The notes under the pieces: generated by a model
What the model saw: the letters and a program-made list of their open reading frames with translations, nothing else
What the model was told of the DNA's origin: nothing
Database searches by the model: none
Origin: Moraxellaceae bacterium
Lineage (GTDB): Bacteria; Pseudomonadota; Gammaproteobacteria; Pseudomonadales; Moraxellaceae
Length of the DNA stretch: 64,000 nucleotides
Assembly (NCBI GenBank): GCA_020697295.1
Contig: JAJFBF010000043.1
Location: 16,684-80,683, forward strand
Reading direction: 5' to 3'
Made by a program: the position numbers and the translations under genes
Shown here: positions 1 through 64,000 of the stretch, one piece after another
Layout: every line of letters starts with the position of its first letter
How positions within the stretch are numbered: the first letter of the stretch is position 1

Positions 1-56
1 CCCGGCGCGCCGATGCGCTCGCCTTCCCTGCTGTGCCCCTGCGGCCCCTGGTCCTC

Positions 57-3000
57 ATGCTGAAATCCCTAGCCTTCGCCGCGGCGGCCGGCCTTGTCGC
101 CACCCCGGGCTGGGCTGCGACTGACATCGCCACACCGACCACCAATAGCGCCACCGGAAGTGGAGGCTCCGAGCTCTCCCCCCGCATCCGCGACATCAGC
201 CCCCTCGGCAAAGCCGTCGAACGCGAGCTGCCGCTCTACACCGATCCCCTGCGCTGGATGCAGGACGAGGCCCTCTATCGCCAGAACCGCGGCGACCGCG
301 TCGAGACGCAGCAGGTGCAGGAAGACGTCATCACCACCGTCAAGCTGCCCAACGTGGTGCCGCCCATCCAGTACGGCTCCGGCGACGCCACCATCCCGCC
401 GGGCTATGTGCAGATGATTCGCGACGTGCTCGCGCGCATGAAGGATCGTCGCAACGTGCGCCTGCACTTTGTCGGCCATTCCGACAACACCCGCCTGCGC
501 CCGGCGCTCGCTGCCCGCTACGGCGACAACGTCGGCCTCTCGCGCGAGCGCGCCGGCAGCGCCGCCGAGCTTTTCCAGAAGGCCTTGAAGCTGCCGGCGG
601 AATCCATCTCCTATGACGGCGTCGGCGAGCGCCAGCCGCGAGCCAGCAACGCTACCGACGCCGGCAAGGCGCGCAATCGCCGCGTCGAAGTGCAGGTCTG
701 GTACGACGAGGTCGGCGAGAAGACCGTGGAAAAGCAGGTCGTCGTCACCGAAAAGCTCAACCGCATCAAGGTCTGCCGCGTCGAGACCGTCTGCCAGCTT
801 AGCTACAAGGAAGGCCATTCCCGCCGCACCCGCGTCAGGAACCTGGTGCCACCGCTGCACTTTGCCGGCGATGGCGCCGCGCTGCCCGAGGACTTCCGCG
901 CCCAGGTGCTGCAGGCGCTGGAAAACCTCTCCGGCAAGCAGAACGTGGTGGTGAAGCTGGTCGGCCACACCGATGCGCAGGCGCTGGACGAGCGCGACGC
1001 CCGCATCTACGGTGACCAGCTCGGCCTCAGCAAGGCGCGGGCCCGCCGCGTCGCCCTGGCCCTGCAGGACGCACTCAAGCTGCCCTCGGCCATGGTCGAC
1101 AGCGACGGCCGCGGCGCCGCCAGCCCGGTGGCCGGCAACGACGCCGAAGCCGGCCGCGCGCTGAACCGCCGCATTGAAGTGGAATTCTGGTACGACGACG
1201 TCCTCAAGGAACTTCCTGACACGCCCCAGCTCTGTCCCTCGGAGGCCGCCCCCGAACTCGTCACCCGCGTGCACGAATCCCCCACCGGCCCGCTGGCCCC
1301 GCTGCCGGTGCTCGAGGGCCAGCCGCAGGTTACGGACGCCGATATCGAACGCCTGCGCGTCGTACTTGCGGAAGTGCAGGGCAAGGCCCATGTCCGCCTG
1401 CGCTTCCGTGGCTATATCGCCACCGAGCGCCTGGACCGCCGTACCGCCATGGTCTACGGCGATGACGTCGGTCTCGCCACCGCCCGTGCCCGCCGCGCCA
1501 TGGAGCTGGTGCGCCCGCGCCTGGGTCTTGCCGCCAGCGAGGTGGAAGTGGAGGGCCGCGGCTATGTGCAAAGTGATGACGTGGTCAACGCCGGCTTCCA
1601 GGCCGCGGCGGAGTCACGCGTGGAAGTGCAGGTGGTCTACGATGAGCCCGCCGTGCGCGACGACCTCGAGTCCCTCGCCATCCAGCCGCTGACCCGCGAA
1701 GAGACGCCGGCCAATCCCTACGATCTCAACCTGATGCGCATCACCGTCGACGGCCGCCCGATCGACGATCCGGACAAGGCCAACGCCGACGTGCAGCGCT
1801 GCACCGACGTCGCCCTCGCGAAAGCCGACGTGCAGTTCCGCTACGACAACCTGCTGCTGAAACCGCGCCTCAACATCACCGCCTGGCCGGCCAGCGTGGG
1901 CCGCACCGACGATGCCGCCACCGACGGCCCCGATAACCGCCTGCAGTTCCGCCTCTACAGCAATTACCCGGCCTTTATCGAGCGCGCCGAAGTACGCGTC
2001 TTCGACGCCGGCCAGTCCCTGCGCGGCACACCGCTGGCAGTGCTGCCGGTCACCGGTGACCGCGCCGAATGGCAGGTTGACCTGCCCACGCCCGCCGCCA
2101 CCGGCCGCGAGCTGGTCTACGTGGTTCGCGCCTACGGCAAGGACGATCGCTATGACGAGACCGCGCCGCAATCGCTGTGGCTGGTCGATCGCCTCGATGC
2201 CGGCACGCTTGCGGCCGACGCGGAAAAAGAACTGCTGGTGGGTCACGGCGAAAACCGTCTCGCGCGCCAGGACATCAAACTCGCCGGCGGCACCATTTCC
2301 GTCCTGGGCAGCGGCATTCCCGCCGGCCGCCATGTCTTTGTCGTCGGCCGCGCCGTACCGGTGGCCGCGTCCGGCGCCTTTGCCGTGGAAGAGATCCTGC
2401 CGTCCGGCCTGCACACCGTCGAAGTCGCGGTGCTGGACGATGCCGGCAACGGCGAGCTCTTCCTGCGCGACCTGGAACTGGAAAAGAGCGACTGGTTCTA
2501 CGTCGGCATCGCCGACCTCACCGCTTCCACGGCGGACACCACCGGCCCCGCCGAGCTCGTCACCAACGACAGCGCCCACTACGACAACGACCTCGCCGTC
2601 GACGGCCGCCTGGCCTTCTTCACGCAAGGCAAGTTCGGCCAGGGCTGGAACCTGACCGCAAGCGCCGACACCCTGGAAGGCCCGGTGGAAGACCTGTTCA
2701 GCAACTTCCTGCAGAAGTCGCCGGACGCCATGTTCCGCCGCATCGATCCCGACTACGCCTATCCCACCTTCGGCGACGACAGCACCGTGGAAGAGGCCGC
2801 GCCCACCCTCGGCAAGTTCTACGTCAAGCTGCAAAACGGCGACGATTTCGGCCTCTGGGGCAATCTGCGCCTCGCCTACACCGACACCACGCTGACCCAG
2901 GTGGATCGCAACCTCTACGGCGGCAACCTGCACTACACCGGCGACGCCAGCACCAGCTTTGGCGAGAAGAAGCTGCTGGTCGACGCCTACGTGGCCGACC

Positions 3001-5183
3001 CCGGCACCCTGGCCGGCCGCGACGAATTCCGCGGCACCGGCGGCTCGCTCTATTACCTGCGCCACCAGGACCTGCTGCAGGGCTCTGAGCGCCTGCGTGT
3101 GGAAGTGCGCGACAAGGTCTCCGGCCTCGTGCTCGCCACGAGGGACCTCGCGCCCGCCCTCGACTACGACATCGACTACCTGCAAGGCCGCGTCATGCTG
3201 AACGCGCCGCTGTCCCCGGTCAGCGCCGATGGCCTGCTGGTGGCCAGCGAGTCCGGCGGCAACGAAGTCTGGCTGGTCAGCCGCTACGAATATTCCACCG
3301 GTTATGACGAGCTCGGCAGCCTCACCCACGGCGGCCGCGTCCACTACTGGTTCGGCGACCTGCTCAAGGTCGGCCTCACCACCAGCGACAGCAGCGATGC
3401 CGGCAACGCCAGCAACCTGAGCGGCGCCGACCTCACTCTGCGCAAGAGCACGCAGACCTGGTTGCGCGCCGAGCTCTCGCAAAGCGAAGGCGCCGGCAGC
3501 AGCGCGCTGCTCTCCGATGATGGCGGTTTTGCCTTCAACGCCGCCGCCAACGGCGCCCTGCCGGGCGAAGCCGAAGACCTCTCTGCTGCCGCCCACCGGT
3601 ATGAAGCCAGTGTGGGCCTCAATGACGTGATCGACGGCGGCCGCGGCACCGTCACCGCCTACCAGCAAGTGCTGGAGGCCGGCTATGTCGCCCCGGGCCT
3701 CATCACCGACAAGGAAACCGAAACCCTGGGCCTCGCCGCCACGCTGCCGGTGGGCGAACGCACCGAACTCAAGGCGAAATTCGACAGTCGTCGCCAGGCG
3801 CAGGGCCTGGATACCGATGCCACGGAACTCAACGCCGCCTTCCGCGTCACCGAGCAGTGGCAGCTCTCCGCCGGCGTGCGCCAGGAAAGCCGCGACGACA
3901 ATTCCGTGGTGGTGCCGTTGACCCAAGTAGAAGGCGAGCGCACCGAAGCCGTCGTCCGCGCCGACTACGACACCAAAGCGCGCTGGAGCGCCTACGGCTT
4001 CGTGCAGCAGACCGTCGAGGCCAGCGGCAACCAGGACGACAACGGCCGCGTCGGTGCCGGCGGCGCCTGGCGCGCCACCGACCGCCTGCGCACCACCGGT
4101 GAAGTGTCCGCCGGCGACCTGGGCGAGGGCGCCAAGGCCGGCCTCGACTACCAGGCCACCGACCGCAGCAACGTCTATCTCAACTACGCCCTGGAAAACG
4201 AGCGCAGCGACAACGGCCTGCGCGCCCGCCGCGGCAACCTCGGCTCCGGCGTGCGCAGCCGCTGGTCCGACACCACCAGCGTCTACCTGGAAGAGCGCTA
4301 CACCCACGGCGACGTGCCCACCGGCCTCATGCACGCCACCGGCATCGACATCGCCCCCAACGATCGCTGGAACTACGGCGCCAGCCTCGACCTCGGCACC
4401 TTGCGCGATCACCTGACCGGCGCCGAGCGCGAGCGCCAGGCCCTCGGCTTCAAGCTCGGCTACAAGGCGCCGGCCGTGACCTTCGCCAGCACCATGGAAG
4501 TGCGCCAGGACAATATCGAGAACCCTGACCTGACCCGCTCCGAACGCAGCACCTGGCTCACCCGCAGCAGCGTGAAATACCAGGTCGCGCCGGACTGGCG
4601 CCTGATCGGCAAGCTCAATTACTCGGACAGCCAGAGCTCACTGGGCGAGTTCTACGACGGCCGCTTCCTGGAAGCCGTGGCCGGCTACGGCTACCGCCCG
4701 GTCGCGCACGACCGCCTCAACGCGCTGCTCAAGTACACCTACTTCTACAACCTGCCGTCGTCGGACCAAGTCTCCATCGCCAACACCGCGGCCGAGTACA
4801 TCCAGAAAAGCCACGTGTTCTCGCTGGATACCGTCTACGACCTGACCCAGCGCTGGAGCATCGGCGGCAAGCTGGCCTACCGCCTCGGCGAAGTCAGCCA
4901 AGACCGCATCAATCCCGAGTTTTTCCAGAGCCGCGCCCAGCTCGCCATCCTCCGCGCCGACTGGCATGTGGTGCGGCACTGGGATGCGGTGCTCGAAGCG
5001 CGCCTGCTCGACCTGCCCGATGCCGGCGACAGCCGGAGCGGCGTCCTCACGGCCCTCTACCGTCATCTCAACGATCACGTGAAGCTGGGCGCCGGCTACA
5101 ACTTCACGTCCTTCTCCGACGACCTCACCGACCTCAGCTACGACAGCCAGGGCGTCTTTATCAATCTGGTGGGGAAGATCTGA
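57..5183 (+). CDS. Large outer-membrane-type protein: signal peptide, three OmpA-like repeats, long C-terminal beta-barrel-like region
   Basis: Long ORF (33..5183); signal peptide MLKSLAFAAAAGLVATPGWA from ATG at 57; repeated motifs GHSDNTRL..GLSRERA..NRRVEVQVWYDE, GHTDAQAL..GLSKARA..NRRIEVEFWYDD and a degenerate third; C-terminus rich in alternating aromatic strands. Confidence 0.8.
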   Translation: MLKSLAFAAAAGLVATPGWAATDIATPTTNSATGSGGSELSPRIRDISPLGKAVERELPLYTDPLRWMQDEALYRQNRGDRVETQQVQEDVITTVKLPNVVPPIQYGSGDATIPPGYVQMIRDVLARMKDRRNVRLHFVGHSDNTRLRPALAARYGDNVGLSRERAGSAAELFQKALKLPAESISYDGVGERQPRASNATDAGKARNRRVEVQVWYDEVGEKTVEKQVVVTEKLNRIKVCRVETVCQLSYKEGHSRRTRVRNLVPPLHFAGDGAALPEDFRAQVLQALENLSGKQNVVVKLVGHTDAQALDERDARIYGDQLGLSKARARRVALALQDALKLPSAMVDSDGRGAASPVAGNDAEAGRALNRRIEVEFWYDDVLKELPDTPQLCPSEAAPELVTRVHESPTGPLAPLPVLEGQPQVTDADIERLRVVLAEVQGKAHVRLRFRGYIATERLDRRTAMVYGDDVGLATARARRAMELVRPRLGLAASEVEVEGRGYVQSDDVVNAGFQAAAESRVEVQVVYDEPAVRDDLESLAIQPLTREETPANPYDLNLMRITVDGRPIDDPDKANADVQRCTDVALAKADVQFRYDNLLLKPRLNITAWPASVGRTDDAATDGPDNRLQFRLYSNYPAFIERAEVRVFDAGQSLRGTPLAVLPVTGDRAEWQVDLPTPAATGRELVYVVRAYGKDDRYDETAPQSLWLVDRLDAGTLAADAEKELLVGHGENRLARQDIKLAGGTISVLGSGIPAGRHVFVVGRAVPVAASGAFAVEEILPSGLHTVEVAVLDDAGNGELFLRDLELEKSDWFYVGIADLTASTADTTGPAELVTNDSAHYDNDLAVDGRLAFFTQGKFGQGWNLTASADTLEGPVEDLFSNFLQKSPDAMFRRIDPDYAYPTFGDDSTVEEAAPTLGKFYVKLQNGDDFGLWGNLRLAYTDTTLTQVDRNLYGGNLHYTGDASTSFGEKKLLVDAYVADPGTLAGRDEFRGTGGSLYYLRHQDLLQGSERLRVEVRDKVSGLVLATRDLAPALDYDIDYLQGRVMLNAPLSPVSADGLLVASESGGNEVWLVSRYEYSTGYDELGSLTHGGRVHYWFGDLLKVGLTTSDSSDAGNASNLSGADLTLRKSTQTWLRAELSQSEGAGSSALLSDDGGFAFNAAANGALPGEAEDLSAAAHRYEASVGLNDVIDGGRGTVTAYQQVLEAGYVAPGLITDKETETLGLAATLPVGERTELKAKFDSRRQAQGLDTDATELNAAFRVTEQWQLSAGVRQESRDDNSVVVPLTQVEGERTEAVVRADYDTKARWSAYGFVQQTVEASGNQDDNGRVGAGGAWRATDRLRTTGEVSAGDLGEGAKAGLDYQATDRSNVYLNYALENERSDNGLRARRGNLGSGVRSRWSDTTSVYLEERYTHGDVPTGLMHATGIDIAPNDRWNYGASLDLGTLRDHLTGAERERQALGFKLGYKAPAVTFASTMEVRQDNIENPDLTRSERSTWLTRSSVKYQVAPDWRLIGKLNYSDSQSSLGEFYDGRFLEAVAGYGYRPVAHDRLNALLKYTYFYNLPSSDQVSIANTAAEYIQKSHVFSLDTVYDLTQRWSIGGKLAYRLGEVSQDRINPEFFQSRAQLAILRADWHVVRHWDAVLEARLLDLPDAGDSRSGVLTALYRHLNDHVKLGAGYNFTSFSDDLTDLSYDSQGVFINLVGKI

Positions 5184-5455
5184 TCGTCGATCCGGAGTTG
5201 ATGCAGCAGGCGGTGGCAGCATCAGTCGCCCGGGTGTGGTGACGTGAGGGGGATGTTGAGCGATCGTCGTGGTTTCACACCTCGAGACGTCGTTTTATTG
5301 ATGAGCCTGATCACTTGCCGTCGGAACAGCATATTTTGACGGCGCGGATTTGATACGTCAGTAAATCACCCCTCGCGCCTTCTGGTTTGAGCCGCAGAAG
5401 AGGTCATGTCCGACTGCTTTGCTGCCGTAGCCAACCGCAGTGCTTTTCGGGCTCC

Positions 5456-5497
5456 GGGACGGAGGTGTCCCTGCCTCCGCAGGAACACCCCCGTCCC
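5456..5497. repeat. Imperfect inverted repeat (19-bp stem, 4-nt loop), REP-like hairpin
   Basis: gggacggaggtgtccctgc-ctcc-gcaggaacacccccgtccc; arms complementary except 2 positions. Confidence 0.7.
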
Positions 5498-5799
5498 TCC
5501 ACCCAAGCGCTTCCCGTTGTGCCCGGGGAGCCTTAGTGAGTCAGTGGCTGTCGGCTCCGCCTCAAGAGGGAATGCCGCCGGTGTTGCCCTCCAGCGTCAT
5601 ATTCCCTGGCCATGCCCTCCAGCCTGATTGCTGCTGGATAAGCCAAAGCGACAATCCAAAAAATAGAAAGCTGTTCCGACAAACGAAGTGAGGCGAAGCC
5701 GCCGGCCACCGGCCAATGGCGCAGCCGGGGCACACGAAAAGTCTTGGGCGATGGATGGGATGTGTTCTTGCCGGAGGCGAGGACACGTCCCGTCCAGCG

Positions 5800-5903
5800 C
5801 CCGAAACATCACGAGAGGTCAATGCAGGAGCAAAAACCACCGCCCGAAACCTTACGAGAGGTCAGTGCAGGAGCAAAAGCCAGCCCCCGAAACCTCACAG
5901 AAG
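5800..5903. repeat. 43-bp tandem repeat, about 2.4 copies
   Basis: cccgaaacatcacgagaggtcaatgcaggagcaaaaaccaccg / cccgaaaccttacgagaggtcagtgcaggagcaaaagccagcc / cccgaaacctcacagaag. Confidence 0.85.
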
Positions 5904-5975
5904 CAGGAAAAGTCGGGCTGAACCCCGACCTACGACCGCAGGGAGTCCCCTTTGGGGACAGCAAAGACAAGAAAA

Positions 5976-7100
5976 TCACGACGCCGCCGTCACCACCACC
6001 GCGCTCTCCGACGCCGCCACCGACATGCGATTCGCCCGCCGGAACGTCCCGAAATCATTAAATCGCACCCCGTTCTCCCGCAGCAGCGGGTACAGGCCCG
6101 GCGCAATCCACTGTCGCACATAAAACGGATCCCGCACCACAAAGTGATGGATCGCATGCGTGCCGGCAAAGTTGAAGCAGAACAGATGCAGCGGAATCGC
6201 CAAGGGCGTCGTCCATACCTGGCACTGCTGCACAATATTGCCTTTCTCCACGTCGCCGTAATAATGCATGTTCGAACTGACAAAATGCAGGCAGAACGTG
6301 CGCAGCGCATTCGGCGCCGAGATCGTCACCGCAAAGAAATTCACAAAGGCCAGCACCCCCTCCGCAGCAGCCGGCAGCGCAAACGTCACCCCCGCCAGCC
6401 CCAGCAAAAACACCGCCGAGTGATACACAATGAAGCTGTGCCAGACCAGGTAATTGAAATTCCCAAGCGGGAAGTAGCCCATCACGTTCTCGCGCGCGAT
6501 CTGCTGCTTTTCGGCCGGCGTGATGTCGCCCTGGGCCTTGATGAAGGCCTTCACCATCTTGCGCGTCTCGAAGGGGCGCAGGAACACCGCCAGCATGTTG
6601 TCGCCGGTCATGAGCAGGCGCTTCAGGCCCCAGGGGGTGCCGTTGGTGATGCCGCGCTCCTCGAGGTCGGACTCGGTGCCGGATACTTTATGGTGGTGGA
6701 TATGCAGGCGGCGGCGCACAAACGGATTGATGGTGCTGGGGCGGAACACCCACACCCCGGCCAGCATGAAATCGTTCCAGAACTTTTTCTTCCGGAAATA
6801 CATCGAGTGGATCAGGTCGTGCTCCAGCTCATGCAGCAGCGACATGAAGAAGGCGGCGACCGGAATCACGCCCCACCAGGGCAGCGCCCCCACGAAATAG
6901 GCCACGGCCGTGGCGACAATCGCGGCCGAGCTGACTACGAAAATGCTCATGCCGATGGCGTTCTGATGCTTCTCCAGCCAGGGGTGGCGGGCGCGCAGGG
7001 CATTGCCGGCTTCCAGGATGCCCTGGCGGATGCGCTGGCTGCGCGCGGCGTCCTCGGGATTGATGCGCTGCTCGGACGGCAGGCGGGTCTCGGCACTCAT
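5976..7100 (-). CDS. Fatty acid desaturase family protein
   Basis: 374 aa with His boxes HELEHDLIH, HIHHH, HAIHH. Confidence 0.85.
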   Translation of the reverse strand: MSAETRLPSEQRINPEDAARSQRIRQGILEAGNALRARHPWLEKHQNAIGMSIFVVSSAAIVATAVAYFVGALPWWGVIPVAAFFMSLLHELEHDLIHSMYFRKKKFWNDFMLAGVWVFRPSTINPFVRRRLHIHHHKVSGTESDLEERGITNGTPWGLKRLLMTGDNMLAVFLRPFETRKMVKAFIKAQGDITPAEKQQIARENVMGYFPLGNFNYLVWHSFIVYHSAVFLLGLAGVTFALPAAAEGVLAFVNFFAVTISAPNALRTFCLHFVSSNMHYYGDVEKGNIVQQCQVWTTPLAIPLHLFCFNFAGTHAIHHFVVRDPFYVRQWIAPGLYPLLRENGVRFNDFGTFRRANRMSVAASESAVVVTAAS

Positions 7101-7317
7101 GGCGTCACTCCTTCTTCTGATTGCCCGGGAGGACCCCCTCCAGTGAGATGCGGGGCCCGGTTCATGTGCCGCTAGGCTAGGCCAGCGCTAGGCCAGTATG
7201 CTGTGCCCAGGATGCCAGTTTGTTGACCGAAAACGCCCAAGGTGCCGGCGGCCGGTCAATCCGCCGGCCGCGCGCCTGACAATAATCACAATACTTTCCG
7301 CGACTTGAGACCGCCCC

Positions 7318-8313
7318 ATGCTCGGGACCTTCCACAACTGGATCCGCATCCTCGAGCGCACCCTGGCCGCCAGGGGCCAGGACCTGCCGGCCGCGCTGCA
7401 GCGGGCCGGTATCGAGCTGCCCGGTCCCGAAGCCGGCCGCTTGCCCATCGAACTCACCCGCCGGATCTGGCAGGTGGCGCAGCAGGAGAGCGGTGACCCC
7501 ACCCTGGGCCTGACCATGCTCGGCTATCTCGACCCGGTCGATTTTGGCGAGCTGGGCGTGGTCATGATCGCCGGCGGCAGCCTGCCCGATGTCCTGCAGC
7601 GCGTGGCGCGTTTCCACCGCCTGCTCACCGACGCCATGCACTACGAGATCGTCGAGGACGGCGACACTCTCTCGCTCACCATCCATACCAACTTCGATCC
7701 GCACTGGCGCGCCGTCGAGATGACCGCCGGCCTGCTCATCGGCCTGCTGCGCCTGCGCCTGAATCCGCCGCCCAATCCCCTGTCCGTGTCCCTGGCCTTC
7801 AGCAATCCGGACGGGCAGGGCACCTACGAGAAATTCTTTGCCTGCCCGGTCGAGCAGGACGCCACCGCCACCACCCTCGTGCTGCCGTTGGGCGCCTACC
7901 GCCAGACCCCGGCCGGCGCCGAAGTCGCGCGCCAGTTCGAGCCCCTGCTCGAGCAGCGCCTGGCCAGCCTGGAAAGCACCACCAGCTGGTGCGCCAAAGC
8001 CTCGCAACTCATCCGCCAGCGTCTCGACCACGGCGAGCCCACCCTGGCCGAGATCGCCGGCTGCCTGCACGTCAGCACGCGCAGCCTGCAGCGCCACCTG
8101 GGCAATGAAGGCAAGACCTTTCAGGAAGTGCTGGACGAGGCCCGGCGCGATCTCGCCCGGCAATGGCTGTCGGGGAGCGCGGGCCAGCTGCGCTCGCTCA
8201 CCGAGCTGGCGCTTATCCTCGGCTTCTCCAGCAGCAGCGCCTTTTCGCGCGCGTTCAGAAGGTGGTTCGGGATGACGCCGGGGCAGGCCGCGAAAGAACA
8301 GAACCTGCGCTAG
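7318..8313 (+). CDS. AraC-family transcriptional regulator
   Basis: C-terminal double HTH (LAEIAGCLHVSTRSLQRHLGNEGKTFQEVLDEAR...LALILGFSSSSAFSRAFRRWFGMTPGQ); divergent from the desaturase. Confidence 0.88.
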   Translation: MLGTFHNWIRILERTLAARGQDLPAALQRAGIELPGPEAGRLPIELTRRIWQVAQQESGDPTLGLTMLGYLDPVDFGELGVVMIAGGSLPDVLQRVARFHRLLTDAMHYEIVEDGDTLSLTIHTNFDPHWRAVEMTAGLLIGLLRLRLNPPPNPLSVSLAFSNPDGQGTYEKFFACPVEQDATATTLVLPLGAYRQTPAGAEVARQFEPLLEQRLASLESTTSWCAKASQLIRQRLDHGEPTLAEIAGCLHVSTRSLQRHLGNEGKTFQEVLDEARRDLARQWLSGSAGQLRSLTELALILGFSSSSAFSRAFRRWFGMTPGQAAKEQNLR

Positions 8314-8320
8314 AAACCCC

Positions 8321-8671
8321 TTACACCGCCATCGGCGGCAGATGCGGCTGATAGCACATCGCCGTTTCTTCAAACGCCACCCAGGCAAAGCGGTCGCACA
8401 TCGCCTGCACCGCCGGCGCGTAATCCGCGCGCAGCGAACAGCGCATCGCCAGCGCGCCGCCTTCGGTTTCAGGCAGCAGATGGAATTCCACCCAGCCCTG
8501 CTCGATGTCGCCCGAGGCTTCCATGGTGCTCTGCCAGTGCAGGTCCGGAAACGCCGCGCGCAGGCAGTCGCCCACCTCGACGGCATCGAGTGACAGCACG
8601 GACTCCTCATTCATTTCCGCCGCCTGCAGTGGCAATTGCGCGGGCTTGAAAAACAGATAGGTTGTTGCCAT
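8321..8671 (-). CDS. Hypothetical protein
   Basis: 116-aa ORF in gene-dense context. Confidence 0.55.
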   Translation of the reverse strand: MATTYLFFKPAQLPLQAAEMNEESVLSLDAVEVGDCLRAAFPDLHWQSTMEASGDIEQGWVEFHLLPETEGGALAMRCSLRADYAPAVQAMCDRFAWVAFEETAMCYQPHLPPMAV

Positions 8672-8838
8672 GGCAGGAATTCCTTACAGATAACTGTTGG
8701 CCGGACGCAGGTTCAGAGCGGCGTGCCGCAAGCCGGCGCAAAGCAGGGCGGTACGAGCATTTTCCGAGCGATCGCCGGTGCCGAGGACGATGCAGTCGGC
8801 GGAACACCAGGATGCCCTCCGGCGCGACAAAGCCCGCA

Positions 8839-9363
8839 TCAGGACTGCGCTCCACCTGCGTCCCCAGTCTTAGCCGTCTGCGCAAAGCCGTAATTGCGGC
8901 CGTAATAAGCCAGCACGCGCTTGGAGCGCTCGATATAAAATTGCAGCGCCACCATCCACAGCGCCCCCGTTCCCTGGAAATGATCCCAGAAGCCGTTACC
9001 GCCCCTGTCCGCCCGGATGAATGCCACTGCGATGGTGCCGAGGAGCGCCGCGCCCAGGCCCAGGGTCGAGACCTGGAACACCGTTCCCGGCGTGGCCTCA
9101 TTCTGCACCGGCAGGCGCCGGGCCATGAGGAAAGTGCAGATCGCCAGGATCAGGTACTGGGCCGCGCCAATCGCATCCAGCGCCAGGTCCCCACCCTCCA
9201 GCAGCCCCAGTAGCGACAACACCGAAAGCGTCAGCTCCGCCACTGCCTGCGCAAAGTTGAGCCAGCACACGATCTGGAAGAAGCGCAGCCATCCGCCAAA
9301 CTGGTCCAGGGGTTTTGCCACGAAGTCGTCCTCTCGTAAAAAGGCGGAATCAGGGGCGCACAC
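8839..9363 (-). CDS. Hypothetical multi-pass membrane protein
   Basis: 174-aa ORF with several hydrophobic segments; start uncertain. Confidence 0.6.
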   Translation of the reverse strand: MCAPDSAFLREDDFVAKPLDQFGGWLRFFQIVCWLNFAQAVAELTLSVLSLLGLLEGGDLALDAIGAAQYLILAICTFLMARRLPVQNEATPGTVFQVSTLGLGAALLGTIAVAFIRADRGGNGFWDHFQGTGALWMVALQFYIERSKRVLAYYGRNYGFAQTAKTGDAGGAQS

Positions 9364-9467
9364 CGCGACCCCTGACGCGAATCCCCATTTTACCCATCCC
9401 GGCGGACGGCAAAGGCGACAGTGGTCAGCCCCGCCTGCCGGTCATGCGGCCGGCGCTTCAGGACTTG

Positions 9468-9947
9468 TCAGCCCCGCCGCGCCGCCTCGATGGCGGCAAT
9501 GTCGATCTTGCCCATCTCCATCATGGCTTCAAAGGCGCGTTTGGCCGCCGCCGGATCCGGATCGGAAATGGCGTCGATGAGCGCGCGCGGCGTGATCTGC
9601 CACGACAGGCCCCAGCGGTCCTTGCACCAGCCGCAGGCGCTTTCCTGGCCGCCGTTGTCCACGATGGCGTGCCACAGGCGGTCGGTTTCCGCCTGGTCGT
9701 CCGTCGCCACCTGGAACGAGAACGCCTCGCTGTGCTTGAACTCGGGCCCCCCGTTCAGCCCCAGGCAAGGAATGCCCATCACGGTGAACTCCACCGTCAG
9801 CACATCGCCCTCTTTGCCCGACGGATAATCCCCGGGCGCGCGATGGATGGCGCCCACGGCGCTGTCCGGAAAGGTCTTGGCGTAGAACGTCGCGGCGTCG
9901 AGGGCGGCGCCGTCGTACCAGAGGCAGATCGTGTTCTTGGGAATCAT
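9468..9947 (-). CDS. VOC-superfamily / PhnB-like protein
   Basis: MIPKNTICLWYDGAALDAATFYAKTFPDS...WGLSWQITP; ATG at 9947. Confidence 0.85.
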   Translation of the reverse strand: MIPKNTICLWYDGAALDAATFYAKTFPDSAVGAIHRAPGDYPSGKEGDVLTVEFTVMGIPCLGLNGGPEFKHSEAFSFQVATDDQAETDRLWHAIVDNGGQESACGWCKDRWGLSWQITPRALIDAISDPDPAAAKRAFEAMMEMGKIDIAAIEAARRG

Positions 9948-10015
9948 TGGGGTTCTCCTTGCGTGAAGTAGGGCGCGCCCGCTCCGGAGCGTCGAGCCCG
10001 CGTCGCCTGGCGTGC

Positions 10016-10372
10016 TCACTGCATCGAATGCAGCCCGACCATATTGCCCTCGGTATCCACCACCAGGCTGATGAAGCCGTACTCGCCGATGGACATCTTG
10101 GGCCGGTGCACCTGGCCGCCGCAGGACGCCACCCGGGCCTCCTCCACCGCGCAATCCTCGCAGCCGAAATAGACCAGCGTGCTGTTGCCGCCCATCCGGA
10201 CCAGGGCGCCGCCGGCGCCGTCCTTGCCTTGTTCCATGCCGAAGGCCCACATCTCCATGTCCGGGCCGCCGATCTTCTCGAGCGTCACGCCCAGCATGCC
10301 CTCGTAAAAGCGCTTGGCGCGCGCCATGTCCTGCACGTAGATCTCGAACCAGATGACCGGATTGTTGCGCAT
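10016..10372 (-). CDS. VOC family (glyoxalase-like) protein
   Basis: NPVIWFEIYVQDMARAKRFYEGMLGV...ISLVVDTEGNMVGLHSMQ. Confidence 0.85.
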   Translation of the reverse strand: MRNNPVIWFEIYVQDMARAKRFYEGMLGVTLEKIGGPDMEMWAFGMEQGKDGAGGALVRMGGNSTLVYFGCEDCAVEEARVASCGGQVHRPKMSIGEYGFISLVVDTEGNMVGLHSMQ

Positions 10373-10508
10373 GATGACCTCCTTGTGAGTGATTCAGAAC
10401 TCTGTCAGGCAATGCCTGCGATCGTGACCGCGGCGGACGCATTGCTGGCGCCGATTCCGCCGGGAAGTATAGCGGTGCCTGCCGGCGCCCCCATCCCTCG
10501 TTGCCCGC

Positions 10509-12707
10509 TCAAGCCCCGCCCGCCGCCGCCCGCGCCCGGTGCAGTTTTTTATAACTCTCGATCAGGCGCAGATGCCGGTCCAGCCCCTCCAGTTTCAGGC
10601 TCGTTGGCGTCAGCCCGTAAAAGCGCACGCTGCCGTCCACTGATCCCAGCGCGGCGTCCATGCGCTCGTCGCCAAACATCCGGCGGAAATTGCCCGTGTA
10701 GTCGTCCAGTTCCAGGTCATCGGCCAGTGTCACTTCCAGCACCAGGTTCAGGCACTGGTAAAACAGCCCGCGCTCGACGGTGTTGGTGTTGTACTGCAGG
10801 AAGGCCTCGACCTTGTCCTTGGCTTCCTCAAACCGCTTGAGGGCCAGGAATACCAGCAGCTTCAATTCCAGGATCGTCAGCTGGCCCCAGGGCGTGTTGT
10901 CGTCGAACTCGATGCCGATCAGCGTCTTGATGTCGGCGTGCTCATCCTCCGCGCTGTCTTCCAGGCGTTCGACCAGCGCCGCCAGGGCGGCATCGTCCAG
11001 GCGATGCAGGTTCAGGATGTCGGCGCGGAACTGCAGCGCCTTGTTGGTGTTGTCCCAGACCAGGTCCTCCACCGGGTAGATTTCCGAATAGCCGGGCACC
11101 AGGATGCGGCAGGCGGGGGCGCCCAGATGCTCATACACGGCCATGTACACCTGCTTGTCCAGGCCCTCCAGGATGCCGAACAGCGTCGCCGCCTCCTCGG
11201 CATTGGAGTTCTCGCCCTGCCCGGAAAAATCCCACTCCACGAATTCAAAGTCTGATTTGGCGCTGAAAAAACGCCACGACACCAGGCCGCTGGAATCGAT
11301 GAAGTGCTCCACAAAGTTGTTCGGCTCGGTCAGCGCGTTGCTGTTGAAGGTCGGCGCCGGCAGGTCGTTCAGGCCTTCAAAACTGCGCCCCTGCAGCAAT
11401 TCCGTCAGGCTGCGCTCCAGCGCCACCTCCAGGCTGGGGTGCGCGCCAAACGAGGCAAACACCCCGCCCGTGCGCGGGTTCATCAAGGTGACGCACATCA
11501 CCGGGAAGCGGCCGCCCAGCGAGGCATCCTTCACCAGCACCGGAAAGCCCTGCGCCTCCAGGCCACGGATGCCGGCGACAATGCCGGGAAATTTCGCCAG
11601 CACATCGGGCGGCACGTCCGGCAACGCCAGCTCGCCTTCCAGGATCTCGCGCTTCACCGCGCGCTCAAAGATTTCCGACAGGCACTGCACCTGCGCTTCG
11701 GCCAGCGTATTGCCCGCGCTCATGCCGTTGCTCAGGTACAGGTTCTCGATCAGGTTGGAGGGGAAGTACACCACCTTGCCATCGGACTGGCGGACAAAGG
11801 GCAGCGAGCAGATGCCGCGTTCCGTGTTGCCCGAGTTGGTGTCGTAGAGATGCGAGCAGCGCAGTTCCCCGTCCGGGTTGTAGATCTTCCGGCAGTGGGC
11901 ATCGAGCAATTCCCGCGGCAGCGAGTCCGCGCGGCCCGGCTTGAACCATTTCTCGTCCGGGTAATGCACAAAGTCGGCCGTGGCGATGTCCTCGCCCCAG
12001 TACTGGCCGTCATAGAAGAAGTTGCAGTTCAGGCGCTCGATGAATTCGCCCAGCGCCGAGGCCAGCGCGCTTTCCTTGGTAGCGCCCTTGCCATTGGTGA
12101 AGCACATCGGCGATTGCGCATCGCGGATATGCAAGGACCACACGTTCGGCACGATATTGCGCCAGGAGGCGATTTCAATCTTCATGCCCAGCCCGGCCAT
12201 GATGCCCGACATGGTGGCGATGGTCTCTTCCAGCGGCAGGTCCTTGCCCGGAATGCGGGTGCTGGTGCCGGAGGCCAGGTTCGGCATCAGCAGCGCCTGC
12301 GCATCGGCATCGATGCTCTCCACATGCTCGATCACGAATTCCGGGCCGGCCTGTACCACCTTCTTGACCGTGCAGCGCTCGATCGAGCGCACGATGCCCT
12401 GGCGGTCCTTCTCCGACATGTCGGCCGGCAACTCCACCTGGATCTTGAAGATCTGCCGGTAGCGGTTTTCCGGATCGACGATGTTGTTTTGCGAGAGGCG
12501 GATATTGGCGGTGGGAATGTCACGCGTCTGGCAGTACAGCTTCACAAAATAGGCCGCGCACAGCGCCGACGACGCCAGGAAATAGTCGAACGGCCCCGGC
12601 GCCGAACCATCGCCCTTGTAGCGGATGGGCTGGTCGGCCACCACCGTGAAGTCATCGAACTTCGCTTCCAGCCGGAGGTTGTCGAGAAAGTTGACCTTGA
12701 TTTCCAT
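10509..12707 (-). CDS. OsmC-YcaO fusion protein
   Basis: N-terminal OsmC-like segment (MEIKVNFLDNLRLEAKF...) followed by YcaO-like domain; likely ATG at 12707, upstream extension is low complexity. Confidence 0.85.
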   Translation of the reverse strand: MEIKVNFLDNLRLEAKFDDFTVVADQPIRYKGDGSAPGPFDYFLASSALCAAYFVKLYCQTRDIPTANIRLSQNNIVDPENRYRQIFKIQVELPADMSEKDRQGIVRSIERCTVKKVVQAGPEFVIEHVESIDADAQALLMPNLASGTSTRIPGKDLPLEETIATMSGIMAGLGMKIEIASWRNIVPNVWSLHIRDAQSPMCFTNGKGATKESALASALGEFIERLNCNFFYDGQYWGEDIATADFVHYPDEKWFKPGRADSLPRELLDAHCRKIYNPDGELRCSHLYDTNSGNTERGICSLPFVRQSDGKVVYFPSNLIENLYLSNGMSAGNTLAEAQVQCLSEIFERAVKREILEGELALPDVPPDVLAKFPGIVAGIRGLEAQGFPVLVKDASLGGRFPVMCVTLMNPRTGGVFASFGAHPSLEVALERSLTELLQGRSFEGLNDLPAPTFNSNALTEPNNFVEHFIDSSGLVSWRFFSAKSDFEFVEWDFSGQGENSNAEEAATLFGILEGLDKQVYMAVYEHLGAPACRILVPGYSEIYPVEDLVWDNTNKALQFRADILNLHRLDDAALAALVERLEDSAEDEHADIKTLIGIEFDDNTPWGQLTILELKLLVFLALKRFEEAKDKVEAFLQYNTNTVERGLFYQCLNLVLEVTLADDLELDDYTGNFRRMFGDERMDAALGSVDGSVRFYGLTPTSLKLEGLDRHLRLIESYKKLHRARAAAGGA

Positions 12708-13203
12708 GCGGGTGCCTTGTGTCGGGTTTTCGGGCCTGCTGTTCGCGGGCCGGCAGAGGTTGTCTGGCGCAGCGTGCCTGTCAGGGCTTGCCCGGCAGAA
12801 GTTGCCTGGCAGGCCTGTTCGGGCAGGGCTCGTCTGGCGGGCGTACTCCAGCTGAAGTTTTCCGGCCGGGCTCACCGGGAAAGGGGCGCCAGGCAGGGTA
12901 CGCAGTGCAGGTGCGCCAGGCACAATGCGCAATGCAGGATACGTCTGGCCGGGTACGCCGGGCACAGGCTGGCTGGGCTGAAGCTTGCTCAGGGGAGGGC
13001 CGACCGGATTTTATCCCTGTCCTTGTGGAGGAGGTAAGGCCTGTGCGCGCCGCTGAAAAACGGCCAAGTGCTCTTGCACAAATAGCCTGACATGAGCCTG
13101 GGCACCGGTCCAGCGTGAAGAGGGAAGGAGTGCAGCAACTAATCCCGGGGAGCAAACCTGAAAGTGCTCAGCCACAGCAGCAATTCTTCAGTCGGCAAGG
13201 AAT

Positions 13204-14448
13204 TCAACTCAGCTGCCCCCCGCAAAGCCCCTCAACCCGCCGCGGAAAACCACTCCAGTCCGGCGCCACCACCGCCTGCCCGCCATAAGCCTCCCCCAGC
13301 GCATTCGCGGCCTCCCACAAGAGCCGGTAGGGCGCCGGCGCCTCCGCCATCTCGCGCGCCGTCCGCTTCGCGTCAATCGTAGCCTTGAGCTCGCGCTCCT
13401 TCGCCTCCGCATGGGCCTGGGCCCTCGCCACCACCAACTGCATCAGCACGTCACGATCCGCGTCCATCATCCGGCCGCCGGGGCACAACCGCGCCTCACC
13501 GTTTGCCTCCAGCCGGTCCAGCAACAGCGGGAGCACCTCCTCACTGACAACTCCCCGCTCGTTCAGGCCATGAGGGGCAAGCTGCCCCGAAAAGTTCCCG
13601 GGCTCCAGCGCATCCCAGAGCAGCTTGGCAGTGATCATCGGCATGGCAACGCCCGCAAAATGCCGCTCCATCAATTCGCGCAGCAGCACGCGGTCCGCCT
13701 CGCGCAGCGGCTCGTTCGCGGCAATGAGGGGAGACGCGTCCACGCCCCTGGCCAGCCCGGTGATCCATCCGGAAAGCCGGGGCGCATGGCCTCGCGAAGG
13801 CTCCTGATGCCGGGCATAAGTCCATCCCGTTCCCCAGAGGCGTTCCCGCTGTTGTTCCGCGCGCACCAGTATCCCGCCCAACTCGCCGGCGCTGGCCCCG
13901 CGACCCACTGCCAGCCCGGCGGCGTATTCCTCCTGCCAGAAATGCGCTTCCGTATGGGCGAGAACAAAAAAGCCGGGCAGCAGCGCCACCTGCAGGACCA
14001 TCCCCGCCGTGAGCCCGCGCGGCCAGCGCCGGCCCTCGCGCAGGGCCCGGTACTGCGCCAGCGGCGCGAGGACGATAAAGGGTAAAAATACCGCACAGGT
14101 CAGCACCGCCACGACCAGCGACGCCCCGCCCGGAGGCCCCTTGAAAAAGCCTGCGCGTTCGCCCGGCGAAGCGGCCATGCCGACAAGCAGAAGCAGGATC
14201 GCCACGGCGATACCGAGCCCGGTGACGAGCGCCGCCCGGTGGCGAAAGAGCCGGGCCAGCAAGGCCACGTCCACGATCACGCCACAGGCGACGGTCAGCA
14301 TGAGGGCCAGCAGCAGGCCAATCCCGTCCAGCCGCATCTGGCCATAACTCGCCTGTGCGGCGGCGGACAGCGCACACAAGACGAGGAGTAGGCAGGCCTG
14401 CGGCAGGCGGCGCGTCAACACAATGTCAGCCTCAGCGCTCCCGTCCAT
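13204..14448 (-). CDS. Hypothetical membrane protein
   Basis: Multiple N-terminal hydrophobic segments; likely ATG at 14448; 17-bp overlap with upstream GFA gene. Confidence 0.65.
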   Translation of the reverse strand: MDGSAEADIVLTRRLPQACLLLVLCALSAAAQASYGQMRLDGIGLLLALMLTVACGVIVDVALLARLFRHRAALVTGLGIAVAILLLLVGMAASPGERAGFFKGPPGGASLVVAVLTCAVFLPFIVLAPLAQYRALREGRRWPRGLTAGMVLQVALLPGFFVLAHTEAHFWQEEYAAGLAVGRGASAGELGGILVRAEQQRERLWGTGWTYARHQEPSRGHAPRLSGWITGLARGVDASPLIAANEPLREADRVLLRELMERHFAGVAMPMITAKLLWDALEPGNFSGQLAPHGLNERGVVSEEVLPLLLDRLEANGEARLCPGGRMMDADRDVLMQLVVARAQAHAEAKERELKATIDAKRTAREMAEAPAPYRLLWEAANALGEAYGGQAVVAPDWSGFPRRVEGLCGGQLS

Positions 14449-14779
14449 TGTAATGCTGCACCGGCAGCGCCTCCGGTTCGATCCCCTCCAGGCAGCGCAC
14501 ATTGACCGCGGCCATGGCCTGGCCATCGGGCCCGGGGGCTTCGCCAAAGGGATGGATGCCGCAGCGCGGGCAGAAGTGATGCTGGATCACGTGCTGGTTG
14601 AAGGTGTAGGTGCTCATGGCCTCGGCCGGCGTCAGCAGGCGCAGCTGCGCGCGCGGCACAAACCACAGCAGCGCGCCCTTGCGCTGGCAGAGCGAGCAAT
14701 TGCAGGACAGCACGGTCCCGATCTCGCCTTCCGCCTCAAAGGCGATCTGGCCACAGTGACAGCTGCCGCGATACATCAT
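14432..14779 (-). CDS. GFA-family (glutathione-dependent formaldehyde-activating-like) protein
   Basis: GSCHCGQIAFEAEG..SCNCSLCQRKGALLWF..FCPRCGIHPF zinc-binding cysteines. Confidence 0.88.
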   Translation of the reverse strand: MMYRGSCHCGQIAFEAEGEIGTVLSCNCSLCQRKGALLWFVPRAQLRLLTPAEAMSTYTFNQHVIQHHFCPRCGIHPFGEAPGPDGQAMAAVNVRCLEGIEPEALPVQHYNGRER

Positions 14780-15201
14780 GAGCTTGCTCCTTGTTTGATG
14801 CCCGCCTCCACATGGCGACGGAAGTTCTCGAGAATCGCCTGCCAGCCCTCGCGCTGCTGTTCGGGCGAGAAAGTGGTTTCAGCCTCGAACGTGACCTCCA
14901 CCCGCACGCCATCGGCGTCGCTGGCAAACGTGACCTGCGCACTGCGATCGCCAAAGGCGTACTCGATGCGCTGCTGCGGCACGATGCGCGTGTAGGTGCC
15001 CGCAAAATCAAAACCCATGCTGCCGTCCTTCGCTTCCATGCGCGAGGAGAAAGCGCCGCCCTCGCGCAAGTCGACAGTGGCGGTGGTGGTATGCCAGTCC
15101 GCGTTGGCGGCGTTCCACTGCACGATGTCGGCGGGCGTGGTGTAGGCGCGCCAGACTTCCGCAACGGGCGCCTGGACGGTGGTGGAAACGCTGATTTTCA
15201 T
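14776..15201 (-). CDS. SRPBCC / AHSA1-family protein
   Basis: MKISVSTTVQAPVAEVWRAYTTPADIVQWNAANADWHTT; 4-bp overlap with GFA gene. Confidence 0.85.
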   Translation of the reverse strand: MKISVSTTVQAPVAEVWRAYTTPADIVQWNAANADWHTTTATVDLREGGAFSSRMEAKDGSMGFDFAGTYTRIVPQQRIEYAFGDRSAQVTFASDADGVRVEVTFEAETTFSPEQQREGWQAILENFRRHVEAGIKQGASS

Positions 15202-15245
15202 GGGGTCCCTCCGTGTGGAGTGTCAAAAATCCTGGGGTGCATGTT

Positions 15246-15974
15246 TCAAAAAAAGCCGAAGCGCTTTTTGGCGGTATTCTTCCGGTTCTCGAGGATAAGG
15301 TCGGTGATGCCGTGCTTGTCGAAGCGGTCCAGCAGCGCATCCGAGCCCTTCCTGAGCTTCAGGTTCATCTCCTCCTCGTACAAGGGGACGATGCTCATGA
15401 AGCTGATGGTTTTCTCCGCATTGATCTCCAGGCTGTGGAAGCCCTGCGGCACCGTGACGGAGGGCAGGATAAGCGCGCCGCACAGCTGCGTGTTGTCCGC
15501 AAAGGGCTCGGCCGGATCACCATTGGGCAGGGTATGGCCCCAGCCCAGCCACGTGCTGTACTTGTGCGGAAAGCGCGCGAGAAACTTGAGCTGGCGCACC
15601 GGCCAGTACCACTGCTCGTCTTTCAGGGCTTCTTCGTTGAGCTGCCAGTATTCCGGCAGCGTGACCATGAGCTCCAGGTAGCGCGGCACCTCGGCGCCCT
15701 CCGGCACTGTCATGGGCAGGTCGCTCATGCCCGAAGTGACCAGGGTATGGAAGGGGCGCTGCGGCGTCGGCTTTACGTGATGCACATCAATATGGACGGT
15801 ATCGGACAGCACTTCGTGAAAGACCATGTCCACCGTGCCGATATGGCGCTCGATATGGTCCGAGATCTGCTCGATGCATTCCTCGCCCTGCGCTGCCTCC
15901 CATTCCTTCTCGCCATCCGTGTAGCGGAAGATCGGGGCGCCGGAGAGGGACACCAGCTTCTCGTCGTGGCTCAT
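15246..15974 (-). CDS. Suppressor-of-fused (SUFU)-like domain protein
   Basis: DVHHVKPTPQRPFHTLVTSGMSDLPMTVP...RYLELMVTLP typical SUFU-like segment. Confidence 0.7.
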   Translation of the reverse strand: MSHDEKLVSLSGAPIFRYTDGEKEWEAAQGEECIEQISDHIERHIGTVDMVFHEVLSDTVHIDVHHVKPTPQRPFHTLVTSGMSDLPMTVPEGAEVPRYLELMVTLPEYWQLNEEALKDEQWYWPVRQLKFLARFPHKYSTWLGWGHTLPNGDPAEPFADNTQLCGALILPSVTVPQGFHSLEINAEKTISFMSIVPLYEEEMNLKLRKGSDALLDRFDKHGITDLILENRKNTAKKRFGFF

Positions 15975-16147
15975 TATTGTTCTCCTTTTTGAGCGGGCTT
16001 GAGGCGGCCAGGCCGGAATAGTCGCCTATCGGAGCTGCGGCCGGCCAGTGCCCGAAGGTGGCATGGCGCACAGAATCGGCCGGCTTGCCGTGCGGGGGGG
16101 CGGGCCTTGACCGGGCCTGCCTTGACCCCTGCCGGCTCCATCACTAG

Positions 16148-16168
16148 ACTAGTCATCTAACTAGTCAT
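16148..16168 (+). promoter_or_regulatory. Putative TA operator: two direct ACTAGTCAT repeats 12 bp apart
   Basis: actagtcat-cta-actagtcat immediately upstream of the Phd-like ATG. Confidence 0.5.
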
Positions 16169-16186
16169 TTGTTTGCGGTGGCTCCC

Positions 16187-16444
16187 ATGTCCATCTGGCC
16201 CGTCCAGGATGCCAAAGCCCGTTTCAGTGAATTGCTGGATGCCTGCGTCAGCGAGGGTCCGCAGGTGGTCACCCGCCGTGGCGCGGAAACGGCCGTACTG
16301 GTTCCCATGGCGGAGTGGCGCCGGCTCCAGGCCGCCGCGCGCCCCACGCTCAAGCAACTGCTGATGGCCGATGCCGGCCGCACCGATACACTGGCGCCGG
16401 AGCGGGGCAGGGCGCGGCGCCGTCCCGTCGAAGTCCTCGGGTAA
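16187..16444 (+). CDS. Phd/YefM-family type II antitoxin
   Basis: MSIWPVQDAKARFSELLDACVSEGPQVVTRRGAETAVLVPMAEWRRL. Confidence 0.87.
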   Translation: MSIWPVQDAKARFSELLDACVSEGPQVVTRRGAETAVLVPMAEWRRLQAAARPTLKQLLMADAGRTDTLAPERGRARRRPVEVLG

Positions 16445-16450
16445 GCCGCC

Positions 16451-16867
16451 GTGTACCTGCTCGATACCAATGTAGTTTCCGAGCTGCGCAAGCCCCGGCC
16501 TCATGGCGCGGTGATCGAGTGGCTCCAGTCGGTGGAGGACAGCAGCCTCTACCTGGCTACCGTCACGCTGGGCGAGATCCAGGCGGGCATCGAACTGACC
16601 CGGGAGCAGGATGCCGGCAAGGCCCGGGAAATCGAGGCCTGGCTGGATCTTCTGGCGGATGCCTATAACGTATTGCCCATGGATGGTCCGGCTTTCCGTT
16701 GCTGGGCCAGGCTCATGCACCGGAAGTCGGACACGCTCTACGAGGACGCCATGATTGCCGCGATCGCCAGGGTAAAGGGCCTGACGGTGGTGACCCGCAA
16801 CGTGGCGGATTTTGCCGGCTTCGGCGTGAGCCTGCTGAATCCCTTCGAGTTCGGCAGCAAGGCCTGA
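16451..16867 (+). CDS. VapC-like PIN-domain toxin
   Basis: MYLLDTNVVSELRKPRP...YEDAMIAAIARVKGLTVVTRNVADFAGFGV; 6 bp after the antitoxin. Confidence 0.9.
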   Translation: MYLLDTNVVSELRKPRPHGAVIEWLQSVEDSSLYLATVTLGEIQAGIELTREQDAGKAREIEAWLDLLADAYNVLPMDGPAFRCWARLMHRKSDTLYEDAMIAAIARVKGLTVVTRNVADFAGFGVSLLNPFEFGSKA

Positions 16868-16960
16868 GGGGGCGCGCACTGCATCGAATTCATCCTGTCC
16901 TCCGGAACTTCCGGACCTCCATATCATCCGGACCTCCGTGGCCGAGCCGGCGGCCCGAGC

Positions 16961-17170
16961 TCAGCCCTGCGCCGCCAGCTTCCGCAACTCCGTCACCTGC
17001 TCCCCGCGAATCCCCCAGTTGTCCGTATTCACCTCGTCAATGACGACGACCGTGGTGGCCGGGTTCTTGTTCAGCACGTCCTGCAGCAGCTGCGTCACGC
17101 CCTTGATCAGCGCGGCCTTCTGCTCCCTGGTGACGCCTTCGTCGGTAATCTTGATATTCACATAGGGCAT
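16961..17170 (-). CDS. 4-oxalocrotonate tautomerase family protein
   Basis: MPYVNIKITDEGVTREQKAALIKGVTQLLQDVLNKNPATTVVVIDEV. Confidence 0.88.
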   Translation of the reverse strand: MPYVNIKITDEGVTREQKAALIKGVTQLLQDVLNKNPATTVVVIDEVNTDNWGIRGEQVTELRKLAAQG

Positions 17171-17227
17171 GGCGGGACCTCAGGGATTGGTGCGCAGGAC
17201 TCCGGCCGTCTCGGGACCTGCGACTGG

Positions 17228-17830
17228 CTATGACTCACTGGGAAGGGCATAGGAGACCTTGCCCTCCTTGACGGAGATGATGTCTTTCTTCGTGAGCTCC
17301 GAAATGATGCCGTCAACTTCTGGCTGGGATAGTGATTTTTGAAACAGGGCATTGATGGTGCTGGACAGGGTTTTCAGCGTCCGGGGGTGGGCTGCTTGGC
17401 GCTGCGCGAGATTGGCCACCACAGCGGAGACACGATCCGGCAGGAATTTGGAGGCGGCAAGCTTCACGACGGGCAGGTCCGGGATTCCCTTGACGCGGTC
17501 CGAGAGGATTTTCTGACTCTTGAGATGCTGAATCAGGGGATCAAAGCCGGTGTCCTTCGAGACGATATGAAAATAGGCGTCAGGCTCTTTTTCGGCCAGC
17601 CTGCCGATGTAATAGGCGATATGGAAGTCCAGGGCATTGCTGCCATTGCCCGATATCTTGATGTAGGTGGCGCGCTCGCCGAGTTTCTGGAGAGACGAGG
17701 CGACCTCGTAGGTCACCTTGGTCTGACTGGCCCCCACAAAGACCAGAACATGGAAGTGATCCGCCACTAATGCCGCAACGGCATCCGGCTGAACATTCTC
17801 ATAGTCGATGAGCACATAGTTCTTCTTCAT
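17228..17830 (-). CDS. NYN/PIN-like nuclease-fold protein with C-terminal helical region
   Basis: YVLIDYENVQPD...HVLVFVGASQTKV...YYIGRLAEKEPDAYFHIVSKDTGFDPLIQHLK. Confidence 0.7.
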   Translation of the reverse strand: MKKNYVLIDYENVQPDAVAALVADHFHVLVFVGASQTKVTYEVASSLQKLGERATYIKISGNGSNALDFHIAYYIGRLAEKEPDAYFHIVSKDTGFDPLIQHLKSQKILSDRVKGIPDLPVVKLAASKFLPDRVSAVVANLAQRQAAHPRTLKTLSSTINALFQKSLSQPEVDGIISELTKKDIISVKEGKVSYALPSES

Positions 17831-18166
17831 TTCGCTCGTTCCTGATGAGCTCTAACGCAGGGTTAACCCCCGTGAACCTGCGTCGCACTAATGGATTCAG
17901 TGCCAGGCCCTCAAGCCCGTAATCTTTCATACTCGACCGGACTTGCCTAGCCCAGCCCCGGGCGCCGCCACCTGTGGCTGTAGGGGGCCTGGTAATGCCC
18001 CGCAGCCCCGCCTCAGAAGCCGAAGGCCGCCAAGGTGACGGTCAGGCGGAACGTCGCCCCACCCCCAAACCCCCACTCCAACCCGCCCCCGCTACCGGCC
18101 AGCCGACAGGGGCTACCGGGGGCTACGGCCGTACGGAATACTACCGGCCACTCCCCCGCACGCAGG

Positions 18167-19879
18167 ATGCCGCCCGTGACCATGCCCGCCCCCGTTCCCG
18201 TGATCGCCTCGGTACGGCGCCATTTCAGCCTCCGCCTCACCCTCGTGGCCGCGCTCTGCGGCATTACCGTCACCGTCGGCGCCGTGCTCGCCCTCGGCAC
18301 CTCCACCATGGTGGGCGAGTTCATGCGCGAGGAATTGCGCAGCCGCCTGGCCGACGTGGTGAGCGTGATGGCCAGCCAGGTCGACGTCGAGCGGCACCGG
18401 CAGGTGACCACCCAGGCGGACGAATCCGGCCCCCACTACGGGGCGCTGCAGGCCAAGCTGCGCCAGATGGCCAAAAGCAGCCCGGACATTGCCTCTGCCT
18501 ACACCATGCGCCTGGATGCGAACGGCCAGCCGGTGTTCGTCATCGACACCCTCGAGGGCGACAGCTTCAGCCACGCCGGCGCTCCCTATCGCAACGCCAC
18601 GTCAGAAATGAAGGCGGCGCTCCAGGCCCGCCCCGGCGTCACCGTGCCCTTCGTCGAACGCGAACCGGCCACCGACCCCTGGGGCACCTGGCTGTCGGCA
18701 TACATGCCGCTTTACACCGCGGACGGCCGGCAGGACGGCATCCTCGGCATCGACGTCTCCGCCGCCAGCGTGCTGGCGCACGAGCGCGAATACCAGGTGG
18801 TGGTGTGGGCGGTCTCGACCGGGCTGGTGCTGCTGTTGCTGCCGGGCAGCCTGTGGATGGCGCGGCGCATCCGCCAGCCGCTGGCCACGCTCGCGCAGGA
18901 AATGGACAAGGTCCGCAGGTTCGAGCTCGACAGCCAGGTGCAGGTCACCTCGCGCATCACCGAGATCCAGACCATGGCGCTGCAGCTCGAGAAGATGAAG
19001 CGCGGCCTGAGCGCCTTCCGCCGCTACGTGCCCAACGACCTTGTGCGCGAGCTCATCGACCTTGGCGTGGACGCCGAGATCGGCGGCCGGCGCGAAGAAC
19101 TCACCCTGTTCTTTTCGGACATCGCCAACTTCACGCGGATGTCCGAGAACATGCCGCCGGACCGCCTGGTGCGCTTCGTGAGCGAGTACCTGACCACCAT
19201 GAACGGCGGCCTGCTGCGCCATCGCGCTACCGTCGACAAGTACATCGGCGATGGCGTCATGGCCTTCTGGGGCGCGCCGCGTCCGATGGCCGACCACGCG
19301 CTGCAGGCCTGCCTCGCCGCCCTGGACTGCCAGCGCGACCTCGATGAGCTCACCCGCCGCTGGCTGCACGAAGGCCAGGAATTCGACTGCACCACCCGCA
19401 TCGGCATCCACACTGGCGAGGTGGTGGTGGGCAACTTCGGCACGTCCGAGCGCATGAACTACACCGCCTTCGGCGCCAACGTGAACTCCGCGAGCCGGCT
19501 GGAAGGCATCAACAAATACTACGGCACCCGCATCCTCATCACCGACGCCACGCTGGCGCAGGTGCCCGGGGCTTTCCTCACCCGCCTGGTGGACCGTGCG
19601 GTGCTGTCCGGCATGAGCGGGGCCATCGGCATTCACGAGCTGATCGGCAAGGCCGCCGAGGCCACGGAGGCCGAGCGCGAGCTGGCCACACAGTACGAGG
19701 CAGCGTTCGCGCTCTATAGCGCGCGCAAGTTTGAAGAAGCGGCGCACGGCTTCGAGTCGCTGCTCTCCCGATTCCCCGGCGACAAGCCCTCCGAGCTCAT
19801 GGTGCAGCGCTGCCGCGACTACGCCACCACGCCGCCACCGCCCGAGTGGCACGGCGAGCATGTGTTCATGCGGAAATAG
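18167..19879 (+). CDS. Membrane class III adenylate/guanylate cyclase (sensor-HAMP-CYCc)
   Basis: LTLFFSDIANFTRMSENMPPDRLVRFVSEYL..YIGDGVMAFWGAP..FGANVNSASRLEGINKYYGT; N-terminal TM and periplasmic segment. ORF opens at 18035, likely start 18167 or 18182. Confidence 0.88.
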   Translation: MPPVTMPAPVPVIASVRRHFSLRLTLVAALCGITVTVGAVLALGTSTMVGEFMREELRSRLADVVSVMASQVDVERHRQVTTQADESGPHYGALQAKLRQMAKSSPDIASAYTMRLDANGQPVFVIDTLEGDSFSHAGAPYRNATSEMKAALQARPGVTVPFVEREPATDPWGTWLSAYMPLYTADGRQDGILGIDVSAASVLAHEREYQVVVWAVSTGLVLLLLPGSLWMARRIRQPLATLAQEMDKVRRFELDSQVQVTSRITEIQTMALQLEKMKRGLSAFRRYVPNDLVRELIDLGVDAEIGGRREELTLFFSDIANFTRMSENMPPDRLVRFVSEYLTTMNGGLLRHRATVDKYIGDGVMAFWGAPRPMADHALQACLAALDCQRDLDELTRRWLHEGQEFDCTTRIGIHTGEVVVGNFGTSERMNYTAFGANVNSASRLEGINKYYGTRILITDATLAQVPGAFLTRLVDRAVLSGMSGAIGIHELIGKAAEATEAERELATQYEAAFALYSARKFEEAAHGFESLLSRFPGDKPSELMVQRCRDYATTPPPPEWHGEHVFMRK

Positions 19880-19950
19880 GCGGGGAACCGTCCCTGGTGT
19901 GGCGGCGGGCATCCTGCAGCAGGCCAAAGCCGATGCCGCGCCGCAAGTAG

Positions 19951-20125
19951 CCGGGGGCACTCGGACCCCCTTGCTGCAGGCGGCTCATTAATGAGCCCTT
20001 AGCCCACTTAATGGCTCTTTTATGACCCACGGAAAACACTGAGCCAGAAGGGGGAGCCGCCGGGCCGCTCCAGCACGCCGTCTTCAGGATTAGACAGGCG
20101 TCCTGTTCCGCGCGGCACACGCGGC
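19951..20125. repeat. Diverged repeat copy A with nested palindromes
   Basis: ccgggggcac..ggctcattaatgagcccttagcccacttaatggctcttttatgacccac..ccgccgggccgctccagcac..caggcgtcctgttcc; matches copy B. Confidence 0.7.
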
Positions 20126-20278
20126 TATTGCGAAAGACCGGTCTTGAGCCGCTCCGTCGCCACGCTCGTTGGGCGTAATCGTGGTGGTGCGCGCCGCCTG
20201 GCCGGCCTTCAATTCCAGGACAGACTGCAACAGCTTTTCGCCCAGCTCCCTGCCCGTCATTTCTTTGCACTTACTCAT
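20090..20278 (-). pseudogene. Truncated HigA/NadS-like HTH antitoxin (N-terminal remnant)
   Basis: MSKCKEMTGRELGEKLLQSVLELKAGQAARTT, then an alternate frame reads SVATERLKTGLSQ followed by a stop, then repeat copy A. Confidence 0.55.
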
Positions 20279-20316
20279 TTTCGATGACCTCCCGGATGGC
20301 TTTCACCAGAAAGGGC

Positions 20317-20580
20317 TCAGGTCGTCCACGGCGCCTTCACCGCCCTCAGGCGCTCCAGCCCGGGATTGGGTTGAGGCGGCGCGTCCAGCAGGGCGGTGAA
20401 CTGCCGGAGCGTGTCCGCATCCAGGCTAAAAAGGACCTGATCCAGCACCACAGACTGTGCTCGCTCACACGCCGCCTCGAGCATGAAGGCCGAGCGGCTC
20501 TTGCCCAACAGGCGGGCGGCACGATCGATCAGGTCCCGCTGCGCGGGCAGGGTCCGCAGGCGGAGCGTCACGTCACGCAT
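20317..20580 (-). CDS. DUF1778 (TacA-like) antitoxin
   Basis: MRDVTLRLRTLPAQRDLIDRAARLLGKSRSAFMLEAACERAQSVVLDQ; ATG at 20580 internal to a longer ORF. Confidence 0.82.
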   Translation of the reverse strand: MRDVTLRLRTLPAQRDLIDRAARLLGKSRSAFMLEAACERAQSVVLDQVLFSLDADTLRQFTALLDAPPQPNPGLERLRAVKAPWTT

Positions 20581-20751
20581 GGGGGCTTCCTCTTGCTTGC
20601 AGGTTTGATCACGAACCCTGAAATGACGCGTAGCGCTTGTCAATGCGTCGCCGGTTCCAGCGGTGCAGGTTTGGCCGCAGGTGGGTAGGTCAGGCGCGGG
20701 CCATGACCTCCCGAAGCACCTGGGGATGAAGTGCCTCCGCCGCGCCTCTAC

Positions 20752-20930
20752 TGACCGGGGGGGCACGCGGCCCCTTTGCTGGAGGTGGCTCATAAATGAG
20801 CCCTTAACCCCTTTAATGGCTCATTTATGAACCACGAAAAGCAAAGTGCCAAAAGGGAGTGCCCGCCGGGTCGCTCCGGCACACCGCCAGCGGGATCAGC
20901 CAGGCGTCCTGCTCCTCGCGACAAGCGCGG
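20752..20930. repeat. Diverged repeat copy B with nested palindromes
   Basis: ccgggggggcac..gtggctcataaatgagcccttaacccctttaatggctcatttatgaaccac..ccgccgggtcgctccggcac..caggcgtcctgctcc. Confidence 0.7.
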
Positions 20931-21034
20931 CCATCTTCACGGACACCGCTTCGGATGTGGCCGGAAGGGCCGCGCTCAGCCCTTGGTCGCCTGCTTCCGC
21001 AATTCCGTGTCCGTGAGGGCGGGCTCAGACCAGA

Positions 21035-21301
21035 CTATTTCAGCCATCGGCTCATGCGGTCCCGGGCTTGTTCGTGCGACGCCACCCGGCCCTCCGCCAC
21101 GGCCATTTCACCCCGGGCAATGCCTTCCAGCACCGTCATGCGCTGCTGCAGGAATTCAAAGCTCTCCACATCGATGAGATAGGCGCTCGGCAGGCCGTGC
21201 CGGGTGATCAGGATGGGCTGTTTGTCCCGCTCCAGATCGGAGAGGAGCTCGGTGGCGTGACGCTTGAGGGTGGTAACGAGTTCGGTGCGCATGAGTGTCA
21301 T
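21035..21301 (-). CDS. Phd/YefM-like antitoxin (no adjacent toxin seen)
   Basis: VTTLKRHATELLSDLERDKQPILITRHGLPSAYLIDVESFEFLQQR. Confidence 0.8.
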   Translation of the reverse strand: MTLMRTELVTTLKRHATELLSDLERDKQPILITRHGLPSAYLIDVESFEFLQQRMTVLEGIARGEMAVAEGRVASHEQARDRMSRWLK

Positions 21302-21358
21302 CTGTAGTGGTACTTATGGCGGGTCGCAAGCGTGAGCCGACGAGGTCGGCGTTCGAGC

Positions 21359-21691
21359 CTACGCTGCCCGCGGCCCGAACATGATGATGGCCATGCCGCC
21401 CAAGGCAACGAATGCCCCCACGATATCCCAGGACGTCGGCCGGATGCCATCGACGAGCCAGAGCCAGAAAATGGCCGTGAAGATGTACACGCCGCCATAC
21501 GCGGCATAGATCCGTCCCGAGGCCGTCGGGTGCAAGGTGAGCAACCAGGCGAAGAGGGCGAGGCTCAGGCCGGCTGGAAGCAGCAACCAGGCACTCTTGC
21601 CCTGCTTGAGCCAGAGATAGGGCAGGTAGCAGCCCACGATCTCGGCGATGGCGGTGACGAGGAAGAGTGCCAGGGTACGGAGTTCAAACAT
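21359..21691 (-). CDS. YnfA / UPF0060 family membrane protein
   Basis: [72 protein letters not shown]. Confidence 0.92.
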
Positions 21692-21722
21692 GGTGCGGGA
21701 CCTCGCCCGTTGAAAGAGGGGC

Positions 21723-22115
21723 TCAGGCCCTGCGGTCCTTTCCCACGGCCGGCGCAACAGCAAAGGCAAGCAAAGAGGCCAAGTAAACGCTGCCGGAGAC
21801 CGGATCCCTGGAAGCAATGTACTGGCTAATGGAGCGGCCTCCAAGGGCATACGCGACCAGGAGCTCGGCCCCAACCAGCAGCAGGAGTGCGACGCCTCCG
21901 GCGGCCAGGCGGGAACGCCTGCTGAGCCCGGGGTGCGAGCCGATGAGGCGCCGCGAGGCCCAGTAGATCACCGCCAGCATGACCGGCGTTTCCATGAGCT
22001 CGGCCGTCCGTACGCCGAACTGCGGCACAAGAAAGGGAATCCGGATGAAAGCCAGGGCAAAGCCCGCCCCGAATACGATGAGGAAGTAGCCAAGACCGGC
22101 TCTCAAGATGCGCAT
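21723..22115 (-). CDS. Hypothetical membrane protein
   Basis: Four hydrophobic segments; likely ATG at 22115. Confidence 0.6.
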
Positions 22116-22282
22116 GTGGTTGCCCGGGGCCTGAGGTGGGAGTGGAGTGAGTTGCCCGGCGCCGCCAGCCAGGGTCACCCCGACCTTACCGAAGCCCCCA
22201 GCCGGAATGAAGCCCGGAAACCACGCTCTGCCCCGGCGCCGCTACCGGTCGGCTGGCCAAGGCTTCCGGGGGGGGGCAGAAC

Positions 22283-22768
22283 CTAAAAGTGCCACAACAC
22301 CAAAAGCATGAATCCAAGGGGGCCGGAAACGTAAAGAGTGAGAATGAGGCCATTGTATTTAAGCAGTCTTCCCTCGTTATCTGCCTTAATGCTCTTAAGC
22401 ATGCCTTTCCTGAGAAAGTAGCTCTTCGCAAACGAAAAATTCCCCAACATGATTACGGCACCACTGATTAGCTGCCGCCAACCTCCGTCAAAGAAGAAAT
22501 CCCTCAAACCCAGCGCAGATATCAGAAGAATCCAGACGGAGAGAAAAGCCAGTCCAGCAGCCAGGGTGACAAATTCAATGGCACTGTTAAGTCGTTCCTG
22601 ACTATCTTCAGCGCCTTCTGGTCTTAGCCCTATATACGAGCGAAAGAACAAGTCTCTATATAGTCTTTCCACCGCTCCCTCCCATATTAATGAGCCGCCC
22701 CTGATGTCGTTGAGGATGCTTGGTTTGAGTCGAGCGAATCGGAGTCGCCACCCAAGGCGAGCCGTCAT
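22283..22768 (-). CDS. Hypothetical membrane protein
   Basis: 161 aa, hydrophobic segments, lower-GC region, directly downstream of the transglutaminase-like ORF. Confidence 0.6.
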   Translation of the reverse strand: MTARLGWRLRFARLKPSILNDIRGGSLIWEGAVERLYRDLFFRSYIGLRPEGAEDSQERLNSAIEFVTLAAGLAFLSVWILLISALGLRDFFFDGGWRQLISGAVIMLGNFSFAKSYFLRKGMLKSIKADNEGRLLKYNGLILTLYVSGPLGFMLLVLWHF

Positions 22769-22776
22769 TGATCGAG

Positions 22777-23568
22777 CTAAAGGCTGATCCGCTTCTTATT
22801 GAAAGGATCGAAGATGACAATGATGTCGGATCTGGACTTTTTGACGCCAAGCGAACTATTAGAGGCTGTAGGTTCGGCTGCATAGCAGTATTTTCCGTCA
22901 ATCTTCATCATCGACGTTGTAAGTACAGTTAAGTCGTCACAATCGCCTGCTCCCGATCGGATAGTTTGTTGCGGAGACTTTACATAATCTCTTTCACCAG
23001 GAGCTTGTATGGGATCGCTCCTGTACTCGAAATTTGACGTGACGTAATTGACGATTTTAGTTGCCACACATGCTTCATCGCGTCCTCCACATCCGCGAGA
23101 TATTTCCGTAGCACGTAGATTCACTTCTTCGTCTCTGGATCTTACTGCCTGAAGATATATCCCATATTTTGTATCGTCGCGCAGTCGAGAGAATTCCCGG
23201 ATGGGACCAAATCCAGTCAGTGATTTGAAGACGCTTGCGGCTGCAACCCGAGGAGACACTCTTCCATCCCTTATCTCATCGAAATGCTTAAATCCAAATA
23301 AGGCGGTCACGAACACTGCCGATACGATAAGAGCCCGAAGCAAAGCGCGCCGCAGGAACTGGATGAACAGGAGTGAAGCGACCCCTCCCGTCATGAGAAG
23401 GACCTGGTGGTCGGGTGACTCCAGATTCCGCACTCCCCACCGAAGTGCGAAGAGGAGCGCCATGACAATGCCGAATGAAGCAATCCAGCCAGGAGAGCTG
23501 TCACTGTCCGCTTCTTGGGCACTTTGGGGGAGTGGTGGTTGAGTCTGGTCATTCATAAGGGGCGACAA
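22777..23568 (-). CDS. Membrane-anchored transglutaminase-like protein
   Basis: N-terminal TM segments; C-terminal SPQQTIRSGAGDCDDLTVLTTSMM resembles the transglutaminase catalytic-Cys motif. Confidence 0.6.
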   Translation of the reverse strand: MSPLMNDQTQPPLPQSAQEADSDSSPGWIASFGIVMALLFALRWGVRNLESPDHQVLLMTGGVASLLFIQFLRRALLRALIVSAVFVTALFGFKHFDEIRDGRVSPRVAAASVFKSLTGFGPIREFSRLRDDTKYGIYLQAVRSRDEEVNLRATEISRGCGGRDEACVATKIVNYVTSNFEYRSDPIQAPGERDYVKSPQQTIRSGAGDCDDLTVLTTSMMKIDGKYCYAAEPTASNSSLGVKKSRSDIIVIFDPFNKKRISL

Positions 23569-23710
23569 TCAATGGGCTGTGAGACGGAGTGGTGGAGCCT
23601 GCCAATTGGCCAGGTTCCTTCTTCTTATAGGTTGGTGAGGCTGATACTCACGCAGGTGCCTGAGATTGATGGCGACGTATCGGCAGACGCCATTGTACCC
23701 GGCAGCTTGT

Positions 23711-24145
23711 TTAGTCGTCCGCAACCGTCCGCAGGACCTCGGCCGTCAGGCGATCGAGGTTCTGCTCATTGGCGGGGACGATGATGTGCCGCATCTGCTC
23801 GGCAAACGCCGCATTGTCCAGGACCTGCTCCCACGACACCCGCGTTCCCGTCGCCGTCGCCTCCAGGCGGATGGTCAGGCGGAACGTCGGCTCGCAGACA
23901 TGGTCGATGACGACCCGGCCCGGCGCTTCGATCTCGGCGAACACGTTCTCGTTGGCATAGGAGGCGCCATCCGGCCCGTGCATGACAAAGGACCAGCGGC
24001 CGCCGGGCTGGAAGTCGCAGACGGTGAAGGTATTGCTGAAGCCGGCCGGCCCCCACCAGCGCGCCAGGCGCTCAGGGGTGTTGATAGCGGCGAAGACCTG
24101 GGCGGGGGAGGCGGGGAGTTCGCGGGAGGTGGTGAAGGGGGGCAT
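23711..24145 (-). CDS. SRPBCC / AHSA1-family protein
   Basis: FTTSRELPASPAQVFAAINTPERLARWWGPAGFSNTFTVCDFQPGGRWSFVMHGPDG. Confidence 0.9.
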   Translation of the reverse strand: MPPFTTSRELPASPAQVFAAINTPERLARWWGPAGFSNTFTVCDFQPGGRWSFVMHGPDGASYANENVFAEIEAPGRVVIDHVCEPTFRLTIRLEATATGTRVSWEQVLDNAAFAEQMRHIIVPANEQNLDRLTAEVLRTVADD

Positions 24146-24162
24146 GGGTGGATTAATGCTCC

Positions 24163-24256
24163 GTTACTGTCTGTTGAAGCGGTACAAGACCACGCGCCGC
24201 CGGCCTCTGGTTTTTGCGCTGTAGGAGCCGCGTCGGCCTTGAACGAGGGGTTAGGC
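24163..24256 (-). repeat. attC-like site 1 (terminal, degenerate inner R site)
   Basis: Minus strand GCCTAACCCCTCGTTCAAGGCCGACGCGGCTCC...CAACAGACAGTAAC. Confidence 0.7.
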
Positions 24257-24345
24257 CGTGGCCGAAGGCGGATTTATGGTCTTGAATTCTTAAGGAGCCC
24301 TCTGGCTTTAGCCCCATATAAAGCACCGAACACAACTTGAGCCCT

Positions 24346-24858
24346 TCAGCCGACGAGCTTCTTAGCTCTTAACTTCACTAATCCCACCCAGCCCGGCATA
24401 TCAGGATCTATGCCCATTGCTCTCAACGCGGCCTTCACTTGCCTCTCTGCGATCTCATAGCTTATGCCTGATGTTCTATCTGGCAGCTGTGGTGCCACAC
24501 ATAAAGGTTGATTGGTAGTGATTCCGCCGCAATTGACTGGAGGCGATGAACTTAGCGCAAGCTGCTTATGCTCGACCTCTAATTGCTCAATTAGTTTCTC
24601 AGTATTCTCAATCAAAAGGCGGCGCTCTTCATCAGTTAGCCGACGGCCTTCGGAAGAGCCATAGTACGGCTTTGGGTCTCGCACCCCACTGCTGCCGTAC
24701 AATTTTTTGTAGCACTCGCCTCCGAGGACCTTAAATGACCCACTCTCTAGGATGACATGAATTTTCTTGAAAACCGGCCGATTGCAACCAGCAGCCTGGC
24801 AGGCAATCCGATTCCTTTTGTCGACCTCCACAATTGCCATAAGGCTGTGTTCCGGCAT
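24346..24858 (-). CDS. Cassette-encoded hypothetical protein (possible Zn-binding Cys cluster)
   Basis: 170 aa between attC-like sites; CQAAGCNRPVF...GGECYKKLYG. Confidence 0.65.
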   Translation of the reverse strand: MPEHSLMAIVEVDKRNRIACQAAGCNRPVFKKIHVILESGSFKVLGGECYKKLYGSSGVRDPKPYYGSSEGRRLTDEERRLLIENTEKLIEQLEVEHKQLALSSSPPVNCGGITTNQPLCVAPQLPDRTSGISYEIAERQVKAALRAMGIDPDMPGWVGLVKLRAKKLVG

Positions 24859-24880
24859 TTCCTCATCCCTTGGGATTTAA

Positions 24881-24941
24881 GCCCTAGCATTGGAGTTATG
24901 ACCGCCCGCGTAGCGGGTCGACCTCGAACGAGCTGTTAGCC
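24881..24941 (-). repeat. attC-like site 2
   Basis: Minus strand GGCTAACAGCTCGTTCGAGGTCGACCCGCTACGCGGGCGGTCATAACTCCAATGCTAGGGC. Confidence 0.85.
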
Positions 24942-25286
24942 CTGATGCCCCTTAATAAAAGAGATAATTTCTTCAGCAGACGAGCTTTGGGCGGCTTCAA
25001 GCAGCTCTCCAAGCACTGAAACAGCCAGCTCAAGGCTAATTTTGCCTTCTTTGTATTGCTCAAGACCGGCGGCAATAAAGCTTCCAACGATGAGCCTTTC
25101 CTGCTCGTTGAGCTCAGCCCGCTCATCTTCGCCCTCAAAAATTAGGAACGTATAGGGCGGCTCGTGATGAACCCTTTTTAAGTGAGATGGCTGCCAATCA
25201 TCGCCAATGACTATTTCGGCATCAAAGGGAATCTCCTTTTCTAAGAGTTGCAATCTCTTAATAAGTTCTGATGACTTCATTGCCAT
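24936..25286 (-). CDS. Cassette-encoded hypothetical protein
   Basis: 116 aa between attC-like sites 2 and 3; stop falls inside attC 2. Confidence 0.65.
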   Translation of the reverse strand: MAMKSSELIKRLQLLEKEIPFDAEIVIGDDWQPSHLKRVHHEPPYTFLIFEGEDERAELNEQERLIVGSFIAAGLEQYKEGKISLELAVSVLGELLEAAQSSSAEEIISFIKGHQG

Positions 25287-25296
25287 GTCTCATAAG

Positions 25297-25383
25297 GGCT
25301 AACGTTGAGTGAAGGCCGCGCGCAGCCGCCCTTTAAATGATGGCGCTGAAGGAGCCGCGTCGGCCTTGAACGATTGGTTAGGC
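25297..25383 (-). repeat. attC-like site 3
   Basis: Minus strand GCCTAACCAATCGTTCAAGGCCGACGCGGCTCCTTCAGCGCC...GGCCTTCACTCAACGTTAGCC. Confidence 0.88.
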
Positions 25384-25387
25384 GGCG

Positions 25388-25966
25388 CTAGAAGAGATGA
25401 TCAGCCATGTACTTTCCAATTACGCCAATCAATGCGCCGCCAACTGCTATGGCAACCTTGAGGGGAATGGAGTTGGCTTTATTAAAATCATCGCGAAGCC
25501 TATCAATAGTTTTTGTTTGCTCAGAAACAACGGCAGAAAGCTCTTTGATTGCCGTGTCGCTTGAGTCATTTTTACGGGCGTGCCCAACAATTTCATCTGC
25601 TGTGAGCGGCCGAGTATGGACACCAATTCTACGATAGTAGCCGCCTCGAGTTGCGATTAAGTGCGGAGCCGCTGCGACGCTGACGATCACAATATCGCGA
25701 CCGCCAATTTCATGAACCTCCACATTGATGTCAATGCGAGGGGACAGATATCGCAGCGCCGCATCAATTGCAGATTTTGCGCGACTGGCATTAACGCCGA
25801 TGAACTGAGCAGGCTCCTTTACACCTAGAATGAGGGCTCCGCCCTTGGCATTGGCGAACGAAGCTAGCTGATTGGCTATCACATCGGGAGGGGGAACGGA
25901 AGATTTCAGCTCAAGAGTCTCGTCCTCTCCACGAGCAATACGTTTCTCAATTTCAGATATTTCCAT
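25388..25966 (-). CDS. AlbA_2/Schlafen-like domain protein with C-terminal TM helix
   Basis: DETLELKSSVPPPDVIANQLASFANAKGGALILGVKE...GGYYRRIGVHTRPLTADEI; hydrophobic tail IPLKVAIAVGGALIGVIG. Confidence 0.8.
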   Translation of the reverse strand: MEISEIEKRIARGEDETLELKSSVPPPDVIANQLASFANAKGGALILGVKEPAQFIGVNASRAKSAIDAALRYLSPRIDINVEVHEIGGRDIVIVSVAAAPHLIATRGGYYRRIGVHTRPLTADEIVGHARKNDSSDTAIKELSAVVSEQTKTIDRLRDDFNKANSIPLKVAIAVGGALIGVIGKYMADHLF

Positions 25967-25990
25967 CGGCTCAGAAATCCTTTTTATAAA

Positions 25991-26075
25991 GCCTAACGTT
26001 GGAATTCAGCCGCAGCGGTAGGCTGTCAGCTGGAATGCCTTTTTAAGGCGGGCGCTTTACGTGCAAGAGTTCATA
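25991..26075 (-). repeat. attC-like site 4 (degenerate outer core)
   Basis: Minus strand ...GGCTGAATTCCAACGTTAGGC at one end; opposite core poorly conserved (TATGAAC). Confidence 0.55.
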
Positions 26076-26086
26076 AAGAAAGGTTC

Positions 26087-26665
26087 TTATTCCATTAGCC
26101 TGAACCAGTCTTTAACTGCTAAATTTAGCCTTACAATTTCATCTTCTGCTAATGGGCAGCAATGAGCGATTGGGCCTCGGAGCTGATTTAGACTGGTCAT
26201 GATTTTTGAGAATGCTTTCGGATTCTTAAATAGCCCGGAAAATGCATCCCAGCTATCTTGCACAATAGATGTCAGTTCGCCAAAGGTTGTATAATCAATC
26301 TTAAGCTCCGATCTTTCAGTGAATCCTGATTCGGCTTCCCTCTTTATATTTAATTCGACATTTTTCTTAATGTCCTCTCGTACTTTTAGTTCCCACCAAT
26401 TGTCGGAGTATGTCTCCTTCATTATTTGTACGATTAAGCTTCTAATGGATTTTTCTAGGCAATAAAATACTTCGTAATGCCTGGCCATCTCTTTGGCCTC
26501 TTGTCTAAACGCGGCATCAAATTGGGCGTAATAATCTTGCTCTTTTGCCGCTTCTTTTTCGTGCCTTAAAAGATCAATGCTGAGGCCGGCCTCAATTTTA
26601 TCAAGGGAATTCTCTGCAAGAGAATTTGATAATACGAATATTTTTATCCGTTCCTCGGTATCCAT
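26087..26665 (-). CDS. Swt1-like HEPN-domain protein (putative RNase)
   Basis: ARHYEVFYCLEKSIRSLIVQIM...NQLRGPIAHCCPLAEDEIVRL; RxxxxH HEPN motif. Confidence 0.68.
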   Translation of the reverse strand: MDTEERIKIFVLSNSLAENSLDKIEAGLSIDLLRHEKEAAKEQDYYAQFDAAFRQEAKEMARHYEVFYCLEKSIRSLIVQIMKETYSDNWWELKVREDIKKNVELNIKREAESGFTERSELKIDYTTFGELTSIVQDSWDAFSGLFKNPKAFSKIMTSLNQLRGPIAHCCPLAEDEIVRLNLAVKDWFRLME

Positions 26666-26666
26666 A

Positions 26667-27290
26667 TTAATCCTTTAGTAGGTTTTCTCTGAGAGATTTA
26701 AATATTGCATTATATACAGAGGGGTCGTCTGTTTTTGGGAGGACCAAGTTAATTGTATAGTTGAGGCCTAAATGAAGTTTTTTCTGTATTTTAGTGTCTT
26801 CTTCATTGCCTGTGGGTTTCTTGGCTGGGGGCTCGGTCTGCTCAATTTCCCCGGGTGCGGAATCAAAGTCTGCTAGTTGTTTTGCATTAAAAAAAGTGGA
26901 AACAATGTTTTCCACAACTCTGGAGTCGTGTGGCTCTCCAGTAGCTTCCATAACCAAGCCTTTAAAAGCTCTTTTGTCTAGATCGTGACAGTATTCATTT
27001 CGCGAGTAGAGCTCTGAATATCCAATTTTTATTGCTTTAGCTAAGGATGATTTTGAGGATGATGGGTTGCGAAATGACTTATACAAGTGAGTCGGAGTTC
27101 CGTCACTATTTAGTAGGCCTGCTTTTTTAGCCCAAGAAATAAAGGTTCGATAGTTTCCCCCTTTGAATCCAAGCTTAGTGGACAGAAAATCTGAGTTGAA
27201 GTTTTCAGGTGTTCCAGCCTCTTTGATTTTTTCCAATATCTTTGGGATGGAGCCAGGGGCAGACATGTAGGGAATATTTATCTGAGCCAT
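26667..27290 (-). CDS. DUF5343-like protein
   Basis: MSAPGSIPKILEKIKEAGTPENFNSDFLSTKLGFKGGNYRTFISWAKKAGLLNSDGTPTHLYKSFRN; 1 nt between its stop and the next ATG. Confidence 0.72.
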   Translation of the reverse strand: MAQINIPYMSAPGSIPKILEKIKEAGTPENFNSDFLSTKLGFKGGNYRTFISWAKKAGLLNSDGTPTHLYKSFRNPSSSKSSLAKAIKIGYSELYSRNEYCHDLDKRAFKGLVMEATGEPHDSRVVENIVSTFFNAKQLADFDSAPGEIEQTEPPAKKPTGNEEDTKIQKKLHLGLNYTINLVLPKTDDPSVYNAIFKSLRENLLKD

Positions 27291-27336
27291 ACTTAAAATT
27301 CCTTAAGGTTATTGTGGGAGTCCGCCTTCTCTTTAA

Positions 27337-27386
27337 GCCCTAACTTTTGAGCTCAGGGCCGTCGACCCTGCAGCGAATGGTTGGGC
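27337..27386 (-). repeat. attC-like site 5
   Basis: Minus strand GCCCAACCATTCGCTGCAGGGTCGACGGCCCTGAGCTCAAAAGTTAGGGC. Confidence 0.8.
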
Positions 27387-27398
27387 CCAAATTCTCCG

Positions 27399-28112
27399 CT
27401 ACCTGTTAGCGTCATTGGTGAATCCCAGGAATGAAAAGTCAATTCCCAGTTCGGCTGCTGACGAAATTTGCTCACGAAACTCATCATACACGCCAGGCAT
27501 ATGGATGCCTCCAAACTCCGCTCGCGATATAAAAGCCCCATTCAATTGCTCCTCAGTTGCCTTCATTAAATTAACTAAGACGTGGCGATAGAACGAGCAA
27601 ATAGCAGACAAAACCAATAATGAGCTCGATCTAGACCAGAACATGGCTACTTTGGGAATGCCGAGTTGCTTCCAATGCTCTCCTGTCATTGAGATTGGAA
27701 CCATCCATTCGGATCCGGCATCTTGAGGAAGGCCGATGCAGGCCTCAATTGCAGTCAATTTTGAATGTACAAACTCGTTTCGTGCCTTGATTAGTTCAGC
27801 AATCTTTTGGACCTCAGAGCAGCCGCGATCTAGATCTCCAAACCCTTGGAGACGGAGCGCAATTTCAACCTTTGGGATCGGCGATAGCTTGTCGAGCTCC
27901 TCAATGAGCTTCTTAGGGGACTCAGGAAGTGCCAAGAGGCAATTTGCGAAGCATTCAACGCTGAGTGCCGAAGCTCCGATCGATGCCCGCGCATATCGGC
28001 TACTAAGAAATGGGTTTGTCTCATTCACAGCCATCTTGTGCTGAAAGATCGCATCTGCCAGCAAGTCGAAGAAAGCTATGTATCTATAGGTCGCTGGAAT
28101 TGGATGCGTCAT
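27399..28112 (-). CDS. Cassette-encoded HEPN-like protein
   Basis: 237 aa; EVQKIAELIKARNEFVHSK contains the RNxxxH signature. Confidence 0.55.
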   Translation of the reverse strand: MTHPIPATYRYIAFFDLLADAIFQHKMAVNETNPFLSSRYARASIGASALSVECFANCLLALPESPKKLIEELDKLSPIPKVEIALRLQGFGDLDRGCSEVQKIAELIKARNEFVHSKLTAIEACIGLPQDAGSEWMVPISMTGEHWKQLGIPKVAMFWSRSSSLLVLSAICSFYRHVLVNLMKATEEQLNGAFISRAEFGGIHMPGVYDEFREQISSAAELGIDFSFLGFTNDANR

Positions 28113-28123
28113 CTGCTATTGGT

Positions 28124-28182
28124 GCCCAACGCTAGAGTTAAGGTGGCGGCGGAGGCGTCAACCTTGAACGACTTTTTAGGTC
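28124..28182 (-). repeat. attC-like site 6 (59 bp)
   Basis: Minus strand GACCTAAAAAGTCGTTCAAGGTTGACGCCTCCGCCGCCACCTTAACTCTAGCGTTGGGC. Confidence 0.88.
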
Positions 28183-28802
28183 GAACCAGTTCCAAGAAGA
28201 GTCTGTACTTCATGCCTTGTTAGGGTTTTATTTGACTCAATCTGCTGATCAATTGAAAAGTAGCGGATGCTGGGTTTGTTTTCTGACCTAAATTTACTGA
28301 GATCAGCTGCAGATTGATCTGAAAGTTCACCATTATGGGGGCTTACTATGTTTGGTTTACCCGAGTCTGATGTCCATATATAGAAAGTTATTCTATAAGT
28401 TCCAGGAGCGAACAAAACATGCGCTTGTTTCCAGCCGAATAGCACGATCCTGTGTTCAGATGATTTGGCAGCTGTGGCAAAAGGACCTGCAAAGGTTTCT
28501 CTATAGTATTTCTTATTGCTGTAGTCGTAGTTATTGAACTCTGTCCATTCTATATATTGAGATTTCGACTGGTCTCCAGGAAAGGAGATTAAGACGGCGC
28601 ATTTGTGAACTATGCCGGTTCGCTGAGATGAATTCACGAATGTAATGGGGGCATATAATTCAAATCCGGCTTTTGTGTGACAAAATCCGAACGTACTTCC
28701 TGGATGGAATGAGATTTTTGGACGCTGAAACTGTGTTAAGTATAAGGTAATAGAAGACACCAAAAGACTAAGGGCTGCGATATACAATGAGTATTGCGAC
28801 AT
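28176..28802 (-). CDS. Cassette-encoded hypothetical protein with N-terminal TM helix
   Basis: MSQYSLYIAALSLLVSSITLYLTQFQRPKISF...; stop lies within attC 6. Confidence 0.65.
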   Translation of the reverse strand: MSQYSLYIAALSLLVSSITLYLTQFQRPKISFHPGSTFGFCHTKAGFELYAPITFVNSSQRTGIVHKCAVLISFPGDQSKSQYIEWTEFNNYDYSNKKYYRETFAGPFATAAKSSEHRIVLFGWKQAHVLFAPGTYRITFYIWTSDSGKPNIVSPHNGELSDQSAADLSKFRSENKPSIRYFSIDQQIESNKTLTRHEVQTLLGTGST

Positions 28803-28819
28803 TTCTATTGTTTTCCTTG

Positions 28820-28860
28820 GCCTAACATTGAGTAGATCCCAAAAGTGGGGCTTAGTACTT
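28820..28860 (-). repeat. Terminal att-like site (truncated attC or attI-like)
   Basis: Minus strand GTACTAAGCCCC...GATCTACTCAATGTTAGGC; single well-conserved core. Confidence 0.4.
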
Positions 28861-29074
28861 CTTCGTGCGGTGTCGCCTATCTCGGCGTCTTATCCGCAAC
28901 TGATTGAATATACGAAGGAGTATTCAAAATGGGCGACGCTTTCGGGAACTGCCCTGGCAAGATGTGCCCCGCATCTGCCCCGACTCTAATACGCATGGCC
29001 TCACTAGGTAATCCGTATTTCCCGCAACTTCTGCACCGCCCCAAGGGCCTTCCGGAAGCCGCAGGAAGGCCCCC

Positions 29075-29716
29075 TTATGTGCCAGCAGCCAGCGCCGCCA
29101 ACGACCGCCCCAGATTCTCCCGCCCCCGTCCCTCATACCGCTCCACAAACTCCCGAGTACTAAACAACCGCCCCCGCCCCAGAAACTGCTGCAATACGGC
29201 CATCCGCCGCACCCGAAACACCCTCTCCGGCAAATGCCCATACTCCAGCCTTACCTGCCTCTCATACTCATCAAACCGCTCCGCCGGCGCCCCCAGAATC
29301 CAAAGGTCGATATCCACCATCACCTCGGCATCGATCCCCACCGGGCTCGCGTTATGGCAGGTCGCCATGACCAGCGCGGCCACCCGCTCGGCCATCGCCG
29401 GCGGCAGTCCCGCGGCCAGGATCTCTGCCTGCGCCCAGTCGGCGCTGCGGGCCTCGTTGTCGGGGCGGCCCAGGTCGTAAATGGCGTCGTGGAACCACAG
29501 GACGAGACGGACCTCGAGCGGGTGCTCGGGCAGGTGGGCCAGGGTTTTAAAATTGGCGAGGCATTCGCCCAGGTGCTGCAGGGTGTGGTACTGGCGGTGG
29601 GCTTCGCTGTAGCGGGCGAGCAGCGCGTCAAAAAGGCCGGGGGCCGGCGTTGCGCCGGCCTGTTGCCACAGGCTGTCCCAGTCGTCCTTGAGGGTCTTGT
29701 GCGCGTCCTGCGCCAT
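29075..29716 (-). CDS. HD-superfamily phosphohydrolase-like protein
   Basis: YSEAHRQYHTLQHLGECL...VLWFHDAIYDLGRPDNEARSADWA. Confidence 0.85.
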   Translation of the reverse strand: MAQDAHKTLKDDWDSLWQQAGATPAPGLFDALLARYSEAHRQYHTLQHLGECLANFKTLAHLPEHPLEVRLVLWFHDAIYDLGRPDNEARSADWAQAEILAAGLPPAMAERVAALVMATCHNASPVGIDAEVMVDIDLWILGAPAERFDEYERQVRLEYGHLPERVFRVRRMAVLQQFLGRGRLFSTREFVERYEGRGRENLGRSLAALAAGT

Positions 29717-29722
29717 GTTGGC

Positions 29723-30160
29723 TTACTCCGTGGCCCACTCGAACTGCAGTGTGTCCGCGTCGGCAAAGGCGTCGCCCAGGCGTTGCCGCATCATCTGCAG
29801 GTTGTCGTCGGTATAGGGCTGGGCCGGATGCTTGCCCCAGACCGGGCCGGGCCAGGCGGCGTCGTTGGCGTAGCGGGCGATATGGTGCACATGCAACTGC
29901 GGCACCATATTGCCGAGGGCGCCGATATTGATCTTGTCGGCGTCAAAGTATCTGGAGAGGCGCTCGCTCACATAGCTCGATTCGCGCATCAGTTGCTGCT
30001 GCTGGTCTTCGCTCAGTTCAAAGATCTCGCGGGTGTCCGCCACCCGCGGCACCAGGATCAGCCAGGGGTAGTGCATGTCGTTCATGAGCAGGCAGCGGCA
30101 GAGCGGGAAGTCGCCCAGCGGCAGGGTGTCGGCAGCAAGCCGGGGATGCAGTTCGAACAT
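29723..30160 (-). CDS. HIT family protein
   Basis: NMVPQLHVHHIARYANDAAWPGPVWG; likely ATG at 30160. Confidence 0.9.
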   Translation of the reverse strand: MFELHPRLAADTLPLGDFPLCRCLLMNDMHYPWLILVPRVADTREIFELSEDQQQQLMRESSYVSERLSRYFDADKINIGALGNMVPQLHVHHIARYANDAAWPGPVWGKHPAQPYTDDNLQMMRQRLGDAFADADTLQFEWATE

Positions 30161-30270
30161 GGGCACGACCCTGGGGAGATGCTCCTCAGCATAAAGGGGT
30201 AATGTTCTTTCACAATACCTGAGACCCATTTTTTCAGGGGTGGGCTGCCCGGCGGGCCTGGCCTGGTCGG

Positions 30271-30310
30271 AGCAGGGCGGGGCAGGGCGGGGCAGGGCGG
30301 GGCAGGGCGG
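30271..30310. repeat. 10-bp G-rich tandem repeat (ggcagggcgg, 4 copies)
   Basis: agcagggcgg ggcagggcgg ggcagggcgg ggcagggcgg. Confidence 0.9.
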
Positions 30311-30486
30311 GTCTGCCGGCGGGCGGCGGGCCCGGCAGCGGCGGAACCCGGCGCGACTCTTGCTTGAGTCCTGCGCTGCAAGGCCAGTGGCCTGCCCCGG
30401 GCCTGCGCCGTGTGCGCGGGCCTGCCCAGCCGGGTGGCAGGCCGCGGCCCATCCATCCTGTCCTGCACCAACACCGGGAGCCCCGC

Positions 30487-30930
30487 ATGAACCGTGAAGA
30501 CGTCACCGACCTCATCGTCACCGCCAAGATCCGCAAGGGCCTGAAGTGGGCCCACATCGCCGAGGCCCTGGGCCACAGCAAGGAGTGGGTGACCGCCGCC
30601 TGCCTGGGCCAGATGACACTGACCGCCGCGCAGGCCGCCACCCTCGGCCACCTGCTGGATCTGCCCGCCGACGCCGTGGCGCTGCTGCAGGTGCCGCCCT
30701 ACAAGGGCTCGCTGCCCACCGCCGTGCCCACCGATCCGCTGATTTACCGCTTTTACGAGCTCATCAGCGTGTATGGCACCACCTTCAAGCAGCTTATCCA
30801 CGAGGAGTTCGGCGACGGCATCATGTCCGCCATCGATTTCAACATGGACATGACGCGCGAGCCCGACCCCAAGGGCGATCGCGTGCGCATCGTCATGAGC
30901 GGGAAGTTTTTGCCGTACAAGACGTATTGA
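30487..30930 (+). CDS. cynS: Cyanate hydratase (cyanase)
   Basis: 147 aa; PYKGSLPTAVPTDPLIYRFYELISVYGTTFKQLIHEEFGDGIMSAIDFNMDM. Confidence 0.95.
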   Translation: MNREDVTDLIVTAKIRKGLKWAHIAEALGHSKEWVTAACLGQMTLTAAQAATLGHLLDLPADAVALLQVPPYKGSLPTAVPTDPLIYRFYELISVYGTTFKQLIHEEFGDGIMSAIDFNMDMTREPDPKGDRVRIVMSGKFLPYKTY

Positions 30931-31093
30931 GGGGCGGCTCGCTTTGTGGGGCGGTGGCTCTTTTGCCGGGATGCCGGCCACCGCCCCGTGCCCGCTTGCT
31001 CCAGCGCTCTTGACCACGCCAATGGCGGCTGGCCCCTGCTTTTGATAACCTCCTGATTTATCGGATTAAAATGAATCAGGGAGCGGACGGGTC

Positions 31094-32143
31094 TTGAGCC
31101 AGGGCGTCATCACCATTGCCTATGTCACCCGCCTCCTCCAGGAGGCGGCGCGCGAGGGCGTGGACCCGGCCAGCCTTTTCCGCGAGGCCGGCCTCGATCC
31201 GGCGCAGCTGCAGCAGCCCGAGACGCGTATCCGCACGAATGAATTCATCCGTCTGATGCAGATCGTCATGCGCCGCACCGAGGACGAGTTCATCGGCCTC
31301 GGCCGCGGCACCAAGTCCAAGCCCGGCACTTTCTCCATGATGGCGCACGCCGTCATCAACTGCCCCAACCTGGGCAAGGCCATGGAGCGCTCGGCGGCCT
31401 TCTACCGCATCGTCGATTTGCCCATCGAGCTCAAGCTGGAGGAGGGCAGCACCGAATCCCGCCTCATCCTCACCACCGCCGCCCCCGAGCGCGACAACAT
31501 CCTGGAAGCGATGCTCTTTATCTCCATCCGCTTCTGGAGCTGGCTCACCGGCCGCCCGCTCGAGCCCGCCGCCATCCAGCTCGATTTCCCGGAGCCGCCG
31601 CAGGCCGACGAATTCCGCCGCATCTGGAAAGGCCCGGTCACCTACAACAACGCGCGCAACGCCATCGTCTTTCCCACCGCCTGGCTGTCGCTGCCGCTGG
31701 TGCAGAACCCGCTCTCGCTCACCCGCTTTCTCAAGGATTCACTGGCGCTCATCATCGTCGGCAACCAGGCGCCCATCGGCCTACCCGAGCAGATCAAGGC
31801 CATCATCTCCAAGGGTTACGGCAACCACTTCCCGGACTTCGCCCAGGTCTGCGAAAGCCTGAACATGACGCCGCAGACCCTGCGCCGCCGCCTCAAGGAA
31901 GAAAACACCAGCTACCAGGCCATCAAGGACAACATCCGCCAGGACGCCGCCCGCTTCTACCTCGCCAAGGAAGAGCTCTCCATCGACGAGATCGCCCTCA
32001 TGATGGGCTTCTCCGAGGCCAGCTCCTTCCACCGCGCCTTCAAGAAGTGGACCGGCCAGACCCCCGCCGCCTGGCGCCGCGAAGTGTTGGGCCTGCCGCC
32101 CGAAGGGGATGACGACGACGAAGAGGGCTGGGTCACCGGTTAA
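31094..32143 (+). CDS. AraC-family transcriptional regulator
   Basis: FAQVCESLNMTPQTLRRRLKEENTSYQAIKDNIRQDAARFYLAKEELSIDEIALMMGFSEASSFHRAFKKWTGQTPAAWR. Confidence 0.88.
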   Translation: MSQGVITIAYVTRLLQEAAREGVDPASLFREAGLDPAQLQQPETRIRTNEFIRLMQIVMRRTEDEFIGLGRGTKSKPGTFSMMAHAVINCPNLGKAMERSAAFYRIVDLPIELKLEEGSTESRLILTTAAPERDNILEAMLFISIRFWSWLTGRPLEPAAIQLDFPEPPQADEFRRIWKGPVTYNNARNAIVFPTAWLSLPLVQNPLSLTRFLKDSLALIIVGNQAPIGLPEQIKAIISKGYGNHFPDFAQVCESLNMTPQTLRRRLKEENTSYQAIKDNIRQDAARFYLAKEELSIDEIALMMGFSEASSFHRAFKKWTGQTPAAWRREVLGLPPEGDDDDEEGWVTG

Positions 32144-32333
32144 CCTCCCGGCCAAGCCCTGCGCCACTCCCCGTAACCCTCGCCGCAAGCCGACGGTTGA
32201 GTTTTAGCCGGGGGCGCTTGGCCGGCAGTGCTGGGCCTGACGCCGCCGCTCCTGTGCTCTAAAGCCCCCACCTACAGCAACCTCTGCAAATCCGGTAAAG
32301 TCGGGCGCTTCCGTGCACACCGGCCGCCATTCC

Positions 32334-33197
32334 ATGCCCCAGACCAATACCACCGCCCGCCTGCTCATCACCTGCCCGGACAAGGCCGGCATCGTCAACG
32401 CGGTCTCCAGCTTTCTCTACAACCACGGCGCCAACATCACCGCGCTGGACCAGCACGCCACCGAAGCCGAGGGCGGCACCTATTTCATGCGCCTGGAATT
32501 CCAGACCCCGCACCTCGACCTCTCGCGCCAGGTGCTGGCCAAGACCTTCGAGGACGCCGTCGCCCGCCGCTACGGCATGGACTGGACCATCAGCTATGCC
32601 GCCGATCTCAAGAAGGTCGCGCTGCTGGTGAGCAAGGTCGACCACGCCATGCAGGAGCTGCTCTGGCGCTGGTCGCGCGGCGCGCTGCCCTGCGACATCC
32701 GCTGCGTGGTCAGCAACCATCCCGACCTGCAGCAGCAGGTCGAGCGCTTCGGCGTGCCCTTCCACGTTGTGCCCGTCACTAAAGACAGCAAGGCCGAGGC
32801 CGAGGCGCAGATCCAGTCCCTCATCGGCGACTGCGACCTTGTCGTGCTCGCACGCTACATGCAGGTGCTCTCCGGCGATTTCGTGGCGAAGTGGCCGCAC
32901 AGGATCATCAACATCCACCACTCCTTCTTGCCCGCCTTTGTCGGCGCCAATCCCTACCAGCAAGCCTATGACAAGGGCGTGAAGCTGATCGGCGCCACCG
33001 CGCACTACGTGACCGCCGACCTCGACCAGGGCCCCATCATCGAGCAGGGCGTCGAGCGCGTATCCCACCGCGACGACGTCGAGACCCTGCGCGAACTCGG
33101 CCAGGACGTGGAGCGCAACGCACTCGCCCGCGCCGTGCGCTGGCACCTCGAAGACCGCATCATCGTGCACGGCAACAAGACCATCGTTTTTAGCTAG
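32334..33197 (+). CDS. purU: Formyltetrahydrofolate deformylase
   Basis: ACT-like N-terminus LLITCPDKAGIVNAVSSFLYNHGANITALDQH; formyltransferase domain with NIHHSFLPAFVGANPYQQAYDKGVKLIGATAHYVT. Confidence 0.95.
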   Translation: MPQTNTTARLLITCPDKAGIVNAVSSFLYNHGANITALDQHATEAEGGTYFMRLEFQTPHLDLSRQVLAKTFEDAVARRYGMDWTISYAADLKKVALLVSKVDHAMQELLWRWSRGALPCDIRCVVSNHPDLQQQVERFGVPFHVVPVTKDSKAEAEAQIQSLIGDCDLVVLARYMQVLSGDFVAKWPHRIINIHHSFLPAFVGANPYQQAYDKGVKLIGATAHYVTADLDQGPIIEQGVERVSHRDDVETLRELGQDVERNALARAVRWHLEDRIIVHGNKTIVFS

Positions 33198-33318
33198 TGC
33201 GTGGCGCAGCCTGGCAGTGGCCGGGCTTCAGGCGGGCGCTCCGAGCCCGACAAGCCTCGCCCGAAAAGTTGCGCCCTGCTAGTCCACTCCAACGCCGCTC
33301 CGTCCAAAGGGATTCCAG

Positions 33319-33891
33319 ATGCAGGCCTTCTACGCACTCATCGACCGCCTCGACCGCAGCGAAGGCGAGGCGCGCGCGGACATCGAAGCGCTGCTCTGGT
33401 CCACCTTCGGCGTCGAGCAGACCGTGCTCGCGCTCGACATGACCGGCTTCTCGCGCACCGTGCAGGCCCAGGGCATCGTCAGCTATCTCGCGCGCATCCG
33501 CCGCATGCAGCAGGTGAGTGCGCCCCTCGTGGCCGCGCATGCCGGCGAAGTGGTGAAGTTCACCGCCGACAACCTCATGGCCGTGTTCGCCGATGCCGGC
33601 CAGGCGCTCGCCGCGGCACGCGCCATCCGCCGTGCCTGCCTGGCCCTGGCCGAGCCCCTCGACGTCTCCATCGGCCTCGATGCCGGCCACTTTCTGTATG
33701 TGCCGCACTCCGACTGCTTTGGCGATCCGGTCAACGTCGCCTTCAAGCTCGCCGAGGACATCGCCGGCAATGGCGAGGTGCTCGCCAGCGCCGCCGTGCT
33801 CGCCGCCACTGGCGCTCCGGCGCCTGCCGTCTGGCAGGAAGCCACCGTGTCCGGCCTCTGTATCCGCTACGCGGCGCTGCCCGCCGACTAG
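33319..33891 (+). CDS. Small stand-alone class III nucleotidyl cyclase-fold protein
   Basis: LALDMTGFSRTVQAQG...VVKFTADNLMAVFADA...FGDPVNVAFKLAEDIAGNGEVLAS. Confidence 0.7.
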   Translation: MQAFYALIDRLDRSEGEARADIEALLWSTFGVEQTVLALDMTGFSRTVQAQGIVSYLARIRRMQQVSAPLVAAHAGEVVKFTADNLMAVFADAGQALAAARAIRRACLALAEPLDVSIGLDAGHFLYVPHSDCFGDPVNVAFKLAEDIAGNGEVLASAAVLAATGAPAPAVWQEATVSGLCIRYAALPAD

Positions 33892-33948
33892 ACTGCGGGG
33901 GCAATCGCTGCCCTTCCGTCGCTGCCACTGCCTGCCTGGAGCCCTGCC

Positions 33949-34425
33949 ATGAAACTCACGGATTTCGCCCTGAACGCCCTCGAGGGCGAGCCCCTGCCCG
34001 ACACTACTCTTGCCGGCAAAGTCGTGCTGCTGGTCAATGTCGCCAGCCAGTGCGGCCTCACCCCGCAATACAAGGGACTCGAGCAGCTGCAGCGCGACTA
34101 CGGCATGCGCGGCTTCACGGTGCTGGGCGTGCCCTGCAACCAGTTCGGCGGCCAGGAACCGGGCGATGCCACGCAGATCCGCAATTTCTGCCGCACCCAG
34201 CACGACGTCACGTTTCCGCTCACCGCCAAGGTCGACGTCAACGGCCCCGGCCGGCATCCGCTCTATGCCTGGCTCACCGCCGAGGACGCCACCTTTCCCG
34301 GCGCCATCACCTGGAACTTCGAGAAATTCCTGGTCGGCCGCGACGGCGCCGTCAAGGCCCGCTTCTCGCCGCGCACCACCCCCGATGATCCCGCGCTGGT
34401 CGCCGCGCTCGAAAGCCTGCTCTAG
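33949..34425 (+). CDS. Glutathione peroxidase family protein
   Basis: VNVASQCGLTPQYKGLEQL, CNQFGGQEPG, TWNFEKFLVGRDG. Confidence 0.93.
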   Translation: MKLTDFALNALEGEPLPDTTLAGKVVLLVNVASQCGLTPQYKGLEQLQRDYGMRGFTVLGVPCNQFGGQEPGDATQIRNFCRTQHDVTFPLTAKVDVNGPGRHPLYAWLTAEDATFPGAITWNFEKFLVGRDGAVKARFSPRTTPDDPALVAALESLL

Positions 34426-34605
34426 CCTTCGCAAGCGGGCAGGGCCCGGGACTGCGGTTCACCGCCGCTGCCCCGGGTCCGGGCCGGTACAGCCAGTCGG
34501 GCACCTGCCTGCCAACCCCGTCACTGGCAGGGTAAATCCCGCGCTTGTGCATTTGCATCCGGGCGCCATCGCATGCGAGCCTCGCGGCATCCACGTGGAG
34601 GCTTC

Positions 34606-35898
34606 ATGGATCCGCAATCCTCCCTGCGCAGCCGGCTCTGGCTGCTGCTCTCGCTCTATATCTGCCAGGGACTGCCCACCGGCGTCTTCACCCAGGCCTT
34701 GCCCGCGATCCTGCGCACCTACGAGGTGCCGCTCACCGTCATCGGCTTCAGCGGCCTGCTCGCGCTGCCCTGGGCCCTGAAATTCCTCTGGGCGCCTTTC
34801 GTGGAACGCTATTTTTCCCAGCGTTGGGGCCAGCGCCGCTCCTGGATCCTGCCCATGCAGGTCGCCGCCCTCGTCATGCTGGTCGCCATCGCCTTCTTCG
34901 ATCCCTATCGCCTGGCCGGCAACGAAGGCGTCGCGCAATTCTTCGTGTTCATGTTCCTCGTCAACCTCTTCGCCGCCACCCAGGACATCGCCACCGATGG
35001 CCTCGCCGTGCGCAGCCTCGCCTTCCACGAGCGCGGCCTCGGCAACGGCGTGCAGGTGGCCGGCTATCGCATCGGCCTCATCATCGGCGGCGGCCTCCTG
35101 CTCTATCTCATCGGCGCCTGGGACTGGCAGGCCGCCTTCCTGCTGCTGGCGGTGTTGCTGGGCCTGCTCACGCTGCCGGTGCTGCGCTTTCGCGAACCGC
35201 CGCCCCTGCGTGACGAGCCTGGCCGCGAATTGCCCTACCTGCATGTCTTCACCAGTTTTTTTGCGCGCCCCGGCCTGCGTGGCTGGCTGGTGGTGCTCAT
35301 TACCTACAAGGTGGGCGAGTCGCTGGGCTCCGCCATGGTCAAGCCCATGCTCGTCGACATGGGCCTCGACCTGAAGCAGATCGGCCTGATGGTAAGCATC
35401 GTGGGCTCGCTCGCCACCCTGGTGGGTGCCTTGCTTGGCGGCTGGCTGACCGCGCGCTGGGGCCGCTATCCGGCCATCATCGGCTTTGGCGTGCTGCAGG
35501 CCCTGGGCGTCGCCGTCTATGCCTGGCTGCCTTGGCTCCACGACCGCGGCGAGCCGGTGCCCCTGGCGTTGATCTACAGCTTCAACGCCCTCGAGCATTT
35601 CGTCAGCGGCATGGCCATGGCGGCCCTGCTCACCGCCGTCATGGACCTCGCCCGCGCCGAGCACGCCGCTGCCGATTTCACCGTCCAGGTCAGCATCCTC
35701 GCCATCTTCGGCGGCAGCTTCTACCTGGTCGCCGGCCTCGTCGCCGAGGCTCTGGGCTACACCGCCTACTTCCTGGTCTCGGCAACGCTGTCGCTGGTCC
35801 TGCTCTGGCCGGCGGCCATCTACTGCCGGCGCCTGCCCTGGCTGATGCCGGGCGGCCTTCCGGCAACGGCGCTTCCTGGGGAGAATGTTCGTCCCTGA
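34606..35898 (+). CDS. AmpG-like MFS transporter
   Basis: SLYICQGLPTGVFTQALPAILRTYEV...ATQDIATDGLAVR; multi-pass. Confidence 0.85.
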   Translation: MDPQSSLRSRLWLLLSLYICQGLPTGVFTQALPAILRTYEVPLTVIGFSGLLALPWALKFLWAPFVERYFSQRWGQRRSWILPMQVAALVMLVAIAFFDPYRLAGNEGVAQFFVFMFLVNLFAATQDIATDGLAVRSLAFHERGLGNGVQVAGYRIGLIIGGGLLLYLIGAWDWQAAFLLLAVLLGLLTLPVLRFREPPPLRDEPGRELPYLHVFTSFFARPGLRGWLVVLITYKVGESLGSAMVKPMLVDMGLDLKQIGLMVSIVGSLATLVGALLGGWLTARWGRYPAIIGFGVLQALGVAVYAWLPWLHDRGEPVPLALIYSFNALEHFVSGMAMAALLTAVMDLARAEHAAADFTVQVSILAIFGGSFYLVAGLVAEALGYTAYFLVSATLSLVLLWPAAIYCRRLPWLMPGGLPATALPGENVRP

Positions 35899-36005
35899 AA
35901 TGCACGGGTTCAGCCCGGGCCCCTGCCACGGACTTCCGGCGACAGCGCTTTCAGGGGACAATACGCGCCCCTGAAATGCACGGGCGCTGCCCGGACCCCT
36001 GCCAT
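35854..36005. repeat. 76-bp tandem duplication, about 80% identity
   Basis: ggccttccggcaacggcgct..cctgaaatgcacggg..ccctgccac / ggacttccggcgacagcgct..cctgaaatgcacggg..ccctgccat. Confidence 0.9.
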
Positions 36006-36246
36006 GACCGACGACATCCGCCACCACCTCGACGCCCGCGGCCTGCGCTGCCCCGAGCCCGTGATGATGCTGCACCAGAAGGTGCGCGACATGGCCGAAG
36101 GCGAGCTGCTCGAGGTCATCGCCACCGACCCCTCCACCACCCGCGACATCCCCAAGTTCTGCCGCTTCCTCGGCCACGAACTGGTGAACCAGGACGAGCT
36201 CAAGGATGCCGGCGAATTCCGTTACGTCATCCGCAAGGGCGCCTGA
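36004..36246 (+). CDS. tusA: TusA-family sulfurtransferase
   Basis: [51 protein letters not shown]. Confidence 0.92.
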
Positions 36247-36264
36247 GCCCCTGGCGGCGTCCGC

Positions 36265-36305
36265 TCAATAAAAAAGCCCGGCATTGGCCGGGCTTTTTTA
36301 TTGAG
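36265..36305. terminator. Rho-independent bidirectional terminator
   Basis: caataaaaaagcccggcattggccgggcttttttattg. Confidence 0.9.
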
Positions 36306-36364
36306 CCTGCTTTTTTATTGAACCTGCGGAAGCGGGGGCCGCTGCCTGGCGAAGCAATCGTCGC

Positions 36365-37393
36365 CTAGTGCGCCGCCACCGCACACTCCGGACTCGCCGG
36401 CGTTACCTTGCAGCGGATATTGCGCAGCAACCGCATCATGTCCGCATCATAAAGCCCCTCGGCCGCCAACTGGTCCCGCGCCTCGCGCATCAGCTGCACA
36501 TAGCGCGCCTCGTCCGCCGGCGTGATGTTCATCCACTGCGATTCGGGAATCTCCTTTTCCGCACGGCTCACAATCGCAAAGGCCTTGTCCACCTGCGTCC
36601 GCACATACGTCCGGCTTTGCTGGCCATAGCCGGCCGGGAAGCGCTTGCGGTTGATCAGCAGCGTCGCGCTGATCTGGCCCAGCGGAAAGCGATAGATCGC
36701 GCCCTTCGTGCCCACGCCCTTGTGCAGCTCCATGGGCTTGTAGAGCAGCACCGGCGCCACCAGCACATCCACCTGGTGATTGTTGAACTTGCCGGCGAAG
36801 TTGCTGAGGTCCGAAGCTACCGGCTGTGCCCCGAGACGCTGCACGATGCGGGTCTGTGCCTTGTCGAGCTCGAGCACCGCCACCTTCTTGCCGGCGGCTT
36901 TCTCCACCGAATCGATGCGACGGTCGATGACCATCACATAGGCCGGCCCCATGGGGATCACGCCGGCGACTTCATAATTGTCCGTGATCATGCGCGGCGC
37001 CAGCTTCGGATTGGCCAGGGCCTCCAGCAGCAGGCGCATATGCCGGGGCGTGGGCAGCGCGCCCACGGAATCGATGCTGCCCACGAAAGGCGAGAACTGG
37101 CGGGCGCGGATGGTGGTGATGGCGACGCCGTCGCAGTGGCCGGCCTTGAAGTCCTCGGCGGCGACGCGCTCGTCGGTATAGGCGCGCAGCTTCATGTCCA
37201 CGCCCCACTGGCCGGCCACCAGGGCCTGGTCGCGGGCCATGCCGAAGGCTTCACCGCGGGTGCCAAGCGGGTCATAGACGCAGAACAACACCTTCTGCAG
37301 TGCCGCCTCGGCCACCGGCGCCGCCATCAGGGCGGTGGCCGCCAGCAGGGCAGGGCGGAGGATGCGGACAAGACGCTTCATGTAATCCTTCAT
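36365..37393 (-). CDS. Periplasmic solute-binding-like protein
   Basis: Signal peptide and periplasmic-binding fold pattern (CVYDPLGTRGEAFGMARDQALVAGQWGVDMKLRAYTDERVAAEDFKAGHCDGVAITTIRAR). Confidence 0.65.
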   Translation of the reverse strand: MKDYMKRLVRILRPALLAATALMAAPVAEAALQKVLFCVYDPLGTRGEAFGMARDQALVAGQWGVDMKLRAYTDERVAAEDFKAGHCDGVAITTIRARQFSPFVGSIDSVGALPTPRHMRLLLEALANPKLAPRMITDNYEVAGVIPMGPAYVMVIDRRIDSVEKAAGKKVAVLELDKAQTRIVQRLGAQPVASDLSNFAGKFNNHQVDVLVAPVLLYKPMELHKGVGTKGAIYRFPLGQISATLLINRKRFPAGYGQQSRTYVRTQVDKAFAIVSRAEKEIPESQWMNITPADEARYVQLMREARDQLAAEGLYDADMMRLLRNIRCKVTPASPECAVAAH

Positions 37394-37505
37394 GACAGGC
37401 TCCCTATGTTTACATTGCCCAATGTAACGATTAATCCGCGCCTCTGTACAATTATTGTCCTACAGCCTTGGAGGTACACCGCCCGGAGACAAGGCCGGGA
37501 GCACA

Positions 37506-38888
37506 TCAAGCCGCCGGAGCCGCCCCCGCACCCGCCAGCCGCCGCATCTGCTGGTTGAGCCGCCAGTTCAGCAACACTGCCGCCAGCGTCAGGCCGACCA
37601 CCAGCCCGGCCCAGAACCCGTAAGGACCATACCGTTCGCCCGTCACATACGTCAGGCCCAGCGCATAGCCCAGGGGCAGGGCGACCAGCCAGAAGGCCAC
37701 CAGCGTGATGAGCATGGGGCCACGCGTGTCATGCAGGCCGCGCAGGCTGCCCGCGGCCCCGATCTGCAGTGCATCCACGACCTGGTAGGCCGCCGCGAAC
37801 AGCAGCAGGTCGGCGGCAAGCTGGCGCACCGCGGGGTCATCGGTATAGATCGCCGTGAGCGGATAGCGCGCCAGCACGATGAAGGTGGCCGAGGCCACGG
37901 CAAAGACAGTCAGCGCGATCAGCCCGACGCGGCGCGTCAGCGCCATGCCGGCCTGGTCGCCCCGGCCAAAGGCATGGCCGGTGCGGATGGTCATGCAGAA
38001 GGCGAAGCTGAGCGGGAACATGAACACCAGCGAAGTCACCGAGAGCGCGATCTGGTGGCCGGCCACCTGTAGCTCGCCGAGCGGACTGATCAAAATGGCG
38101 ATGATGGCGAACACGCTGACTTCAAAAAACACCGCGATGCCGATGGGCAGGCCCAGGCGCAGGAAGCCGGCGAGGCGCGCTGGCTCGGGCCTGAAGGAGC
38201 CGTGCAGCAGGCGTACCGGTGCGAAGTGCTTCGATTTCAGTACATAGGCGAGCAGCATCAGCAGCATCAGCCAGGAAATGATGGCGGTGGCCACGCCGCA
38301 ACCCACGCCTCCCAGCCGCGGCAGGCCCAGCTTGCCGTGGATGAGCACGTAGTTGAGCGGCACCAGCAGCACCAGGCCGGTGAGGCTGATGAGGGTGACC
38401 GGCAGCGGCCGGCCCATGCCCTCGCAATAGTTGCGCAGCACCGCGAACAGCGCGGTGGCAGGCAGGCCCCAGGCAATGGCGGCCAGGAAGCGGCCGGTGA
38501 GGTCGCGCAAATGCGCGGGTGTATCGAGCAACTCGAAGACGGGCCCGACGCGCTGCAGCAGGAGCATGCCGGCCAGGCCCAGCACCACCGCCAGCCACAG
38601 GCCCTGGTGCGCAATATGGGGAATGCCGGCATGGTCGCGGCGGCCGCGGGCGGCGGCGACCAGGGGCGTGGTCGCGAGCAGGATCCCGGTGATGAGCAGC
38701 ATCAGCGGCAGCCACAGGCTGGCGCCCAGCGCCACCGCGGCCAGGTCCAGCGGCGAGGCCTGGCCGGCCATGACCGTATCGACAAAGCCGAAGGCGGCCT
38801 GCGACAGCTGGCTGGTCAGGATGGGACCGAGCAGGAGCAGCAAGGCCTGCAGTTCCTGGCGGAAGGCGGTGGAGCGCAATGGGAACAC
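37506..38888 (-). CDS. MATE-family efflux transporter (NorM-like)
   Basis: LGPILTSQLSQAAFGFVDTVMAGQASPLDLAAVALGASLWLPL...; 12-TM pattern. Confidence 0.92.
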   Translation of the reverse strand: MFPLRSTAFRQELQALLLLLGPILTSQLSQAAFGFVDTVMAGQASPLDLAAVALGASLWLPLMLLITGILLATTPLVAAARGRRDHAGIPHIAHQGLWLAVVLGLAGMLLLQRVGPVFELLDTPAHLRDLTGRFLAAIAWGLPATALFAVLRNYCEGMGRPLPVTLISLTGLVLLVPLNYVLIHGKLGLPRLGGVGCGVATAIISWLMLLMLLAYVLKSKHFAPVRLLHGSFRPEPARLAGFLRLGLPIGIAVFFEVSVFAIIAILISPLGELQVAGHQIALSVTSLVFMFPLSFAFCMTIRTGHAFGRGDQAGMALTRRVGLIALTVFAVASATFIVLARYPLTAIYTDDPAVRQLAADLLLFAAAYQVVDALQIGAAGSLRGLHDTRGPMLITLVAFWLVALPLGYALGLTYVTGERYGPYGFWAGLVVGLTLAAVLLNWRLNQQMRRLAGAGAAPAA

Positions 38889-38938
38889 CTCGATCGGGCC
38901 GCGCAGTCTAGCAAACTTCCCGCCGCGCTCCTTCTCTA

Positions 38939-38970
38939 GAAAAAGGCGCGGAAATCCGCGCCTTTTTCGT
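38939..38970 (-). terminator. Rho-independent terminator of the ExbB/ExbD/TPR operon
   Basis: agaaaaaggcgcggaaatccgcgcctttttcg. Confidence 0.88.
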
Positions 38971-38985
38971 TTCCCTGATCCCGCG

Positions 38986-40041
38986 TTACTGGGACAGGAA
39001 ATTCACGTCGATCGGACCCGTCCAGGATTCGACCTCCATGGCGCCGAAGTTGAAGCCGCGGACCATCGCGATGATCTTGGCTTCCAGTTCCGGATTGTTG
39101 AGCTGGCTGGAGGCGATCGAGGCGGCCGTCACCGAGCCGTCCGGCGCCACCGTCACCTTCAGCACCACCGTGCCCTGCATGGTCGGATCATCACGCAGCG
39201 CGCGCTGGTAGAGGTTATTGACGCGGGCCGTGTAGCGGTCAAAGGCCTTGCGGATATCCTCATTGGTGCGGCGGGCCTTGCCATCCTTGCCCACGCGGCT
39301 GGCGGCGGACGCCGCCGCGGCGGCGCCGATGCTGCTCTGCACCGCCTGCAGCTTGCCACCGCCCGCGCCACCGGCAGCGCCGGCGCCGAGCAGGCCGGCC
39401 GTGCCCTTGCCACCGGCCTTGCCGCCACCATAGCCCGAGCTCATGTTGCCGGCATAGGCGCCGACAGACGAGCCCGAGCCGGTACCGGCGCGGCTGGTGA
39501 TGAGGTTGCGGCTGGTGCCGGCCTCCTCGGTGCTGGTGATGAGGCCACCGGTGCCGTTGCCGGTCTGGCCGGGCATGCCGCGCGGCGCCGCCACGGCCGA
39601 CACGTCCATGTCACGCAGGTCGGCGAGGTCGTCAAACCCGGCTTCCTGGATGGCCTGCGAGGCGCGCGCCTTGGCGGCGCTGCGCTGCAGGTCCGTGACC
39701 ACGGGCTTGGGCGCGGCCTCTTCCGCCGGCTTGGGCGCGGCTTCTTCCTTCTTGACGACGGTTTCGTCCGGCTTCACCTCTTCCTTCTTCAGCGGCTCGG
39801 CCTCTTTCGGCGGCGGAGGCGGCACTTCCTTGCGCTGCATCACCACCTTGGCGAGATGCTCCGGCACGGCTTCGGCCTGGGCACGATCGACCTTGGGGAT
39901 CTCGATGCGCGGCACAATGACCCAGATCAGGAAGGCCAGCAGCAGGAACACCGCCATCAGCGCGCGAAAGCGCGTGCTTTCCCCCGGCAGCGGATCCCAG
40001 GGCAGCGTCGGGCGGACGTAGTCGAGGATCAGGTTGCTCAT
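38986..40041 (-). CDS. AgmX/PglI C-terminal (TonB-like) domain protein
   Basis: N-terminal TM, Pro/Glu/Lys-rich linker, C-terminal RIGKDGKARRTNEDIRKAFDRYTARVNNLYQRALRDDPTMQGTVVLKVTVAPDGSVTAASI-like module. Confidence 0.85.
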   Translation of the reverse strand: MSNLILDYVRPTLPWDPLPGESTRFRALMAVFLLLAFLIWVIVPRIEIPKVDRAQAEAVPEHLAKVVMQRKEVPPPPPKEAEPLKKEEVKPDETVVKKEEAAPKPAEEAAPKPVVTDLQRSAAKARASQAIQEAGFDDLADLRDMDVSAVAAPRGMPGQTGNGTGGLITSTEEAGTSRNLITSRAGTGSGSSVGAYAGNMSSGYGGGKAGGKGTAGLLGAGAAGGAGGGKLQAVQSSIGAAAAASAASRVGKDGKARRTNEDIRKAFDRYTARVNNLYQRALRDDPTMQGTVVLKVTVAPDGSVTAASIASSQLNNPELEAKIIAMVRGFNFGAMEVESWTGPIDVNFLSQ

Positions 40042-40544
40042 CGGCTGCCCTCCTTGGTCCGCATCACGGCAAAGGAGATCTTGCTGTAATCGCTGGCCGA
40101 GCAGGTGGCCATGATCTTGCGCAGCAGCGAGTAGGGAATGCCCTTGTCGCCGAGGATCATGACCTCGCGCTCGGGAATGCCCTGCTCGTTGAGCTTGGGC
40201 TGGGACTTGCTGGCGCGGTAGGCGAGTTCCTTGGCCAGGCCCGGGATCACGTCACCGTTGATCTGCAGGGCCTCCGCGGTCAGCGCCACCTTGACGCCCT
40301 GCACCACGATGTCCTTCTGGTTGACCATCACCGTGAGCACGGTTTCCTCGGCGCGCTTGTCAGCGGTCGACTTGGGCAACTCGAGCTGCTGGCTGTCCGG
40401 GATGTTGGTGACGTTCTGCGAATTCACCAGCAAGAAGAACACCAGCACCGTCAGGATGTCGATCAGCGAGGTGAGCTGGATCGTCGCCGGCTTGCGCAGG
40501 CGGTGCCGGCGCGCCATGCGCGAGAGATGCGCGGACTTGCTCAT
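40038..40544 (-). CDS. ExbD/TolR-family protein (1)
   Basis: RRHRLRKPATIQLTSLIDILTVLVFFLLVNSQ. Confidence 0.9.
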   Translation of the reverse strand: MSKSAHLSRMARRHRLRKPATIQLTSLIDILTVLVFFLLVNSQNVTNIPDSQQLELPKSTADKRAEETVLTVMVNQKDIVVQGVKVALTAEALQINGDVIPGLAKELAYRASKSQPKLNEQGIPEREVMILGDKGIPYSLLRKIMATCSASDYSKISFAVMRTKEGSR

Positions 40545-41047
40545 GAGGCACCTCCGGCTTCGGCGCTGGCGGGGGCGTCACCGATCCCGATGTCCGGGAA
40601 CAGCGAGGCCTTGATCCACTGGCCGTTCACTTCGCGCGGCTTGTAGCGCACGGAGTCCATGGTGTGGACCAGGGTGTCGTAGTCGGTGGTCGGCTCGAGC
40701 AGCAACGTCACTTCGGTGACCGACGGATACGAGGTCTTGACCGTGACCAGGTATTCGTTGAGTCCCTTGAAGTCGGGGCCCTGGGCGGTGGCGGCGACGA
40801 TCTTCATCGGACCGGACTGGCGGTCGGCGACCACGAACTTGTCCTTGTAGATGGAGACTTCGAGCACAAGGGGCTTGGGCGCATCCGCGCCACCCGCACC
40901 ACCGCCGGAGGGCAGGTTGACCTGCAGCTGCGACAGTTCGGTAAAGGCAGAGGTCACAAGCAGGAAGGCGAGGAGCACCACCATCAGGTTGATGAAGGTG
41001 GTCATGTCCAGGTCGGCTTCCAACTCGCGAGGTTTACGGCGCCTCAT
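40541..41047 (-). CDS. ExbD/TolR-family protein (2)
   Basis: RKPRELEADLDMTTFINLMVVLLAFLLVTSAF; 4-bp ATGA-type overlap. Confidence 0.9.
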   Translation of the reverse strand: MRRRKPRELEADLDMTTFINLMVVLLAFLLVTSAFTELSQLQVNLPSGGGAGGADAPKPLVLEVSIYKDKFVVADRQSGPMKIVAATAQGPDFKGLNEYLVTVKTSYPSVTEVTLLLEPTTDYDTLVHTMDSVRYKPREVNGQWIKASLFPDIGIGDAPASAEAGGAS

Positions 41048-41081
41048 GAGGATTTACTCCGGAAAGCTTGGTGGGGGTGCC

Positions 41082-41735
41082 TCACTGCTGCGGGGTCTGC
41101 TGCGAACCCAGCTGGCGGACCATGTTCTGGAACTTGATCGAGGCGGCTTCCAGCGATTCCACGGCCTGACCCGTCTTGGACTGCAGCAGCGAGAACATCA
41201 CCAGCATCGGAATCGCGGCAATGAGGCCGAACGCCGTACAGTTCATGGCTTCGCCGACGGCGGCGGAGAGCAGGTTGGCTTTTTCGGCGGGGTCGGCGGA
41301 GGCCACGGCGGTGAAAGCGTGGATCAGGCCGATAATCGTGCCGAGCAGGCCGAGCAGGGTGGCGACGTTGGCCAGCGTGGAGAGGTAGTGCGTGCGCTTT
41401 TCCAGGCGCGGCAGCGACTCCATCAGGCCTTCTTCCATGGCCATTTCCACGTCATCCATCTTGCGCGAGGTCAGCAGGCGCGTCAGGCCGTTGGTGAGAA
41501 TGAGGCCGAGCGCGGAGTCGGACACCTTGGTCTTTTCCAGGGCGGTCTTGAGCTGGCCCTTGGACACCAGTGCGAAGGTCTCGCCCCACAGCGCCTTGTT
41601 CACCTTCTCGACCTTGGACAGGTAGAGCCAGCGCTCGATGCTGATGGCGATGCCGGCGACGAGGGTGAGCAGGATGGGGTACATCCACACGCCACCTTCC
41701 TGCATGAAGGACGCAAAAGACTGAAACATATTCAT
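41082..41735 (-). CDS. MotA/TolQ/ExbB proton channel family protein
   Basis: LSTLANVATLLGLLGTIIGLIHAFTAVASADPAEKANLLSAAVGEAMNCTAFGLIAAIPMLVMFSLLQSK. Confidence 0.93.
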   Translation of the reverse strand: MNMFQSFASFMQEGGVWMYPILLTLVAGIAISIERWLYLSKVEKVNKALWGETFALVSKGQLKTALEKTKVSDSALGLILTNGLTRLLTSRKMDDVEMAMEEGLMESLPRLEKRTHYLSTLANVATLLGLLGTIIGLIHAFTAVASADPAEKANLLSAAVGEAMNCTAFGLIAAIPMLVMFSLLQSKTGQAVESLEAASIKFQNMVRQLGSQQTPQQ

Positions 41736-41852
41736 CGGGGACTCCTGTTTATTGTTCTGGCTACGTTGCCCAGGTTGTAAGTGCAAAACCGGACGGCAGT
41801 TAGGTGGAGGATCATGCAGCGCCTGCCGCCATCGGCATGATCCGGTTAAGGG

Positions 41853-42176
41853 TTACTGTTCGCCGAGCCTTCGTTGCAGCTCGATTTCGCGGCGCAGGAT
41901 CTCCGGATCCAGGGGCTGCAGGGTTTCGCGCAGGATGGAGGTGGTGACCTCCTTCTTCGGCAGGCGCGAGGGCTTGTCTTTCCAGGGCACCACGTTGAAG
42001 ACCGTGGGCGCTTCCTGCGAACCGATCACGTCGATGCGCGCCGCGCTGGCCGGGGCCTCGCTCGCGGTTTCAGGGGCGGCGGTCGCCGGCTTCTTGGCGG
42101 TCGTGGCGGCCGGGGCCGCGACGGCAACGCCGCCCGCCAGCAGCACCAACAGGCCCACACTCAGTTTCTTGATCAT
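41853..42176 (-). CDS. Small secreted protein in ExbB/TPR operon
   Basis: Signal peptide MIKKLSVGLLVLLAGGVAVAAPAA; 4-bp overlap with upstream TPR gene. Confidence 0.7.
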   Translation of the reverse strand: MIKKLSVGLLVLLAGGVAVAAPAATTAKKPATAAPETASEAPASAARIDVIGSQEAPTVFNVVPWKDKPSRLPKKEVTTSILRETLQPLDPEILRREIELQRRLGEQ

Positions 42177-43093
42177 GATGCGCTCTTCTCCTCGGCGGCT
42201 GCCGCCGGCGCGGGCGCGGGGCCCGTGCTGCCGGGCGCGGCGGGGGCGGCCGGTGTGGGCGGTGTCGCGTCGGTCGCCGGCGCGGCATCGCCTTCATCTT
42301 CAGCCACCGGCTGCGGCGCGGGCGCCGGCCGGGGCGGGGCCTTGTACACGCCGGTGCGCTTCTGCAAATCGACGATCCAGTTGGCGACGGCCGGGTCCGG
42401 CTTCGATTGCAGGCCCTGGTAGCGCTCGTAGTGGGTCAGGGCCAGCGGCAGGTCCTGCAGGTACAGGTCGGCCAGCACACCGAGGTTGAAATGGGCGCGG
42501 GCATAGCCGGGGTCGAGGACGAGGGCGGCTTCATACGCCGCCCGGGCATCCGGGAACTTGCCTTGCTGGCGCAGCGCGATGCCCAGCAGGTTTTGCGCAT
42601 AGGGGCTGCGCGGGCTGGCCTTGATCGCGGCGCGCAACGCCGTCTCGGCGTCGGCGTATTTTTCCTGGCGCAGCAGGATCAGCCCCTGGTTGAGCAGGGG
42701 GCCGGCAAACTGCGGGGTTTTCGCGCCAATGCCGCGGAACAGCGCCAGGGCCTCGGCGTCGTTGCCGGCCTGCGTCAGCCCGATGGCGCGGGCGTAATCA
42801 GGGGCGATGGCCATGGCTGCCTGCTGCTTGACGGGGTCGACCGTCACCTTGGGCGCGCTGGAGGTGTCGCGGGTGGCGCTGGTGGTGCCGGCGACCTCGG
42901 TCTTGGTCTTGCGCTGGATGTTCCCGGCGGCCATGCGCTCGCGCAGCTGCGCCACGAGGTCGGGCTCGTTGCTTTCGGGCCCGCTGCTGGCCGTGTCGGC
43001 GGCCGGGCGCTTGGGTGCGCTGCTGCAGGCGCCCAGCAGCAGGACCAGGGAGACGGCCACGACGGCCTGGCGACGGGGGAGGTAAATGCTCAT
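42173..43093 (-). CDS. TPR lipoprotein
   Basis: Lipobox LLLGACSSAP; TPR repeats (AALRAAIKASPRSPYAQNLLGIALRQQGKFPDARAAYEAALVLDPGYARAHFNLGVL). Confidence 0.88.
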   Translation of the reverse strand: MSIYLPRRQAVVAVSLVLLLGACSSAPKRPAADTASSGPESNEPDLVAQLRERMAAGNIQRKTKTEVAGTTSATRDTSSAPKVTVDPVKQQAAMAIAPDYARAIGLTQAGNDAEALALFRGIGAKTPQFAGPLLNQGLILLRQEKYADAETALRAAIKASPRSPYAQNLLGIALRQQGKFPDARAAYEAALVLDPGYARAHFNLGVLADLYLQDLPLALTHYERYQGLQSKPDPAVANWIVDLQKRTGVYKAPPRPAPAPQPVAEDEGDAAPATDATPPTPAAPAAPGSTGPAPAPAAAAEEKSAS

Positions 43094-43101
43094 GCGCGGC
43101 C

Positions 43102-46029
43102 TCAGTAGATCACGTCGACAAAGGGTTCAGGCTGCTCGTGCTTGTTGTAGCGGCCCGGGGACAGCCTGGCGAGGGCGGCAAAGCTCTTGCGCACGGCATC
43201 GTCGTAGATGTTCTGCTTCGTCAGGTGGGTGTTGGCGATATAAAGATCGAGGGCCTTGTCCTCGAAGGGCGTGGCCTGCTCTTCCAGCAGGAAGCCGTAC
43301 TGCTCGAGCTCCAGTTCGCTGAGGCCCTTGGGGCGCTCGCTGGCCAGCAGGTCGGCGGCCAGCTTGCGGTAGATTTCAGCGATCTGGTAATTCGAGGCGG
43401 TAGTGAACTCCGCCACGCCGATCGCCGCCGTCTTCGCATAGGCATCGAGCGCCTTCTGCATCGCCACCTTCTTCATGCCCAGGCTCTTCTTGAGCGGCTG
43501 GCTGAGGGCGATCGCGGCAAACTCGTCATAGAGGGGCTGGTTCAGGCGGTATTTCGCCATCGCGCCCAGGTAACTCGTGCGCGCGGTGTTGTCGGTGCCG
43601 GCGCGGTCGTAACCGGCCGAGAGCTCCTTCAGCCAGGCCAGGCTTTCGGCCGCGTTGCCCTGCTTGCTGGAGTAGGTATAGAGGCGGTTGACCGCTTCCA
43701 TCTGCACGTCGATCGGCTTGGGATAGGCGGCCACGTAGCGGCGCAGGATGCGCACGGATTCATTCATGCGGCCGGCCTTGCCATACAAATCGCCCGCGCT
43801 CCACAGCGCCTGGCGCGACAGGTCCGGATTGCTGCTGGCGTTGGTGGCGGCAATGGTCTCGTACTCGGCGGCGGCCTTGTCGTTCTGCCCGGTCTTCTCG
43901 TAGGCGAGCGCGAGCTTGTCGGGAATGGTCGCGTTCAGGGCATTGGCCGGGTAGGCGGCGCGGAAGGCCACCAGCATCGGGATGGCGGCGGCGAAGCGCT
44001 CGGCGCTCATGTAGGTCGCGGCGGCATCGAACTCCGCCGTCGCCTTGAGCTTGGGATCGGTGGTGCCGCGTGCCGCGCGCTGGTAGGCGCCCACGGCGCC
44101 ATCCACGTCGCCGGCCACCTTGAGTTTTTCCGCCTGCTTGTAGACGGAGGCCATCAGGCGCTCCTGGAAGCCGAAGCGTTCTTCCGGCGTCAGGTCAGTA
44201 AAGGCCAGGACCTTGCCGTAGGCAATTTCCGCGGCTTCCGGGCGGCCCAGGTCGTATTCGCCGTTGGCCACCACCGTCCAGGCTTCACGCTGCAGCGGCA
44301 GCGGCGCGGGCGGCTGCAGTTGCAGGAGGACGCCGGCGGTCTTCATCGCGCCCGGCAGGTCCTTGCGCGCCAGTTGGTCGTTGGTCAGGCCCTGCAGCAG
44401 CACGGCCGCGTTCTTGTCGGCCGGGAAAGTCTTGGCGAAGCGGACCGTGCTGGCGGTGCGGCGCGCCCACCACGCGTTCTGCTCGTCCGTCGTGCCCTTG
44501 ATGCCGGCCTTTTCCTGCTCGTTGTAGGCGAGCAAGCCAAAGTAGGCGGCTTCGCTGGCGCGGCCGTTGCGCGGGTAATCGTAGGCGGTGCGTTCAAACT
44601 CGGTGATGGCGGCGTCAAACTGCTTGGCGGCAAACAGGGCTTCGGCCAGCAGCTGGTTGATGGTGATCGCCTCCACCTGCGGCGGGCTCATGGTCAGGTA
44701 TTCCCGGTACCATTTGGCCGCCTTGAGGTACTCCTCGTCCTTTTGCGACTGCTGGGCCGCGGCATGCCAGTACTTGGCCAGGTCGATGACATGCGACTGC
44801 AGCAGCGGCAGCAGGTTCTGGCGGGTGTTCTCGTCGGCCTTGGCCCAGAATTCGCTCTGGCGGTTATAGCGCGCGATGAAGCGTTCCTTGGCGGGCAGCA
44901 CTTCCGAGGGGAAGCCGCCGTCCTGGTAGGCCTTGATCGTGGCGGAGCTGAATTCCGGCGCGCGCGAGTTGAACGGGTACTTGGCCACGAAGAAGTCGAA
45001 GCTGTCCGCCGCGTTGCGGAACAGGCGCTTGCCCAGATAGGTCTTGCCGAGGCTCATGTAGACCTCGGTCTCGTAATTCTTGGGACCGACCTTCTTGAAA
45101 TACTGCTCGACCGCCTTCGCGCCTTCCTGCTGGATAAAGCCCAGGCTGATGATGTTGAGCGTGTCGTCGCGCAGGCGCTGCGCGTTCTGCCGGGTCTTGG
45201 GATCGGCGCTGCGGACCTTGGTGTCCAGCTCTTCCAGCACCTGGAAGAAAATGGGCTGCGCGGTGTCATAGTCGGAGGCGCGGTACAGCGCCCAGCCCTG
45301 CTTGTAGAGGGACTGGTCACGGAAGTCGCTGCCCTTGTCGCTCTTGACCACGATGGCGTAATTGTCGGCGGCGGCCAGGTACTGGCCGACCGTGAACTCG
45401 TATTCGGCGATGCGGAAGCGCGACTCCACGGCCAGCGGGCTGTTCGGGTACTGCGTGATCAGCTGGCGCAGCGTGTCCACGGATTCGACGCGCTGTGCAT
45501 TGAGGTCGTAGGCCTTGGCCAGGTTGTAATAGGCGTCAGCGCGCTCATCGGGCGTCTGCGCGTTCTTCAGCACGGCCAGGTAGAGCTGCACCGCTTCCGA
45601 GTAATTGACCTCGAGGGCGCGCTGGTGAGTGCCCGGCTTTTGCAGGGTGCTGGTCGACGCTTTCTTGTCGATGCCCTGCATGAACTGCTCGTGCTGCGCG
45701 GCTTCACTGCCGGCCTTTTCCACGTCGCGGGCCTGCGAGGATTCCATGGTGAGGTCGGCCATGCGCTTCAGGGTATCGAGGCGGGCGGCCGGGTCACGGA
45801 AGAGCTTGAGCGCGGTCTGGTAATTGGCGAGCACTTCTTCGGCGCTCTGCGGCAGCACCTGGTCGTTGCGGATCTCGATTTCCCGGTTCTCGAGGTCGGC
45901 AAGGGTGCCGGCGAAGCGGGTCTTGGCCGCGACGGGCGCCGGGGGCGGCGCGCTGGCGCAACCCGCCACCATCAGGAGGGCGAGCGCCAGGGGGCTGAGG
46001 CGGGCAGTCAGGGGCAGGGCGGTCTTCAT
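43102..46029 (-). CDS. Large TPR lipoprotein
   Basis: 975 aa; lipobox MVAGCASAP; many TPR-like repeats. Confidence 0.88.
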   Translation of the reverse strand: MKTALPLTARLSPLALALLMVAGCASAPPPAPVAAKTRFAGTLADLENREIEIRNDQVLPQSAEEVLANYQTALKLFRDPAARLDTLKRMADLTMESSQARDVEKAGSEAAQHEQFMQGIDKKASTSTLQKPGTHQRALEVNYSEAVQLYLAVLKNAQTPDERADAYYNLAKAYDLNAQRVESVDTLRQLITQYPNSPLAVESRFRIAEYEFTVGQYLAAADNYAIVVKSDKGSDFRDQSLYKQGWALYRASDYDTAQPIFFQVLEELDTKVRSADPKTRQNAQRLRDDTLNIISLGFIQQEGAKAVEQYFKKVGPKNYETEVYMSLGKTYLGKRLFRNAADSFDFFVAKYPFNSRAPEFSSATIKAYQDGGFPSEVLPAKERFIARYNRQSEFWAKADENTRQNLLPLLQSHVIDLAKYWHAAAQQSQKDEEYLKAAKWYREYLTMSPPQVEAITINQLLAEALFAAKQFDAAITEFERTAYDYPRNGRASEAAYFGLLAYNEQEKAGIKGTTDEQNAWWARRTASTVRFAKTFPADKNAAVLLQGLTNDQLARKDLPGAMKTAGVLLQLQPPAPLPLQREAWTVVANGEYDLGRPEAAEIAYGKVLAFTDLTPEERFGFQERLMASVYKQAEKLKVAGDVDGAVGAYQRAARGTTDPKLKATAEFDAAATYMSAERFAAAIPMLVAFRAAYPANALNATIPDKLALAYEKTGQNDKAAAEYETIAATNASSNPDLSRQALWSAGDLYGKAGRMNESVRILRRYVAAYPKPIDVQMEAVNRLYTYSSKQGNAAESLAWLKELSAGYDRAGTDNTARTSYLGAMAKYRLNQPLYDEFAAIALSQPLKKSLGMKKVAMQKALDAYAKTAAIGVAEFTTASNYQIAEIYRKLAADLLASERPKGLSELELEQYGFLLEEQATPFEDKALDLYIANTHLTKQNIYDDAVRKSFAALARLSPGRYNKHEQPEPFVDVIY

Positions 46030-47987
46030 GGCTTGGGCGCCTCTTTGGGGGCGGCGGATGGCTGGCCGTCACGGATCAGGGAGACGTCCTGCAGGCGGGC
46101 GATGCTGAGGTGGGCCTCGGCAATGTCGTTGTTGATGCGGCTGCGGCTGTCATCCAGCTGATTGAGGGCCAACTGGTTCAGATAAAGGCGGTATTCCCCG
46201 ATCGACTTGTCGAGGCCCTGGTAGGCGGCCTGCAGGCGGGCCTCCAGCTCACGGATGCGGGCCGCATTGTCCTGGCCGGCCTGCTTGCGGTTGTCCGCCA
46301 GCAGCTGCTGCACGGCTTCCATGCGCGTCTGCAGCAGGCGCAGTTGCGTGCTGCTGTTCGCGAGGTCGGCATAGACCTCCTCCTGGGAGGGCGCGACGCG
46401 GCTGGCGTTGTCCAGCAGCACCAGGCCCTTGAGGATGCGCAGGCGGTCGCGCAGCGCGCGCGTCGCGGCGGTGTCCGGCTGACGGGTCAGCGCCGACTCC
46501 ACCTGCTGCAGCTTGAATTGCTGTTCCATGGTCTTGAGGCCCGAGGGCCCGGCGGGCGGGCCGCCGACGCGGGCGACCTGGCGGGCGCGCTTGTCGAGGG
46601 CCGGGTAGCGCTCGGCCACCTGGGTCAGGCGCTGCTGCAGCGTGCTGACGCGAGCTGCAATGCCTTCCAGCACGCCCTGGCGGTTGCGGTGCCAGGCGGC
46701 CATGTCGCGCATCGCCTGCAGCTCAAGGCTGCGCTGGTCGAGCAGCGCGCGCAGGCGCTTCAGCTGGCTGTACTGCTGGAAGCCTTCATTGAAGGGATGG
46801 CTGGTGAACAGCGCGTAGAGCTGGGCGACCGTGACGCGGTCGTCCGGCACCACCGTATCCGGCACGGCGAGCGGATCGCCGAAGCGGTCCGCCTCGGGCG
46901 TCGGGTTCAGGCGATCCAGCCAGCCGCTGCTGCTGGCGGCGATGTCCTGCTCGATCTTCTCCAGGATCTCGAGCTGGCCGGTCAGGGTGGAGGCGGCGAG
47001 CTTGTAGCCATAGAGCGCCTGCTGGTTGGCCTGCAGCGACTCATAGGCGCGCGGGGCGAGCAGCAGGGCTTCCTGCACCGAGGGATCGGCCGTGCTGCGG
47101 GTCAGCAGCTCCAGCCAGTAGGCGAGGGCGCGCTTGTAGTCGCGGCGCTCGTAGTAGGCCCAGCCCAGCGCCAGGATGGCGTTGTTCGAGAACGGTCCCT
47201 TGAGGCGGACATTGACCAGGGCCTCGCGCGCCTTGTCCGGCTGCTGCAGCTGCAGGTAGTCATAGCCCAGGGCCAGCGCGGCGCGGTCCTTGAGGGCATT
47301 GTTGATCTCGCTGTCGCTCACCGGCAGGTTCATCACCTGCTCCAGCAACTGCTTGCCCTCGGGCGCATGGTTGGCGCGCAGGTGCGACACCCCGATGTTG
47401 TAGGTCGCGTACGGGCCCATGGGGTTGTCGAGGGTGATGGGGGTCAGCGCCAGCCGCGCCTCGTCGAAGGCGTTGCGGGTCATGAGCACGTTGGCGAGCA
47501 TGACGCGGCGTTCGGTTTCCAGCGGCGTCATCTGCACGTCGAGCGGCACGTTGAGGATGCGCTCGGCATCGAAGTACTTGCCCTGGCGGTACTGCAGGCG
47601 GCCCTGGCGGAACATGGTCTCGTTGCGGGTCTGCGAACGCATGTCGCGGGTGACGATGCGCGCAAAGATGTTGTCGGCCTCGTCGGGCATGCCGAAAGCG
47701 GTGTAGAGATCGCCCAGCAGCATTTCCGAGGTGGTGACGCTCTCGTCGATGCGGCCCATGGACTTGGCGAGCAGGATATGGCTCAGCGCCTCGAAGCTGT
47801 CCCCGAGGTAGTAGGACTGCATGGTTTCGCCGAGCACGACCTCGTTGGCTTCCTGGCGCACGTTCAGGCGCTGGCGCAGGTCGGGGGTGGCGGTGGTGGC
47901 GGCGGACGCGAGCGCCGGCAGGCCGAGCACGGCGAGGGCGACTGCGACGAGCAGCGGGGAGCGACGGAGGAAGGAAGTGTCTGTCAT
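46026..47987 (-). CDS. TPR-repeat periplasmic protein
   Basis: Signal peptide, TPR pattern, 4-bp overlap with next gene; ATG at 47987. Confidence 0.85.
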   Translation of the reverse strand: MTDTSFLRRSPLLVAVALAVLGLPALASAATTATPDLRQRLNVRQEANEVVLGETMQSYYLGDSFEALSHILLAKSMGRIDESVTTSEMLLGDLYTAFGMPDEADNIFARIVTRDMRSQTRNETMFRQGRLQYRQGKYFDAERILNVPLDVQMTPLETERRVMLANVLMTRNAFDEARLALTPITLDNPMGPYATYNIGVSHLRANHAPEGKQLLEQVMNLPVSDSEINNALKDRAALALGYDYLQLQQPDKAREALVNVRLKGPFSNNAILALGWAYYERRDYKRALAYWLELLTRSTADPSVQEALLLAPRAYESLQANQQALYGYKLAASTLTGQLEILEKIEQDIAASSSGWLDRLNPTPEADRFGDPLAVPDTVVPDDRVTVAQLYALFTSHPFNEGFQQYSQLKRLRALLDQRSLELQAMRDMAAWHRNRQGVLEGIAARVSTLQQRLTQVAERYPALDKRARQVARVGGPPAGPSGLKTMEQQFKLQQVESALTRQPDTAATRALRDRLRILKGLVLLDNASRVAPSQEEVYADLANSSTQLRLLQTRMEAVQQLLADNRKQAGQDNAARIRELEARLQAAYQGLDKSIGEYRLYLNQLALNQLDDSRSRINNDIAEAHLSIARLQDVSLIRDGQPSAAPKEAPKP

Positions 47988-48034
47988 GGCCCGGGTCATT
48001 CCTGAAACCGCAAGATGCTGGTGAAAAGGCGGGA

Positions 48035-48565
48035 CTACTGGAGGTCCCACTCACGGAACAGGACATCGCCCTGTCGGGTCGTGGCCTGCATCACCGGCTT
48101 CAGTTCGATGACCTTGCGTTGGGCGCCCTTGCTGAAACTGAAGGTGGCGACGCGTTGCTCTTCACCCTTGGCCCCGCGCAGGTTGATCACGGCTTTCAGG
48201 GTGTGCTGGCCGCTGCCCAGGTTGCCCGTGTAGATGCGCTGCATGCCGCCCTTGGCCAGCGCGACCAGCTCGGCATCGGTATACAGGTGATAGCCCGCGT
48301 CCTTCTCGTTGATGAGCAGCTTGACGTCGATGACCTTGAGGGCGGAGCCCGGCTCCAGGGTGACCACCACGGCGGCTTCGGTGCTCGGGAAGAGCAGCTC
48401 TTTTTCGAGCTGTGCAATATCGCGGTTGAGATTCAGCAGCTCGCCCTTCAGGCCCTGCAGGTCGCGGGGAAGGGGGGCCTCGGCGGCATGGGACGCGGGG
48501 GATACGAGGGCGCCCGAAACAGAAAGGCTCAGGCAGGCCAGGGCGAGCAAACGTCCAAGAGTCAT
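48035..48565 (-). CDS. Secreted hypothetical protein, first gene of ExbB/TPR operon
   Basis: Signal peptide MTLGRLLALACLSLSVSGALVSPASHAAEA; coiled-coil LQGLKGELLNLNRDIAQLEKELL. Confidence 0.75.
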   Translation of the reverse strand: MTLGRLLALACLSLSVSGALVSPASHAAEAPLPRDLQGLKGELLNLNRDIAQLEKELLFPSTEAAVVVTLEPGSALKVIDVKLLINEKDAGYHLYTDAELVALAKGGMQRIYTGNLGSGQHTLKAVINLRGAKGEEQRVATFSFSKGAQRKVIELKPVMQATTRQGDVLFREWDLQ

Positions 48566-48970
48566 TGTGTTGATCCAGATCTTGTTTTTATGGGCGGCGA
48601 GGGTCGGTGCAAGCGCCAGGCGCGAACGGAATGCGCCTGCGCGAACCCAGCGCAGGAAAGCCTGCTTTGCCTTGAATCGCGGGCTATTAACGCACATCAC
48701 TATTCAGGCGTCAAAGACCGGAAACGGCGCGGTTTCAGCATGTTGCAGGGGGTTTTTCACCAGGTGCGCAGCTTGGGCCCGGGTGGCGGGCCGGCCTGCC
48801 GATCCCCGCCGTCCCGGCTGCCGCGGCGGCGGGGACGGGCGTAGTCTCCGCTCGTCCGTCAAAAACATCCGTTCATCCTGCGCCCTTGCCGCAGGGCCGG
48901 CCGGCGCGGCGCTTGCCAGCGACCCGGGACGACGGCAAAGTGCCGGCTCCATTGCCGGAGGAGTCTGCGC

Positions 48971-50101
48971 ATGCGCGTCGTGGCCGATGAAAACATGCCC
49001 CTGGTGGGCGCCTGCCTGCCGGGCCTCGACGTAGAGCGCCTGCCGGGTCGGCGTATCACCCGGGCCGACCTCATGACGGCCGACGCCCTGCTCGTGCGCT
49101 CGGTGACCCGGGTCGACCGCGCCCTGCTCGAGGGCACGCCCGTCCGCTTTGTTGGCTCCGCCACCATCGGCACCGACCACCTCGACCTGCCGGGCCTGGC
49201 CGCCCTCGGCATCCAGGTGGCGGCGGCGCCCGGCTGCAATGCCCGCGCCGTGGGGGAGTACGTGGCCACCGTCCTGGCCAGCCTTGCCGCCGAGCAGGAC
49301 TGGCAGCCTGGCGCGCGCACCCTGGGGGTGGTCGGGCTCGGCAACACCGGGCAGGCGGTGCTCGCCCTGGCCCGGCTCATGGGGTTCCGCCTGCTCGGCT
49401 GCGATCCCTTCGTGACGCGGCCGGAGGTCGAGCAGGTCACCCTGCCCGAGCTGCTGGCGCGCGCCGATGTAGTGTCCCTGCATGTGCCCCTGACCCGGGG
49501 CGGGGCGCACCCCACCCATCATCTGCTTGATGCCGCGGCGCTGGCGCGCCTGCCCGACCATGCCATCGTGATCAACGCCTGCCGCGGCGAGGTGGTGGCG
49601 GGCGCCGCCCTGGGCGAGGCCCTGGCGGCACGTCCCGGCCTCACCGCGGTGCTGGATGTCTGGGAGGGCGAGCCGCGGGTGCCGGCCGACCTGCTGGCCA
49701 GGGTCCGCTACGGCAGCCCGCATGTGGCCGGCTATAGCCAGGAGGGCAAATGGCGGGGCACGGCCATGGTGTGCCAGGCGCTCTGCGCCAGCCTCGGCCT
49801 GCCCGCGCCGCGCGCGCTGGCGGCCCTGACCGGCAAGCTCCCGGCGCCGGCGCCGCTGCTGGCGGTCGGGGAAACCCCCGCGGCCCGCCTCCGGTCCCTG
49901 CTGCAGCAGGCCTGTCCGCTGGCCCGGGACGATGCCGCCCTGCGCGCCAGCCTGGCCGAGCCGGACCCTGGCGCCGCCTTCGATGCCCTGCGCCGGCTTT
50001 ATCCGGCCCGGCGCGAATTCACCGCGCACCGGGTCCGGCTGCCGGCCGCCGACCCGCTCTGGCCGCTCCTGGGCGCCTTGGGCTTTGGCCCGGATGCCTA
50101 G
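48971..50101 (+). CDS. pdxB: 4-phosphoerythronate dehydrogenase
   Basis: MRVVADENMPLVGACLPGLDVERLPGRRITRADLMTADALLVRSVTRVD..; full-length PdxB-like. Confidence 0.95.
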   Translation: MRVVADENMPLVGACLPGLDVERLPGRRITRADLMTADALLVRSVTRVDRALLEGTPVRFVGSATIGTDHLDLPGLAALGIQVAAAPGCNARAVGEYVATVLASLAAEQDWQPGARTLGVVGLGNTGQAVLALARLMGFRLLGCDPFVTRPEVEQVTLPELLARADVVSLHVPLTRGGAHPTHHLLDAAALARLPDHAIVINACRGEVVAGAALGEALAARPGLTAVLDVWEGEPRVPADLLARVRYGSPHVAGYSQEGKWRGTAMVCQALCASLGLPAPRALAALTGKLPAPAPLLAVGETPAARLRSLLQQACPLARDDAALRASLAEPDPGAAFDALRRLYPARREFTAHRVRLPAADPLWPLLGALGFGPDA

Positions 50102-50239
50102 CCGGCCACGCGCCCGGGCTATGGATATTTGCCGGGACCCTCCCTAAACTCGGGTCCTCAACCGCACAGGCCTGCCCTGGGTGACCCATAACAACAAAGC
50201 CGCGGGGCCTGGCATCCGCGGTGGTGGCGCGAACCCTCC

Positions 50240-50743
50240 ATGCTCAGAATTCTTTGCTCTTTCTTTATTATGTCGCTGCTCTGCGTTGCCCCGGCTCATG
50301 CCGAGGATGAGGAGCAGACCCCTGCCGTTCCCGCCGGCAACGACCTGTACATCGGCTTCGGCCAGTTCAGCGACATGCTGAACGTCAATGTCGAGTCGGT
50401 GACCCGCTGGGGAAATTTCATGGGGCGTGCCGGCTGGTTCCGGGATGTCGAGGGCCTGGCGGTCAACCTGAGCTGGCGCAAGCCGCTCGAGGGCGAGGAT
50501 GGCAATGTCACCGGTTTCTACCTGGGCGTGTTCGGCGGCCATATCGTCGGCGAGAACATCAACGACCAGTCCTTCCAGCGCCTGGGCGCCGGCGCCGAGA
50601 TGGGTTATCACTGGGTCAAGGAATACACGCGCGCCGAGCTGACCGTGGGCCTGGGCGCCGCCGAGCCCCTGGACGAGGCGGGTGTGGAATACGATACCGA
50701 GCCGACTCTTTTAGTCAGCTTCAGCATGGCGCTCGGTTACTGA
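50240..50743 (+). CDS. Outer-membrane beta-barrel-like protein (YfaZ-like)
   Basis: Signal peptide; GNDLYIGFGQFSDMLNVNVESVTRWGNFMGRAGW, terminal aromatic. Confidence 0.6.
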   Translation: MLRILCSFFIMSLLCVAPAHAEDEEQTPAVPAGNDLYIGFGQFSDMLNVNVESVTRWGNFMGRAGWFRDVEGLAVNLSWRKPLEGEDGNVTGFYLGVFGGHIVGENINDQSFQRLGAGAEMGYHWVKEYTRAELTVGLGAAEPLDEAGVEYDTEPTLLVSFSMALGY

Positions 50744-50846
50744 TTCATCGCCTGCCTTGCGCGCCTGTCCGGCGCGGGTAGCGATGACGGGGCGGGCGCC
50801 GCATCCTTGAGGCCGAGCCTCTTTCCCGTTTCCGGTTGCGCCTGTC

Positions 50847-52097
50847 ATGAATTCAGCGCCCCGTACTACCCGCGAGTCCTCCCTCTACGAGTCCGCCTGG
50901 GCCGCCAGCGGCAAGGGCAACTGGCGCCTGTCCTGGGAGCTCCCGCTGGAGGCGGACTTCCAGGCCTATTACGCGGAACGTTACCGTAACCATATGGCGG
51001 CCGGCCTCGCGGTTGGCGCGCTGGCCATGGTCGTGTCCGTGTTCGAGGACTTCATGCTGCCGGAAGGCCAGCGCATGATTCCGCTGCTGCTGCGTTTTGG
51101 CCTTGTCTTCCCTGTCGCCCTGTTCATGCTCTGGCTTATCCGCAAGCCGGCGCTGGACCGCTTCCAGCAAGCCATGCTCATGTTCGCCACGCTGGGCGGC
51201 GCAAGCACCTTCCTTTTCATGGCCTACTCGGTGACGTCGCCGCTGGGGCGCATGTACCTCGACACCCTGATCCTGATCCAGCTCTACGGCCTCACCCTGC
51301 TGCGCATGCGATTTGCCCATGCCGTCGCCTGCGTGCTGATGATCACCGCCGGCACCACGGCCGCCCTGTCATTGCTGCAGTTCCCCGGCCACAGCGGCGA
51401 GCATGTCATCGATCTCATGCTCATCACCTTTGCCGGCATGCTGTGCCTGGTCGCCAACTACCTGATGGAGCGCTCCGCGCGCTCCGACTACCTGCAGCAA
51501 CGCCTGCTGGAGTTTCGCCAGCAGGATCTCGAGCAGAGCAACTCCCACCTCGAGCAGCTCCTGCGCAGCGATGCCCTGACCGGCATTGCCAACCGGCGTT
51601 GCTTCGACCAGAGCATCACCGATGAATTCCGGCGCGCCGAGCGCGGCAGTTACCCGCTGGCCCTGCTCATGCTCGATGTGGATTGCTTCAAGCAGTACAA
51701 CGACACCTACGGGCACCAGGCGGGCGATGATGCCCTGACCCGGGTGGCGCAATCGCTGGCCCATTTCGCGCGCCGTCCGGGTGACCTGGCGGCACGTTAC
51801 GGGGGCGAGGAGTTCGCGCTGATCCTGCCGGGCTCCGACGAAGAGAATGCCCGCATGATTGCGCAAGAGGTGATCGAGCATGTGTTCGCGCGCAATGTGC
51901 CGCATGCCTCCTCACGCGTGTGTGACCGCGTCACGGTCAGCATCGGGGTGGCGTCGATCCTGCCCGCGGCGGGCCAGGCCGGGGTGCCCGAGCTCATGGC
52001 CAATGCCGACCAGGCGCTCTACCTGGCCAAGGCCCGGGGGCGCAACCAGGCCTGTACCTGGACCATGCTGGAATCGCGCCCGGACAGCGGCGCCTGA
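50847..52097 (+). CDS. Membrane-bound GGDEF diguanylate cyclase
   Basis: N-terminal TM helices; DALTGIANRRCFDQ...ARYGGEEFALILPG. Confidence 0.93.
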   Translation: MNSAPRTTRESSLYESAWAASGKGNWRLSWELPLEADFQAYYAERYRNHMAAGLAVGALAMVVSVFEDFMLPEGQRMIPLLLRFGLVFPVALFMLWLIRKPALDRFQQAMLMFATLGGASTFLFMAYSVTSPLGRMYLDTLILIQLYGLTLLRMRFAHAVACVLMITAGTTAALSLLQFPGHSGEHVIDLMLITFAGMLCLVANYLMERSARSDYLQQRLLEFRQQDLEQSNSHLEQLLRSDALTGIANRRCFDQSITDEFRRAERGSYPLALLMLDVDCFKQYNDTYGHQAGDDALTRVAQSLAHFARRPGDLAARYGGEEFALILPGSDEENARMIAQEVIEHVFARNVPHASSRVCDRVTVSIGVASILPAAGQAGVPELMANADQALYLAKARGRNQACTWTMLESRPDSGA

Positions 52098-52194
52098 CAT
52101 CCGTTCCGCCGCGGCCCTTGGTGCGAGGCGGCTTTCTGGTCTGGCCTTCCCGGTCCCTCGCTTCTGTCCCCGAGTTCCGACACCGAATTCCGCC

Positions 52195-52232
52195 CATAAA
52201 AAAAGCCGGCTTGCGCCGGCTTTTTTTATTGC
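52195..52232. terminator. Rho-independent bidirectional terminator
   Basis: cataaaaaaagccggcttgcgccggctttttttattg. Confidence 0.9.
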
Positions 52233-52238
52233 CACGTA

Positions 52239-54059
52239 TCAGCGGTTGCCGGCGTCGTCCCGGACGTCCTCGCCAAAGCGGCGGCGCGTCTTGGTCTGCA
52301 CTTGCACGGCCGGGGCCGGGCGGTCAGACACGTCACGGCGCGGACGGTCATTGAAGCCACCGTCCTGTGCCGAGCGCTGCACGAAGGGGCGACGCTCGCC
52401 ACCACCGTGACCGGCATGGCCGCCGGCGGGACGCGGCTTGCGCGGACCACCGAAGCCAGGCTTGGCCAGACCGGTGCGGGCCATGAAGTCACGGCGCTGC
52501 AGTTCGCCGATGTCGCCATCGAGGCGGGGCTGGCGCTCATCGTAGTTGGGGGCGGCGCGATTGCCGATATTGTCGTCACGGCGCTGCACATTGCCGTTGC
52601 CGAACTCCGGACGCGGGCCGTTGCTGAACTTGCGGCCTTCCGGTGCGCGACGCTGGGCAAAGCCTTCGGTGCGGGCCGGACGATCGCCGTAGCCTTCGGT
52701 GCGGGCAGGGCGGTCACCGTAACCTTCGGTACGGGCCGGACGCGCGGCGCGGTCGACAAAACCTTCGCTGCGGGCCGGGCGATCGCTGGCGCCTTCCGGA
52801 CGGGCCGGACGGTCGGCGAAACGCTTCTGGCGGTCATCGCGCTGCACGCGATCCTTGTTGCCCCAACGCGGCTTGTCACCGGCACCGGCGGGACGACGCG
52901 GACGGTCGGCGTCGAAGCGGCGCTGCGGCTCCAGGCCCTCAATGGTCTGCACTTCCAGCTTCTGCTCGAGGAACTGCTCGATGCGGCGCAGCACGCTGCG
53001 GTCGCGCGGGCCGACCAGCGAGCAGGCGATGCCGGTGCGGCCGGCACGGCCGGTACGGCCGATGCGGTGCACGTAGTCTTCGGCGTTCTTGGGCAGGTCG
53101 TAGTTGATGACGTGGCTGATGCCGGGCACGTCGATGCCGCGGGCGGCGACGTCGGTGGCGACCAGGATCTTGGTGCGGCCGCTGCGCAGCGCGGTCAGGG
53201 TGCGGTTGCGCGAGGACTGCTTCATGTCGCCATGCAGCGAATCCACCGGGAAGCCGAAGCCGGCCAGCTCGTCGGCCAGCGCGTCGCTGTCGATACGGGT
53301 GCTGGTGAACACGATGGCCTGGTTCACGTCGACACCGGTGAGCAGGTTCATCAGCAGCTTCTTCTTGTGGTCGAGGTCATCGGCATAGAAGGCGCGCTGT
53401 TCGATCTGCTCGTGCTTGGTCTTGTGACCGGCGATGTCAATGCGGAGCGGATCCTTCATGAGGGTGCCCGCCAGCTTGTTGATGCGGTCCTCGAAGGTCG
53501 CGGAGAACAGCAGGGTCTGGCGCTCGGCCGGGCAGGCCGCGGCGATGCGCTCGACGTCGTCGATGAAGCCCATGTCGAGCATGCGGTCGGCTTCGTCCAG
53601 GACCAGCATGTCGAGGCGTTCGAACACGATGCGGCCACGGCTCATGTGGTCGAGCAGGCGGCCCGGGGTCGCGACCATGATGTCGTAGGGGCGGGCCAGC
53701 AGGCGGTTCTGCGCCGGGAAGGGCATGCCGCCGAGGACGCTGACGGTGCGGACCTGGTTCTGGCCGGTGCTGTACTTCTGGGCGGCGGCGGTGACCTGCT
53801 GCGCCAGTTCACGGGTCGGGGTCAGCACGAGGATGCGGGGACCACGACCGGCCTTGCGGGGATCGTCGGCGATGGCGGACAGGGCCGGCAGCATGAAAGC
53901 CGCGGTCTTGCCGGTGCCGGTCTGGGCGGAAACGATGAGGTCACGGCCTTCCAGCGCGGCGGGAATTGCTTCGGCCTGCACGGGAGTAGGTTCGGTATAG
54001 CCGGCCGCAGCCAGCGCCTGCTGCACGGACTCGTGCAGTTTAAGCGAGGAAAAAGACAA
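52239..54059 (-). CDS. DEAD-box RNA helicase, RhlE-type, with repetitive basic tail
   Basis: AQTGTGKTAAF, VLDEADRMLDMGF, SATF, HRIGRTGRAG; tail TEGYGDRPARTEGYGDRPARTEGF. Confidence 0.93.
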   Translation of the reverse strand: MSFSSLKLHESVQQALAAAGYTEPTPVQAEAIPAALEGRDLIVSAQTGTGKTAAFMLPALSAIADDPRKAGRGPRILVLTPTRELAQQVTAAAQKYSTGQNQVRTVSVLGGMPFPAQNRLLARPYDIMVATPGRLLDHMSRGRIVFERLDMLVLDEADRMLDMGFIDDVERIAAACPAERQTLLFSATFEDRINKLAGTLMKDPLRIDIAGHKTKHEQIEQRAFYADDLDHKKKLLMNLLTGVDVNQAIVFTSTRIDSDALADELAGFGFPVDSLHGDMKQSSRNRTLTALRSGRTKILVATDVAARGIDVPGISHVINYDLPKNAEDYVHRIGRTGRAGRTGIACSLVGPRDRSVLRRIEQFLEQKLEVQTIEGLEPQRRFDADRPRRPAGAGDKPRWGNKDRVQRDDRQKRFADRPARPEGASDRPARSEGFVDRAARPARTEGYGDRPARTEGYGDRPARTEGFAQRRAPEGRKFSNGPRPEFGNGNVQRRDDNIGNRAAPNYDERQPRLDGDIGELQRRDFMARTGLAKPGFGGPRKPRPAGGHAGHGGGERRPFVQRSAQDGGFNDRPRRDVSDRPAPAVQVQTKTRRRFGEDVRDDAGNR

Positions 54060-54547
54060 TATGTAACTCCGGGGCTCGAGGGCCCTGATGATCGATCAAA
54101 TGCAAGCCGGAACCGGGGCTGAATGCCCGGACACAACTGGCGCGTTATCGTCGCCAACCGGATTTCACTGCGCAGGGCAGGAGGCAAGGTCAGGAACGAT
54201 TAGAAAGTTCCCGAGCCTGCAAGAAGAAGGGCTTTAGGAGCTTTCAGCAGGACATGCAGCCTTTGGGGCTGGCCTGCGTCCGGGATGATTCCCGGACAAG
54301 CAGAGGGCCGGTTGAGGGGCCATGCGCTGGGGATGATGTGATTGTGCAGTTGCGTACAAGCGGCATCACCAGCTGCCCGGCGCTGAAGGATCAGCACGAG
54401 ACAGGTGCGCACTGTACACGTTGCCAGTATGAAAACCAAGGGAAATTGCGTGGCGCTGGCACAGGAGTTATGCCATTGCTGTGTAATAGCCTGATTTTAT
54501 TGGGCCGGGCGGCCCTGAGGGAGTGGATCGGGCGCAGTGGCAATGGC

Positions 54548-54585
54548 CGCCTGGGCCTCTTGCCACTGGGCAAGAGGCCCAGGCG
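54548..54585. repeat. Perfect 17-bp-stem hairpin, 4-nt loop
   Basis: cgcctgggcctcttgcc-actg-ggcaagaggcccaggcg. Confidence 0.9.
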
Positions 54586-54599
54586 CAGCCGGCCGCCCA

Positions 54600-54625
54600 C
54601 AAAAAACGCGCCCGAAGGCGCGTTT
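54600..54625 (-). terminator. Rho-independent terminator downstream of tRNA-Val
   Basis: Minus strand AACGCGCCTTCGGGCGCGTTTTTT. Confidence 0.85.
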
Positions 54626-54661
54626 CTTGTGTTCACGGCCAGCGGGGCCGGTGAACGGTAT

Positions 54662-54736
54662 TGGTGGGCGGTACTGGGATTGAACCAGTGACCCTTGCCG
54701 TGTGAAGGCAATGCTCTCCCGCTGAGCTAACCGCCC
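54662..54736 (-). tRNA. tRNA-Val (CAC)
   Basis: Minus strand GGGCGGTTAGCTCAGCGGGAGAGCATTGCCTTCACACGGCAAGGGTCACTGGTTCAATCCCAGTACCGCCCACCA; full cloverleaf, encoded CCA. Confidence 0.97.
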
Positions 54737-54879
54737 GCTGTGAAGCGAGGCGCGTATCTTACTGATTTGTTGAAGGAGTGCAAACTCCCTGGCAGGGATT
54801 TTTGCAGTGCCCGGCGCGGTCGCAGCGGTCCCCGCCCCCAGGCGCGGCCGGGGCCGCACCTGCAGGCAATGACGGCGGA

Positions 54880-56609
54880 TCAGCGCTTGACGATGCCCGC
54901 CAGGAAGGCCATCAGCTCGGCCCGGGCGATGTCGCGGGATTCCGTGTCGCGGCGGCCCTTGTACTCCAGGGTGCCGGCGTCCAGGCCCTTCTCGCCGACC
55001 ACGATGCGGTGCGGGATGCCGATCAGCTCGGCATCCGAGAACTTCACGCCCGGGCGCTCGTTGCGGTCGTCGAAATAGACGTCGTAGCCGGCGGCGGTCA
55101 GTTCCTCGTACAGCTTCGTGCTCTCTTCCTGGATGCGCACCGACTTGCCCCAGTTCATGGGGATCAGCGCGACCTGGAAGGGGGCGATGGCATCCGGCCA
55201 GATGATGCCCTTGTCGTCAAAGTTCTGCTCGATGGCCGAGGCCACCACGCGGGTGACGCCGATGCCGTAGCAGCCCATGGTCACGACCAGCGGCTTGCCG
55301 TCCTCGCCCAGCACCTTGCACTGCAGGGCTTCGGAATACTTCTGGCCGAGCTGGAAGATGTGGCCGACCTCGATGCCGCGCTTGATCTGCAGCCGGCCCT
55401 TGCCGTCCGGCGAGGCGTCGCCGTCCACCACGTTGCGCAGGTCGGCGACCAGCGACGGTTCCGGCAGGTCACGGCCAAAGTTCACGCCGGCCAGGTGGAA
55501 GCTTTCCTTGTTGGCGCCGCAGACAAAGTCGCTCATGGCGGCAACCGTGCGGTCGGCGATGACGCGCACCTGGCCACTGACGGCCACGGGGCCGATAAAG
55601 CCCGGCTTGCAGCCAAGGTATTCCACGATCTCGGCCTCGGTGGCCAGGCGGAAGTCCTTGAGACCCCCGATCTTGCCGGCCTTCACTTCGTTGAGGTCAT
55701 GGTCGCCGCGCAGCAGGCACAGGGTGAAGTGCTTGATCACGGGCGCCTTGGCATCGGCCTGGGTTTCCGAGACCAGGGCCACGGCCTTGACCATGCGCGT
55801 GACATCGATGCCGAGCAGGGCGGCGACATCGGCGCAGGCGGTCTGGGTGGGCGTGGACACCTCATGCATCGCCTCGCTGGCGGCGGCGCGCGGCGCGGCC
55901 GGGGCCAGGGCCTCGGCCATCTCCACATTGGCGGCGTAGTCGGAGCTGTCGGAGAAGGCGATGTCGTCCTCGCCGGAGCTGGCCAGCACATGGAACTCGT
56001 GCGAGCCGGTGCCGCCGATGGAGCCGGTGTCGGCCTGCACCGGGCGGAAGTCCAGGCCCAGGCGGGTGAAGATGCGGCAGTAGGCCTGGTACATCGCGTC
56101 GTAGGTTTCCTGCAGGGAGGCCTGGTCGACGTGGAAGGAGTAGGCGTCCTTCATGATGAACTCGCGCGAGCGCATGACGCCGAAGCGGGGGCGGATCTCG
56201 TCGCGGAACTTGGTCTGCACCTGGTAGAATGCTTGTAGCTCTGCAGCTCGTTGCGGGCGAGATCGGTGATGACTTCCTCATGGGTGGGGCCGAGCACGAA
56301 GGCGCGGTCGTGGCGGTCCTTGAAGCGCAGCAGTTCGGGGCCGTACTGGATATAGCGGCCGGATTCTTCCCACAGCTCGGCGGGCTGGGTGACGGGCATC
56401 AGCACTTCCAGGGCGCCGGCGCGGTCCATTTCCTCGCGGATGATCCTCTCTACCTTGTGCAGCACCCGGCGGCCCAGCGGCAGCCAGTTGTAGAGGCCGG
56501 TGGCCAGCTTGCGGATCATGCCCGCGCGGAGCATGAGCTGGTGGGAGATGACTTCGGCATCGGCGGGGGTTTCGCGCAGGGTGGCAAGCAGCAGGCGGCT
56601 GACGCGCAT
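54880..56609 (-). pseudogene. proS: Prolyl-tRNA synthetase, apparently frameshifted
   Basis: N-terminal part 56609..56229 ([46 protein letters not shown]...[13 protein letters not shown]) and C-terminal part 56220..54880 ([29 protein letters not shown]...) in different frames. Confidence 0.88.
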
Positions 56610-56851
56610 GGGAGTTCCTGTGACGGCAAGGGGAAAGGGCGGAATTGTACGAGGCGGACCGGGGGGCAACAATCGTTTATGAGTTTTGTAAGGGTTGAGC
56701 CGGAGGCTGGCCGGTTCGGGCAGGCTCCGGTCCTGTCGGGGGCCGCGCCTGGGCATCCGCGCTTGTGCCTCGGCAGCGGGGGCCCGGCTCGGGTACACTC
56801 CGCGGTTGGCTGCTTTGCCGCCTCTCTCTTCTACCCCTGCCGGATGCCTCC

Positions 56852-57274
56852 ATGACCCTGACCCCCGCCGCCATTACCGACGTCATCCGTCAGGGTGTCC
56901 CGGCTTCGGAGGAGAGCGGGTTTTGCGTGGAGGCGATCACGGCGCGGGGAGTGGTCTGCCGCCTGCCCTACAGCGACCGGCACCTGCGTCCGGGCGGCAC
57001 CCTGTCCGGCCCGAGCATGATGACGCTGGCCGATGCCGCCATGTACGCGGCGGTGCTGGCCCGGCTCGGCCGGCTGGAAATGGCGGTGACGCAGAACCTC
57101 AATATCAATTTCCTGGCGCGGCCGAAGCCGGCCGACCTCCTCGCCGAGGTCGAGATATTGAAGATGGGGCGGCGCACGGTGGTGCTGGACGTGAAGATCC
57201 TTTCCGAGGGCAGCCCGGAAGTGGTGGCCCATGCCACCGGCACCTACTCGTTGCCGCCGCCCGGCAAGGAATGA
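56852..57274 (+). CDS. PaaI-like hotdog thioesterase
   Basis: [50 protein letters not shown] at 56852. Confidence 0.85.
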
Positions 57275-57509
57275 CAAGGCCCTGGCCGCCGGTGGTGGCA
57301 GGGGCAGGTACTGTGGTGGTCGTCGGCGTCGCGCCTTGCGCGGCCCGGGGGGCCCGGAAATGAACGTCAGGCCCGCGCCAGCGGGAAGGTCGGCACGGGA
57401 ATGTTCGTGACGGGCCTTGGCTGGATGCCGGTGCGGGCCTGGCGATGAATGTGCGTTACGGATGCCGCTGGTGTCCGGGTGCAAAGTACGTAATTGAGAC
57501 AGGTAATTA

Positions 57510-60017
57510 ATGGCAATTCCCAAGCCGCTGGCGCTTAGCCAGCTCTACAAGGCCTGCAAGGCTTCCGAGTTCCCCTTCCGGACCACGAAGGAGTGCGAGC
57601 CCTTCAACGACTTCCTGGGCCAGGAGCGGGCCCGCGAGGCGGTGGCCATGGCCGTGGCCTTGCCGCATGACGGCTACAACATCTTTGCCGTCGGCACCAG
57701 CGGCCTGGGCAAGCGCACCATGATCCGCCGCTTCCTCAAGGAATTCGCGGCCACGCGCCCAGCGCCCTCGGACTGGTGCTACGTCAACAACTTCGCCGAG
57801 CCGCGCTATCCGACCGCGCTGGAATTCCCGGCCGGTGTCGGCGTCGACGTCAAGAAAGACATGGCCATGCTCTGGCGCGACATGTCCGAGGCCGTCATCG
57901 CCTCGTTTGACAGCGAGCAGTATTTCGAGCGCATGGAATTGCTCAAGGGCGAGCTGTCGCGCGTCCAGCAGGACGGCCTGTCGGGCCTGGCCGCCGAAGG
58001 CGAGAAGAAAGGCGTCAAGCTCGTGCTGCGCACGCCGGGCGGCTATGGCTTCTCGCCCATGAATCCCCAGGGCGAGGTGATGAGCGTCGAGGACTTCGGC
58101 AAGCTCGCCAAGAAGGAGCAGGACCGCCTCAAGGAAGTCATGACGGCCATGGAGACCAAGCTGCGCAAGGTCGCCCGCGGCCTCAACCAGGCCGAGGAGC
58201 TGAACCGCGACAAGGTGCGCCGTCTCAACGACGAGGTGACCTCGCGCGCCATCGACGCCCATCTCGACAAGATGCGCCAGAAATACGCCGCCTTCCCGGC
58301 TTTCCTCGAATACCTCGAGGCCTACGAGAAGGATGTCATCGACAACGTCGACGTCATCCTCAATGCCCAGGAAGCACAGCAGGATGCGGTGGCCGCGGCC
58401 AGCACCGACAGCGGCATTCCTTCGCGCTACCAGGTCAACCTGGTGGTGAGCAACGATCCCGTAAAGGGTGCGCCGGTGGTGTTCGAGGACCTGCCCACGC
58501 ACTACAACCTCATGGGTCATGTGGAGCAGGTGACCTATATGGGCACCGTGGCCACCGACTTCACCCTGATCCGCGGCGGCGCCCTGCACCGGGCCAACGG
58601 CGGCTTCCTGCTGCTCGAGGCCGAGCAGGTGCTGGAGCAGCCCTATGCCTGGCAGGGCCTGAAGCGCGCCTTCCGCTCCAAGTCGCTGAAGCTCTCGTCG
58701 CTGGAGCAGATGCTGACGCTGACCGGCACCATCTCCATCGAGCCCGACGGCATTCCCTTCCATGTGAAGGTGGTGCTGCTCGGCGACCGCGAAACCTTCT
58801 ACCTGCTGCAGCAGTTTGATCCCGAGCTTGGCGAATTCTTCAAGATGCGCGCCGACTTCGAGAACACCATGCCGCGCAATCCGGAGAACGAGCGCCACTA
58901 CGCCAGTTTCCTCGCCGACTTCGTGCAGAAGGAAAACCTGCGCGCGCTCGACCGCAGCGGCGTGATGCGCCTGGTCGAGGAGTCCGCGCGCGAGGCCGAG
59001 GACCAGGAAAAGCTGTCCCTGCATGCGGCCAGCGTCGGCGACCTGCTGCGCGAGGCCAACTACTGGGCGGCGCAGGACAATGCCAAGCTCATCAAGGACG
59101 TGCACATCAAGCGCGCCCTCGAGGGCCAGGAGCGTCGCCACGAGCGCCTGCGCCGGCTGTACATGGAGGAAATCCTCAAGGGCACTCAGCTCTTCACCGG
59201 CGAAGGCGAGGTCGTGGGCCAGGTCAATGGCCTTACCGTGGTGCACTATGCCGACGCCGAGTTCGGCATGCCCTCGCGTATTTCCGTGACGGCGCATTAC
59301 GGTCATGGCGATATCAACGACATCGAGCGTGATGTCGACCTGGGCGGCGCCTTGCACTCCAAGGGCGTGCTCATCCTCTCCAGCTTCCTCAAGTCCATCT
59401 TCGGCGCCGAGCGCACCCTGCGCTTTGCCGCCAACATCGCCTTCGAGCAGTCCTATGGCGGCGTGGATGGCGACAGCGCATCGCTGGGCGAACTCTGCGG
59501 CTTGCTGTCGGCGATTGGCCGCATTCCCATCCGCCAGCATGTGGCCGTCACCGGGTCCATGAACCAGTTTGGCGAAGTGCAGCCCATCGGCGGCGTCAAC
59601 GAGAAGATCGAGGGCTTTTTCTCGGCCTGCCAGCTCAAGGGCTACGAGGGGCCGCAGCTGGTGGTGATCCCGGTGCAGAACGTGCGCAACCTGATGCTGC
59701 GCGAAGAGGTGCTGGAGGCGGTGCGCGCCAAGAAGTTCCTGATCCATGCCGTGAGCAGTGTCGAGGAGGCCATCGAGCTGCTGATGGGCATGCCCGCCGG
59801 CCGCCCGGACAAGAAGGGCAATTTTCCCGAAGGCTCCGTGTTCCGCAAGGTGGCCGATCGGCTGCAGCAGTGGCACGACGCCGAGAAGCGCCACGACAAG
59901 GAAAAGGACGACGAGGACGAGGAGCTGCTCGAGGAAAAGCCGAAGGAGAAGCATCCGGTGCCGGAAGAGGTGCCGCTGCCCAAGCACACGCAGCGCGGAC
60001 GTCGCCTCGGGAAGTAA
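57510..60017 (+). CDS. Lon-like (LonB-type, S16) ATP-dependent protease
   Basis: GTSGLGKRTMI Walker-like, GVDGDSASLGELCGLLSAI, GGVNEKIEGFF protease motifs. Confidence 0.92.
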   Translation: MAIPKPLALSQLYKACKASEFPFRTTKECEPFNDFLGQERAREAVAMAVALPHDGYNIFAVGTSGLGKRTMIRRFLKEFAATRPAPSDWCYVNNFAEPRYPTALEFPAGVGVDVKKDMAMLWRDMSEAVIASFDSEQYFERMELLKGELSRVQQDGLSGLAAEGEKKGVKLVLRTPGGYGFSPMNPQGEVMSVEDFGKLAKKEQDRLKEVMTAMETKLRKVARGLNQAEELNRDKVRRLNDEVTSRAIDAHLDKMRQKYAAFPAFLEYLEAYEKDVIDNVDVILNAQEAQQDAVAAASTDSGIPSRYQVNLVVSNDPVKGAPVVFEDLPTHYNLMGHVEQVTYMGTVATDFTLIRGGALHRANGGFLLLEAEQVLEQPYAWQGLKRAFRSKSLKLSSLEQMLTLTGTISIEPDGIPFHVKVVLLGDRETFYLLQQFDPELGEFFKMRADFENTMPRNPENERHYASFLADFVQKENLRALDRSGVMRLVEESAREAEDQEKLSLHAASVGDLLREANYWAAQDNAKLIKDVHIKRALEGQERRHERLRRLYMEEILKGTQLFTGEGEVVGQVNGLTVVHYADAEFGMPSRISVTAHYGHGDINDIERDVDLGGALHSKGVLILSSFLKSIFGAERTLRFAANIAFEQSYGGVDGDSASLGELCGLLSAIGRIPIRQHVAVTGSMNQFGEVQPIGGVNEKIEGFFSACQLKGYEGPQLVVIPVQNVRNLMLREEVLEAVRAKKFLIHAVSSVEEAIELLMGMPAGRPDKKGNFPEGSVFRKVADRLQQWHDAEKRHDKEKDDEDEELLEEKPKEKHPVPEEVPLPKHTQRGRRLGK

Positions 60018-60038
60018 GGTGGCCTGAGCAGTTGGCAA

Positions 60039-60072
60039 ATAAAAAAGCGGCCGCAGGGCCGCTTTTTCATGG
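60039..60072. terminator. Rho-independent bidirectional terminator
   Basis: aataaaaaagcggccgcagggccgctttttcat. Confidence 0.88.
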
Positions 60073-60165
60073 TCGCCAGATGGCGTGCGTCATCATTGGA
60101 GGGGCGGCATCACTGTGCGGAAAAGGAGGGGGCTGCTCCCTTGTTGCAGGCCCGCTTGTTCGCCC

Positions 60166-60501
60166 TCAGGGCTGGTTCATCAGCGTGTCGACTTCCAGGA
60201 CCAGATCCAGCAGCGGCCCGGTGTCGATATTCTCGAGGCGGGTGAACTCGTGTTCCGCCAACGGATGGATATTGCAGTTGCCGGGCAGGGGACGGCCGGC
60301 CTCGATCAGGGCCAGCGTGCGCGGCAGGAATACCCACTGCAGCCACTGGTGCAGGTGCAGCGTGTCGTACATGAAGGGCATCACCGAGTTCATGGCCTCG
60401 GGGGAGGGCGGCATCCCCGACCAGAGGCCGCGGTGGCGCATCTCGGTTTCGACGGCGCGCAGCAGCCCGCGCATGGCCTGGTGACGTTCAGCTAGTTGCA
60501 T
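60166..60501 (-). CDS. YqcC family protein
   Basis: LLRAVETEMRHRGLWSGMPPSPEAMNSVMPFMYDTLHLHQWLQWVFLPRTLALIEAGRPLP. Confidence 0.88.
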   Translation of the reverse strand: MQLAERHQAMRGLLRAVETEMRHRGLWSGMPPSPEAMNSVMPFMYDTLHLHQWLQWVFLPRTLALIEAGRPLPGNCNIHPLAEHEFTRLENIDTGPLLDLVLEVDTLMNQP

Positions 60502-60638
60502 TTCTCTTTCCTTCCGCAGCCGCCGTCATGGAATCCTGAGGGCGCTGCGGTTGTCCGGGGGACAATTTAGAGCCTGTTTCAGCAGGGCAGTTTGCCTCTT
60601 GCCAGTCGGGATGAATCCCGCTCTACCGGGAGAGGCCC

Positions 60639-62420
60639 TTACAGCCCGTATTGGTCCAGGTGGGCGAGGAAGCCTGCCGCATCCTTTTCACCCACGAGGC
60701 GGGCCTGCGCCAGTTCCTGGCCCTCGCGATCAAAGAAAATGATGCTGGGCGGGCCCAGCAGCGAAAAGCGCCGGAGCAGGGCGCGATCGTCCTCGTCGTT
60801 GGCGGTGACATCGGCCTGGACGATGCGCAGCTTGTCGAGCCGCGCGGCCACCTCGGGCTTGCGGAAGACATTGCGCTCCATGATCTTGCAGCTCACGCAC
60901 CAGTCGGCATAGAAATCCAGCATCAGCGCCTTGCCCTCGGCTTGCGCGAGTGCGATCTCGCGATCCAGGTCGGCGCTGGTCTTGATGCGGATAAAGGGGG
61001 CGGGACGCGCCGCCTGTTCCTGGCTGCTGAAGCCGGCCAGCGGGCGCAGGGGATCATCACCGCCGGCGGCCGCCCCCACCAGCAGGGCGGTGGCGAAGAC
61101 GAGGCCGCTGAAGCCGGTGGCGCGCGTCAGCAGGCCCACGCCGTGGCCCAGGTGGCCGAGGCGCCACAGCCAGAATCCCGTTGCCGCCATGCACAGGCCA
61201 TATAGCGCCAGCGCCACCGGCGGTGGTGTCAGCCGGGTCAGCAACTCTGCGCCGACAAACAGCAGCAGCAGGCCGAAGAGGGTCTTGACCTCGTGCATCC
61301 AGGCGCCGGACTTGGGCAGCAGCCGTCCCTCGGTGGCGCCCAGCACCAGCAGGGGCACGCCCATGCCGAGCGCGAGCAGGAACAGCGACAGCGCCCCGAA
61401 GGCGGCATCGCCGGTGGTGCTGATATGCAGCAGCACGCCAAACAGCGGCGCCGATACGCAAGGCGAGACCACCAGCGCCGAGAAAAGTCCCATGACATAG
61501 CTGCCGAGGAGGGCGCCCCCCTGCGCGCGCTGGCTCAGCGAGTGGAAATGATTGTGCAGCACGGCCGGCAGGCGCAGCTCGAACAGCCCGAACAGGCTGA
61601 GGGCGAGGGCAAAGAAGAGGCCGGCGAACACAATGAGCACGAGCGGCTGCTGGAACCAGCCGGGCAGGTTGATCTGCTGCCCGAACAGCGCCACCAGGAA
61701 GCCGATCAGCGCATAGACGGTGGCCACGCCCAGCACGTAGGCGAGGGCGAGCGAGAAGCCGCGCAGCGCCGAGCTGGTGTGCTGGCGCGCCACGATGCCG
61801 GCGAGGATGGGCAGCATGGGCAGTACGCAGGGCGTGAAGCTGAGGGTGAGGCCGAGCAGGAAGATGATGAAGAGCTGGGTGGGCCGGCCAGCGGCGTCGG
61901 GCACCGGCGCCGGGACTGCTGTGGTGGCGGGGCGGGCGGCCTCGGCGCTCACCGGGGTCACGCCGGTGGCGTCGACCTCGAACACCTGGTCCTGGGGTGG
62001 ATAGCACAGGCCGGCGTCGGCGCAACCCTGCCAGCGCAGGGCCAGGCGACCGCTGCCGGTCAGGGGCAGCGTCACCGTCGGGGAGTCATGGTGGACGCGG
62101 ACCCGGCCAAAGGTGGGGTCGTCCTTCCACTCGCCTTCGCTGGAAAAGGCCGGCGTGCCGAGGCGGAGGCCGGGCCCTTCCGCCCGGAAGCCGAACTTGT
62201 CGCGGTAGAGGTAATAGCCCGGCGTGACCTGGAATTCGAGGGTGAGGCCCTCTGCGGTGCGGGAGGGCACGACCTGGAAGGCCTCCTCGGCCCGCAGGAA
62301 CTCGGGCTGGCTGGTGGCGCCGATTTTTCTGAGCTCGGCCTGGGCGGGCAGGGACGACAGGGCCGCCAGGACGAGCAGCAGCAGGGGCCAGAGGCGATGG
62401 AGGCGGGCAGGCAGGGTCAC
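60639..62420 (-). CDS. dsbD: Protein-disulfide reductase DsbD
   Basis: N-terminal DsbD domain, multi-TM FTPCVLPMLPIL, C-terminal thioredoxin DFYADWCVSCKIMERNVF. Confidence 0.95.
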   Translation of the reverse strand: MTLPARLHRLWPLLLLVLAALSSLPAQAELRKIGATSQPEFLRAEEAFQVVPSRTAEGLTLEFQVTPGYYLYRDKFGFRAEGPGLRLGTPAFSSEGEWKDDPTFGRVRVHHDSPTVTLPLTGSGRLALRWQGCADAGLCYPPQDQVFEVDATGVTPVSAEAARPATTAVPAPVPDAAGRPTQLFIIFLLGLTLSFTPCVLPMLPILAGIVARQHTSSALRGFSLALAYVLGVATVYALIGFLVALFGQQINLPGWFQQPLVLIVFAGLFFALALSLFGLFELRLPAVLHNHFHSLSQRAQGGALLGSYVMGLFSALVVSPCVSAPLFGVLLHISTTGDAAFGALSLFLLALGMGVPLLVLGATEGRLLPKSGAWMHEVKTLFGLLLLFVGAELLTRLTPPPVALALYGLCMAATGFWLWRLGHLGHGVGLLTRATGFSGLVFATALLVGAAAGGDDPLRPLAGFSSQEQAARPAPFIRIKTSADLDREIALAQAEGKALMLDFYADWCVSCKIMERNVFRKPEVAARLDKLRIVQADVTANDEDDRALLRRFSLLGPPSIIFFDREGQELAQARLVGEKDAAGFLAHLDQYGL

Positions 62421-62579
62421 GGGAAGCTCCGACGGGGCATGAGGCGATTGTCAGGGCAGGGCGTTCTCCCGACAAGCACACAGTCCCGCACAGTGGCTGA
62501 CAATCCGCCGGCTTTGGGCGATGCTGCACCCCCATGCCAGGCTACTACCTTCTGGCGACTACCCTATCAAGGATCTCCC

Positions 62580-63389
62580 ATGCCCCCGCAGTTTGCCCGT
62601 CTCGCCATCGCACTTGCCGTCGCGGTGGCCGTCCTCTGGATACTCAATCCCTTCGTGGTCATCGGTCCCGGCGAGCGTGGCGTGGTGATGAACTTCGGCG
62701 CCGTCCAGAAGGAAATCATGGGCGAAGGCCTGCACATGCGCATCCCGCTGATGCAGCGCGTGGTCATCATGGACGTCAAGGTGCAGAAGGGTGAAGGCCA
62801 GGGCGATGCCGCCTCCAAGGACCTGCAGTCGGTCACCACCAACGTCGCCATCAACTATCACCTGGACCCGGCGCGCGTAGGCGAGACTTTCCAGACCGTG
62901 GGCACCCTGCAGGCGGTCAGCGACCGCATCATCCTGCCGGCGGTGCAGGAGTCGGTGAAGGCGGCCACGGCCCTGTACACGGCCGAGGAGCTGGTGTCGC
63001 GGCGCCAGGAAGTGCGTGACCAGATCCGCGCCCAGCTGCGCGAGCGCCTGACCAAAAACGGCGTCATCGTGGACGAGTTCTCCATCGTCAACTTTGCCTT
63101 TTCGCAGGAATTCAGCAACGCCATCGAGGCCAAGACCACGGCCGAGCAGTTCAAGCTCAAGGCCCTGCGCGACCTCGAGCGTATCCGCATCGAAGCCGAC
63201 CAGAAGATCAGCTCAGCCAAGGCCGAAGCCGAGTCCCTGCGCCTGCAGAGGGAAATCGTGACCCCTGACCTGATCGAGCTGCGCAAGATCGAGATGCAGC
63301 AGCGCGCCATCGAGAAGTGGGACGGCAAGCTGCCCCAGGTGACCGGCGGCGCCACGCCCTTTATCGACATCAAGCCGCCGGCGCGCTGA
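62580..63389 (+). CDS. Prohibitin/SPFH (HflC-like) family protein
   Basis: NPFVVIGPGERGVVMNFGAVQKEIMGEGLHMRIPLMQRVVIMDVKVQKGEG. Confidence 0.9.
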   Translation: MPPQFARLAIALAVAVAVLWILNPFVVIGPGERGVVMNFGAVQKEIMGEGLHMRIPLMQRVVIMDVKVQKGEGQGDAASKDLQSVTTNVAINYHLDPARVGETFQTVGTLQAVSDRIILPAVQESVKAATALYTAEELVSRRQEVRDQIRAQLRERLTKNGVIVDEFSIVNFAFSQEFSNAIEAKTTAEQFKLKALRDLERIRIEADQKISSAKAEAESLRLQREIVTPDLIELRKIEMQQRAIEKWDGKLPQVTGGATPFIDIKPPAR

Positions 63390-63410
63390 GCGTCATCTGG
63401 CAGGGAAAAA

Positions 63411-63437
63411 ACCGGTCTTCGTGACCGGTTTTTTTAT
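63411..63437 (+). terminator. Rho-independent terminator
   Basis: accggtcttcgtgaccggttttttt. Confidence 0.88.
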
Positions 63438-63932
63438 GCCCGGTGCGGGCAGGCCTGTTGCGTGCTTCTTCCAGCCCTGATCCGGGGCGGGGCTCCGCCT
63501 GGGTCTTGCATCGCCCGGCCGGGCCATCGAGCGGCATTCGCCCGGACCAGTGCGGGGGCGGGGCAGGTCGGTCCCAGCCCGGATCCGGCGGGCTGCCGGT
63601 GGTGCGCTTCCGATTTGTATCCAGGGGGGGCGCCAGGGCTTCCCGCACCGGGTCATCCATGCCGCCCCTGGCCTTGCTGAGCCTCGACCAGCACTGCCAT
63701 CCCCCAATGGCAGTGTGTCCGCCCGGTCATTCTTATTGCCTCCTTTGCGTTAACAAACCCCCTCCAGATGCATACACTTGGGCACCCTGTGCGCCGGCCC
63801 GGACGCCCGCTTGGTATTTTCCAGGCTTTTGGGCTCCGGCTTCCCACAGTGCGCTGCGGCGACCTGCGGCCTCGTTCTCCCCGGGGCTAATCGTGCAGGC
63901 GAACGCTCACCATCCCACTACGGAGATCACTC

Positions 63933-64000
63933 ATGATTTATTCGGGATCCGCCATCAGCGTCTCGCTGCTTGGCGACGGCATCGCTGAACTCAAATTCGA
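63933..64000 (+). CDS. fadB: Fatty acid oxidation complex alpha subunit, N-terminal fragment cut by window end
   Basis: MIYSGSAISVSLLGDGIAELKF resembles the FadB N-terminus. Confidence 0.75.
   Translation, partial: MIYSGSAISVSLLGDGIAELKF

Follow-up and report, generated by a model that had tools for sequence, protein, structure and literature searches.

The window, a stretch of 64,000 nucleotides that forms part of contig C2 in a Moraxellaceae draft genome (3.7 Mb in 145 contigs, estimated contamination about 5%), carries an array of gene cassettes on its minus strand. Seven minus-strand ORFs lie within 24.3–28.8 kb, where the G+C content falls to 41–57% over 22–29 kb (41–55% over 24–29 kb) versus about 65% in the surroundings. 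This bears out the AT-richer block of ORFs described in an earlier sequence-only reading of the window. Notwithstanding that contamination estimate, the flanks on both sides of the array match the genus. Six cassettes were delimited and an attI site stands at their head (Table 1). Of the components of a complete integron, the attI beside the first cassette, the complementarity between cassette starts and their own R'' and the bottom-strand folds are present, and intI is absent.

Table 1 Features of the cassette array in the window (R1 is the covariance model described in the text)
Feature	Position	Strand	Description
attI	28821..28900	-	core TTTGGGATCTACTCAATG^TTAG at 28843-28822; upstream part to about 28900
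Cassette 1	28130..28825	-	ORF 28176-28802, 208 aa, N-terminal hydrophobic segment; attC 28124-28182
attC	28124-28182	-	R1 16.5 bits, E 0.02
Cassette 2	27344..28129	-	ORF 27399-28112, 237 aa; short attC 27338-27387
attC	27338-27387	-	R1 19.6 bits, E 0.002
Cassette 3, two genes	25997..27343	-	ORF 26667-27290 then ORF 26087-26665; attC 25991-26049
attC	25991-26049	-	R1 24.9 bits, E 5e-5 (second best)
Cassette 4	25303..25996	-	ORF 25388-25966, SLFN/AlbA_2 domain, C-terminal hydrophobic segment; attC 25297-25384, best-preserved
attC	25297-25384	-	R1 49.0 bits, E 1e-12 (best)
Cassette 5	24888..25302	-	ORF 24936-25286, 116 aa, VC1380-family match below cut-off; attC 24882-24942
attC	24882-24942	-	R1 13.6 bits, E 0.16
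Cassette 6	24160..24887	-	ORF 24346-24858, 170 aa; terminal attC 24169-24257, R' end decayed
attC	24169-24257	-	R1 18.1 bits, E 0.0065; terminal, R' end decayed
Chromosomal gene at attI side	29075..29716	-	"HD" of the sequence-only reading; no Pfam match

The attC sites were searched with a covariance model (R1) built from 14 attC of the two intact integrons of the same genome (L007 and L008), in whose hairpin 95% of the cells are paired, with covariation between pairs and two extrahelical bases. Since no window site went into the model, R1 provides a fair test. It found six attC, all on the minus strand between 24169 and 28181 and spaced by less than 2 kb, and the sole R1 match elsewhere in the window, at 35938, reached 12.6 bits (E 0.34). 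A lack of significant covariance-model matches had been named as the outcome that would speak against the array, and the best site has an E value of 1e-12. Of the seven attC-like sites listed in the sequence-only reading, the five called good were all recovered, the one at 24163 with a lower quality than claimed there, since its R' end is broken. The site at 25991, called degenerate, is the second-best R1 match, and the one at 28820 is not an attC, as described below. Stop codons inside attC, also reported there, are seen for the ORFs at 24936 and 28176, the former (cassette 5) in R''. Our first palindrome scans overlooked the majority of the window sites, as the R'' and R' in an array come from different cassettes, and the covariance model replaced them.

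Within arrays, the R' half of an attC belongs to the next cassette, so a cassette start should pair with its own R'' one cassette away. For the six cassettes, this complementarity gave a diagonal sum of 36, which was equalled by 6 of 720 permutations. The sites at 25297 and 27338 fold as bottom-strand attC hairpins in place, and more strongly with their own cassette start, and those at 28124 and 24882 form the full R stem once they are rebuilt with it. For 25991 and 24169, the attC hairpin is not the minimum-energy fold even after rebuilding, so the predicted bottom-strand hairpins with extrahelical bases hold for the former four sites and not for the latter two. The R' triplets, at which cleavage occurs, are intact at 28826, 28130, 27344, 25997 and 25303, and the two distal ones are broken. 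In the attC of cassette 1, R'' is changed from AAC to AAA and R' is intact.

The attC at 25991 is 93% like the resident attC of the G006 integron, the one at 28124 is 80% like an attC of a G002 orphan array, and the one at 25297 is 76–84% like sites in G000 (C14 and C17). The attC types of the window thus resemble several different congeneric arrays, suggesting a mosaic origin. No cassette gene is common to the window array and the resident or other fetched arrays of the genus.

Just upstream of cassette 1 the minus strand reads TTTGGGATCTACTCAATG^TTAGGCC, with the attI crossover between 28826 and 28825. Five attI of the genus that adjoin IntI (L007, L008, L070, L071 and L073) have the form TTTGRKGYCYASTTAACG^TTAG. 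A 22-nt weight matrix made from these five attI gave 27.2 bits at the window site, the best of 128k positions, and 12.0 bits at the next position. The attI-specific half of the matrix, absent from attC, scored 14.7 bits at the window site (1 of 127,978 positions) and -7 to -22 at true attC ends. An attI profile HMM of about 100 nt (nhmmer, 369 kb searched) matched the window site over 80 nt with an E value of 1.7e-6, followed by the next match at 2.2. In the whole genome, the attI pattern with two mismatches allowed was found at three sites, which are the window and the two intact integrons; the reversed control of this looser pattern also gave three matches, so the HMM is the stronger evidence. 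The window core has about three differences from the other attI. The weight matrix and the HMM therefore reject the site at 28820 as a degenerate attC (true attC ends score below -6 in the attI half) and, by its sequence, it is an attI of the type that adjoins IntI in the genus.

Several cassettes carry defence-like cargo. In cassette 3, the ORF at 26667-27290 is a DUF5343 protein (Pfam) and PDC-M34A, and the ORF at 26087-26665 is a HEPN_Swt1 protein (Pfam) and PDC-M34B with an RGPIAH motif. PADLOC matched both subunit profiles of PDC-M34 (E 3e-50 and 7e-40). As in this PADLOC candidate, the two matching genes adjoin each other, and here the putative anti-phage system is borne as an integron cassette; PDC-M34 was not named in the literature searched. 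The HEPN motif (R-x4-6-H) is present as Rx4H, and its Arg163 and His168 are invariant in 18 sequences. The DUF5343 and HEPN genes are adjacent in 23 of 25 other loci, which span Bacteroidota, Proteobacteria, Clostridia and Patescibacteria with identity up to 70%. Such identity in distant hosts argues for wide transfer of the pair, and in Terasakiispira an attC stands directly before it. A search for DUF5343 on plasmids gave no match, and its structural model (pLDDT 82, acceptable) had no convincing fold match in the PDB.

The proteins of the outer cassettes have relatives on plasmids, a weak one (23%) in Vibrio coralliilyticus for cassette 1, and those of Variovorax, Ralstonia, Comamonas and others for cassette 6. 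The cassette 2 protein has a 35% relative on Delftia plasmids, no relative among 369 genomes of the class and no Pfam match. Its RNEFVH sequence is an HEPN-like Rx4H motif. The AlphaFold model of this protein (237 aa, no alignment) was too poor for use (pLDDT 36), so it is the motif that suggests an HEPN-like protein. By analogy, a phage-defence role of the cargo is plausible. Integron cargo with defence roles is described in published work that PMC12444791 cites, and the present cargo adds to the evidence for candidate anti-phage genes in integrons.

The array lies at a variable chromosomal spot. The gene order purU - araC - HIT - variable segment - araC - desaturase is conserved across the genus. 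Its variable segment ranges from about 70 bp (G008) through a few kb (most genomes) and about 8.5 kb (G003) to about 21 kb in the window genome. In G003, the orthologue of the HD gene adjoins other cargo without attI or attC, where an OLD-like AAA/TOPRIM nuclease gene and further ORFs replace the cassette array (L035 5725-10257). Different cargo at conserved flanks indicates that the spot exchanges cargo. The HD/HIT spot is therefore a hotspot of exchanged, variable cargo. Model R1 found attC at the same locus in none of seven relatives, and the cassette array there is specific to the window lineage among the genomes compared. The locus comparison proposed in the sequence-only reading thus gave conserved flanks, variable cargo and an array confined to this lineage.

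No IntI was found in the window or on contig C2 with TIGR02249, and tblastn with six IntI gave nothing significant in the window and no intI remnant, in agreement with the earlier statement that no tyrosine-recombinase ORF was seen in the window. The same genome has full-length IntI on C30 and C14 and weak partial matches on C125, C139 and C20. Both full-length proteins can be aligned over their whole length with 2a3v, an integron integrase of solved structure, and each gene precedes cassettes whose attC measure about 85 nt. In the C30 integron (L007 6530-9992), several cassettes are poor in ORFs and nearly repeat one another in sequence, and one of them is cut off by the contig end. Further array ends lie at contig ends of this genome (L034 2670-3603 and L033 10361-10437, on C17 and C81), and these arrays may belong to the two intact integrons as their distal ends.

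The attI pattern was found at 18 sites in nine genomes, versus 4 for the reversed pattern. A full IntI adjoins 5 of them, an N-terminal piece of intI adjoins 2, and 11, the window included, have no IntI trace as judged within the fetched stretch, the weakest (L117, HMM E 0.004) being uncertain. Both intI stumps are in G007; one (L111) keeps 40 aa at 82% and is then cut, and the other (L105) is shorter with an in-frame stop. The array search added an orphan attI in G001 (L096). Several orphan attI are followed by attC, and most orphan cores have 0–1 mismatches to the pattern. In G003, some arrays are headed by attI and no IntI was found at E 1e-30; this genome also has a longer attC array (L087 1346-6203, on C9) with eight R1 matches, some of them weak, and no clear attI in the fetched stretch. 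One attI-led array of G003 lies at the tesB locus. None of seven congeners has an attI at the tesB flank, including G000 with a 93% identical tesB (an eighth flank is partial), so this attI arrived with the insertion. In all six orphan loci examined, the gene upstream of the attI reads toward it, as expected if intI was removed from the order gene - intI - attI - array. The relic state of the window thus recurs at many other loci of the genus, with truncated intI intermediates at some, and keeping the cassettes while losing the enzyme looks like a habit of the genus.

We conclude that the locus is very probably a relic chromosomal integron, with an attI and six cassettes, that has lost its intI. 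An attI at the head of the array points to a relic integron rather than to cassettes scattered into a random site. Two labels were proposed in the sequence-only reading, CALIN or chromosomal integron without its former intI, and each is apt. As to the origin, the evidence points to the latter, since the attI is of the IntI-adjoining type and related loci keep just an N-terminal piece of intI beside such an attI. That picture of an array with a lost intI stands, and it had missed the attI, the two intact integrons and the defence-like cargo. As the window holds no intI remnant, we infer a former intI upstream of the attI, and the order of events, from the attI and from the other loci. An integron platform (intI and attI) would have come to lie beside the HD/HIT genes, at a spot that exchanges cargo. 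At least six cassettes would have accumulated behind the attI in one orientation, with attC types resembling several arrays of the genus, and intI would then have been lost, leaving the attI and the array. A resident full-length IntI could in principle excise cassettes in trans, since five of the cleaved R' triplets are intact.

The locus may also be a station that lacks its own intI, with cassettes still going in and out in trans through the enzymes of the two intact integrons. Such a reading concerns present use and is compatible with a relic integron, but we consider it unlikely. Two intact IntI are at hand, the orphan attI cores are mostly well kept and the array mixes attC types like those of different congeneric arrays; however, no cassette gene is shared with the resident arrays or the other fetched arrays of the genus, the window attI core and the two distal R' sites are mutated, and G003 has orphan arrays with no detectable IntI. 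Extended to the genus, its species would hold several attI-headed stations lacking intI, dispersed downstream of chromosomal genes, on which one or two intact integrases act in trans. Such a distributed integron is similarly doubtful; if true, loss of intI at a station would stabilise its cargo, here defence-like, and yet keep that cargo reachable.

It is improbable that intI never stood here and that the attI and cassettes came as a block copied or moved out of an intact integron, whether through homologous recombination or by means of another element. The complete lack of intI beside a preserved attI, at a spot that exchanges cargo among species, would suit such a transfer, but the ORFs scanned beside the array included none recognised as a transposase or recombinase, and the truncated intI at other loci fit loss in place better. 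Less probable still is the insertion of cassettes, one at a time, at a secondary chromosomal site other than attI (attG) by a resident IntI acting in trans, giving a CALIN where no integron ever stood. Insertion at attG is well established as a route (Loot et al. 2024, as cited in PMC12901181) and the genome has two full-length IntI that could use it. An attG border, however, is neither attI nor attC, whereas at the proximal border here stands a copy of attI, matched over 80 nt, rather than a short degenerate site, and in the comparable tesB case the relatives with an empty locus have no attI there. Chance inverted repeats can be dismissed. The short sites at 24882 and 28124 are weak individually, but the clustered same-strand matches of an independent model, the pairing with own R'' and the attI at the predicted end together refute a chance origin.

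A degraded integron or CALIN is a known kind of locus, and the attI-led orphan arrays across the genus are the less expected part. Like the CALIN of IntegronFinder 2.0 (PMC9024848), the window array has at least two clustered attC in a row, here found with the own-genome model, and no intI nearby; it differs in being headed by an identifiable attI. IntegronFinder 2.0 detects no attI outside class 1 integrons (PMC9024848), so such relics are recorded as anonymous CALINs. The chromosomal integrons of Xanthomonas likewise show repeated integrase loss at the genus level, with arrays kept at several spots and displaced CALINs (PMC12444791). The intI of Xanthomonas is consistently downstream of ilvD (PMC12444791), whereas in the present genus the intact platforms lie by pckA, near ychF/pth and elsewhere, and the attI was shown directly at integrase-less arrays. 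Integrase-less arrays could originate by loss of the integrase or by the arrival of cassettes at secondary sites, and an attI at the array head argues strongly for the former in the window case. A census of attI is a simple and transferable test on the scale of a whole genus.

Other parts of the window were also inspected. Past the far end of the array, at 22283-23568, two AT-richer minus-strand ORFs (161 aa, and a transglutaminase-like one of 263 aa) lie in a stretch where no attC was detected, and are possibly older foreign cargo or cassettes with decayed attC. The variable segment further encodes, at 10512-15974, a YcaO protein that includes an OsmC domain, as well as a protein with a SUFU domain. 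At Rfam gathering thresholds, a tRNA was the sole match in the window. A short tandem repeat of GGGGCAGGGC stands upstream of the HIT gene (30270-30312), and overlapping terminator-like hairpins surround GCTCAATAAAAAAGC at 36263-36323.

What the first reader, a model, noticed from the sequence alone, without database searches (positions are those of the whole stretch)
26087..27290. Two-gene cassette: DUF5343-like protein plus Swt1-like HEPN protein
Two tightly coupled minus-strand ORFs (stop and next ATG 1 nt apart) sit between attC-like sites 5 and 4, so they would move as one unit. The first has the DUF5343-like pattern (PGSIPKILEKI..FLSTKLGFKGGNYRTFISWAKKAGLLNSDGTPTHLYKSFRN); the second has a HEPN motif (RGPIAHCCPL). 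HEPN RNases are common abortive-infection or TA effectors, and integron cassettes have been reported to carry phage-defence genes. The pair could be a sensor/regulator plus RNase effector or a TA-like system.
Basis: partly seen in the sequence, partly recalled or inferred. Interest (0 to 1): 0.8.

Follow-up and report, generated by a model that had tools for sequence, protein, structure and literature searches.

The report
Two-gene RNase cassette, probable phage defence
Two tightly coupled genes, one for a probable RNA-cutting enzyme and one for its partner protein, sit between integron recombination sites; the same pair recurs across many bacterial phyla, sometimes again as an integron cassette, and is listed as an untested anti-phage candidate, but its function has not been shown.

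Summary
ORF A (27290-26667) is Pfam DUF5343 (E 1.4e-49). ORF B (26665-26087) is Swt1-like HEPN (E 5.6e-14). They are 1 nt apart, between two attC sites. Both match PADLOC's phage-defence candidate PDC-M34 (A and B), so the pair is catalogued but, as far as I could find, uncharacterised. In 80 of 80 best A relatives from genome contigs a B gene follows directly; no third gene recurs. The HEPN catalytic R and H are invariant in 90 of 90. A has a winged-helix-like N-domain, an unconserved linker and a highly conserved 30-residue C-tail.

New here: the pair recurs as an integron cassette. Multi-copy attC families surround it in Lysobacterales, Eisenbacteria, Clostridia, Chryseolinea and Chitinophagaceae, against 0 of 20 control regions. 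The window's cassette is 41% GC in a 64% GC window and groups with Bacteroidota. At least one temperate-phage contig carries the pair beside a CI-type repressor.

Best reading: a phage-triggered or antitoxin-gated HEPN RNase (abortive infection). RNase activity, toxicity and defence are not shown; the A-B interface could not be modelled confidently; an operator-repeat test was negative.

The parts
25997..27343 (-). gene cassette holding both ORFs, from the G/TT point of attC2 to that of attC3
   Evidence: attC positions read from sequence; both flanking sites recur in relatives; 40.8% GC against 64.2% for the window
26667..27290 (-). ORF A, DUF5343 protein, 207 aa, PDC-M34A
   Evidence: PF17278 E 1.4e-49; PADLOC PDLC04589 E 3e-50
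26871..27272 (-). N-terminal domain of A (residues 7-140), winged-helix-like in the AlphaFold model
   Evidence: helices 12-24, 33-39, 45-57, short strands near 60 and 66, helix 68-74 and more; block pLDDT mostly 93-98
26676..26765 (-). conserved C-terminal tail of A (residues 176-205), after a low-confidence linker (about 145-174)
   Evidence: mean column conservation 0.81 against 0.59 for the N-domain and 0.21 for the linker; model
26087..26665 (-). ORF B, Swt1-like HEPN protein, 192 aa, PDC-M34B
   Evidence: PF18731 E 5.6e-14; PADLOC PDLC04592 E 6.8e-40
26162..26179 (-). HEPN R-X4-H motif RGPIAH (R163, H168)
   Evidence: R163, A167, H168, E71 and R75 identical in 90 of 90 sequences
27337..27386 (-). 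attC2, upstream border of the cassette
   Evidence: GCCCAAC...GTTAGGGC; 88-96% identical matches in G088, G006 and G035; fold z -1.8
25991..26049 (-). attC3, downstream border of the cassette
   Evidence: 86-93% identical to four tandem sites beside an intact intI in congener G006; fold z -1.7
28124..28181 (-). attC1 of the array
   Evidence: consensus match
25297..25383 (-). attC4 of the array
   Evidence: fold z -2.6; similar sites on own contigs C14 and C17, C14 also bearing an intI
24881..24941 (-). attC5 of the array
   Evidence: consensus match

Best explanation
The cassette is one two-gene module. B is a HEPN endoribonuclease (inferred from profile and invariant R-X4-H). A is its controlling partner: a winged-helix-like domain joined by a flexible linker to a conserved C-terminal tail that probably docks on B and keeps it inactive or couples it to a trigger. 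I think phage infection (or loss of A) releases B, which cuts RNA and arrests the cell, giving abortive-infection type protection. Integrons carry it as a single self-contained cassette. Shown here: the genes, their linkage, the conservation pattern, the cassette context. Inferred: RNase activity, docking by the tail, trigger, defence.
For: B directly downstream of A in 80 of 80 genome loci, start within -17 to +17 nt of A's stop except L042 (start unresolved) and L030 (B read from an internal start); independent viral scans with A and with B share 7 contigs of 8 each. In 399 Pseudomonadota genomes the 6 strong PDC-M34B hits lie in the same genomes as A hits, next to them. A and B distances correlate, r 0.78 against at most 0.16 permuted, shared descent not removed. 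Catalytic residues invariant 90/90. Tail the most conserved part of A. The 3 loci whose DUF5343 partner is a different, DUF4145-like protein have a different tail class. No third gene family in the flanks of more than 3 loci. PADLOC defence candidate. Neighbours of 20 pairs match 19 PADLOC families at 1e-20 against 3 for control regions of the same genomes. Pair between an excisionase and a CI-like repressor in L102, and downstream of tail genes in L106. Established: many HEPN domains of defence and TA systems are RNases (PMC3710099).
Against: No activity data exist that I could find. The fused A-B model gave pTM 0.47, no confident interface, and no solved structure matched. No operator-like repeats upstream of A. 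The defence-neighbour comparison is small, uncorrected for redundant models, and some matches are generic helicases or phosphohydrolases. Many copies sit among ordinary genes. The R-X4-H motif does not prove nuclease activity.
Confidence: 0.55

Rival explanations
1. A plain type II toxin-antitoxin pair that stabilises the cassette array: A is a DNA-binding antitoxin that represses the operon and neutralises toxin B; phage protection is incidental.
For: Gene order with the DNA-binding-like protein first, overlapping or abutting frames, DNA-binding-like domain plus flexible linker plus conserved tail, cassette location.
Against: Best inverted repeats within 100 nt upstream of A are no better than in shuffles (mean fraction of shuffles at least as good 0.61); no sigma-70-like promoter was found in the cassette by the simple scan; in 20 genomes checked there is one copy per genome, and most copies show no sign of a cassette array to stabilise.
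Confidence: 0.27
2. [quoted passage not shown]
For: Swt1-like and Abi2/AbiF/AbiD HEPNs are grouped together (PMC3710099); AbiD/F are predicted to co-occur with RNA family RF03085 (PMC12165695).
Against: No Rfam match in the region; the cassette leaves only about 53 nt before A and 37 nt after B.
Confidence: 0.05
3. A regulatory or RNA-processing pair without a role against phages.
For: Function untested; A looks DNA-binding; many copies lie among housekeeping genes.
Against: Patchy distribution (1 of 98 relatives, 10 of 399 in the phylum over cut-off), carriage by integrons and temperate phage, and some defence neighbours.
Confidence: 0.13

Closest known systems
PADLOC candidate system PDC-M34 (genes A and B)
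   Same: Both proteins match its models over nearly full length and are adjacent.
   Different: No difference found in gene content; only a candidate listing, no experiment known to me.
HEPN RNase superfamily, Abi2/Swt1 group
   Same: HEPN_Swt1 profile match and invariant R-X4-H.
   Different: Short standalone protein with a DUF5343 partner; the 2013 survey passages I read list fusions to AAA+ ATPases, PIN, wHTH, TM segments and others, not this partner.
Integron-borne defence cassettes (Darracq 2025, Getz 2025, Kieffer 2025; seen only as cited in PMC12444791)
   Same: Candidate defence genes carried between attC sites.
   Different: I could not read these papers, so I cannot say whether this pair was among those tested.
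DUF5343 plus DUF4145-like pairs (L015, L016, L017)
   Same: DUF5343 protein with a conserved tail upstream of a small partner.
   Different: Partner is DUF4145-like (below Pfam cut-off), has GDKS(S/A)H in place of R-X4-H, and the tail is of another class.

Membership tests
PDC-M34 | protein A matches PDC-M34A | tested here: met
   PDLC04589 E 3e-50, residues 5-204
PDC-M34 | protein B matches PDC-M34B | tested here: met
   PDLC04592 E 6.8e-40, residues 2-189
PDC-M34 | the two genes adjacent | tested here: met
   1 nt apart
PDC-M34 | anti-phage activity | not testable with these tools
   no experiment; no paper found
HEPN RNase superfamily | HEPN profile match | tested here: met
   PF18731 52.8 bits over cut-off 27.5
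HEPN RNase superfamily | R-X4-6-H motif | tested here: met
   RGPIAH; R and H 90/90
HEPN RNase superfamily | HEPN fold | tested here: inconclusive
   all-helical confident model, but no Foldseek match to a solved HEPN
HEPN RNase superfamily | RNase activity | not testable with these tools
   bench assay needed
Integron gene cassette | one unit bounded by attC on both sides, same orientation as its neighbours | tested here: met
Complete integron (not only a cassette array) | adjacent intI | tested here: not met
   intI-like hits only on other contigs: CALIN
Type II toxin-antitoxin | two small overlapping or abutting genes | tested here: met
Type II toxin-antitoxin | palindromic operator for autorepression | tested here: not met
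   no enrichment of inverted repeats in 90 upstream regions
Type II toxin-antitoxin | toxicity of B neutralised by A | not testable with these tools
   bench assay needed
AbiF/AbiD type | associated RNA RF03085 | tested here: not met
   no match

The most novel reading that the evidence does not exclude
DUF5343-HEPN is a protein-only RNase defence module repeatedly packaged as an integron cassette in several phyla, in which a short C-terminal tail of the winged-helix partner docks and controls the HEPN enzyme, and the tail class switches together with the class of HEPN-like partner.
Probability: 0.4. Interest if true: 0.68.

Novelty: new member of a known kind. Interest (0 to 1): 0.52.

Why it matters
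A widespread two-gene unit whose minimal extent is marked by attC sites in unrelated integrons is an unusually clean test object for a HEPN defence or TA module of unknown trigger. If active, it would turn a bare PADLOC candidate into a mechanism, give a function to DUF5343, and add evidence that integrons across phyla store defence genes.

Tried and rejected
Foldseek of the A model against PDB and viral models, and of the fused A-B model against PDB: no match at E 0.001 (weak SspB similarity, prob 0.35, not used). Fused A-stop-B chain read from a relative (Gordonia, L081) as a stand-in for a complex: pTM 0.47, no interface claimed. PDB sequence search with both profiles: nothing credible. Operator search upstream of A: negative. 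Conserved third gene: none. Search for the tail on other protein types: only DUF5343-like proteins in 399 genomes. Plasmids and phages with A, and E. coli genomes with the pair's DNA: no match; B finds only larger or divergent Swt1-HEPN proteins on 4 plasmids. Rfam: nothing. My hairpin-only attC test downstream of B has a 5.7% shuffle rate and is used only where copies repeat or intI is present.

Full report
What is there. The two minus-strand ORFs are real and 1 nt apart. A is DUF5343, B is Swt1-like HEPN; both match PADLOC's candidate PDC-M34 over nearly their full length. No paper in the held open-access library names DUF5343, PDC-M34 or the Pfam accessions; subscription papers on integron defence could not be read.

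Cassette. attC-like sites lie on both sides and elsewhere from 28.2 to 24.2 kb. A DNA search of the array against 98 related genomes found the pair nowhere but its two border sites in several: the downstream site is 86-93% identical to four tandem sites beside an intact intI in congener G006. In the own genome, intact intI-like genes were found on contigs C14 and C30, none on this contig. The pair is 40-41% GC in a 64% GC window. In a tree of 59 pairs it groups with 11 Bacteroidota pairs (SH-aLRT 100), nearest Chitinophagaceae; quick tree, no bootstrap. Transfer from Bacteroidota is the likeliest reading, not proof.

Linkage. A profile scan of 85,462 species genomes gave 332 relatives of A; of the best 80 kept, all 80 have B next. 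L042's B start was not resolved and L030's B was read from an internal start (gap 138), so the -17..+17 nt range covers the rest. The set was chosen by similarity to A of this type, so more distant DUF5343 proteins may have other partners: of 10 Pseudomonadota genomes over cut-off, 6 including the window's have Swt1-HEPN and 3 a DUF4145-like partner; one (L018) I did not resolve.

Conservation. R163, A167, H168, E71 and R75 of B are identical in 90 of 90. In A the last 30 residues (0.81) are more conserved than the N-domain (0.59), across an unconserved linker (0.21); the model agrees. That shape suggests a docking tail; it is inference.

Recurrent cassettes. Repeated attC-like families on the coding strand surround the pair in L100 (Lysobacterales, 7-8 copies, both borders; genome intI 479 bits), L032 (Eisenbacteria, 3 copies, one right after B; intI 477 bits), L041 (Clostridia, 4), L029 (Chitinophagaceae, 4) and L021 (Chryseolinea, 5-6); L086 (Alteromonadaceae, intI 411 bits) has one attC-like site after B. 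Three or more copies were seen in none of 20 control regions on either strand. For L041, L029 and L021 no intI passed the cut-off, so those rest on the repeats and hairpins, and not every hairpin is strong (L100 downstream, L029 and L041 sites have z near 0 against mononucleotide shuffles). L086's 3-copy repeat may be another element. The copies were looked for after I had seen the window's cassette; the control is small.

Other carriers. In L102 the pair lies between an excisionase and a CI-like repressor with a CII-like gene beyond, a temperate-phage lysogeny region; in L106 tail genes lie upstream.

Function. HEPN RNase effector controlled by A is the best reading; TA and defence are not separable here. 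Neighbouring defence genes are somewhat more frequent than in controls (19 against 3 PADLOC families at 1e-20), a small comparison with redundant models. The operator test was negative and the interface was not resolved.

Noticed in passing
window 27399-28112 (-): The next cassette encodes a 237-aa protein without Pfam, NCBIfam or PADLOC match that contains KIAELIKARNEFVHSKL, an R-X4-H string like a HEPN motif; relatives 31-35% identical on Delftia and Enterobacter plasmids.
   Followed up: partly
window 25388-25966 (-): Neighbouring cassette: Schlafen AlbA_2 domain (PF04326 E 3e-16) with a hydrophobic C-terminal helix.
   Followed up: no
window 24936-25286 (-): Neighbouring cassette resembles the VC1380 family (E 1.1e-6, below cut-off).
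   Followed up: no
L015, L016, L017: DUF5343 proteins paired with a DUF4145-like protein whose motif reads GDKS(S/A)H without the arginine.
   Followed up: partly
L127: A DUF5343-like protein with the second tail class whose downstream partner position is taken by an IS3-type insertion sequence.
   Followed up: no
G000:C14 and C30: The genome carries two intact integron-integrase-like genes on contigs other than the window's.
   Followed up: partly
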